The notes beneath the pieces were generated by a model, which had not been told where the DNA came from, made no database searches, and worked only from the letters and a program-made list of their open reading frames with translations. The translations under genes were made by a program, and so were the position numbers. Positions 1 through 34,787 of a stretch of 34,787 nucleotides of DNA are shown one piece after another (the first letter of the stretch is position 1; every line of letters starts with the position of its first letter). The stretch comes from Desulfovibrionales bacterium. GTDB taxonomy: Bacteria; Desulfobacterota; QYQD01. The stretch lies in the NCBI GenBank assembly GCA_028715605.1, contig JAQURM010000016.1, positions 1 to 34,787 of the forward strand. The letters are read 5' to 3'.

Positions 1-225
1 ACTGTAACCGAATTCAATCTCCTGCACACCCTTTTGAAGGGCCGTGGACGGGTGCTGACACGTGAGATTTTGCTTGACCAGGTGTGGGGATACCACTTTG
101 ACGGTTATGCCCGCACTGTGGATACCCACATTAAAAGACTGCGGCAAAAGCTAGGTGCTGCCGGTCAGGTCATTGAAACGGTACGGGGTGTAGGGTATCG
201 TTTTAAAGAAGAGAGTTCCCGGTGA
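1..225 (+). CDS. phoB: PhoB-type response regulator, C-terminal part (5' end outside window)
   Basis: Only the last 74 codons are present; the frame is open from base 1, so the gene starts upstream. The visible part is an OmpR/PhoB winged-helix DNA-binding domain: 'RGRVLTREILLDQVWG', then the recognition-helix segment 'RTVDTHIKRLRQKLG' and the C-terminal hairpin 'ETVRGVGYRF'. In this family the missing N-terminal receiver domain is phosphorylated by the partner histidine kinase, and the dimer then binds Pho boxes. The stop overlaps the GTG start of the next gene in a GTGA arrangement, so the kinase is translationally coupled. The phoR-pst-phoU genes downstream make PhoB the most likely member of the family, although the wing sequence alone would not separate PhoB from other OmpR-type regulators. 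Confidence 0.9.
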   Translation, partial: TVTEFNLLHTLLKGRGRVLTREILLDQVWGYHFDGYARTVDTHIKRLRQKLGAAGQVIETVRGVGYRFKEESSR

Positions 226-1997
226 AACAGTTTAAATGGAGACTATTCCTTACCTATCTGGCAGTAATCCTGGTGATATTTGCTGCCGCCCAGCTCTACG
301 CGAGTTTTGTATTCAAGGAGACGCTCATTGCCGGCGTTTCCTCCGATCTGGAGTCTAAGACCTATTTGATAAAGACCGTCCTCGAAAAGTACCCCCGGCC
401 GGGTTCGCGCGCTTACGGGATTGACTCCATGGTTAAAGACATGGGGCGGACTATTCAGCCCAGGATAACGGTTATCGGCCTGGACGGGGTAGTGATCGGG
501 GATTCGGAGGTGCCGCAGAAAGATATCCGGGCTATGGAAAATCACGCCCATCGGCCCGAATTTGTGGAGGCCCTGAAGACGGGTTTTGCCACCAGCATAC
601 GCTTTAGCACCACACTAAAAAAGAAGTCGATATACTCTGCCGCCCTTTCTAAAAAAGACGGCCTTCCGGCTTACGTGGTCCGTCTGGCCTTGCCTCTAGA
701 TGATGTGGAAAAGAAGGTGGCGGCGACCCAAAGGTACTTTTTAATAGCGGCGGCCGTTGGGCTTATCCTGGCCTTTTTTCTTAATCTGCTTATCGCCCAC
801 GGGCTTAGCAGGCCCCTTGGTGAAATGACATTCGCGGCCCGGAAGATGGCCGAGGGCGATTTTGAGTACAGGATTCGCAGGATTCCCCAGGACGAATTGG
901 GTGTTTTGGCCGAGGCGTTGAATTCTCTTTCCAGCCAGCTAAAGACAAAGATTGCGGAGATAATGACTGAAAAGGGCAAGAATGAGGCCATATTGAAGGG
1001 GATATCCAGCGGGATAATGGCGGTGGACAAAGAAGGCCGGATTATCCTGTTGAATCAGGCCCTGCGAGATTCCTTTGCTGTAGATCAGGATGTTTCCGGC
1101 CGGCCGCCGGTTGAGGTTATCAGGAGTATCCCTTTACAGGAGGCTTTCACGATTGTACTAAAGGAGCGCGCTCCGCAGAGGCTGGAAATCCCGGTTGCTT
1201 ACCCGAGAGATAGGGTATTTGATGTCCGTATCGTTCCCCTTTTTGCTGCTGACATCATACAGGGGGCCATTGCCGTCTTCCATGATATGACGGACATCAG
1301 ACAGTTGGAACAGATTCGGAAAGACTTTGTGACTAATGCCTCCCATGAATTAAAGAATCCCCTGACCGCTATCAAGGGATATGCGGAAACCCTGCTTGAA
1401 GGTGGGATTGATGATCAGGAGAAGGCCAAATCATTTATCAGAATTATCAGCGAACATGCAAATCGTATGGATAATCTGATTCAGGACATACTGGCTCTGG
1501 CCAGGCTTGAGGCCCAGGGAACTGGGATATCTAATGAGCAGGTAAGCGTGAAGGAAGTAGTGGAGGGTTCACTAAGAGCGTTAGGTCCTCAAGCGGAAAT
1601 GAAGCGCATAAAATTCGCACGGGAGTTCCCGCCGGAAGATATTATGGTCCGGGGCGACCATGAAAAATTATCTCAGGCCGTTCTGAACATCGTGGATAAT
1701 GCCATAAAATACTCCCCTCCGAAAACGAGAATCACAGTTTCCTTGTCTGAACGCGAGGGCGAGGCACAGATCGACATTCGGGATGAGGGCCCGGGCATCC
1801 CTAAGGAGGATCAGGAAAGGATATTTGAGAGGTTTTACCGGGTGGATAAAGGCCGTTCGCGTGCGATCGGCGGCACGGGCCTGGGTCTCTCTATTGTCAA
1901 ACATGCAATACTGGCACATGAGGGAAAGGTCTGGGTGGAAAGTGAACCGGGCGAAGGCTCCATATTCCATATCGTTTTTCCAAAACACTCCAAATAA
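222..1997 (+). CDS. phoR: Phosphate-responsive sensor histidine kinase PhoR
   Basis: Membrane histidine kinase of 591 residues that would phosphorylate the upstream PhoB-type regulator. In order: a first membrane helix (about 8-30), an extracytoplasmic sensor region (about 31-168), a second helix (about 169-191), a HAMP linker, a PAS domain (about 250-360), HisKA with 'ASHELKNPLTAIKGY' (phospho-acceptor His about 375), then HATPase with the N box 'NIVDNAIKYSP' (about 488), the G1 box 'DEGPGIPKED' and the G2 box 'GGTGLGLSIVKH' (about 550). The long periplasmic loop is the PhoR form seen in Gram-positives and deltaproteobacteria; the E. coli protein has almost none. The GTG start overlaps the phoB stop. 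The downstream pst genes support a role in phosphate sensing, where PstSCAB and PhoU normally keep PhoR inactive when phosphate is plentiful. Confidence 0.93.
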   Translation: MKQFKWRLFLTYLAVILVIFAAAQLYASFVFKETLIAGVSSDLESKTYLIKTVLEKYPRPGSRAYGIDSMVKDMGRTIQPRITVIGLDGVVIGDSEVPQKDIRAMENHAHRPEFVEALKTGFATSIRFSTTLKKKSIYSAALSKKDGLPAYVVRLALPLDDVEKKVAATQRYFLIAAAVGLILAFFLNLLIAHGLSRPLGEMTFAARKMAEGDFEYRIRRIPQDELGVLAEALNSLSSQLKTKIAEIMTEKGKNEAILKGISSGIMAVDKEGRIILLNQALRDSFAVDQDVSGRPPVEVIRSIPLQEAFTIVLKERAPQRLEIPVAYPRDRVFDVRIVPLFAADIIQGAIAVFHDMTDIRQLEQIRKDFVTNASHELKNPLTAIKGYAETLLEGGIDDQEKAKSFIRIISEHANRMDNLIQDILALARLEAQGTGISNEQVSVKEVVEGSLRALGPQAEMKRIKFAREFPPEDIMVRGDHEKLSQAVLNIVDNAIKYSPPKTRITVSLSEREGEAQIDIRDEGPGIPKEDQERIFERFYRVDKGRSRAIGGTGLGLSIVKHAILAHEGKVWVESEPGEGSIFHIVFPKHSK

Positions 1998-2064
1998 ACG
2001 CCACATTTCTGTCATCACACTAAAGTAAAAGCCTATCAGTTTAGTTCCTTGCAAAAACTCTTTT

Positions 2065-2112
2065 TTTGTCATTCCCGCCCGCCTGTGGCGGATAAACTTC
2101 AGCGGGAATCCA
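2065..2112. repeat. Dispersed palindromic repeat (TCATTCCCGC / GCGGGAATCCAG type)
   Basis: An imperfect inverted repeat between phoR and pstS: GTCATTCCCGC on the left and GCGGGAATCCAG on the right, with a short GC-rich centre. It has the form of the short intergenic palindromes that recur in many proteobacterial genomes. It follows a T-rich run and may help end phoR transcription, but no clear terminator is visible. Confidence 0.55.
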
Positions 2113-2180
2113 GAGCCCAAGTCGCGAAATAACTCTGTACTGTAGAAGGGAGGTGGGATGTCAAGCAGTTGCAATCAGTT

Positions 2181-2214
2181 TGTCACAGAATTGTCACGCT
2201 TTTGTATTTATATT
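2181..2214 (+). promoter_or_regulatory. Pho box and -10 element of pstS
   Basis: Two direct TGTCAC repeats lie at 2181-2186 and 2192-2197, 11 bp apart, which is the PhoB-box pattern (TGTCA repeats one helical turn apart). A TATATT -10 hexamer follows at 2209-2214 with no convincing -35, as expected when PhoB replaces -35 recognition. The pstS start is 25 bp further on. This supports PhoB activation of the pst operon by the regulator encoded just upstream. Confidence 0.75.
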
Positions 2215-2238
2215 ACTCTTAATTAAAGGAGAACGGTT

Positions 2239-3156
2239 ATGAAGTTAAAAAACAAAGGTTTTATGTCTATAATAGGATTGTTAACCTTTACTCTGGCGGC
2301 CTTACTGGTTTTAACATCTTCTCTTTCTCTGGCGTCTGGTTTTATCCAGGTCAAGGGCTCGGATACAGAGGTAAATGTGGTGCAGAGGATGGCGGAGATT
2401 TATATGCAGAAAACTAAGGGCGCAGCCATTGCCGTCACCGGCGGAGGCTCCGGTGTAGGGATTGCGGCTATTATTAATCGCACCACTGACCTGGCCAACT
2501 CATCCCGGGCCATGAAATCACAAGAGCTGCAGCAGGCCAAGATGAATGGCGTGGATCCGATAGCGGTTGTCTTTGCCATGGACGGGCTTTCGGTGATAGT
2601 AAATCCTGCCAACACGGTGAAGGGGCTTACCCTGGATCAGATCGGCCAGATTTATCGCGGGGAGGTTAAGAACTGGAGCCAGGTCGGCGGGCCGAACCTC
2701 CCCGTTACCCTTTATGGACGCCAGCCGAATTCCGGGACCTTTGTGTTTTTCCGGGAGTCCGTTGTCCGCGGGGACTATGCCAATACCATGAACCAGATGA
2801 ACGGCAATGCCCAGATCGTTGAGGCCGTTAAGCGCGATAAGGGCGGCATTGGCTATGTAGGTGTCGGCTATGTGGTGGATGATAAAGGCAGGGTAACACC
2901 GGGCATCAAGGTCCTGAATGTGGCTAAAGATAAGAACAGCAAGGCCACGAGTCCTACTGATGCTAAAAACATAGAAAGCGGCGCTTATCCGATTGTGCGT
3001 CCTCTCTACCAGTACTTCGACAAGGCAAACAGGGGAAAAGTGGATGGATTTGTCAGGTTTGAACTCGGCCCGGAGGGGCAAAAGATAATCTCAAAAGAGG
3101 GATTTTACCCGGTCAATGCTGAAGATAGAAGGTATAATGCCCGGTATGGTTTCTAA
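2239..3156 (+). CDS. pstS: Periplasmic phosphate-binding protein PstS
   Basis: Substrate-binding subunit of the high-affinity phosphate ABC importer, 305 residues. The N-terminus is a signal peptide (KLKNK, then a hydrophobic stretch to about residue 33). The mature protein starts near 'GFIQVKGSDTEVNVVQ'; the GSDT segment and the later 'GRQPNSGTFVFF' are the phosphate-coordinating motifs of the PstS/PBP-like family. It ends 'GPEGQKIISKEGFYPV', a typical PstS C-terminus. A strong AAAGGAG ribosome site sits upstream of ATG 2239. It is the first gene behind the Pho box, and its last codons overlap the longest reading of pstC. Confidence 0.93.
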   Translation: MKLKNKGFMSIIGLLTFTLAALLVLTSSLSLASGFIQVKGSDTEVNVVQRMAEIYMQKTKGAAIAVTGGGSGVGIAAIINRTTDLANSSRAMKSQELQQAKMNGVDPIAVVFAMDGLSVIVNPANTVKGLTLDQIGQIYRGEVKNWSQVGGPNLPVTLYGRQPNSGTFVFFRESVVRGDYANTMNQMNGNAQIVEAVKRDKGGIGYVGVGYVVDDKGRVTPGIKVLNVAKDKNSKATSPTDAKNIESGAYPIVRPLYQYFDKANRGKVDGFVRFELGPEGQKIISKEGFYPVNAEDRRYNARYGF

Positions 3157-4105
3157 GGCAAATAAATCCCCCCTGCCCCCTCTTAACAAGGGGGGGATAA
3201 GGGATGATTTTAAAACAGGGGGGTTCGGCTGGAGAAGGACTAAAGAACGGCTGATCGCCTCCTTTTTCTTCTTTAACGGGATCATTTCCATCATCGTCCT
3301 TTTGGGTATTTTTTCTCTGCTCTTCAGCGAAGGCCTGCCTGCCTTCAAGGAAATCCATTTTTCCGAGTTCTTTCAGTCCACCTGGAATCCCACCTCTTAT
3401 GTAAAGGCTACATATGGCCTGGGGGCCATAATGGTTAGTACGCTCATAGTCACCTTTGGCGCCCTTTTGATCGCGGTGCCGGTTGGTCTGGCCTGCGCAG
3501 CTTATCTGGCTGAGATTGCTTCGCCGCGCGTCAGGGAGGTTCTCAAACCGATTATCGAGATACTGGCCGGGATTCCCTCCGTGGTATTAGGCTTTTTAGG
3601 AATAGTGGTTGTCAATCCACTTATTGCCGGGGCCTTTGGCCTCCCCAATGGCTTGAACGCCTTAAATGGATGTATCCTCCTGGCCATTATGAGCCTGCCG
3701 ACTATTATCAGCCTTTCTGAGGATGCGATTGGTGCGGTTCCAAAGACTTATAAGGATGCCTCGTTAGCATTAGGGGCGAGCCGCTGGCAGACGTTGGTAC
3801 GCGTCACTATCCCGGCCGCGCTCTCCGGGATTATCGCCTCCATTATGCTGGGGATGGGGAGGGCGATCGGGGAGACCATGACCGTCCTTATGGCCACGGG
3901 CAACGCTCAGGCCATGCCCCACTCGTTTCTGGACGCCGTGCGCACCATGACGGCCACGATCGCCATCGAACTCGGCGAGGTTCCCTTTGGCTCGGCCCAT
4001 TATCACGCCCTTTTTGTTATCGGCTTTGTCTTGTTTGTAATGACCTTTCTGGTTAATCTCATCTCCGATATTATCCTCCAGAAGTACCAGGAGGTGGAGC
4101 AGTAA
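3137..4105 (+). CDS. pstC: Phosphate ABC transporter permease PstC
   Basis: Inner-membrane permease of about 322 residues with six predicted hydrophobic helices and the ABC-permease loop 'YKDASLALGASRWQTLVRVT' that docks on PstB. In-frame starts are ATG 3116, 3137 and 3146; 3137 is chosen because AGAAGG lies a few bases upstream, and it still overlaps pstS by about 20 bp. The first 35 residues are odd: 'KSPLPPLNKGGIRDDFKTGG' is encoded by a C-run/G-run palindrome (3165-3230) that looks like a dispersed repeat inserted in frame. Real PstC sequence begins near 'RTKERLIASFFFFNG'. The family assignment is secure; the exact start is not. Confidence 0.9.
   Translation: MPGMVSKANKSPLPPLNKGGIRDDFKTGGFGWRRTKERLIASFFFFNGIISIIVLLGIFSLLFSEGLPAFKEIHFSEFFQSTWNPTSYVKATYGLGAIMVSTLIVTFGALLIAVPVGLACAAYLAEIASPRVREVLKPIIEILAGIPSVVLGFLGIVVVNPLIAGAFGLPNGLNALNGCILLAIMSLPTIISLSEDAIGAVPKTYKDASLALGASRWQTLVRVTIPAALSGIIASIMLGMGRAIGETMTVLMATGNAQAMPHSFLDAVRTMTATIAIELGEVPFGSAHYHALFVIGFVLFVMTFLVNLISDIILQKYQEVEQ
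3165..3230. repeat. C-run/G-run palindromic repeat inside the 5' end of pstC
   Basis: The DNA reads CCCCCCTGCCCCCTCTTAAC, then AAGGGGGGGATAAGGGATG and a further G run. It is a near-palindrome of the kind usually found between genes. Here it is translated in frame and supplies a Pro/Gly-rich N-terminal tail of PstC. A related but different C/G-rich palindrome occurs at 23879-23914. Confidence 0.6.
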
Positions 4106-4953
4106 TGAAGAAAGAAACGGTGGAGACGCTTGGCTTTAATTTGTTCCGCCTGGGCAGCGTTCTTGTGGTGCTTATTCTGGGACTCATCCTGTTTGATATT
4201 TTCTATAAGGGGATCGGCGCCATCTCCTGGGAATTTTTGACGGCGGAACCCCGGATGGGCATGACCGAGGGCGGTATATTTCCGGCGATAGTGGGTACGG
4301 TCTATGTTACCGTGATTACAGCCTTGTTTGCGGTTCCGCTGGGCATGTTTGCCGCCATTTATCTTAACGAATATGCCCCGCATGGCCCGCTTACCCGTGT
4401 CATACGTCTTTCCATTCGCAATCTCTCCGGCGTTCCCTCCATTGTCTATGGGCTATTCGGTGTGGCTATCTTTGTGCGCACGCTTCATCTTGGCGCCTCC
4501 GTGCTGTCGGCGGGGCTTACGCTCGGGCTTCTTACACTTCCCTGGACGATTACGGCCAGCGAAGAGGCCCTCAAAACCGTACCCAAAAGTTACCGCGATG
4601 GGGCACTGGCCTTGGGGGCTACCAAGTGGCAGGCCATACGCACCAATGTCTTGCCCTATGCCGTACCCGGAATGCTTACCGGAACGATTCTGGGTCTGGC
4701 CAGGGCCGCGGGTGAAACCGCGCCCATCCTCTTTACCGGCGCGGCCTTTTTTCTCCCGTTCCTGCCGGACAGTCCCTTCAGCCAGTTCATGGCCCTGCCT
4801 TACCACCTGTATGTCCTGGCCACCCAGCACCATGACGTGGAAAAGGTAATGCCCTTGGCCTATGGCACGGCCCTTGTTTTGATCGCGCTTGTGGTTGGCC
4901 TCAATCTGGTCGCGGTAATTATCCGGTATCATTTTCGCAAGAAACGAGGTTAA
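4105..4953 (+). CDS. pstA: Phosphate ABC transporter permease PstA
   Basis: Second permease of the Pst importer, 282 residues, with about six membrane helices and the cytoplasmic coupling loop 'YRDGALALGATKWQAIRTNV' followed by 'GLARAAGETAPILFTGAAFF', which is diagnostic of PstA. The ATG shares one base with the end of the pstC stop (TAATG), so the two permeases are translationally coupled, as expected for subunits needed in equal amounts. PstB follows after 9 bp. Length and helix pattern are normal for the family. Confidence 0.93.
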   Translation: MKKETVETLGFNLFRLGSVLVVLILGLILFDIFYKGIGAISWEFLTAEPRMGMTEGGIFPAIVGTVYVTVITALFAVPLGMFAAIYLNEYAPHGPLTRVIRLSIRNLSGVPSIVYGLFGVAIFVRTLHLGASVLSAGLTLGLLTLPWTITASEEALKTVPKSYRDGALALGATKWQAIRTNVLPYAVPGMLTGTILGLARAAGETAPILFTGAAFFLPFLPDSPFSQFMALPYHLYVLATQHHDVEKVMPLAYGTALVLIALVVGLNLVAVIIRYHFRKKRG

Positions 4954-4962
4954 GAAAATCTT

Positions 4963-5724
4963 ATGGCGGAAGAAGCCAAGATATGGACGGAAGGACTCAA
5001 CTTTTTTTACGGCCTGGTTCAGGCCCTTCATGATATAAGCATCCGGATACCGCCCCATAAGGTAACGGCATTTATCGGGCCTTCGGGGTGCGGAAAGAGC
5101 ACCTTTTTGCGTTGCCTGAACCGAATGAATGAGACTATTGTCGGCACGCGCATAGAAGGTAAGGTCTTTATCGATGGACACGATATATATGATCGTTCTG
5201 TGGATGTCGTGGATATCCGGCGGCGGGTCGGCATGGTCTTTCAAAAGTCCAATCCATTCCCAAAGTCTATTTTTGACAATGTGGCCTATGGCCTGCGTAT
5301 TGGCGGCTTAAAGGATAAGAATAAACTGGCCGAGATTGTGGAAAAGGCCCTTATCGATGCCGCCATTTGGGATGAGGTCAAGGATCGGCTTCAGGAATCC
5401 GCCATGGGTCTTTCCGGCGGGCAGCAGCAGCGCCTTTGCATCGCCCGGGCCCTGGCAGTTGAACCGGAAGTCCTGCTTATGGATGAGCCGGCATCGGCCC
5501 TGGATCCGATTGCCACCCAGCGTATCGAAGAATTAATTCACCAACTCAAAGAAAAATATACTATAATTATCGTCACCCATAATATGCAACAGGCGGCGCG
5601 GGTATCAGACATTACTGCGTTTTTTTACCTGGGGCGGATCATTGAGGTTGATGATACGGAGACGATATTTACCAGACCCAAACTCAAACAGACCGAAGAT
5701 TACATCACCGGCCGATTTGGCTGA
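4963..5724 (+). CDS. pstB: Phosphate import ATP-binding protein PstB
   Basis: ATPase of the Pst importer, 253 residues, the usual length. Walker A is '[18 protein letters not shown]' (about 39-56), the Q loop is '[22 protein letters not shown]', the signature '[19 protein letters not shown]' and Walker B '[13 protein letters not shown]', followed by the switch His in '[15 protein letters not shown]'. 'NRMN' after Walker A and 'KSNPFPKSI' are characteristic of PstB within the ABC superfamily. It lies 9 bp after pstA and 15 bp before phoU in one operon. Confidence 0.95.
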
Positions 5725-5739
5725 TGCTGGAGAGAGACT

Positions 5740-6429
5740 ATGCCCACCACCTTCCACCAAGAACTGGCAAATTTAAAGATCAAGCTCCTGGAGATGTCTT
5801 CTCTGGTTGAGGAATTATTGAAAGACACCATCCTTGCATTCAACAAGCGCAATGTATATGCGGCCCATTGTGTTATAGACAAAGACGAGGTGATAGACCG
5901 GCTGGAAAACGAGATAGACCATCAGTGTCTGAAGCTCCTGGCCCTTCAGCAGCCCATGGCCATAGACCTGCGATTTATAACTACGGCCATGCGCATTAAT
6001 ATTGATCTGGAGCGTATGGGCGACCAGGCCGTTAATATCGCCGAACGTGTTGTCCTCATGGCCGAAGAGCCTTTTATGATTAAACCCCTGGGGTTGAACA
6101 GGATGGCCGGCAATTGCCAGGAGATGTTGCGGGAGGCCATAGACTCCTTTGTTAATCAAGATACCCGTATCGCTGCGTCTGTTTGCGCGCGGGATGACGT
6201 TATAGATAACCTTTACTTAAAGGTGGTCTGCGACATACTGGAACACATGATGAATGACCCATCGACTATTAGTCAAGGGGTTCACCTCCTCATCGTTGCC
6301 CTTAATCTGGAGCGCATAGCCGATCTGGCTACCAATATTGCCGAGGATGTCATTTTCATGGTCGAAGGCCGGGTCATAAGACATGTCGGCGAGCCGGGGA
6401 AGGAGGGAGTGAAAAAGGCTGAAAGCTGA
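5740..6429 (+). CDS. phoU: Phosphate signalling protein PhoU
   Basis: Cytoplasmic all-helical protein of 229 residues with the two three-helix PhoU repeats. The metal-binding style motifs 'EVIDRLENEID' in the first half and 'DDVIDNLYLKVVCDIL' with 'ERIADLATNIAEDVIFM' in the second are the family signature. PhoU connects the Pst transporter with PhoR and is needed to shut off the Pho regulon in high phosphate. GGAGAGA precedes the ATG. The last few codons run into a degenerate GCTGAAAG/GCTGAAGG tandem repeat, so the natural C-terminus may have been altered. Confidence 0.93.
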   Translation: MPTTFHQELANLKIKLLEMSSLVEELLKDTILAFNKRNVYAAHCVIDKDEVIDRLENEIDHQCLKLLALQQPMAIDLRFITTAMRINIDLERMGDQAVNIAERVVLMAEEPFMIKPLGLNRMAGNCQEMLREAIDSFVNQDTRIAASVCARDDVIDNLYLKVVCDILEHMMNDPSTISQGVHLLIVALNLERIADLATNIAEDVIFMVEGRVIRHVGEPGKEGVKKAES

Positions 6430-6478
6430 AGGCTGAAAGCTGAAGGCTGAAGGCTCAAGGCTCAAGGCCGGAGGCTGT
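6416..6478. repeat. Tandem AGGCTGAA-type short repeat between phoU and rnhA
   Basis: About seven imperfect copies of a 7-10 bp unit (GCTGAAAG, GCTGAAGG, GCTCAAGG) lie head to tail. The repeat carries the stop codons of both converging genes: phoU ends at 6429 and rnhA ends at 6462. Its purine-rich slipped pattern suggests expansion by replication slippage. Confidence 0.7.
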
Positions 6479-6938
6479 CCACATCCATCTCACCGCCCAG
6501 GCCCTTTTTGATGGCGGAAACCGCTAACCGGTCGGCGCGGTCATTTTCCGGGTGTCCCTGATGGCCGCGAATCCAGCACCATTCGATATTGTGTTGGGAT
6601 GCCAGAGTGTCCAGCCGCTGCCACAGATCCACATTTTCCACCGGCTTTTTATTGCTCTTACGCCAGCCCCTTTTTTTCCAGTCGTGAATCCAGACGGTAA
6701 TGCCGTTTTTGAGGTAGGACGAATCCGTGGTTAATATAACCCGGCACGGTTTTTTCAGGCTTTCCAGCGCCCGTATGGCGGCCAGAAGCTCCATGCGGTT
6801 ATTAGTGGTGTCCGGACTGAATCCGGATAGCTCCTTTTCGTATTTCCCGGAGCGCAGGATAACGCCCCATCCGCCCGGCCCGGGGTTTCCGCTGCAGGCC
6901 CCGTCTGTAAATATTTCTACCACTTTTGTTTGATCCAA
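6462..6938 (-). CDS. rnhA: Ribonuclease HI
   Basis: Cleaves the RNA strand of RNA-DNA hybrids, for example Okazaki primers and R-loops. At 158 residues it has the normal bacterial length. The four catalytic acidic residues are all present: Asp in '[16 protein letters not shown]', Glu in '[15 protein letters not shown]', Asp in '[12 protein letters not shown]' and Asp in '[16 protein letters not shown]'; the His of the last motif is also present. The start is TTG with AGGAAG 8 bp upstream, since no ATG fits. It converges on phoU, and its last residues (about 'DVDSLRP') are encoded in the tandem repeat at the junction. Confidence 0.93.
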
Positions 6939-7071
6939 ATTAGTTACTTCCTGTTCCTGACGATGTTTGCGCCCCGGCGCATCTGCGATTTGACGGATTA
7001 AGTTACATGATACGGGATAATAATGCTACGAAAAAGCACGCGCCTTTTCTACCTGGAAAGCCGTCCACCTG

Positions 7072-7181
7072 ATATTTAAATAGATTTTTTCTTATTGTGT
7101 TATTCGGCAAATTCTTATACGATTACCCCTAACCGCCGCTCTCGATGAAAAAATTCGAGTCGATATAATCTATAATGTTAG
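7072..7181 (+). repeat. 110-bp repeated element, copy A, ending in an attC/attI-like core
   Basis: Copy A matches 23608-23717 on the opposite strand at about 101 of 110 positions with no gaps (aligned by eye). It starts in an AT-rich run and holds a possible promoter (TTATTG 7092-7097, 18-bp spacer, TATACG 7116-7121). It then has CCTAAC (7128-7133), a small stem (CTCGA / TCGAG around an A-rich loop) and GTTAG (7177-7181). CCTAAC and GTTAG correspond to the RYYYAAC and GTTRRRY core sites of integron recombination sites. Similarity to copy B stops just after GTTAG. The HIT-like gene begins 14 bp later. Confidence 0.75.
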
Positions 7182-7195
7182 CGAGAAACTGACAC

Positions 7196-7840
7196 ATGAA
7201 CAAAGAAGAGGAAAAATATTTACTTGACAGAGTCTGGCATAAAAAGAAGAACGTCAAGAATACATTTTTAGAAGTTTCAAAGTTTCCCCACATTTTTATC
7301 ACGAATGCTCCTCTCACTTTCGGCCACTCGCAACTCGTAGTTCCAGCCCCTCCAGGGACAGATCCTGTCGATGAAAGCAAGATGTTTCGATTAGCGGCAC
7401 CTCTGATCGAGAATGTTCTGAAGGTATTCGAAATCTTTTTTGCCAAGCGGAAACACCACACAAAAGCGCCTTTCCAGAAGTTGGCCGAAGATACATACTC
7501 TTACGGGAAGTATATCAAGACACTGATTCTGCGTACCAGTGCCGATGACGATCCAAAGACTAAAGTAAAATTCCATTTAGTTCCCTATTTCGAATCGAAT
7601 CAAGTAGATTGCCACAAGCGATATCATTCACTTCATAGGGCTTCTCCGAATAAAATAGGTGGCATGATTGGTTGGTTAGGAGAACGAGAAACCCAAGTCG
7701 ACAATTGGTTGGTTGATGGTTTTCCTGGTCCGGTAACGCTGGATCAGATCGGAATGGATATTTGGAAACTGCCGGAACTCGCAAAACGGTTTGAGCGAAT
7801 TTGGCTTAGTCTCGCTAATCGGGTAGCCGGAGGTGTTTAG
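7196..7840 (+). CDS. HIT-superfamily-like protein with altered catalytic motif
   Basis: 214-residue soluble protein. 'FPHIFITNAPLTFGHSQLVVPAPP' (about 30-53) matches the N-terminal HIT-fold strand pair, where 'GH.LV.P' is conserved. About 90 residues later 'KVKFHLVPYFES' aligns with the HIT active-site strand HxHxHxxPR. In this alignment the first two His, including the nucleophile, are Lys, and only the third His remains, so nucleotidyl transfer or hydrolysis is doubtful and a binding role is possible. The gene follows copy A of the 110-bp element by 14 bp, with no good ribosome site between, and its stop overlaps the start of the TtcA-like gene. It is more AT-rich than its neighbours, which fits acquisition. 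Family assignment is moderate; function is not known. Confidence 0.6.
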   Translation: MNKEEEKYLLDRVWHKKKNVKNTFLEVSKFPHIFITNAPLTFGHSQLVVPAPPGTDPVDESKMFRLAAPLIENVLKVFEIFFAKRKHHTKAPFQKLAEDTYSYGKYIKTLILRTSADDDPKTKVKFHLVPYFESNQVDCHKRYHSLHRASPNKIGGMIGWLGERETQVDNWLVDGFPGPVTLDQIGMDIWKLPELAKRFERIWLSLANRVAGGV

Positions 7841-8570
7841 CGGTGTCCCGGTGCCGAATATAGATAAAGAAATAAACCGCTTTGTGGGGAGGGCCTTACA
7901 TAAGTACAATCTTTTGTCCGATGGAGACCATATCCTGGTTGGTCTGTCCGGCGGCAAGGACAGCCTCTCTCTGCTTTATATCCTGAATGAGTGGAAGAAA
8001 AAAACGCCCTTTCCATATAAACTTTCGGCTGCGCATATAGACCTTGGTTTTGACGGCACAGATACGGGGGCTATCGAAGATTATTGCCGGCAGCTAAGTG
8101 TGCCCTGTTATGTGGAAAGGACAAATTTCGGGCCTATGGCCCACAGCGGGGAAAATCGGGAGAATCCCTGCTTTTTGTGTTCCCGATTACGCCGCAAGCG
8201 CCTTTTTGAGATAGCCCATACATTGGGCGCCAACAAGGTCGCCCTTGGGCACAACAAAGACGACCTCATTGAAACACTTTTTCTCAATATACTTTACAGT
8301 GGCGAGATAAGCACCATGGTGCCGCGCCAGCCTTTTTTTAACGGACTGATCGCGGTCATACGCCCCCTGGCCATGGTGGATGCAGAAAAACTGGAACGGT
8401 TTGCCGCCAGGCTATCCATGCCGGAGATTAAAAATCCCTGTCCGAGCGCGGGGTCTTCCCGCAGAAAAGAAATAAGGGAGATGCTGAAGACACTTTACCG
8501 GCAAAACAAGAAAGTGAAAGGCAATATCTTCCATGCCCTGTCCAATGTCCATCCGGATTATCTGCTTTGA
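7833..8570 (+). CDS. ttcA: TtcA-family tRNA 2-thiocytidine biosynthesis protein
   Basis: 245-residue PP-loop ATPase. 'HILVGLSGGKDSLSLLYIL' holds the SGGKDS pyrophosphate loop (about 35-45). 'NPCFLCSRLRRKRLFE' carries the paired cysteines of the TtcA/TtuA group, which ligate an Fe-S cluster, and 'ALGHNKDDLIETLFLN' is the second conserved motif. 'CPSAGSSRRKEIREML' near the C-terminus supplies another conserved Cys. The enzyme adenylates a tRNA base (C32 for TtcA) and replaces its oxygen with sulfur. The GTG at 7833 is uncertain: GGAGG abuts it, and GTG 7851 is also possible. The overlap with the HIT-like gene suggests that the native upstream region was changed. The exact tRNA target cannot be told from the sequence. 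Confidence 0.85.
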   Translation: MFSGVPVPNIDKEINRFVGRALHKYNLLSDGDHILVGLSGGKDSLSLLYILNEWKKKTPFPYKLSAAHIDLGFDGTDTGAIEDYCRQLSVPCYVERTNFGPMAHSGENRENPCFLCSRLRRKRLFEIAHTLGANKVALGHNKDDLIETLFLNILYSGEISTMVPRQPFFNGLIAVIRPLAMVDAEKLERFAARLSMPEIKNPCPSAGSSRRKEIREMLKTLYRQNKKVKGNIFHALSNVHPDYLL

Positions 8571-8573
8571 CGC

Positions 8574-8750
8574 CGGGTTGCCACAAAGACACTAAGGTGC
8601 CAAGAGTATAGGATAATGTAATCGCTTTTCATCTGAAAATCCCTCTCTATAAAAAGACAAACTCCAGGTTCTACCCTTGGAAAGAGGAAGGCAGTGGGAT
8701 TCTTGTTTATGTTCTCTTTGTGCCTTCGTGCCTTGGTGGCTGGATGGTTA
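8574..8750. repeat. Inverted pair of 'CACAAAG-CAC-AAGG' dispersed repeats
   Basis: GCCACAAAGACACTAAGGTG near 8580 is answered by TTTGTGCCTTCGTGCCTTGG near 8718 on the opposite strand, giving a loose inverted pair around about 110 bp. Such CACAAAG/GGCAC repeats are common intergenic sequence in several bacterial phyla. No gene was recognised between ttcA and ftsK. Confidence 0.5.
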
Positions 8751-8824
8751 GCTTCTGCATTGAATTGTGTTGACAATACCCCTTGAAAAATTTAGTTTTA
8801 GCAAAAGAATACCGGATGTAATAT

Positions 8825-10945
8825 GTGATTAATATGCCTGGAGAATCATCCCCTAAACCATCTTTAAAGCAGGAGGCCCTGGCGGTCATCGGCTTTGCCC
8901 TGGCGCTTTTCCTCTTGGCCGGCCTTTTATCTTATACGCCGGAAGATCCCTCCTTTGGCCAATATAACACAGGGGAGGCCCGCAACTGGGTCGGTACGGT
9001 TGGGGCTCATGTGGCGGCCCTGTTATTTGACGTATTTGGGCTGGCCGTTTTCTGGCTGCCGGTTCTTCCGGTCGTCATCGCCTTGCGCCTCCTGAAGCCG
9101 GAGGTCGTAGCCAGGCAGGTCGCTTATCTGGTGTTGGGATGGCTTTTCTTGCTGGTCACCACGTGCAACCTCTTTTCCCTTATCTGGGGGCCGGGCCGGG
9201 TAACTATTTTTTCAACGTCCTATGTCGCCGGTGGTATTGTAGGCGAGGTGATGGCCCGGGCTTTTACCATGAAATTAAACAAGTTTGGGGCCTACCTGGT
9301 ATCGGTCACCTTTTTTATCCTGTCTCTTATGATGGCTACCGGTCTCTCCGTCTATCTTTTATGGCATAGGACAAGGGATAAAATGGAGGTATTGACCGGG
9401 AAACTGAAATCAGCAAACAGGGCCAGAAAGGCAGAACCCGCTAAACCGGGTGAAAAAAAGGAGGCGCCGCGCATCGCGGAGCCTGTACACAGTGAGAAGA
9501 CTGAGATAGTCTTGCCTCCGGTCCAGGAAGAGCTGCCGTTTATGCGCTTGGCCGGTGATTTCAAGCTGCCGCCCCTTTCCCTGCTCGATGTCCCGCTTAA
9601 AGAAGAGCGGGAAAGAAACAAGGAGAGTCTCCTGGCCAATGCCCGGCTACTGGAGAACAGGCTGGCCGATTTTGGCGTTGCCGGTAAGGTGACGGAGATA
9701 TGTCCGGGGCCGGTCATCACCATGTATGAATTCGAGCCGGCTGCCGGTGTGAAGATCAACCGGGTTACCTCATTGGCCGATGATCTGGCCCTGGCCCTGC
9801 GGGCCGGGAATATACGGATTGTTGCCCCGATACCGGGGAAATCGGTTATAGGGATTGAGATCCCCAATACCTACAGGGAATCGGTTTACCTGGGGGAAAT
9901 CTTGGGAAGTGAGGTCTTTTCCGGCGCCGCATCGAAATTGACTATGGCCCTGGGCAAGGATATCGTCGGCCAGCCGGTAGTGACCGACCTGGCTAAAATG
10001 CCCCACCTTCTGATCGCCGGGGCCACCGGCGCGGGAAAGAGCGTATTTCTTAATGCCACCATCTGCAGCATCCTTTTTAAATCCACTCCGGACCAGGTGC
10101 GTTTCCTGATGATCGATCCCAAACGGATTGAGCTTTCGGCCTACGGGGATATACCGCACCTCCTGCACCCGGTAGTTACCGAGCCGAAGAAGGCTACAAA
10201 AGCCTTGGGCTGGGCGGTAGCCGAGATGGAACGCCGGTACATACTGCTCGAAGAGAAAAAGGCCAAGAACATTGATAAGTACAACCATAATAATGACAAC
10301 CCTCTTCCTTACATCATTATTGTAATTGATGAATTGGCCGACCTTATGCTTGTTTCCTCCCACGAGGTGGAAGAACATATAACCCGTCTGGCCCAGATGG
10401 CCCGGGCCGCGGGTATTCACCTGCTGGTGGCCACTCAACGTCCTTCGGTGGATGTCCTGACCGGTGTGATCAAGGCCAATTTCCCGACGCGCATTTCCTT
10501 CCAGGTATCATCCAAGACAGATTCGCGGACTATTCTGGATACCGGCGGGGCTGAAAATCTACTGGGCGCCGGTGATATGCTCTTTCTCCCCCCAGGTACG
10601 GCTAAATTGCAGCGTATTCACGGGGCCTATATATCCGAAGCGGAGATCATGCGGGTGGTTGACTTCCTGAAAGGGCAGAAGGAGCCGGCCTATGACGAAA
10701 CAATATTGAAGGTAGAAGAAACGGAAGAGGAAACGGAAGACGGCGCCGACTACGATGAAAAATATGAAGAGGCGGTGCAGTTGGTACTGGAGACCAGGCA
10801 GGCCTCTATCTCCATGATCCAGCGGCGTCTGCGGGTGGGTTACAACCGGGCGGCGCGCATGATCGAGACCATGGAAAGAGAAGGTATCGTTGGCCCGGCA
10901 GATGGGAGCAAACCACGTGAGGTCCTTGTACACAACCTGGGTTAG
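8825..10945 (+). CDS. ftsK: DNA translocase FtsK/SpoIIIE
   Basis: 706-residue membrane-anchored DNA pump that clears chromosome termini at the division septum and activates XerCD at dif. The N-terminal 190 residues hold about four membrane helices; a charged linker follows (about 190-240). The motor domain has Walker A 'GATGAGKSVFLNATICSI' (about 399-416), 'LMIDPKRIELSAYGDIPHLL', Walker B 'IIIVIDELADLMLVSSHEVE' and 'LATQRPSVDVLTGVIKANFP'-type sequence. The C-terminal gamma winged helix, which reads KOPS sites, is 'QASISMIQRRLRVGYNRAAR'. The linker is short compared with E. coli FtsK, as in SpoIIIE-type proteins. The start is GTG 8825 with a weak ribosome site; ATG 8834 is an alternative. lolA starts one base after the stop. 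Confidence 0.95.
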   Translation: MINMPGESSPKPSLKQEALAVIGFALALFLLAGLLSYTPEDPSFGQYNTGEARNWVGTVGAHVAALLFDVFGLAVFWLPVLPVVIALRLLKPEVVARQVAYLVLGWLFLLVTTCNLFSLIWGPGRVTIFSTSYVAGGIVGEVMARAFTMKLNKFGAYLVSVTFFILSLMMATGLSVYLLWHRTRDKMEVLTGKLKSANRARKAEPAKPGEKKEAPRIAEPVHSEKTEIVLPPVQEELPFMRLAGDFKLPPLSLLDVPLKEERERNKESLLANARLLENRLADFGVAGKVTEICPGPVITMYEFEPAAGVKINRVTSLADDLALALRAGNIRIVAPIPGKSVIGIEIPNTYRESVYLGEILGSEVFSGAASKLTMALGKDIVGQPVVTDLAKMPHLLIAGATGAGKSVFLNATICSILFKSTPDQVRFLMIDPKRIELSAYGDIPHLLHPVVTEPKKATKALGWAVAEMERRYILLEEKKAKNIDKYNHNNDNPLPYIIIVIDELADLMLVSSHEVEEHITRLAQMARAAGIHLLVATQRPSVDVLTGVIKANFPTRISFQVSSKTDSRTILDTGGAENLLGAGDMLFLPPGTAKLQRIHGAYISEAEIMRVVDFLKGQKEPAYDETILKVEETEEETEDGADYDEKYEEAVQLVLETRQASISMIQRRLRVGYNRAARMIETMEREGIVGPADGSKPREVLVHNLG

Positions 10946-10946
10946 C

Positions 10947-11642
10947 ATGTATTCTTTCTGGTTTTACAGGAAGACACACGGCCGGAGGGCACACTTGGCC
11001 CTTGTCTCGTTCTTTGTTCTGGCCCTTAGCGCCGGGGAGGCATTTGCGAAGCCCCTGACCGTTGATAACATAGTGGCGCGCTTACAGGAGCGCTATAACA
11101 CCATTCAGTGTATAGAGGCTGATTTTGAACAGGAGACCAGGCTGACGGCCCTCAATCAGCGGCGTCTTGCGGAAGGCAGGGTTTACTTTAAAAAACCGGG
11201 GTGTATGCGATGGGATTACTTAAGGCCTGATAAACAGGAGATAGTAACCGACGGAAAGACGGTGTGGATTTATATCACCGCAGAAAAACGTGCCTATAGG
11301 TTTGATGCCCAGGCGTACCTGCAATCGCAGCTAACCATGGATTTCTTTTTAGGGCGGGGGGATTTTAAGAAAGATTTTGTTACTGTTATGGCTCCGGAGA
11401 GTAAGAAGGCCAGGGGGGATTTTTATATCCTGACGCTCCTGCCGCGTTACACCCACCCGCAGGTGAGTGAGATAAAATTGTGGATTAAAAAAGATACATT
11501 CCTTATAGATAGCATACTCTCCAAAGACCATTTCAGCAATACTACTCTCCTTCATCTAAAAGGGCAGCGTATAAACGGCCCCCTGGATGACCACATTTTT
11601 GCCTTTTCCCCTCCAAAGGGGACAGAGGTTATAGATAGATAA
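10947..11642 (+). CDS. lolA: Outer-membrane lipoprotein carrier protein LolA
   Basis: Periplasmic chaperone of 231 residues that carries lipoproteins from LolCDE to the outer membrane. ATG 10947 is chosen because it places a signal peptide at the N-terminus: basic 'RKTHGRR', a hydrophobic core, and 'SAGEAFAKP' with a likely AFA cleavage. An in-frame start at 10890 would lie inside ftsK and hide the signal. Mature LolA features are 'NTIQCIEADFEQET', 'GRVYFKKPGCMRWDY' (the conserved Arg-Trp strand), 'DGKTVWIY' and 'FAFSPPKGTEVID' at the end. It is transcribed with ftsK, an order also seen in other proteobacteria. It indicates a cell with an outer membrane. Confidence 0.9.
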   Translation: MYSFWFYRKTHGRRAHLALVSFFVLALSAGEAFAKPLTVDNIVARLQERYNTIQCIEADFEQETRLTALNQRRLAEGRVYFKKPGCMRWDYLRPDKQEIVTDGKTVWIYITAEKRAYRFDAQAYLQSQLTMDFFLGRGDFKKDFVTVMAPESKKARGDFYILTLLPRYTHPQVSEIKLWIKKDTFLIDSILSKDHFSNTTLLHLKGQRINGPLDDHIFAFSPPKGTEVIDR

Positions 11643-11682
11643 TACCCAAGACAGGGTGTGGAAGCAACGAAAGGTATTAAAG

Positions 11683-12600
11683 ATGTCTCTGGAAAAACTA
11701 CAGGCGGAAGTCCGCAGACTCCTTAAAGAAAAAAACGCCATACTTCTGGCGCATAATTACCAGCTTCCTGAAATCCAGGATGTTGCCGATCTGACCGGAG
11801 ATTCTCTGGATCTGAGTGTCAGAGCGGCCAAAACCGACGCCAAAGTGATCGTCTTTTGTGGGGTGCGTTTCATGGCCGAGACCGCAGCTATCCTTTGTCC
11901 GGATAAGACTGTTATTTTGCCCCGGCCGGATGCGGGGTGTGAGATGGCGGATATGATCGATGCGGCTGCGCTACGCGCCAGGAGGTTATCTCTTCCCGGG
12001 GTTCCGGTGGTTACTTATGTAAACTCCACGGCCGAGGTCAAGGCCGAGAGTGACATCTGCTGTACCTCGGCTAATGCCATAAAAGTAGTCAATTCTTTGA
12101 CGGATGCCGGCGTAGTCTTAATGACCCCGGATCAAAACTTGGCTCAATATACCCAGCGGCATACAGACAAGAAGATAATATACTGGGAGGGGTACTGTCC
12201 GATACATGAAAATTTAGGCGTGGAGGATGTGTTGAAGGCTAAGGCAGGGCATCCGAAGGCATTATTTCTGGCCCATCCCGAGTGCCGTCCGGAGGTTATT
12301 GACCTGGCTGATGCCGTACGCAGCACGACGGGCATGCTTGCTTTTGTGCGCGAATCAAAGGCTGAAGAGTTCGTTATCGGCACCGAAGTTGGGCTTCTTT
12401 ATCCGTTACAGAGGCAAAATCCTATGAAAAGATTTTATCCGGCTTCGGATAAGATGGTCTGTGAACACATGAAGCTTACCCGTCTTGGGGATGTTATTGC
12501 GGCGCTTTCTGAGCTTAAGAATGTGGTTCACGTGCCGGAACAAGTTCGTGTCCTGGCCCAAAAAGCAGTGGATCGAATGCTCGCGGTCCCAAGGGATTAA
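11683..12600 (+). CDS. nadA: Quinolinate synthase NadA
   Basis: Condenses iminoaspartate with dihydroxyacetone phosphate to quinolinate in de novo NAD synthesis, using a [4Fe-4S] cluster. 305 residues, the short NadA form. Visible motifs are 'AILLAHNYQLPEIQDVADLT', 'VIVFCGVRFMAETAAIL', 'YVNSTAEVKAESDICCTSAN', 'WEGYCPIHENL', 'HPECRPEV' and 'GTEVGLLYPL'. The cluster ligands are most likely the Cys of DICCTSAN, HPEC and the late 'DKMVCEHMKL'. ATG 11683 has AAAGG 9 bases upstream and gives the normal N-terminus; TTG/GTG options from 11656 are less likely. nadB and nadC are not in the window. Confidence 0.95.
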   Translation: MSLEKLQAEVRRLLKEKNAILLAHNYQLPEIQDVADLTGDSLDLSVRAAKTDAKVIVFCGVRFMAETAAILCPDKTVILPRPDAGCEMADMIDAAALRARRLSLPGVPVVTYVNSTAEVKAESDICCTSANAIKVVNSLTDAGVVLMTPDQNLAQYTQRHTDKKIIYWEGYCPIHENLGVEDVLKAKAGHPKALFLAHPECRPEVIDLADAVRSTTGMLAFVRESKAEEFVIGTEVGLLYPLQRQNPMKRFYPASDKMVCEHMKLTRLGDVIAALSELKNVVHVPEQVRVLAQKAVDRMLAVPRD

Positions 12601-12675
12601 GATGTTCGGATGATATTCGTATGGGAAGGCAATGATATAAGGAGGGAAAGGAAGGAAGAAGCCTTTTTATGGGTT

Positions 12676-12798
12676 TTAGCGTTCCGAGGGCGCGTATCGA
12701 CGCACCATCTCCATGACCAGCCTCATCCGTTCCTTTACCGGCATTTGCAGGTATAACGGGCTCAAAAGCAATATCCTGACAATCTCCTGTTTGTTCAT
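12676..12798 (-). CDS. Putative 40-residue protein, second gene of a microprotein pair
   Basis: An ORF of 40 codons reading MNKQEIVRILLLSPLYLQM, then PVKERMRLVMEMVRRYAPSER. It predicts two amphipathic helices split by a Pro, with regular heptad-like Leu/Met/Val spacing, which looks like protein and not like chance translation. No clear Shine-Dalgarno precedes the ATG, but AAGGAG lies about 26 bases upstream. It is 176 bp downstream of the Cys-rich small gene on the same strand and may share its promoter. A longer overlapping frame (to 12871) gives low-complexity, less protein-like sequence. No function is recognised. Confidence 0.4.
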   Translation of the reverse strand: MNKQEIVRILLLSPLYLQMPVKERMRLVMEMVRRYAPSER

Positions 12799-12974
12799 AG
12801 GTTATACCGTATTGCTGAGTTGCTGACTCCTTTACTATATATTCGGCAGGATCCGACCGCTGCATGAACATCTCCGGATAATTTCAAATAAACCACCTGC
12901 AAGACCAAGGTATATCTCTGCAAGCCTCAGTCCCGTCGGAGATGCCCGACTTAAACGGGTGCATTACCGTAGAT
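12799..12974 (-). other. Possible structured RNA between the two small minus-strand genes
   Basis: On the minus strand this spacer holds a perfect GTCGG-GCATCT-CCGAC hairpin flanked by CCC and GGG that could extend it, two CTTGCAG direct repeats about 20 bases apart, and an ACCT...AGGT pairing. The density of pairing suggests an RNA structure or a translational control element ahead of the 40-residue ORF. It was not matched to a known riboswitch class. Confidence 0.25.
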
Positions 12975-13073
12975 TCACTTCTTCATCTGGCGGCCCGCCC
13001 GCTCGCATCTTCGTTTACAATTCATACATATTGCCTGCTGTGTCGGCTTATATGGTTTCTTCAAGCAATTCAT
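12975..13073 (-). CDS. Putative 32-residue Cys-rich basic protein
   Basis: MNCLKKPYKPTQQAICMNC then KRRCERAGRQMKK. Four Cys occur, three of them as C-x2-C-x3-C ('ICMNCKRRCE'), in a very basic background, so a metal-binding or nucleic-acid-binding mini-protein is plausible. The initiation signals are much better than chance: TAAGGAGGT, a perfect anti-16S match, ends about 7 bases before the ATG, and a TTGACA-17-TATCTT promoter lies just upstream. The two signals together are the reason for calling it a gene despite its size. No family is recognised. Confidence 0.55.
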   Translation of the reverse strand: MNCLKKPYKPTQQAICMNCKRRCERAGRQMKK

Positions 13074-13106
13074 CTCTCCACCTCCTTATAAAAAATGTGT
13101 GTCAAA

Positions 13107-13135
13107 AAGATAACATCTTATATAACGACTGTCAA
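13107..13135 (-). promoter_or_regulatory. Sigma-70-type promoter for the small minus-strand genes
   Basis: On the minus strand TTGACA (13135-13130) is followed by a 17-bp spacer and TATCTT (13112-13107). The start of transcription would be near 13100, about 27 bases before the ATG of the 32-residue gene, which leaves room for the TAAGGAGGT ribosome site. Confidence 0.55.
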
Positions 13136-13551
13136 GCTATTGAATAAGCAAAATATGTGCCATTATTTATCATAAACCGCTCAAGGATTTAACTCACTGA
13201 TTTTATTATATTTATGGTTAGGGATCGAGATGGCCGGTCCAGTGGTTTGTTTTTTTGTGTCAAAAAAGTACCACTGAAGTGACGATTTTTGCCCCACAAG
13301 GCCTTCCAGGAAATTACAAGTGAAGTCACCGGTCATCGGCTAACTGCGGAAAATATTTAACCGTCAGCTTCTGTTACAAGTGACAACTGACTATTGACCA
13401 ATGACATTTAATAATTAGACGCTTTATCATGCCATTTGTTTATAGCCGTTCGATTTTTTCGTGACTCAAAATGCTTAAAGATAATGCCGGGGAAATCCGA
13501 TGAATAACAAAGATAACAAATTAAACGGTACGACCGTCGCTGGAGGAATTG
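13136..13551. other. Intergenic region with short repeats, no gene recognised
   Basis: AT-rich sequence upstream of the PilZ gene. CAGTGGT near 13240 and ACCACTG near 13271 form a 7-bp inverted repeat around a T-run. The stretch near 13378-13407 has imperfect repeats of the form TGACAACTGACTATTGAC, related to the tandem repeats at 16294-16385. No convincing coding frame was found on either strand. Confidence 0.4.
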
Positions 13552-13983
13552 GTGGATCCTTCCGAACGCCGTCGCGAGAAGCGTCACGAGATTTATCATC
13601 CGATAAAAATTCTTATAGTTGATCCTGAATGGGTGCAGTACGGCCTTCCGGCCAGGTATGATGGGTTTGTCAGCAACCTGTCCATGGCGGGCATGTGCAT
13701 ATATCTCCAGGAGGCTTATAATCCTTTGGGCATAGACGATCTCCTGGGAAGACGGATCAAGATAGAGATAAACATCCCCTTCGTGAGTCAGCGTTTTTTT
13801 TTGCTGGGAGAAGTCCGGTGGGGGACACGTGCAGGCCAGGCCAGGCATGTAGTCATGCTGGGCATGCAATTCGTAGAGATGACCCGGTTCCACTTACAGA
13901 ATATAGAAAAATTCCTGGCGGTCGATGCCAAAGACCATAATATGCTCTGGGATCTCTGGGATAGTCTGGGGATCAGTGAATAG
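13552..13983 (+). CDS. PilZ-domain protein (candidate c-di-GMP effector)
   Basis: 143 residues consisting of one PilZ domain. 'RRREKRHEIYHPI' supplies the RxxxR arm that wraps cyclic di-GMP and 'DGFVSNLSMAGMCIYL' the (D/N)xSxxG motif, so binding residues are present. The rest has the beta-barrel pattern and a C-terminal helix ('FHLQNIEKFLAVDAKDH'). GTG 13552 is chosen: GGAGG lies 5 bases upstream, while a TTG at 13549 is too close to it. It has no output domain, so it probably acts by partner binding. The next plus-strand gene (MinD-like) is separated from it by the MITE-like element. Confidence 0.85.
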   Translation: MDPSERRREKRHEIYHPIKILIVDPEWVQYGLPARYDGFVSNLSMAGMCIYLQEAYNPLGIDDLLGRRIKIEINIPFVSQRFFLLGEVRWGTRAGQARHVVMLGMQFVEMTRFHLQNIEKFLAVDAKDHNMLWDLWDSLGISE

Positions 13984-14000
13984 CGGGAGTTGTTGGGTAT

Positions 14001-14126
14001 GACGGCACAGTAAAAAGTCCATTTGCTACGTTGCGCGGCATCCTTCGTCACTGCGGCGTAACTATAACTACGCCTCATTCCTCAGGATTTGCGCGCCTTG
14101 CAACTGAAGCTTTTTACTGTGCCGTC
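14001..14126. mobile_element. 126-bp MITE-like element with perfect 17-bp terminal inverted repeats
   Basis: GACGGCACAGTAAAAAG (14001-14017) and its exact reverse complement (14110-14126) bound the element. The interior is an imperfect palindrome: GTTGCGCGGCATCC and GGATTTGCGCGCC arms, and GCGGCGTAAC opposite TACGCC. No target-site duplication is evident (GTAT left, CCAA right). It has no coding capacity of its own, although an ORF extends the downstream MinD-like frame into it. It is probably mobilised in trans or is a large structured repeat. Confidence 0.7.
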
Positions 14127-14156
14127 CCAAAGTCACTTGTTACAGGATTATCAAAT

Positions 14157-15137
14157 ATGGTGCAGCATAAAATGTGGGCTATAGGGGGAGGAAAGGGCGG
14201 GGTGGGCAAAAGCGTCCTGACTCTGGCCCTGAGCATCTGGCTGGCCAAACTGGGCAGGAAGGTAACAGTGGTTGACGCCGACCTGGGAGGGGCGAATCTT
14301 CACATTTTACTCGGCATACGTTATCCAAGCGTAACCCTCCAGGATTTTATCAGCAAGAAAGTGGATAGATTGAGTGACATCCTCATCGATACGCCTCACG
14401 AAAATCTGAAACTGATCTGTGGGGCTGATGACATGCTGAGCCTTGCCAATCCTAAATATACACAGAAGATGAGACTGCTTAACCAGCTAAATAACCTGCC
14501 TACTGATTTTGTTATTCTTGATCTGGGGGCGGGTACTTCGTATAACGTCCTGGATTTCTTCCTTTATGCGACAGGAAAGATTGCTGTATTTACCCCCCAG
14601 GCTACTTCTCTTCAGAACGTTTATGGTTTCATCAAAAGCAGCCTTCTAAGGCGGTTATCGCGGGAATTCTCCCAAAACGAGGCGCTTTCGTCTCTGATAA
14701 CCAGGTTTGCCGGCGGCTCCGGAGGGGAAAAGATAAGTTCCATGAGCGAGTTGAAACATATAGTCCGGGAGGTTAGCGAAGAAAACTACATAAGACTTTG
14801 TCGGATAACAGACAGCTTCGATGTCAAGATCGTGGCTAATATGGTAAAAAAGGACAAAGACCGCGAGGCCTCTAAAGTAGTGCGGACGGTCACTGAAAAA
14901 TATCTGGATATCCATCTGACCGATCTTGGTTTTGTGCAATATGATCCGGAGATTGAGAGATCGGTAAACAGAATGGTTCCGTTTCTTTTAGATAACAGTA
15001 AAAGCCAGGCGGCATTATCAACATACCAGATGGCTTATGAAATTCTAAGGGAGACTGCGGCAATATCTGCCGGGAACGAGGGTGTTAGCCCTGGTTCATT
15101 GCATCCAAATCCGGGCTCTGCCGTAAGCCTGCCTTAA
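14157..15137 (+). CDS. MinD/ParA-family ATPase, FlhG-like
   Basis: 326-residue P-loop ATPase. The deviant Walker A 'GGGKGGVGKSVLTLALSIWL' lies at about 8-27, the switch I-type 'VVDADLGGANLHILLG' follows, and Walker B is 'DFVILDLGAGTSYNVLDFF'. This combination is typical of FlhG/FleN and related position-control ATPases, which dimerise on ATP at the membrane. A middle insert ('FAGGSGGEKISSMSELKHIV') and the region 'VKIVANMVKKDKDREASKVV' follow. ATG 14157 is chosen because it sits 8 residues before the P loop; a longer frame to 14031 would be translated from the MITE. AGGA lies about 10 bases upstream. No flagellar genes are near, so the cargo is unknown; PilZ and HDOD neighbours suggest a signalling role. 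Confidence 0.85.
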   Translation: MVQHKMWAIGGGKGGVGKSVLTLALSIWLAKLGRKVTVVDADLGGANLHILLGIRYPSVTLQDFISKKVDRLSDILIDTPHENLKLICGADDMLSLANPKYTQKMRLLNQLNNLPTDFVILDLGAGTSYNVLDFFLYATGKIAVFTPQATSLQNVYGFIKSSLLRRLSREFSQNEALSSLITRFAGGSGGEKISSMSELKHIVREVSEENYIRLCRITDSFDVKIVANMVKKDKDREASKVVRTVTEKYLDIHLTDLGFVQYDPEIERSVNRMVPFLLDNSKSQAALSTYQMAYEILRETAAISAGNEGVSPGSLHPNPGSAVSLP

Positions 15138-15256
15138 ATATATCCATAATCTCGACGGGTCGATATGGCGTGCAGTTATGTCCCTTTGCGCTTAACCCTT
15201 TTTGTAAAAGGAGCCGATATAATAAAAGAAACCAAAGGAACAGGAGATAATATGGT

Positions 15257-16141
15257 ATGCAAGTGGATAACATTAAGGATTATGTTAAGGTAAAAAAGAT
15301 TCGCGAGGGTGTGGGGGCGATCGATACCCTGCCTACTATCCCGGTTACCCTTGAGAAGATTTTTTCCATCCTGGAGGATGAGAATAAGTCGGCGCGGGAC
15401 CTGGAAAATATTATTAAATATGACCAGTCACTGAGCGCCAAGATCATCAGTGTGGCCAATTCGGCCTTTTATGGTCTGCGCATGCAGGTGACCACAATCA
15501 GCCGGGCGGTAGTAGCCATCGGATTTACCGAAGTTAAGAATCTGGCTATGAGTGTGGCCTTAATGAATTTTTTTAAGACCAAAACAAGGTTTCCGGGGTT
15601 TAGCGTGGATGGATTCTGGCTACATTCCATTGGAGTGGGCATTGTATCGCGCATGATTGCGCGTATTACCGCTAATATTGACCCCGAGTCTTTATTCACC
15701 TGCGGCATTGTGCATGATATAGGCAGGGTAGCGCTTTGTGCCTATTTCCCGGAGGAATTCAAGGCCATACTGGATATCAAAGACCGGGAAAATTGTTCCA
15801 TGCTGGAAGCTGAAGAAAGGTATGGACTTAAGCATACCCTTATGGGGCGATGGTTAGCGGAAAAGTGGCAGTTTCCGGAGGCTTTTATCCAGACTATGTC
15901 TTGCCATCACCACCCGTATGAACAAAAGACCTTCCTCCCGGCTGCCGGTATAGTGCAACTGGCGGACATTTTGACGCACCGGGCAGGCATGGGAGAGGAA
16001 CCTGATGACAGCCGGACATGGCCCGTTTCGTTGCTTAAGGATCTGGAGTTAACCGAGGATTATGTTACAGGCGTAGAAGAAGGGCTCTACTCCCTTAAGG
16101 ATGTAATAAAAGAGACCTGGGGGTCGCTTATTTCCGTATAA
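15257..16141 (+). CDS. HDOD-domain signalling protein
   Basis: 294 residues. The HDOD domain covers about 22-220: 'IDTLPTIPVTLEKIFSILED', 'IIKYDQSLSAKIISVANSAF', 'AVVAIGFTEVKNLAMSVAL' and 'LFTCGIVHDIGRVALCAYFP', followed by 'HTLMGRWLAEKWQFPEAFIQ'. HDOD proteins are HD-superfamily relatives that act in regulation and usually lack phosphodiesterase activity; the HD pair in 'VHDIG' and the later 'SCHHHP' are retained here, so weak metal binding cannot be excluded. It lies in a run of regulatory genes. The ribosome site GGAG is about 11 bases before the ATG. It ends at an 8-bp inverted repeat. Confidence 0.85.
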   Translation: MQVDNIKDYVKVKKIREGVGAIDTLPTIPVTLEKIFSILEDENKSARDLENIIKYDQSLSAKIISVANSAFYGLRMQVTTISRAVVAIGFTEVKNLAMSVALMNFFKTKTRFPGFSVDGFWLHSIGVGIVSRMIARITANIDPESLFTCGIVHDIGRVALCAYFPEEFKAILDIKDRENCSMLEAEERYGLKHTLMGRWLAEKWQFPEAFIQTMSCHHHPYEQKTFLPAAGIVQLADILTHRAGMGEEPDDSRTWPVSLLKDLELTEDYVTGVEEGLYSLKDVIKETWGSLISV

Positions 16142-16177
16142 GTTACCCTGTAAAATTACCCTCTGTTAAGGTAACTT
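16140..16177 (+). terminator. Inverted repeat after the HDOD gene
   Basis: AAGTTACC and GGTAACTT form an 8-bp stem around a loop of about 22 bases right at the stop codon. There is no U-run, so it may be a processing or weak termination signal. Confidence 0.3.
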
Positions 16178-16293
16178 CATCTAATCCCGCTACCAGGGAT
16201 CATCAATAATTTCAAATGGTAAAATCATCTCGGAGATACGCCTTGGCGTGAGCTGCAGGCGGATCAAATCAGATATAAATGACCACAGTGAAT

Positions 16294-16387
16294 GTCATTA
16301 GTCAATAGTCATTTGTCAGTGGTAAAAGAGATCCACCCTTTCAACTTAACCAATGACTAATGACCAGTGACGAGTGACGAGTGACGT
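16294..16387. repeat. Imperfect TGAC/AGTGACG short tandem repeats
   Basis: TCATTAGTCAATAGTCATTT is mirrored by CCAATGACTAATGACCAGTG, followed by three copies of a GAGTGACG-like 9-mer. The two parts form an inverted pair around about 30 bp. The same kind of repeat occurs near 13380. It fills most of the 323-bp gap between the HDOD and GAF-ANTAR genes. Confidence 0.6.
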
Positions 16388-16397
16388 CTTGAGCTTT

Positions 16398-16424
16398 GAG
16401 CCTTTTGAAGTATGGGCTCTTTTT
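16398..16424 (+). terminator. Possible rho-independent terminator
   Basis: GAGCC and GGCTC form a 5-bp stem with a 12-base loop, followed by TTTTT. It would stop transcription arriving from the HDOD gene just before the GAF-ANTAR promoter. The stem is short, so this is tentative. Confidence 0.35.
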
Positions 16425-16427
16425 CTC

Positions 16428-16457
16428 TTGACGGATTTCGGTCCCGGCAGCTATATT
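16428..16457 (+). promoter_or_regulatory. Sigma-70-type promoter giving a probably leaderless GAF-ANTAR mRNA
   Basis: TTGACG (16428-16433), an 18-bp spacer and TATATT (16452-16457). Transcription should begin about 7 bases later, at or next to the ATG at 16465. No Shine-Dalgarno exists in the T-rich sequence before the ATG, which agrees with leaderless initiation. Confidence 0.5.
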
Positions 16458-16464
16458 TCTTTTT

Positions 16465-17169
16465 ATGTCAGGTGATCAATCCAGGTCCTCTTTTGAAAAG
16501 CAGATCGAGGCCCTTACCGAGATCAGCAGCGCTATTACCTCTGATAGATACATAGAGGATATCTTGCGCCTGATTGTTACGGTAACCGCTGAAGCTATGC
16601 ACTCCAAGGTTTGTTCCCTCTGGCTCCTTGATGAAAAGGACAAGACATTAAGACTGCGCGCCACTCAGAGTATTAGCCGGGAATACTTGAAAGAGCGCAG
16701 CCTGAAACTTGGCGAAGGGATTGTCGGGAAAGTAGCGGCAACCAATACGCCACGTGCCGTCTATAACGTCCAGGAAGAAGAGGATTTTAAAGAAAAAGAA
16801 CTGGCCAGAAACGAAAATTTGGTATCTATGCTGAGTGTCCCCATGGCCGTCAAGGGCCGCGTTATCGGGGTTGTCAACTGTTATACGCCTTATCCCCATC
16901 ATTTTTCCGAGATCGACAAGAAGGTCTTGATCACCGTGGCTAATGAAGCGGCTATTGCCATTGAAAATACTGAGTTGATGGTCCGCACCAGGGTGATTCA
17001 GGAGGAGTTGGAGGCCAGAAAACTTATCGAAAGGGCTAAAGACATATTGATAAAAAAGCGGGGCATATCCGGTGAAGAGGCTTACCGCTGGATACAGAGA
17101 CGGAGCATGAATACCCGGAAGACTATGCGGGAGATCGCCGAGGCCATTTTTCTGGCTGAAGAGGCATAA
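16465..17169 (+). CDS. GAF-ANTAR transcription antitermination regulator
   Basis: 234 residues. A GAF sensor domain covers about 10-165 ('LRLIVTVTAEAMHSKVCSLW', 'LGEGIVGKVAATNTPRAVYN', 'MLSVPMAVKGRVIGVVNCYT', 'VANEAAIAIENTELMVRTRV'). A short coiled linker leads to a C-terminal ANTAR domain of about 55 residues ('EARKLIERAKDILIKKRGIS', 'EEAYRWIQRRSMNTRKTMRE'). ANTAR proteins bind paired hexaloop hairpins in nascent mRNA and prevent termination, often for nitrogen genes. GlnA follows 224 bp downstream, so nitrogen control is the natural guess, but the predicted glnA leader is only about 38 bases, too short for the target. The GAF ligand is unknown. Confidence 0.85.
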   Translation: MSGDQSRSSFEKQIEALTEISSAITSDRYIEDILRLIVTVTAEAMHSKVCSLWLLDEKDKTLRLRATQSISREYLKERSLKLGEGIVGKVAATNTPRAVYNVQEEEDFKEKELARNENLVSMLSVPMAVKGRVIGVVNCYTPYPHHFSEIDKKVLITVANEAAIAIENTELMVRTRVIQEELEARKLIERAKDILIKKRGISGEEAYRWIQRRSMNTRKTMREIAEAIFLAEEA

Positions 17170-17205
17170 AGACGTATCCCTTGCGATGGCCCCGTGCGTA
17201 AAATG

Positions 17206-17252
17206 TTTACAATTTTGTCGAACAATATGGCCTATTCTTACAAAAATGTAAA
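17206..17252. promoter_or_regulatory. Inverted repeat upstream of glnA (possible activator site or terminator)
   Basis: TTTACAATTTTGT (17206-17218) and ACAAAAATGTAAA (17240-17252) pair at 12 of 13 positions across 21 bases. It lies about 80 bp upstream of the sigma-54 promoter, where an enhancer-binding protein such as NtrC would bind, but it does not match the NtrC consensus. It could also be an AT-rich stem after the GAF-ANTAR gene. Confidence 0.35.
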
Positions 17253-17329
17253 TAATATATGCGTGCCAACCATCTCGATTATTTTCTTAATACCTTGAAT
17301 TTGCTAATTATTTTGTCAGCGCCTTGTTG

Positions 17330-17345
17330 TGGCATTATCCTTGCT
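17330..17345 (+). promoter_or_regulatory. Sigma-54 promoter of glnA
   Basis: TGGCATTATCCTTGCT has GG at -24 and GC at -12 separated by exactly 10 bases and matches the TGGCAC-N5-TTGCW consensus except for one position. The predicted start near 17356 leaves a leader of about 38 bases with AAGGAGG before the ATG at 17394. An enhancer-binding activator is therefore needed, the usual arrangement for nitrogen control. Confidence 0.8.
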
Positions 17346-17393
17346 GAATAGCCCGTAACAAATTTTGATTATTAAAAATAAGGAGGATTAGTA

Positions 17394-18734
17394 ATGCCCT
17401 GCGAAAAATGTCAAACGGCAGAAGATGTCTTGCGCATCGTGAAGGACAAGGATGTCAGTTTTATTCAGATATGGTTTACTGACGTGCTTGGAATACTCAA
17501 GAGCTTTGCTATTGCGCCGTCAGAACTGGAAGCGGCCTTAACGGAGGGAATGGGTTTTGATGGGTCATCCATCGAAGGTTTTGCCCGCATCGAAGAAAGT
17601 GACATGATTGCCAAACCGGATCCTGCCACCTTTGAGTTTATCCCCTGGAGGCCCCAGGATAGGCCTACGGCCCGGATGTTTTGCGACATACTGGAGCCGG
17701 CGGACGGCAGTCCCTATGCCGGCGACCCCAGGTATGCCTTCAAGCGGGCCCTCAAGCAGGCCGCAGACAAAGGTTATACCTTTTATGCCGGTCCGGAGCT
17801 GGAGTTCTTCTACTTTGAATCCGGCAAAGAGCCGAAGATAATTGATCAGGGCGGGTATTTCGACGCACCCCCGCTTGACATAGGGAATGATCTCCGCCGG
17901 GCAACCATATTTACATTGCAGAAGATGGGTATCCAGGTGGAGTACAGCCACCATGAAGTGGCCCCAAGTCAGCATGAGATCGATCTTCGTTACGATGAAG
18001 GCCTGCGTATGGCCGATAAGACCATGACTTACCGGATTGCGGTGAAAGAAACGGCCCGTTCTATGGGTTACTACGCTACTTTTATGCCAAAGCCTATCTT
18101 TGGTATGAACGGCAGCGGGATGCATTGCCATCAGTCCCTTTTCAAGGGATCCAAGAATGCCTTCCATGATGCCAAAGACCAATATCACCTGTCCAGTGTG
18201 GCCAAACATTATATCGCGGGACTGCTCAAGCACGCGCGGGAGATTATTGCTGTAACCAATCAGTGGGTGAATTCTTATAAGCGGTTGGTGCCCGGTTATG
18301 AGGCCCCGGTTTATATTGCCTGGGCCCGCCGCAATCGTTCCACCATGGTGCGTGTGCCCATGTACAAACCCGGCAAGGAGCAGGCTACAAGAATTGAGTT
18401 TCGCGCTCCTGATCCGGGCTGTAACCCGTATCTGGCCTTTACAGTGATGCTGGCGGCCGGCCTTGAAGGTATAGAAAAGAAGTATCCTCTGGCTGAACCG
18501 GTAGAAGAGGATGTTTATCATATGACACCGGCCAGAAGGGCTGAATTGGGCATTAACTCCCTGCCCGATAATCTCTTCGAGGCTATCCGGGAGATGGAAA
18601 AGAGTGAGTTAGTGCGCAGGGCCTTGGGAGACCATATCTTTGACAAATTTGTAGAAAATAAAAAGATTGAGTGGGATATGTACCGCACCCATGTAAGTCA
18701 GTATGAAATAGACAGGTACCTGCCGATACTCTAA
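17394..18734 (+). CDS. glnA: Glutamine synthetase type I (GSI-alpha form)
   Basis: 446 residues; makes glutamine from glutamate, ammonia and ATP as a dodecamer. Motifs: 'GMGFDGSSIEGFARIEESDM', 'YAGPELEFFYF' (metal-binding Glu), 'QVEYSHHEVAPSQHEIDLRY', 'FMPKPIFGMNGSGMHCHQSL' (ATP site), 'NSYKRLVPGYEAP' (flap loop Glu is in PGYEAP) and 'RIEFRAPDPGCNPYLAF'. The length and the sequence at the usual adenylylation position ('EEDVYHMTPARRAELGI', with no NLYxLPPEE motif) fit the GSI-alpha subclass, which is normally controlled by feedback and transcription, not by adenylylation. Expression is probably sigma-54 dependent. It is followed by a strong terminator shared with the converging ABC-F gene. Confidence 0.96.
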   Translation: MPCEKCQTAEDVLRIVKDKDVSFIQIWFTDVLGILKSFAIAPSELEAALTEGMGFDGSSIEGFARIEESDMIAKPDPATFEFIPWRPQDRPTARMFCDILEPADGSPYAGDPRYAFKRALKQAADKGYTFYAGPELEFFYFESGKEPKIIDQGGYFDAPPLDIGNDLRRATIFTLQKMGIQVEYSHHEVAPSQHEIDLRYDEGLRMADKTMTYRIAVKETARSMGYYATFMPKPIFGMNGSGMHCHQSLFKGSKNAFHDAKDQYHLSSVAKHYIAGLLKHAREIIAVTNQWVNSYKRLVPGYEAPVYIAWARRNRSTMVRVPMYKPGKEQATRIEFRAPDPGCNPYLAFTVMLAAGLEGIEKKYPLAEPVEEDVYHMTPARRAELGINSLPDNLFEAIREMEKSELVRRALGDHIFDKFVENKKIEWDMYRTHVSQYEIDRYLPIL

Positions 18735-18750
18735 CCCTCTACAGAAATAT

Positions 18751-18786
18751 AAAAAGGGGGCGGCTGTCTAGTCCGCCCCTTTTTTA
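18751..18786. terminator. Bidirectional rho-independent terminator between glnA and the ABC-F gene
   Basis: AAAAAGGGGGCGG, a loop CTGTCTAGT and CCGCCCCTTTTTT. The stem is GC-rich with an A-run on one side and a T-run on the other, so it can stop both converging genes. Confidence 0.85.
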
Positions 18787-20661
18787 TTCTTTTTCGCCTT
18801 CGGGTATTTCAAGCTGTTTCAGCCTGTTTTCAAAAAGTGCGCTTTTTTCATTTAATTCTTCCGAATGAGTTTCCAGTTCGTCAAAAAGCCTGTCTATTGA
18901 TGTCTGGGAGGCGTAAATAGCCTGTGAAAGTTCAACAATTTTCTCGCCGGTATTTTCTTCCGATGCCCTCTGCATGGCTTCAGTGTATTCAGTAAGCTCT
19001 TTTTCGAGGGCCTCGATTTTGTTTTCTATTTTCGCGATTCTTTGCTCGAGCGGTTTTAATGTCTTGGACTTTTCCGTGATTATTTCGGAGCGAAGACGGC
19101 GAAGCCCCTTCTTGTTTAATTTTGAGCCCGGTTCAAGGCTGTCGTCAGAGGCAGGAATGTTTTTTACAAGGTCTTTTTCTTCTTTCCATCCTTCCTTCTC
19201 AAGGAACTGCTGGTAGGTTCCTTCGAAAACATGCGCATTTTCGTCCTGGAATACAATCAGACGTTCGGCAAGGGCATGGAGAAACATCTCATTGTGGGTT
19301 ACCATTACTACTGCGCCTTCAAAACTATCAAGGGCCGCAAGCAGGGCATCGCATGAGTCCATGTCAAGATGGTTTGTCGGTTCATCAAGAAGAAGCAGAT
19401 TGACAGGGGTCGCAAGGAGTTTACCCAGAAGCACCCTGCTCTTTTCGCCGCCCGATAAGACTCCGATTTTCTTTAAGGCGGAATCTCCTTCGAACATCAT
19501 GACTCCGCAAACGTTTCTTGCAGTCTGTCTGTCGATATCATGGTGGGCATAGAGAATTTCTTCTTCTATCGTTCGGCTGTCTATAAGGTGGTTTACATTG
19601 GTTTGTTCAAAAAAACCTTTTAGCGAAGCCGGATTATAATCGACCTGTCCGCTTTGGGGAGGAAGGGCGCCGGCAAGAATTTTTAGAAGAGTTGTTTTAC
19701 CCTTTCCGTTTTTCCCGATAACGCAGACCCTGTCACGGGCTCCGATGGTGATATCGAACTCCTTGATAAGGGTTGTATTTTGATCATATGAGAAGGATAT
19801 ATTGCTTGTGCTAAGAATGCGCTTTCCGCGGTAAGGGGCGCTCCTGAAGGAGAAGTCAAGGGTTTTGATCCTTTCCAATTTATCCTTTTTCTCGGTTTTG
19901 TTTAAGGTCTTTACCCTCGATTGCACCATATTCGCGAGCCTTGCCTTTGCCCTGAACCGGCTTATAAAAAGCTCGATCTCTTTCCTGCGCTTTTCATCGT
20001 TGACGCGTGTTTTTTCGTATATTTCCTCGTCCTGTGCGATCTGAGTGTAATATTTCTCTGTGTCTCCGGTAATTTTCCGGATTTTTTTACGATGTATTCC
20101 GAGGGTATGGGTTACTATTTTATCCATAAACCCCCTGTCGTGGGTGATAAGCATGATCTCCCCCGGCCAGCCGGCAAGAAAGCGTTCAACCCAGCGTATC
20201 GAGGTTATATCGAGATAGTTTGTGGGCTCGTCTAAGAGCAAAAGATCCGGTCGGGATACAAGCACCTTGGCGAGATTGAGGCGCACCTGGAATCCTCCGG
20301 AAAGCTCAAGGGGATTCAGTTTTAAGTTGGTTAAGGAAAATCCGAGTCCGGCCAGGATTTTTTCAACTTTCCAGAAATGCTCTTTTTCATCTTCTACAAG
20401 ACCCCGCATGCCTTCTTTAAGAACGGTATCTTCAGTAAAGTTGATATGCTGTTCAACGCAGCCGATACGGTAGAGCCTGGGTATAATTATGGCGCCGGAA
20501 TCGGGAAGTTCTTCCTTTTTTATCAGCCTGAATAGAGTTGTTTTCCCGTGGCCGTTTCGTCCGACAAGGCCGACCTTCTCTTTAGGGTTTATCTTGAAGC
20601 CGGCCTCTTCAAAAAGGACGTAACTGCCGTAACTTTTTGAAATATTTTCTACGCTTATCAT
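18784..20661 (-). CDS. ABC-F family ribosome-associated ATPase
   Basis: 625 residues with two fused ABC domains and no membrane segment. Domain 1: 'GLVGRNGHGKTTLFRLIKKE' (about 32-51), 'LSGGFQVRLNLAKVLVSRPD', 'LLLLDEPTNYLDI'. An interdomain P-site-type linker, charged and helical, covers about 215-285 ('YTQIAQDEEIYEKTRVNDEK'). Domain 2: 'VIGKNGKGKTTLLKILAGAL', 'LSGGEKSRVLLGKLL', 'LLLLDEPTNHLDM'. A coiled-coil C-terminal tail spans about 505-615. This is the Uup/YheS/EttA-like group, which acts on translating ribosomes or, in Uup, on DNA intermediates; the tail favours Uup/YheS over EttA. Whether it confers antibiotic protection cannot be judged. It lies alone between the glnA terminator and an accessory region. 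Confidence 0.9.
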   Translation of the reverse strand: MISVENISKSYGSYVLFEEAGFKINPKEKVGLVGRNGHGKTTLFRLIKKEELPDSGAIIIPRLYRIGCVEQHINFTEDTVLKEGMRGLVEDEKEHFWKVEKILAGLGFSLTNLKLNPLELSGGFQVRLNLAKVLVSRPDLLLLDEPTNYLDITSIRWVERFLAGWPGEIMLITHDRGFMDKIVTHTLGIHRKKIRKITGDTEKYYTQIAQDEEIYEKTRVNDEKRRKEIELFISRFRAKARLANMVQSRVKTLNKTEKKDKLERIKTLDFSFRSAPYRGKRILSTSNISFSYDQNTTLIKEFDITIGARDRVCVIGKNGKGKTTLLKILAGALPPQSGQVDYNPASLKGFFEQTNVNHLIDSRTIEEEILYAHHDIDRQTARNVCGVMMFEGDSALKKIGVLSGGEKSRVLLGKLLATPVNLLLLDEPTNHLDMDSCDALLAALDSFEGAVVMVTHNEMFLHALAERLIVFQDENAHVFEGTYQQFLEKEGWKEEKDLVKNIPASDDSLEPGSKLNKKGLRRLRSEIITEKSKTLKPLEQRIAKIENKIEALEKELTEYTEAMQRASEENTGEKIVELSQAIYASQTSIDRLFDELETHSEELNEKSALFENRLKQLEIPEGEKE

Positions 20662-20709
20662 AATCTAACACCTTAAAAATGATGGCAACTTAAAGCCTTT
20701 TTCAGAATA

Positions 20710-20820
20710 AAAAGCAATAAAAAAGACGCAACAGCTCGGCCTTCAGACGGTCTTCCTGTCCGCCGCGGATCAGGATTCCGTCCTTGCCTTCGGCCGGTGC
20801 TTCCGCTAAGGTGTCAACAT
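20710..20820 (-). pseudogene. Possible C-terminal gene remnant on the minus strand
   Basis: The minus strand is open for about 37 codons ending at a TGA near 20708 and reads 'DTLAEAPAEGKDGILIRGGQ' then 'EDRLKAELLRLF'. This has ordinary protein character, but its frame is closed by a stop just upstream, near 20824. It may be the tail of a gene whose rest was lost. No family is recognised; it may be chance. Confidence 0.25.
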
Positions 20821-20829
20821 ATTAGCAGG

Positions 20830-21000
20830 ACTCACCCTGTTAATTTTTACGCGGGGTTTATTTACGGCCTGATTCAGGGATGGGATGCCCACAAAGGTCT
20901 TGATCTTGCCGCTTGGGCCGCGGCCATGGTCAGCCTTAAGCTGGGAGGCCGGGCCGGCATTCCGTCCCGGGAACAACTCAGGGAAGAGGGTTACATATAA
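20830..21000 (+). pseudogene. C-terminal remnant of a PfkB/ribokinase-family kinase
   Basis: 'NFYAGFIYGLIQGWDAHKGL' followed by 'DLAAWAAAMVSLKLGGRAGIP' matches the end of PfkB-family sugar or nucleoside kinases, starting exactly after the catalytic GAGD motif (GAG(D)NFYAGF). The GAGD and everything before it are missing, so about 50 residues of a 300-residue enzyme remain. The change from kinase-like sequence to unrelated sequence near 20838 looks like a recombination or deletion breakpoint at the edge of the accessory region. Confidence 0.6.
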
Positions 21001-21024
21001 CCCCGTAGGGTGGGCTTTGCCCAC
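21001..21024. terminator. Palindrome GGGTGGGC-TTT-GCCCACC after the kinase remnant
   Basis: GGTGGGC and GCCCACC form a 7-bp stem around a TTT loop. This sequence type is a common dispersed repeat, and it also lies about 60 bp after the DUF262 stop on the minus strand, so it may act as a terminator. No U-run follows. Confidence 0.4.
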
Positions 21025-21085
21025 CATTATTATCTGGATAATAAGTGATATTTTTCAACAACGTCCCGGTCTCCGGTCTTATTGG

Positions 21086-22774
21086 TCAGTATTGAAAACG
21101 GCCTTCAATAAGCTTCTTCCTCGCGACCAAGAACTCATCGTAATTATTCACATTCCAGTTGCCTTTTGGAATGAGATGTTTTTTCAATTCATCTTCGTTG
21201 CCGCCGAGAGATTTTATCCATTCGGCAAACGGAGTCTTTGACTTAATTTTATTTTCGCTGCTGCCTATGTATCTGAGATTGAAAATACTATTGATCTTAT
21301 TTTCTGGGATTTTTGCTTTGCCTAATTCAGACTGCGAAAAAATATGATCTTGTTCAGGTAGATTTCCTTTCATTCGGGGCTGAAAGTTAATCGAGCCGCC
21401 ATAGCAAATTGAGAGGACTAAGTAACTATCCGACGAGGAATATTTGACGTTATCCAGAATATCGGAGTCTAATTTCATACTCTTCTTTGTTTCAGCATTA
21501 ATCTTCTTTTCAAGTTCTTCGGATGGAAACAATTTGGCTTTTTTGCTATCCATTGTTTCCTTGCATTTATATAAGATTGTATCTGCTTGGCCGCCGAAGA
21601 TACCCGACAACAGAGCTTTAGTAAGCCAGAGACGCATTTGGGTTATCTCAGTGTCTGAGATGCAATTAGCCGCATGGCCGAAGCCCTTGCGGCCATTTTT
21701 GAATATCCAATAAATAATAGGGATTATTGCATTATTACTTGGTATGGTTTTATAACTGGTAAGAAATATTTTGTCCTGCAGCAGATCGACACAGAGCGTG
21801 ATAGCTTTTTCAATTGATTTCCAATCTGTTTTCAAATTGTCTATCAGAGTCGATTTGAAGTTCTTAGTTTTATACCTTACTTCCTCGTTGCTTTTTGCAT
21901 ACATGACCAGAGCTGTCTTCAGCACAAAGTCATTAGAGAATTTATATCTGTCATTGGCGTTTATACCCGTTAATAACGCGTCAAACTTTTCTCGCGCATC
22001 TGACCATTTTGACTTGATTGTTGAGAACAGAAGATCTGAATATGATAGCTGTGTACCGCCCGAGTTTGTTCTCACGAAAATATCCAAGACTTTATCGTAA
22101 TTCTGCTCTACTTCTGGATAGTAGTAGATAATCTTCTCTGCCTTCAAATATTGACAAAGGCGGGCGATATTGTTCTTTTGGCTATCTGAAAGGTCTAAGG
22201 CATAACTGTCCTTTATTTTCTTTGAGATTGTAGTCAGCTCACTAAAAATCTGCGAGATGTTCAAATCATAAATATCCTTGACCTTATACCAGAGTTTCTT
22301 CTCGCCGTTATCTTCAATAAAGTCCACTCCTTTGTTGCTATTGAAGAATTTAAACTCAAAAAGAATGCCGTCCTCTTGCTCCTCCTCTCCGCTCAGGACA
22401 TTAAAATAGAGGTCATATGGATTATTCCGGATTATGTAGTTGCCCTTGAGAATAAGATAAAAAGTCGTAAGCCGCTGTTGGCCATCCAAGACAAGAAAAT
22501 ATTCCTTTGCGGAACTTATCTCGGTATTTTCTTTGTTTTGCTCCTTGCTTGTTTTAACAAATTCGAGTTTCTTGATTTTTTCTTTTCTCAGAAATGCCCC
22601 GCTTTGCTTCCAAAATAAAAATGTGCTAATCGGATAATCGCGCATGATTGAATCAAAGAGCGTGTAAACTTGTTCAGGTTTCCAGACAAAATTGCGCTGA
22701 ATGTCGGGAAGAAAATATCTCCTGTTTATTTCTTCAACAACTTCAGGTACTGCCTTTCTTTCATAGTCTTGCAC
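21086..22774 (-). CDS. DUF262/HNH-type protein, GmrSD-like putative defence nuclease
   Basis: 562 residues. The N-terminus is a DUF262 (GmrS/ParB-like) domain: 'YFLPDIQRNFVWKPEQVYTL', 'DYPISTFLFWK' and 'LVLDGQQRLTTFYLILKG' (DGQQRLTT at 97-104), the NTP-handling motif of GmrS and many defence proteins. The C-terminus has 'PEQDHIFSQSEL' (Asp-His about 476-477), then 'INSIFNLRYIGSSENKIKSK' with the N...N...K pattern of the HNH nuclease in DUF1524/GmrD. So it resembles a single-chain type IV restriction enzyme for modified phage DNA, although similar proteins occur outside defence. The start is GTG with AAAGGAG 7 bases upstream. The gene is clearly more AT-rich than its surroundings. No methylase is near. 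Confidence 0.75.
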   Translation of the reverse strand: MQDYERKAVPEVVEEINRRYFLPDIQRNFVWKPEQVYTLFDSIMRDYPISTFLFWKQSGAFLRKEKIKKLEFVKTSKEQNKENTEISSAKEYFLVLDGQQRLTTFYLILKGNYIIRNNPYDLYFNVLSGEEEQEDGILFEFKFFNSNKGVDFIEDNGEKKLWYKVKDIYDLNISQIFSELTTISKKIKDSYALDLSDSQKNNIARLCQYLKAEKIIYYYPEVEQNYDKVLDIFVRTNSGGTQLSYSDLLFSTIKSKWSDAREKFDALLTGINANDRYKFSNDFVLKTALVMYAKSNEEVRYKTKNFKSTLIDNLKTDWKSIEKAITLCVDLLQDKIFLTSYKTIPSNNAIIPIIYWIFKNGRKGFGHAANCISDTEITQMRLWLTKALLSGIFGGQADTILYKCKETMDSKKAKLFPSEELEKKINAETKKSMKLDSDILDNVKYSSSDSYLVLSICYGGSINFQPRMKGNLPEQDHIFSQSELGKAKIPENKINSIFNLRYIGSSENKIKSKTPFAEWIKSLGGNEDELKKHLIPKGNWNVNNYDEFLVARKKLIEGRFQY

Positions 22775-22844
22775 TGGTATCTCCTTTGATCAGTATTAGC
22801 ACTTCGGGCTTATATTGGGGTGTGTGTATTCAATTTATATTTAC

Positions 22845-22911
22845 GTAGAACGTTCAAAATAACCGGCCTGCGCGCTTTTTCGTGCAGGTCCGGTTCATTG
22901 CCGGGTTAGGC
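22845..22911 (-). other. attC-like integron recombination site
   Basis: On the minus strand: GCCTAAC (22911-22905, a perfect RYYYAAC), a 9-base spacer, AACCGG-A-CCTGC, an AT-rich loop, GCAGGCCGGTT, a 9-base spacer and GTTCTAC (22851-22845). The two inner boxes pair along 11 bp with one unpaired A, the extrahelical base expected of folded attC sites. The order and spacing (R''-L''-loop-L'-R') match an attC of 67 bp. The R' core keeps GTT but not RRRY, as expected if the last six bases come from a non-cassette neighbour. It lies 34 bp after the stop of the 210-residue gene. Confidence 0.65.
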
Positions 22912-22944
22912 CACACGGCCACGGAGCTCCGCATGGCCGATCGA

Positions 22945-23577
22945 CTAAAGAATGCGCCTGCAATCGGATGGAACACGGAGTTGCCCCAGTTCCTCATATT
23001 CCGAATCTGTGACGGGGTAGAGTCGATACACAATCCCAGACGTATTTACCATAGGTTTGTAATAGGTGATGAAGTCAAAAACAGTGTTCGCGGTTCGCGC
23101 GAGGAACTGAATGACGCGAAGTGTGAAGTGGTCGAGTGCCCAAGCGTTATCTGTTACATAGATCAGCAACATCAGGTGCGGGAATTTCTTATAGTGACGA
23201 TACTTTTTATTCTTCTTCGCAATTAGACCTATTACTTGGCGTCCGCGCTCAACGGGGCTGAAGTCGGTTGGCTTTGGGCCGGCAAAGCCACGCTTTCCGA
23301 CCGGCGCATACTCAACCAGTTCTAGTCCCATTGGTCCGAGGTTGGTTTCAACAGTGAAATCGATATCGTTTTCTTCATTCTGAACGGGTTGAGCAAGGAT
23401 CTTGGCCGGAAGGTCGTAGTCGCGCGCATCGGCGGCGAACTGGGTTGCCACAAGGCGCTCGATACCTGCCTTGTCCTGGGGTAACTGCAAGTCGTTCTTA
23501 GCCATTTCTTGTGGCGGTCCGCCTGTCCCTACCGTGACGGAGAAGTGATAAGGGGTTCCTGTCGGCTTCTTATGCAT
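22945..23577 (-). CDS. Hypothetical protein in a putative integron-type cassette
   Basis: 210 residues with no signal peptide or membrane helix. A central strand-rich block 'DIDFTVETNLGPMGLELVEY' has an Asp and Glu spacing reminiscent of PD-(D/E)xK nuclease cores, but no clear Lys follows, so this is only a guess. The C-terminal half is strand/helix rich ('HLMLLIYVTDNAWALDHFTL'). The gene is bracketed by recombination signals: its leader starts at GTTAGGC (23612-23606) at the end of repeat copy B, and an attC-like hairpin begins 34 bp past its stop, which defines a 761-bp unit (22851-23611). One-gene, promoterless units of this size are typical integron cassettes. No homologous family was recognised. 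Confidence 0.6.
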   Translation of the reverse strand: MHKKPTGTPYHFSVTVGTGGPPQEMAKNDLQLPQDKAGIERLVATQFAADARDYDLPAKILAQPVQNEENDIDFTVETNLGPMGLELVEYAPVGKRGFAGPKPTDFSPVERGRQVIGLIAKKNKKYRHYKKFPHLMLLIYVTDNAWALDHFTLRVIQFLARTANTVFDFITYYKPMVNTSGIVYRLYPVTDSEYEELGQLRVPSDCRRIL

Positions 23578-23607
23578 TGCGTGTCCCCGTTGTGTCTACA
23601 ATGTGGC

Positions 23608-23717
23608 CTAACATTATAAATTATATCGACTCGACTTTTTTCGTCGAGACCTGCGGTTAGGAATAATCGTATAAGAATTGGCTGAATAACACAATAAGAA
23701 AAAATCTATTTAAATAT
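23608..23717 (-). repeat. 110-bp repeated element, copy B, ending in an attC/attI-like core
   Basis: The minus-strand copy of 7072-7181, differing at nine positions. Several changes keep pairing: the central stem is CTCGAC/GTCGAG here and CTCGAT/TTCGAG in copy A. CCTAAC (23661-23656) and GTTAGG (23612-23607) are exact complements. The R'-type core is GTTAGGC, a perfect GTTRRRY. The promoter-like hexamers TTATTG and TATACG are conserved, so the element may drive the gene placed after it. Confidence 0.75.
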
Positions 23718-23794
23718 TAGAGAGATAGGGTTGATAAGACAAAGAACGATATTGGCTTCTCAATTGGGGAAAATCTACTTTTTGTTGAAAATAT

Positions 23795-23823
23795 CAATAT
23801 TATGTCGAGTCGACATAATATTG
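23795..23823. repeat. Perfect 29-bp palindrome
   Basis: CAATATTATGTCGA, a single central G, and TCGACATAATATTG: two 14-bp arms that are exact reverse complements. It is an extended site that could be a cruciform or a recognition site for a dimeric protein. It lies about 80 bp upstream of repeat copy B and shares the GTCGAGTCGA core with it. Confidence 0.7.
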
Positions 23824-23878
23824 GCAATTTATTATCCGGAGGCTTGGTGAAGGGCCGGCAGAATAATAGGCCAAAAAA

Positions 23879-23914
23879 TTACCCTCCCCCTCTCTCAAGG
23901 GGAAGGGTAATATA
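23879..23914. repeat. ATTACCCT...AGGGTAAT palindromic repeat / terminator
   Basis: ATTACCCTCCCCCTCTC is matched by AAGGGGAAGGGTAAT. This dispersed-repeat type resembles the element inside pstC. It lies 40 bp beyond the stop of the H1-tailed protein gene on the minus strand and could terminate it. Confidence 0.5.
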
Positions 23915-23954
23915 GAATTTTGACGGGTATAATATATGAGGTAGAAACGAGTAT

Positions 23955-24413
23955 TTACTTTTTCTTTGCTGTGGCTGAGGCCTTGCCCTTAGCTGGAGTC
24001 TTCTTAGTGGTTTTTTTTGCTGTTTTCTTTGCAGCCGGTTTCGCGGCTTTTTTCGGGGCTGCTTTTGCCTTAGCGGCGGCCTTCTTTTTAGGAGCGGCTT
24101 TTTTCTCTTTATTCCCTTCGAGCCTGCGCAATTGCTCTTCAAGTTTCTTTATCCTGGCAACAGCGCTTTTCACTTTGCTGTCCGCGGCCGGACTTTTCTT
24201 GTCGTTCAGAACCTCGTATGTTCTTCCGCCAAGCTCGGTCATATAGCTTTGAATCTTCGTCTTCAGATCAAACATCTTATATTGCCTCTTGCCCTCGGCG
24301 GTGAGTTCGCCCACTTTTTGCGATACGACAACCGCCCCTTCCTTTACCACGGCAATGCCTTCTTCGATGCCTTTCTTCAGATCTTTTTTAATCTTGTCAA
24401 AAAGACCGGCCAT
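23955..24413 (-). CDS. Small coiled protein with histone-H1-like Lys/Ala tail
   Basis: 152 residues. ATG 24413 is chosen because AAGGAGG lies 5 bases upstream; the in-frame ATG at 24434 overlaps that ribosome site. Residues 1-100 are helical and charged ('AGLFDKIKKDLKKGIEEGIA', 'MFDLKTKIQSYMTELGGRTY'), ending in a coiled segment 'VARIKKLEEQLRRLEG'. Residues 103-152 are a low-complexity tail of Lys, Ala, Pro and Thr ('KKAAPKKKAAAKAKAAPKKA', 'TAKKTTKKTPAKGK') like the C-terminus of histone H1 and bacterial H1-like proteins. Such tails bind DNA or RNA nonspecifically, so a nucleoid-associated or polyanion-binding role is plausible. The head resembles small stress or envelope-associated coiled proteins but no family is certain. 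Confidence 0.7.
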   Translation of the reverse strand: MAGLFDKIKKDLKKGIEEGIAVVKEGAVVVSQKVGELTAEGKRQYKMFDLKTKIQSYMTELGGRTYEVLNDKKSPAADSKVKSAVARIKKLEEQLRRLEGNKEKKAAPKKKAAAKAKAAPKKAAKPAAKKTAKKTTKKTPAKGKASATAKKK

Positions 24414-24434
24414 TGTTTCCTCCTTGTAATCCAT

Positions 24435-24593
24435 TTTTTATCCGTGTTGAAAATCCAGCATAGGCGGATATCCTGCAAGCGAGCATGGCAGAAGAACGCC
24501 CCGATGTCAACATGTTTCCGCCGGAGCTTCCTGAATTTTTAGAGATGCTTTCTCATATAATGTGATCTTAATGATAATTTTGCATTTTTAAGC
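24435..24593. other. Intergenic region upstream of the H1-tailed protein, nothing further recognised
   Basis: Divergent region between the H1-tailed gene and the repeat-like element that follows. It contains an AT-rich stretch that could hold a promoter, but no convincing -35/-10 pair or coding frame was found. Confidence 0.3.
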
Positions 24594-24792
24594 GAACCCC
24601 TCGTCTCTTCGCTTCACGGCTTGCGCAGCGACCCTTTCGAGGCTCTCAGGTGGGGAACGCTTGCCCCTTCCAGCCACTAAAGGGCTGGCCTTCCCCTTCC
24701 TGCTCGCCTTCGATGGGTGCCCCGCTGCTCCAGCAAGTTTCGCTCAGAAACAATAGGGGTTCCCTAACACTCAGGAAACCCTAGGTTTTCTG
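24594..24792. repeat. GC-rich structured repeat-like element
   Basis: GAACCCCT (24594-24601) and AGGGGTTC (24755-24762) bound about 169 bp that contains a CCAGCC-ACTAAA-GGCTGG hairpin and TCGCT/AGCGA arms. A second hairpin (GGGTTCCC / GGAAACCC) follows directly. Both strands have stop codons in every frame of useful length. It may be a degenerate mobile element or a structured RNA; it was not matched to a known ncRNA. Confidence 0.4.
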
Positions 24793-24926
24793 GCTGGAGT
24801 TTTCAGATTTTTTAAGGAACTCCGGTCGGCGTCGGTATTGTAATTTAGGTAGAGGCGTGCTACATAAATCCTATTCACGTTTGCCGTGAGGTCAGCGGAT
24901 AATGAGGATTGTCTAAAAGGATGACC

Positions 24927-25442
24927 ATGCCAGGCCGGGTTGATCTTGCACAGGTATCGCCGATAATCAAAGGCGTTTTGTTTGTATGTACCGGGAATAT
25001 TTGCCGCAGTCCCATGGCTGAGGCCATTCTTAAGAAGATGGTTCCTGTGGAGGCGGATATTCGCGTCTTTTCAGCCGGGAGTCATGCCAGGGAAGGAAAT
25101 TTGGCCACGGAAAACAGCATCATGGTCGCCAGAGACGCCGGGATTGATCTGAGCGGCCACAGGGCGCAAAGGCTCACCACGGATATGGCTCACAAGGCCG
25201 ATATGATATTGGCCATGGAGCCGCTGCACATCGAACACGTTCTATCTCTGGATATCTGGATGAAGGATAAGACTTTTAATCTTATCCGGTTTGCGCCGGA
25301 CCACGAGGGAGACGGGGACTTGATCCCAGACCCTTATGGAGGAAGCCTGAGGGAATATCAAATATGCTTCCGTAAGATCGATGAGTGCGTAAACAATTTT
25401 TATGAGATGATTAGAGGCCGCCTGATACAGAGGAGTCGGTAA
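24927..25442 (+). CDS. Low-molecular-weight protein tyrosine phosphatase
   Basis: 171 residues. 'GVLFVCTGNICRSPMAEAIL' holds the C-x5-R-S phosphate loop near the N-terminus, and 'IPDPYGGSLREYQICFRKID' supplies the general-acid Asp (DPYGG). These are the catalytic elements of the Wzb/Etp/arsenate-reductase superfamily; the DPYGG context favours a tyrosine phosphatase over arsenate reductase, which needs extra Cys residues. Such phosphatases often control polysaccharide export kinases, which fits the glycosyltransferases next door. ATG 24927 has AAAAGG 6 bases upstream; 24921 and TTG 24909 are alternatives. Its 3' end overlaps the converging GT2-like gene by 32 bp. Confidence 0.88.
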   Translation: MPGRVDLAQVSPIIKGVLFVCTGNICRSPMAEAILKKMVPVEADIRVFSAGSHAREGNLATENSIMVARDAGIDLSGHRAQRLTTDMAHKADMILAMEPLHIEHVLSLDIWMKDKTFNLIRFAPDHEGDGDLIPDPYGGSLREYQICFRKIDECVNNFYEMIRGRLIQRSR

Positions 25443-27375
25443 CTAAAAGACTGCCCGGTTTTTCTTCTGCTGAGTCATCCACACCGTCCCCGTCAAGGAC
25501 TTCATGCCAGAGGCGTTCATCTTCATAAAAGTCATAGAGGGCTTTTGCGATGCGGGAGAAAAAGTCGCGGCGGACAAAAGTATTCTTTAATTCCTGCCAG
25601 CCCTTTGATTGTATCCCAAAATTAAACTCTACATCGGAGCAGAAGGCCTTATAATGACCGACTGCCTCCTTTAGGTCCTCAGAACGGTTCCACCAGTATT
25701 CGGGATTTGTCAGATAATCTTTGAGTAGCGCCATCTTTTCCGAAATAGCCTCGTTATTTTGTGTATATAAGCGCCACATTTTTTCTTTTGTTTTATTTAC
25801 GACATTAGCCAGAGATTCCAGTCTCAATTGCGTATCGGGATAGCCGTGTTTTGCCAGCTCCTCTACTGAAAAGAGGAGGATATCGCCCCAGAACTGCCGG
25901 ATAGATTCGTCTGTCAGGTTCACCCCTCTGTCCTGATTATTAATGCCGGGCCTGAATTCTCCCTGATAGTTGGCGGCTAAGGTCCGTTTATGCAGCAAGG
26001 GCAGGTTGGCCGAGACGAATCTTTTACCTATTCTGGCCTTAAGTAATCTACCCAGGGCCGGGCCGGCCATTCTCAGTTTCAGATCGGCGTAGGGGATAAC
26101 ATATCTCAATGCCGCCGGCCTTAAGACAAAATTTCCGGTATAGACGGTTCTGGCCGGCGCTATATCCAGCGGACCTCCATTGTAATAATAAATGGTCTCC
26201 CGCGTCGGGTGTAAGCCGTAGAAAAAGCCGTTTATCTTTTCTGAAAACTCTTTGAAGGCATCGCTAAAGGTGTGTTTACCTTTAATAGGGCAGGGGTAAG
26301 GACAGGCCTGCCCCGGGGAGTTATATCCGAACATTTTAACCAGATCATTATAATGTGCCGGGCTGTGCCTGGACGCCGGCGTGCCGTGAAAAATACAGGG
26401 ATCATCGGCGCTGCAACCGGATATCTGTTTGAAGAACAGAAGCACATCATCCAGGAAGGTATTAATCATGATCGCAGGCGAGACAGGCGGGTCGCCTACC
26501 ACCTTGCCGGTAAGAATTTCTATGTCCGCGGAGCTGAATAATTTGTCCAGCCAGTAAAAATAGTTAATCAGGTCTATATCGGCAGAGCCTTTTTCTGTCC
26601 CCACTTTGACGGCAAATTCTTCGTCACTATCGATAAAATAAACCAGGGTCTTTTCCGGATGGGTTTTCAGATGCCTGTTTATCCACAAGTAGGCTATGTT
26701 TCGGGTGACAGAGGCCCCTTTGTGCGGCCGTACGCCTTCAGCGCAGTCGCCTATGATATGTTTTAAGTCTTTCCGGAGACCCTCCGGAATTTCGCTTACC
26801 ACGCCGGATTGCTCGGCAAGGCCTATATAATGTGTGCGGAGCCCGGCCCTGGTTATATCCCCGGCCATGGCCTTGTGGGCATTGATATTTGCCCTATCTT
26901 TGCTGTCGTCGATAATCAGCGCGCTGATCTTGGCATAGGCCTGCGTTCCGGTTATATTGTCAACTGTTTTCCCTCCATAGCCGAAATCGGCGCACTGCCG
27001 CAATATACTCTCCAGACAATTTTTGAGCATAACAGGCCGGTCGGCTACGGGGATGACGACCAGAAACGAGTGGCGTTCAACGGTTTTTTGCAGGGCCAGT
27101 AAATTTTCCAGTTCCCGAAATATATCTTTATGTAAGGTTAATAGACTTGGTTTAAATCCGGTCTCCGCCATGTATGTCTCAAAGGCGAGCAAGGCCCCTT
27201 CATAGACGGTGGCGATTGGTCGTATGTTCCGGCAAACCCCGCTGTTACTATTCAGTCCATCGGTCATCGAACAAAATTTATCCGCAAGGGCCGAAACAGC
27301 CATATCGCCGGCCTTTTCCTTAAAAAGGATATTTATATTCTTAAAAAGAGTTTTTTGAGACAAAATCGATTCCAT
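25411..27375 (-). CDS. Large GT2-like glycosyltransferase, last gene of the glycan operon
   Basis: 654 residues, soluble. After about 100 helical N-terminal residues comes a GT-A type region: 'HSFLVVIPVADRPVMLKNCL' (about 101-120), 'ALIIDDSKDRA' (first acidic motif) and 'LVYFIDSDEEFAVKV' (a DxD-like metal site, about 245-260). A long insertion carries 'DDPCIFHGTPASRHSP' and a Cys cluster 'GQACPYPCPIKGKH'. The C-terminal 200 residues are helical. Proteins of this size with a GT2 core modify surface or protein-linked glycans, but sugar and acceptor cannot be read. It follows the TPP enzyme by 23 bp. The assignment rests on the motifs only. Confidence 0.55.
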   Translation of the reverse strand: MESILSQKTLFKNINILFKEKAGDMAVSALADKFCSMTDGLNSNSGVCRNIRPIATVYEGALLAFETYMAETGFKPSLLTLHKDIFRELENLLALQKTVERHSFLVVIPVADRPVMLKNCLESILRQCADFGYGGKTVDNITGTQAYAKISALIIDDSKDRANINAHKAMAGDITRAGLRTHYIGLAEQSGVVSEIPEGLRKDLKHIIGDCAEGVRPHKGASVTRNIAYLWINRHLKTHPEKTLVYFIDSDEEFAVKVGTEKGSADIDLINYFYWLDKLFSSADIEILTGKVVGDPPVSPAIMINTFLDDVLLFFKQISGCSADDPCIFHGTPASRHSPAHYNDLVKMFGYNSPGQACPYPCPIKGKHTFSDAFKEFSEKINGFFYGLHPTRETIYYYNGGPLDIAPARTVYTGNFVLRPAALRYVIPYADLKLRMAGPALGRLLKARIGKRFVSANLPLLHKRTLAANYQGEFRPGINNQDRGVNLTDESIRQFWGDILLFSVEELAKHGYPDTQLRLESLANVVNKTKEKMWRLYTQNNEAISEKMALLKDYLTNPEYWWNRSEDLKEAVGHYKAFCSDVEFNFGIQSKGWQELKNTFVRRDFFSRIAKALYDFYEDERLWHEVLDGDGVDDSAEEKPGSLLVTDSSVSGGL

Positions 27376-27398
27376 GAATTGTTTTTGTATACTGCCGT

Positions 27399-29051
27399 CT
27401 ATCTTCCCGACGAGTACGTAGGGAATCCATCCTTGTTCATCATGACTTCGATGAGGTTAATTCCATTTAGAAAATCTGTCTGTTCAATGACCATATCGGC
27501 CTCACTGTTTGAGGCCACACGTCCGTAATTAATGCCGAAGGCCCTGGCCAGGCAGGCATAATCAGGATTTATGAAGTCACAGGCTATGTACCGGCCGTTA
27601 TAGTTATAGTATTGATTTTTCCTGACCAGGCCCAGAGATGAGTTATTAAGAAGAATGACTGTGACCGGTATCTGATAATTAACCGCGGTCATAAGCTCCA
27701 TGCAACACATCTGGAATCCGCCGTCACCCAGAATGGCGAGGGTTGGTTTGGAGGCGCTGAGTTTGGCTCCTATAGCCGCCGGGACCGCGTGCCCTAGAGA
27801 TGAAATGCCTGAATTTGGGAAGTAACACCGGTTTTTTGTAAGGTTAACGTAATGCTGCATGTATATTATGTTATCGTCAAAGATAACAGCATTACCGTTC
27901 AGATGTTCGTGGAGTCCGGCAAGGAAGTAGCTGATCAATGAAAAATCCTCATCATTCAGCGTAGAGTGGCTGTATTGGTCCCGGTAATAGGGGAGATAAG
28001 AGGTATCCTTAGGTTCTATGGGGTTGGCCTTAAGGGCTTCTTCCAATTTATTTAACACTTTCTTTATGTCGCAGCAAATAGCCAGATCGGCTTCAAAGGT
28101 TTTTTCCAGTTGGGCTGGATTGATGTCCACCTGGATAATCTTCTTCCCGTTTAATAGAGCAGGCTTCCAGTTGTAGCTCGTCCTTTCTCCGAAACTGACC
28201 CCAAGAAAGATAAGAAGGTCAGCTTTCTCGGTTAGATAACGATAAGCCAATTCTTTAGACGTGATGCCCAGGACGCCCAAAGATAAATCGTTAGTCTCTG
28301 AAATGACCCCCCGCGCCTTGAGGCTGGTAGTGACGGGAATGTTTAGCCGGGCACAAAAATTAGATATTTCTCCTTCGGCCAGGGAAGACACACCGCCGTA
28401 ACCGGCGATAACAACGGGGTATTCTGCCTTCCTCACCAAATCCAATATGCCCTCTAAGGGAATGGCACAGTCTTCGGCCGAACTCCTGCTTTTGCCGGTT
28501 TCTATATCTTCGAGGATATCGGCATCTACCTTTTCACGAAGGACGTTGTAAGGAAAGCTCAACAGGACCGGGCCGGGTACAGCAGCATAAAGGGCGCTGG
28601 TAGCGGATCTCAAGACATGCGGTAAGTAGTCGATTCGCTGGACGAGCTTATGATATTTTGTGACTCCTCTAAATATATAATTTTGATTAACGGCAGTGCC
28701 TTCGCCTGAACTTTCCTGTAAGGCCCCTTTGCCGAATGAATAGGTGGGGGTCTCTCCGGTAATAGCCAGGACAGGCGTGCCGTTCATGAAGGCGTTGGCT
28801 ATCCCGGTTACCAGATTTGTGGCTCCGGGGCCGGTGGTGGCGATACAGACGCCTATTTTGCCCGAGCACCGCGCATAACCGCTGGCCATAAAAGCTGCGC
28901 CCTGCTCATGTTTCGTCAATATGGTCTTGATATCGGAGTCATAGAGTTTATCAAATACGGGCAGGATATGGGCTCCCGGGATTCCGAATACATGCGTGAC
29001 ACCCAGTTTTTGCAAATAGCGAACAACCAGTTCACCAACTGTAATATCCAT
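27399..29051 (-). CDS. Acetolactate-synthase-like TPP-dependent enzyme
   Basis: 550 residues with the three-domain fold of the IlvB family. N-terminal Pyr domain: 'GVTHVFGIPGAHILPVFDKL' and 'TKHEQGAAFMASGYAR', where Glu49 activates TPP; then 'TTGPGATNLVTGIANAFMNG'. The central domain follows, and the C-terminal PP domain has 'AILGDGGFQMCCMELMTAVN' and 'VILLNNSSLGLVRK', the GDG...NN metal-TPP site. No regulatory IlvN subunit is adjacent, and the gene lies between two glycosyltransferases, so a role in a glycan precursor is possible; YerE, which adds an acetyl unit to a nucleotide sugar, is an IlvB relative used that way. Ordinary catabolic acetolactate synthase is the alternative. Start ATG 29051 is 3 bp after the upstream stop. 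Confidence 0.8.
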   Translation of the reverse strand: MDITVGELVVRYLQKLGVTHVFGIPGAHILPVFDKLYDSDIKTILTKHEQGAAFMASGYARCSGKIGVCIATTGPGATNLVTGIANAFMNGTPVLAITGETPTYSFGKGALQESSGEGTAVNQNYIFRGVTKYHKLVQRIDYLPHVLRSATSALYAAVPGPVLLSFPYNVLREKVDADILEDIETGKSRSSAEDCAIPLEGILDLVRKAEYPVVIAGYGGVSSLAEGEISNFCARLNIPVTTSLKARGVISETNDLSLGVLGITSKELAYRYLTEKADLLIFLGVSFGERTSYNWKPALLNGKKIIQVDINPAQLEKTFEADLAICCDIKKVLNKLEEALKANPIEPKDTSYLPYYRDQYSHSTLNDEDFSLISYFLAGLHEHLNGNAVIFDDNIIYMQHYVNLTKNRCYFPNSGISSLGHAVPAAIGAKLSASKPTLAILGDGGFQMCCMELMTAVNYQIPVTVILLNNSSLGLVRKNQYYNYNGRYIACDFINPDYACLARAFGINYGRVASNSEADMVIEQTDFLNGINLIEVMMNKDGFPTYSSGR

Positions 29052-29054
29052 ATA

Positions 29055-29990
29055 TCAACTGCCCTTTATGCGGATTCCCTGTACTTCGGATAGTACATTA
29101 TCTTCTATGTGTTTGACAATAGGTACTGCGGCCTTGCTATAAGAAAATTTTACAGCTATTTGCCGGCCTTTTTCTATCAATTTCTTTCGGGCCGCATTAT
29201 CGCATAGATATTTTTTTACCAATGACCTTAGCTCATCCGGGGAGCGGTAAACAGGGATGGAATCTTCGAATATATCCTCCATCCCGGTGACGTAGTCTGA
29301 AATAACCAGACTGCCGCTGGCCAGCACATCCAGGATGCGCGGATTTATGAAGCCTTCACGGCGCATGTCTTCATGGTGGTCGTTTACCACTATCTTTGCG
29401 GCCGCATACAGTTTATTAATCTCCTGGTTTGCATAATAGCTGCCGGCCAGCCACTTATCAGGGATAAGACTATTCCAACCTGTTCCCCAGACCTTGATAT
29501 GGTAGGGGCTATCGGCAAGCTCTTGAATGGCCCGCCTGGCGCCGTCCCGGCGTGCGTTGCCGACAAAGACAATGTCGTATATCTTGGGACATCGGACAGG
29601 CCGGGCCTGGGTGGGAATCATCAACCATTCCGCCTCAAATCCCATTTGTTTTAATTTGCCTATAAAAGGTCTGGAGACGCAATATATTTTGTGGTATTGA
29701 GAAAGAATTTGGGGAGTGATCCAGTCGGGATGGCTGTGGTGCCAGAGGATTTTATGGATGCCCTTCGGTAAGGATTCAAGAGGTTTTCCAAAGAGGTGTA
29801 GTAACACCCCCGGGCTCATCCGGGTTAAGGGATAATTTAATTTTTTGAATTCGCCGGTCAGATACTCCTTTAACCAGTAATCTCCCCACAACGGTCTTCG
29901 CTCCACGATGGGGTCAGAATCCGAGTAGGCTATGATATGGAGAGATGGAAGGGGTAAGGTCTTTTTTTTCATCAGGCTTTTGCTGCGCAT
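29055..29990 (-). CDS. CgeB-like GT-B glycosyltransferase, first gene of the glycan operon
   Basis: 311 residues. The C-terminal half is characteristic: 'YDIVFVGNARRDGARRAIQE', 'YHIKVWGTGWNSLIPDKW', 'INKLYAAAKIVVNDHHEDMR' and 'INPRILDVLASGSLVISDYV', i.e. the sugar-nucleotide site of the CgeB/Glyco_trans_1_2 group, with the family's N/D-H and R-x-x-D/E-x-L-A-S-G patterns. The N-terminal domain contains 'KILWHHSHPDWITPQIL' and 'KIYCVSRPFIGKLKQMGF'. No signal or membrane segment is seen. The start may be 29990 or the ATG at 29972; neither has a good ribosome site. Sugar specificity is unknown. Confidence 0.75.
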   Translation of the reverse strand: MRSKSLMKKKTLPLPSLHIIAYSDSDPIVERRPLWGDYWLKEYLTGEFKKLNYPLTRMSPGVLLHLFGKPLESLPKGIHKILWHHSHPDWITPQILSQYHKIYCVSRPFIGKLKQMGFEAEWLMIPTQARPVRCPKIYDIVFVGNARRDGARRAIQELADSPYHIKVWGTGWNSLIPDKWLAGSYYANQEINKLYAAAKIVVNDHHEDMRREGFINPRILDVLASGSLVISDYVTGMEDIFEDSIPVYRSPDELRSLVKKYLCDNAARKKLIEKGRQIAVKFSYSKAAVPIVKHIEDNVLSEVQGIRIKGS

Positions 29991-30019
29991 AAGAATCTGT
30001 TAACTTTTGTACCTTATGC

Positions 30020-30057
30020 TATAAATTTTTGTCAAATACAAGTCTTTGTCAAGAAAT
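30020..30057 (-). promoter_or_regulatory. Possible promoter of the minus-strand glycan operon
   Basis: On the minus strand two TTGACA hexamers lie about 20 bp apart, followed by AT-rich sequence with TTTATAG. No single spacing is ideal, so this only marks the likely divergent promoter region between the operon and the repeat proteins. Confidence 0.3.
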
Positions 30058-30063
30058 AGGGTT

Positions 30064-30765
30064 ATGCAGCGGGAAATTCCATGTAAAGAGGAGACCCGGA
30101 TCACGTTTTCTGATACCGGACTCCTGAAAATCTGTGAACTCTCTACGGCTGCTGTCATTCAGGGCGTATGTTTTCCTACGGGCACCGTAATAGGTTTTCA
30201 CGAGGATGGCTACTTATGGCGCTGCCTTCTATCGGAAAATACTCTGGTTCATGGCGTTCCCTGCCAGGGGGGAGCGGAGGTGGAATTCCATAGGAACGGG
30301 CGACTCCACGTGTGCCGGCTGTCAAAAGATTTCCGGTTTGAGGATATTCCCTGCCGGGCCGGGGCGCTGACTATTTTTCATGAAAATGGTGCGTTGTTCC
30401 GGGCCGAACTTTCTGAAAAAATCAGTATCCAGGGCATCCCGCTCAACCTTGGAACTGATGTCTGTTTTTTTGCCGACGGCAGGCTGTCTGCCTGCGATCT
30501 TTTTAGGGATACGGTTATTCAGGATATTCCGTGTCAGGCCCGGAGCCGGGTATGGTTTTATGAAGACGGCAAGTTTTCTGCCGGAACCTTGGCCAAGGAT
30601 TGTATTATCCAGGATATTACCTGCCGGGCCGGCTCACTCATCTGGTTTCATAGTAATGGTAATTTAGCGGGCGGCATTCTATCCCGGGAGGTAAATATCC
30701 AGGGTGTTCCATTATCTGCCGGGACGCCGGTCAAATTTGATGAGAGCGGCATTTTAATTCCCTGA
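30064..30765 (+). CDS. 30-residue-repeat protein, first copy
   Basis: 233 residues made almost wholly of about eight imperfect 30-residue units. A typical unit reads 'IQDIPCRAGxxVWFHENGRL' followed by 'xACxLxxDxx'. Constant positions are Ile/Val-x-Asp/Gly-Ile at the start, a Pro-Cys pair, Ala-Gly, a hydrophobic strand ending in Phe-His/Tyr, and Asn/Asp-Gly-x-Leu. The pattern predicts a beta-solenoid or beta-hairpin stack similar in spirit to MORN and YwqK-type repeats. No signal peptide, membrane helix or catalytic motif is seen. ATG 30064 is preferred over TTG 30046, though ribosome sites are weak. It is followed after 12 bp by a second gene of the same kind. Confidence 0.65.
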   Translation: MQREIPCKEETRITFSDTGLLKICELSTAAVIQGVCFPTGTVIGFHEDGYLWRCLLSENTLVHGVPCQGGAEVEFHRNGRLHVCRLSKDFRFEDIPCRAGALTIFHENGALFRAELSEKISIQGIPLNLGTDVCFFADGRLSACDLFRDTVIQDIPCQARSRVWFYEDGKFSAGTLAKDCIIQDITCRAGSLIWFHSNGNLAGGILSREVNIQGVPLSAGTPVKFDESGILIP

Positions 30766-30777
30766 TTTTCCAGGACG

Positions 30778-31776
30778 ATGAACGATATGTCTGCCCATAT
30801 CCCCTGTAATCCCCGATTACGGGTTAATTTTATAAACGGGAACGGGATCGCCTGTTGTGATCTCTCGCAGGACACGGCAGTGCAGGGCATTTTCTGTCGT
30901 GCCGGCACAAAGATCGAATTTCATAAAAACGGCTGGTTGTGGCGCTGCGAACCTGATGAAGATATCAGCCTTGACGGGGTGCCCATCAGAGGCGGCGCAA
31001 GGGCCGAGCTTCACGAAGAGGGCCGGCTGTGGCGGGGCAGACTGGCTCAGGAGGCAACCGTGCAGGATATTTTGTGCCGCGCCGGCAGTGATATAGAATT
31101 CTGGATGAGCGGACAATTGAAAAGATGCATTCTGGCGCGCGATACGCTGATTCAGGGCATTCCGTGCCGTGCCGGGGCAAATGTAGAGATGAGGGAAGAT
31201 GGCGCGCTGGTTTACGGCGAACTTGCAGGGCCGGCGTTGATACAGGACATTTCCTTTGAGGCGGGGACACGAATATTATTCCATGATAATGGCCGCCTCG
31301 CGGGTTGTTATATGGTACGGGACAAAACTATCCGGGATGTTCCCTGCCGGGCGGATAACTGGGTATGGTTTCATGACACCGGCGGCCTTTCCGCTTGTGT
31401 CCTGGCCGGTGATGCCGCTATCCACAGTGTTTCATGCCGATTGGATACCGGGGTAAATTTACACGACAATGGGAATCTGCTCAGGTGTTATCTATCCGGT
31501 GATCAGGTAATTCAGGGCGTTCCGTCCCGGGCTGCCACGTTTGTACTTTTCCATAAAAACGGGCGACTTTCAGCCTGTGAATTGGCCTTGGATACGGAGT
31601 TCCAGGGGATTCCTTGTAAGAGCCGGGCCTGGGTAGGATTTCACGATAACGGCCGCTTAAAGCGATGTTATCTGGCGAAAGATACGCTTTTTCAGGGGGC
31701 GTTACTCAAAGCCGGGGCGTGGGCCTCGTTTTTCCCCGATGGTACGCTGGAATCCTATAAGTATGACCTCTGTTAG
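30778..31776 (+). CDS. 30-residue-repeat protein, second copy
   Basis: 332 residues with about eleven copies of the same 30-residue unit, e.g. 'IQGIPCRAGANVEMREDGAL' and 'FQGIPCKSRAWVGFHDNGRL' plus 'KRCYLAKDTL'. Repeats drift in sequence (the Cys is replaced by Phe or Ser in some), so the array is old and not a recent slippage product. It ends on 'FFPDGTLESYKYDLC'. AGGA lies 3 bases before ATG 30778; ATG 30787 is an alternative. The 12-bp gap to the first copy indicates one transcript and a tandem duplication. Function is unknown; the divergent glycan operon is the only contextual hint. Confidence 0.65.
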   Translation: MNDMSAHIPCNPRLRVNFINGNGIACCDLSQDTAVQGIFCRAGTKIEFHKNGWLWRCEPDEDISLDGVPIRGGARAELHEEGRLWRGRLAQEATVQDILCRAGSDIEFWMSGQLKRCILARDTLIQGIPCRAGANVEMREDGALVYGELAGPALIQDISFEAGTRILFHDNGRLAGCYMVRDKTIRDVPCRADNWVWFHDTGGLSACVLAGDAAIHSVSCRLDTGVNLHDNGNLLRCYLSGDQVIQGVPSRAATFVLFHKNGRLSACELALDTEFQGIPCKSRAWVGFHDNGRLKRCYLAKDTLFQGALLKAGAWASFFPDGTLESYKYDLC

Positions 31777-31973
31777 TTAGTGCTCATCTGGGAACTACCG
31801 TTTCCGTCTTCACGCTTTCAGCCATCAGCGATTAGCATGAAGCTGGTCTGCCGTTCACAGTTGACCGTTTACCGGAAGAAAATGTCGGACAACGGTTAAC
31901 GGTTAACAGACATGCTGACTGCTCCATCTGTGTTTAGGGGAGATATTATAAATCATATTACAGCAAAAGAGAG
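31777..31973. repeat. Intergenic short repeats (CGGTTAACGGTTAAC type)
   Basis: GTTCACAGTTGACCGTTTAC near 31853 and CGGTTAACGGTTAACAGAC near 31893 form a loose inverted pair. No coding frame was recognised between the repeat protein and the uspA promoter. Confidence 0.45.
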
Positions 31974-32003
31974 TTGTAATTTTATTATCTATTGCCCTAT
32001 ACT
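31974..32003 (+). promoter_or_regulatory. Promoter of the uspA-like gene
   Basis: TTGTAA (31974-31979), an 18-bp spacer and TATACT (31998-32003). The predicted start near 32010 gives a leader of about 105 bases that contains two strong hairpins. Confidence 0.45.
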
Positions 32004-32026
32004 GAATAATATGGATTAGAGACAAA

Positions 32027-32066
32027 GGCGATCCCGCTGTGGGATCGCCTTTCGGGCAAGAGCCCG
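32027..32066 (+). promoter_or_regulatory. Two strong hairpins in the uspA leader
   Basis: GGCGATCCC-GCTGT-GGGATCGCC is a perfect 9-bp stem followed by TTT, then CGGGC-AAGA-GCCCG is a perfect 5-bp stem. They may terminate or attenuate transcription, or stabilise the leader. The gene's ribosome site AAAGGAGG lies about 40 bases after the second hairpin. Confidence 0.5.
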
Positions 32067-32115
32067 ATGACGGTTTAGATTAGTTATCAATAAGATTGAG
32101 AAAGGAGGAATATCT

Positions 32116-33045
32116 ATGTTTAAGAAGATATTAACAGCTTCAGATTCAGTAGATGTTTGTGACGCCCCTTCAGCAGTGGCGGCTCACCTGGCGAAGCAGG
32201 AAGGGGCCCGGCTTTATCTTATGCATGTGCTCGAGTCTTCTGACCTGATACGCAGGCAATGGGTAAAGGATTTTAGAACGGGTGAGGATGTGGCGGTTAC
32301 CGCAGAGTATATAGACGTGGTAAAGGGGATGATAAAGAAGAAATGCGCTGAGGCGCTGATCGGCTGTAAGGACTATCTTATTGAAGTAAGGCCGGGGTTC
32401 CCATGGCTGGAAATCTTAAGAATGGCCAGGGCCACCAGGGCCGACCTTATGGTGCTTGGCCCCCACAGAGGTAAGGCTGAGGAGAAAGGCGTGGTGCGCA
32501 TGAGGACTGTGGAGGGGTTGGGCAGTACCGTAGAAGCGGTCATTATGCGGGCTCACTGCCCGGTGATGATCGTGAGCCGTGATGTGCCTAAAGAAGGCTT
32601 GGCCTTTAAAAAGATTCTCTTCGGCACGGATTTTTCGGAGACATGTCAATATGCCTTTGAGTTATCTTTGAAGGCAGCGCAAAAATATAATTCCAGGCTG
32701 CACATCCTGCATGTCTTGAGGATTCCGCGCGGAGAACGGGTGGCATACACTCTGGCGCAGATAGAAAGGGAAATTGCCGGGGTAAAAGAAAAAGTGCAGA
32801 AGGTGTATGCCAAGCAGATAAAAGGGATTGATTATGTCTGTGATGTCTTGGAGGGAGAACCTTCTGCAGAGATTCTAAAATACGCTGCTTCAAACCAGAT
32901 CGACCTTATCGTCATCGGTTCCCATGTCAGAGAACAGGCGGAGAGGTGGTACGTGGGAAGTGTGGTGGAAAGGTTGGGATCGGAATCTTATTGTCCATTG
33001 ATTACCGTTACCAGACCGGAAGCCTTATTAACGCTTGAAGAATAA
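32116..33045 (+). CDS. Tandem universal stress protein (UspA-like)
   Basis: 309 residues with two Usp domains. Domain 1 (about 1-155): 'FKKILTASDSVDVCDAPSAV', 'RLYLMHVLES', 'DLMVLGPHRGKAEEKGVVRM', 'GSTVEAVIMRAHCPVMIVSR'. Domain 2 (about 165-300): 'FKKILFGTDFSETCQYAFEL', 'LHILHVLRIPRG', 'DLIVIGSHVREQAERWYVGS', 'ERLGSESYCPLITV'. The ATP-binding pattern G-x2-x-G...G-(S/T) is recognisable in domain 1 (G-P-H-R-G ... G-S-T) and less clear in domain 2 (G-S-H ... V-G-S), so ATP binding may differ between halves. AAAGGAGG precedes the ATG. The role is probably stress or starvation adaptation; the protein is cytoplasmic. Confidence 0.88.
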   Translation: MFKKILTASDSVDVCDAPSAVAAHLAKQEGARLYLMHVLESSDLIRRQWVKDFRTGEDVAVTAEYIDVVKGMIKKKCAEALIGCKDYLIEVRPGFPWLEILRMARATRADLMVLGPHRGKAEEKGVVRMRTVEGLGSTVEAVIMRAHCPVMIVSRDVPKEGLAFKKILFGTDFSETCQYAFELSLKAAQKYNSRLHILHVLRIPRGERVAYTLAQIEREIAGVKEKVQKVYAKQIKGIDYVCDVLEGEPSAEILKYAASNQIDLIVIGSHVREQAERWYVGSVVERLGSESYCPLITVTRPEALLTLEE

Positions 33046-33081
33046 AGAAAAATAATGTTTCTCGAAAAACGTCCGATAAGA

Positions 33082-33169
33082 ACGTAAACGTTCATATAAC
33101 CCTCGAAAGGGGTCATCGCTGCCTCCCGGTGGTGGCCCCCGAACTTTTTCTATGTCCCCTTTCGGCTTT
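33082..33169 (+). promoter_or_regulatory. Palindromes upstream of the terminal ORF
   Basis: GAACGT-AA-ACGTTC (33080-33093 region) is a 6-bp-arm palindrome resembling an operator. CGAAAGGGG (33104-33112) and CCCCTTTCG (33156-33164) form a 9-bp stem around a 43-base loop that has its own GC-rich pairing, followed by GCTTTT. This could be the terminator of the usp gene or a structured leader. Confidence 0.35.
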
Positions 33170-33179
33170 TGAAAATGTT

Positions 33180-33290
33180 ATGGAGTTGCCGATGGAAAGG
33201 CAGCGTATTGGACTATCTAAGTTGCGAAAGACCTTGCGTAGCTTTCAAGACCTGATGCAGGGCAACGTACAGATGTTACTTGTGAAGTGA
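33180..33290 (+). other. 36-codon ORF in frame with the next gene, ended by TGA
   Basis: ATG 33180 opens 'MELPMERQRIGLSKLRKTLR' then 'SFQDLMQGNVQMLLVK' and stops at TGA 33288-33290. The same frame stays open after the TGA through the rest of the window. The peptide looks like real protein, so it is either a small gene or the original N-terminus of the next gene cut by a nonsense mutation. No Shine-Dalgarno is visible at 33180. Confidence 0.35.
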
Positions 33291-33386
33291 ACCCAAAATT
33301 TCAAGAAAAGATGCGGTATTTTTGCCGGATCGGATAGAGAACAGGTGCTTACAGAAGGCAAAATACTTTTCCCTCATCGGGCGTTA

Positions 33387-34787
33387 ATGGTCGAGGGTGA
33401 CCTCAAGGAATGTTTTTATTGCGGCTCCTGCCGTCACGACCTCAAGGTATGCCCTTCGAAAAATCTTCAACTATCTTCCAGGGTCTTCACCCGGTTCGGC
33501 CATCTCTCTATCGAGCATATAACCAATTGCTTTGCCGGGGCCTTTAGTAATCCGGAACAGCACAATGAAGGTGTAGCCAATCTTAAGGCAAGCGATGTTC
33601 AGGCTATATATGGTCAAAATGAAGTATTGGCAGCTTACCATACCTTCTTTGACCTTACAGAGATATTTCATCTCAGATTTCTAAAACGGGTGTGGCAAAC
33701 AGAGGCTGTCACTTGGAATATGCTATATTCTGCGGGAGAGCAAAGGGAGGAGGGAGGCCCGTTATGGCTGACCTTGGACTGCATTCGTGTAGGACAGACG
33801 GATAAAGCCGAACAGTTTTTGAAAACGACCCAGGATAAAGACCCCGACGACTACAGGCTGTACATGGCCACGGCCTTCCTTGAATTGGAAAAGGGAAATC
33901 ATTTCGAAGCGATTTACCAGTTTGAACGGGCAAAAGAGTGCTCGCGCAATAAGTTGCAACAGATACACGCGCTTTTTTTAATTGCCCGCCTTCACGAAGT
34001 ATCCAGGGCATACGAAAAAGCAGAGGAAAAGGTGCATGATATCATCTACCTTGACCGTGACTGTTTAGAGGCCCAGTATTATAAGATTATATTGCAGGCA
34101 AAAATGGTCTTTCACGATGAAGACATCGTCAAATTACAAAAAATTATCTTGCAGCAGCCGGAATTTTTTCTTTACGCCCTTATCGATCCACGGCTCTTGC
34201 CCATACAGGGGCTTGTCGATCAACTCCTGGCCGAAATGCTGGAAGGTATCCGAAAAGAAACCAGAGACGTAATCCGGGCCGCAGAGGCCAAAATCAATTC
34301 CATGATTGAGTGGTTGGACGAAGAAAATGAAATTTTCCGGGAGAACAAGACCCTTGTCGATAAGATGAGGCAATCTGCGGAACAGGACAGTTACCTTGGT
34401 TATATAGAGGCCAAGGACATCGCCGCCTCGCTCATCAGCCGATACCACCTAACACAGAAGACCATTAGAATAAACCTTCTAAAAGAGATTGCCTCGCAGG
34501 ATAATCACCTGAGGAGATATGAGATTTATTGGAGAAAATATCCTCTGAAGGGGTTTTTCAGGACAGTGGGGCCGTTTTTGCACGAGACCCGGCAAAAACT
34601 GAACTATGCCGCAAACCTGGCCAGATCTGACCAGGCAAACGCCTTTAAGCAGGCCAGCCGGATGGCAGAAGAAATGGCGTCTGAGCTTAAAGGGATGGTT
34701 ACTACAGTGGGCAGGATGGCATCCTTAGAAAATGGGATTAATGTGATGCGCTCCTTCGGCAAACACCTTCTCATACTGGAAGTCATC
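33387..34787 (+). CDS. Cys-motif, TPR-like/coiled-coil protein, 3' end outside window
   Basis: Frame open from 33291 to the window end; ATG 33387 is the first ATG, with GTG 33345 as an alternative. At least 467 residues. Near the N-terminus is 'ECFYCGSCRHDLKVCPSK', a C-x2-C-x2-C-x6-C-P cluster that could bind zinc or an Fe-S cluster. From about residue 125 the chain is helical with TPR-like pairs ('WLTLDCIRVGQTDKAEQFL', 'YRLYMATAFLELEKGNHFEA', 'ARLHEVSRAYEKAEEKVHDI'), then a long coiled coil ('ETRDVIRAAEAKINSMIEWL'). Residues before 33387 ('GSDREQVLTEGKILFPHRAL') also look coding, so the true start may lie upstream. No family is recognised with confidence; a scaffold or signalling adaptor is possible. 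Confidence 0.6.
   Translation, partial: MVEGDLKECFYCGSCRHDLKVCPSKNLQLSSRVFTRFGHLSIEHITNCFAGAFSNPEQHNEGVANLKASDVQAIYGQNEVLAAYHTFFDLTEIFHLRFLKRVWQTEAVTWNMLYSAGEQREEGGPLWLTLDCIRVGQTDKAEQFLKTTQDKDPDDYRLYMATAFLELEKGNHFEAIYQFERAKECSRNKLQQIHALFLIARLHEVSRAYEKAEEKVHDIIYLDRDCLEAQYYKIILQAKMVFHDEDIVKLQKIILQQPEFFLYALIDPRLLPIQGLVDQLLAEMLEGIRKETRDVIRAAEAKINSMIEWLDEENEIFRENKTLVDKMRQSAEQDSYLGYIEAKDIAASLISRYHLTQKTIRINLLKEIASQDNHLRRYEIYWRKYPLKGFFRTVGPFLHETRQKLNYAANLARSDQANAFKQASRMAEEMASELKGMVTTVGRMASLENGINVMRSFGKHLLILEVI

Follow-up and report, generated by a model that had tools for sequence, protein, structure and literature searches.

The 110-bp repeat analysed here, which we call the socket, is probably an attI-like insertion site for integron cassettes with a promoter in front, which stems from an ancestral integron and has about ten copies scattered through each genome. 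Sequence comparison demonstrated dispersed conserved sites, boundaries at G^TT, turnover of the cassettes and sharing of cassettes. Insertion by an integrase, promoter activity and attI ancestry are inferred; an acting integrase and the spread of the sockets were not shown.

The window, that is the whole stretch of 34,787 nt that was analysed, contains two sockets in inverted orientation. Pairwise alignment of positions 7072-7181 (+) with 23608-23717 (-) showed 101 identical positions of 110 without any gap, and the similarity between the two copies ends at GTTAG. A repeat finder returned arms of 113 nt (7069-7181 and 23608-23720) with 91% identity. The window holds two occurrences of the 26-nt core, which 100 dinucleotide shuffles never produced, and the G+C content of the 110-bp element is 31% vs 48% for the window. 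Copy 2 extends further in the 5' direction, to about position 23850. The genes after the two copies differ (HIT-like, 7196-7840, vs hypothetical, 22945-23577), and no integrase gene was found in the 34,787 nt. Apart from the sockets, two adjacent genes built from imperfect repeats, each about 30 residues long (90-nt period), are located at 30046-31776 (+). The parts of the two sockets are:

7069-7181, + strand: socket copy 1, 113 nt resembling copy 2, 5' part shortened
7095-7123, + strand: promoter-like pair TTGTGT-17 nt-TACGAT in socket 1; TTGT..T and TA..AT invariant in 27 sockets
7154-7179, + strand: recombination core of socket 1, conserved and closing with G^TT (G at 7177); orthologues diverge from here
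23608-23850, - strand: complete socket copy 2 of about 240 bp; full-length relatives at L007, L010, L035, L047 and L051
23666-23694, - strand: promoter-like pair TTGTGT-17 nt-TACGAT in socket 2 (alignment A1)
23610-23635, - strand: conserved core of socket 2, ending in G^TT with the G at 23612
23800-23818, no strand assigned: palindrome TTATGTCGAGTCGACATAA of full-length sockets, confined to sockets in the 461 kb of sequence examined
23838-23849, + strand: ribosome-binding-like GGAGG plus GTG, divergent from socket copy 2; position matches the intI remnant at L083

A query of 141 bp around copy 1 matched 13 places in the genome of the window (2.56 Mb, 25 contigs), and a query of 243 bp from copy 2 gave 8 to 16 matches per genome in all five genomes examined from the GTDB class, which comprises a single genus. 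With a sequence-only profile (R1), built from alignment A1 of 27 socket copies, 17, 8, 7, 11 and 16 matches were obtained in the five genomes, fragments counted; the match to socket copy 1 covers 7068-7179 with 101.6 bits. Named records containing the same element are mostly Thermodesulfobacteriota MAGs. In a search of 395 genomes of the phylum only three outside the genus were matched at E <= 0.001, and two of these (G312 and G354) are probably genuine. The cassette gene in G312 (L179) shows 78% DNA identity to that at L084. G354 contains three socket loci, and at one of them (L196) the gene is followed by an R'' (GCGCCTAAC) that matches the cassette start (GCTAGGCGC) except for one base. No sockets were detected in plasmids, phages or IMG/VR. 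A contig of 3.1 kb filed as Smithella sp. (JASEHT010000263.1) carries two sockets 2.7 kb apart, i.e. tandem sockets with cargo in between; this contig is probably misbinned and derived from the clade studied here. The end of a transposase-like gene was observed just upstream of two sockets (L071 and L077).

The comparison of socket loci demonstrated that integron cassettes, consisting of a gene and an attC site, begin exactly at the G^TT which ends the sockets. By the rule that the R'' of an attC is complementary to the start of its cassette (GTTNNNN), 35 sites were tested; in 17 of them the seven bases behind the junction recur in exact reverse-complement form within 1.5 kb downstream, usually in an attC. 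Chance alone gives 3.4 ± 1.7 such sites with a maximum of 9 (2000 shuffles dealing the heptamers among the loci); a few of the 17 matches are expected to be accidental, and about half of the sites have no attC by this strict test. All six attC sites that were folded show the canonical R''L''-L'R' structure with extrahelical (bulged) bases, and the first ORF points away from the socket in 32 of 35 cases. Several attC sites are broken by group II introns, which in three cassettes are inserted in R''. The 3' ends of such introns were identified at L083, L107 and L071, and L107 carries intron domains matching the Rfam families RF01998 and RF02001; insertion point and orientation correspond to the published target of group IIC-attC introns (PMC7923331). 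A REP-like palindrome (GTAGGGTGGGCTTTGCCCACC) was seen inside or beside several attC sites (L078, L085, L111). Mrr-type and GmrSD-type proteins and toxin-antitoxin genes are encoded by socket cassettes elsewhere. In the window the following cassette features were identified:

7177-7817, + strand: cassette 1, from GTTAGCG through the HIT-like gene to CGCTA (start of R'')
7196-7840, + strand: HIT-like protein gene, 214 aa; last codons from R'' and the intron relic
7818-7841, + strand: relic of a group II intron 3' end in reverse orientation inside the attC; its 24 nt equal the intron ends in L083, L107 and L071 save one base
22852-23612, - strand: 761-bp cassette 2, starting with GTTAGGC and including its whole attC
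22945-23577, - strand: hypothetical gene in cassette 2, ORF of 210 aa
22852-22911, - strand: 60-bp attC of cassette 2, folding canonically with one base bulged out
21086-22774, - strand: DUF262-type gene (PADLOC HEC-05, E = 1.9e-132), next after cassette 2

Cassette 1 starts with GTTAGCG, has CGCTA(A) at the end of the gene and is broken exactly at the known insertion point of group IIC-attC introns; the same break of R'' by an intron end is found at L107 and L083. A homologue of the HIT-like gene (32% identity) is the cassette gene of socket L107 in another species. The R'' of cassette 2 (GCCTAAC) and its start (GTTAGGC) are exactly reverse-complementary, and the DNA fold of its attC stretch has a z of -3.4. 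No Pfam or PADLOC family was found for its 210-aa protein. The following DUF262-type gene matches HEC-05, a candidate defence family; no clear attC was seen after it, and its status as a second cassette remains undecided.

Analysis of orthologous loci revealed that sockets at the same locus are common to several species while the cassettes differ, and that one cassette is present in two sockets. At the rnhA-ttcA locus the genome of the window and G004 have both flanks in common at 95-96% identity, and the DNA between the socket and the right flank is unrelated (0.66 kb vs 2.5 kb in G004). Comparing L068 with L109, the right-hand homology resumes exactly at the GTT closing the attC. At a third locus four species have flank and socket in common up to GTT and diverge after it. 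A ParDE-like toxin-antitoxin cassette of 542 nt is located in L083 and, in another species, in the first socket of L102; identity is 96.3% from the G of GTT onwards, 62% in the socket and 38% upstream. Mobility is shown for the cassettes and not for the sockets. Some orthologous loci hold different socket subtypes, for which simple vertical inheritance is not a sufficient explanation. Among the relatives no clean empty site was found; in those that lack the socket, tens to hundreds of bases are different, and therefore no insertion boundary can be read. In a further pair of orthologous loci (L078 and L112) the socket of G000 has shrunk to palindrome and core. Its shortened form suggests a deletion from one GTCGAGTCGA repeat to the other, and a cassette with attC is still present.

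Most claims of a preliminary description of the window, made without database searches, were confirmed by these data: two inverted copies identical at about 101 of 110 positions, with similarity stopping at the core (at GTT); a different gene after each copy, now identified as cassette genes; no integrase gene in the window; and a constant socket whose genes, joined at an integron-type G^TT core, are exchangeable. The genome-wide search it proposed found copies ending at GTT with different genes after them, and an intI gene, which it suggested looking for outside the window, was found in the same genome. The same sequence continuing beyond GTTAG, or a lack of variable flanking genes, would have refuted it; neither was observed. 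Its term 'mobile' platform holds for the cassettes only.

The 3' end of the socket is nearly constant (GAYGAAAAAAGTCGAGTCGATATAATNTATAATGTT) with unrelated sequence beyond. On the 5' side the copies are ragged; the longest of them, of about 240 bp, start near CACCARGCCTCCGGATAATAAATT and contain the palindrome TTATGTCGAGTCGACATAA; some sockets are truncated at one end or the other. TTGT..T and TA..AT with a spacing of 17 bp are invariant in the 27 sockets of alignment A1, and at least two main subtypes can be distinguished (TTGTGT/TACGAT and TTGTAC/TATCAT). Scans with consensus promoters miss these hexamers, which fit the consensus poorly. A promoter directed at the gene is possible, resting only on conserved hexamers and spacing; transcription was not shown. 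Outside the sockets the palindrome was not found in 461 kb of sequence, and a role as general operator of other genes was rejected on this ground. In one locus of G354 (L194) palindrome and core are altered together (GCCGAGTCGG / GCCGAGTCG), as a single protein binding to the two would predict; this is only suggestive.

An R''-like CTAAC is present at the expected place in only 3 of 27 aligned sockets, and the socket hairpin shows no covariation, as no base pair was changed on both sides. For both reasons the socket was rejected as an attC site, and the attC-like ending (CCTAAC plus hairpin) of the preliminary description failed; the promoter-like hexamers it had pointed out are indeed conserved, with promoter activity not shown. 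One criterion of an attI site, cassettes joining at G^TT without attC-type R'' or stem, is fulfilled by the socket. It could still be argued that the socket is the attC-type tail of a promoter-bearing gene cassette without ORF. Promoter cassettes are known (PMC12444791) and the socket ends in a GTT core; against this stand the same missing R'' and covarying stem and the absence of a GTT at the 5' boundary, which make this explanation very improbable.

The genome of the window contains one complete intI on contig C4 (TIGR02249, 376.8 bits) with its own cassette array. This integron (L032, position 10466 to the end) encodes an IntI of 444 aa with a long N-terminal extension and adjoins hydrogenase-protease-like genes; its first cassette reads GTTGTGC...GCACAAC and the array runs off the contig. 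The attI of this only intI is unlike the socket: it gave no match to the R1 model, and with the main-core profile it ranked 14 to 54 among about 594 GTT positions, a shorter profile being worse. Homology of the socket to this attI was therefore rejected. No cassettes common to the main array and the sockets were apparent. In the other four MAGs no intI was found, only XerC/XerD-like and phage-type recombinases; gaps in the MAGs could hide an intI. At the full-length socket L083 the C-terminus of an integron integrase adjoins on the opposite strand (divergent), with 61.5% identity to the IntI of G000 over 39 residues (tblastn, E = 3e-8), and abuts the start-codon-like end of the socket. L083 has the order intI - attI - cassettes, in which intI is for the most part deleted, and from this one clear remnant we infer that the sockets are copies of an intI-attI intergenic region. 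Start-like remnants are also present at L069 and L086, and GGAGG plus GTG at 23838-23849 of the window is, judging from sequence and position, probably the start of a lost intI. No intI was found beside any other socket. Among 30 intI loci of the phylum the only socket match at E < 0.01, at L127, was rejected as an intI-linked socket because it lies inside an unrelated coding gene.

These remnants are also compatible with sockets being relics only: several independent complete integrons at these loci would each have lost the integrase and left attI and frozen cassettes as CALIN-like debris without present function. The remnants at L083, L069 and L086, the lack of intI in four of five genomes, the intron-broken attC sites and the sockets truncated at either end speak for this view. 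Against it, orthologous sockets of close relatives carry different cassettes, so that turnover went on after the sockets were fixed; moreover, one cassette occurs in two species with 96% identity between its copies, and core and promoter positions are invariant in 27 copies. On balance we lean slightly against the relic explanation. Less convincing is a MITE-like small non-autonomous transposon whose right end by chance serves integrons well as a secondary target (attG-like). This would fit the dispersal of the repeats, the palindrome close to the 5' end and the loci of relatives without the element, but neither target-site duplications nor terminal inverted repeats were found at the compared loci (none of which offers a clean empty site), the 5' ends are ragged with the 3' end constant at G^TT, and an intI remnant adjoins L083. 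We consider this origin unlikely.

The attI-like reading was also compared with known systems. Like the class 1 attI1/Pc-type site the socket is non-palindromic, ends in G^TT and has promoter-like hexamers in front; the cassettes lie in sense direction with the first gene near the promoter, and one socket has a divergent intI remnant. Unlike this type, each genome has about ten dispersed sockets rather than a single site next to intI, intI is unlinked or missing, and the socket sequence differs from the attI of the genome's own intI. The window loci do not fulfil the definition of a complete integron (intI, attI and attC array together). With CALINs (attC clusters lacking integrase; PMC9024848) the sockets have in common that attC-bearing cassettes lie without an intI in the vicinity. 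The CALIN threshold of two or more attC without intI is reached at some loci, such as L110 and L111 with two to three, and one attC was seen at window copy 2. In contrast to CALINs each socket array starts from one shared, conserved site that contains promoter-like hexamers and usually comprises one to three cassettes, with many arrays per genome. The attG sites (Loot et al. 2024, cited in PMC12901181 and PMC12444791) likewise receive cassettes at chromosomal positions outside the integron. According to the descriptions, their insertions are scattered over many diverse loci, whereas sockets are a conserved element of 110-240 bp that is used repeatedly and retained at orthologous positions. Group IIC-attC introns (PMC7923331) end in the R'' of cassettes in reverse orientation as here; they are passengers that confirm attC sites and not parts of the socket.

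As a mechanism we propose that the sockets descend from an intI-attI intergenic region that was multiplied in the genome with loss of the intI copies. A cassette circle would recombine via its attC with the socket core by the integron integrase, and the TTGT..-17-TA..AT promoter would transcribe the inserted gene. The result would be chromosome-wide arrays of one to few cassettes, served by an integrase in trans, if still active. Neither recombination nor transcription data are available for these steps. Several observations weigh against the proposal: the unlike attI of the genome's only intI, the lack of intI in the other four MAGs, the single clear intI remnant, the sites without attC by the strict test, the poor fit of the hexamers to the promoter consensus and the differing subtypes at some orthologous loci. 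A bolder reading, which in our view may equally well prove right or wrong, is that of a 'distributed integron', in which many dispersed attI/promoter sockets hold many cassettes in the expressed first position at once, cassettes are exchanged by a trans-acting integrase, and further families of the phylum have sockets of this type too.

In descriptions of integrons a single attI lies beside the integrase, and owing to this arrangement only the first cassettes are well expressed; no multiple or orphan attI was found in the literature searched. If our interpretation is true, about ten promoter-bearing attI copies would lift this limit on first-cassette expression, and they would explain single scattered chromosomal cassettes which searches for cassette arrays overlook. 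Sockets with known flanks are natural replicates for measuring cassette turnover between species.
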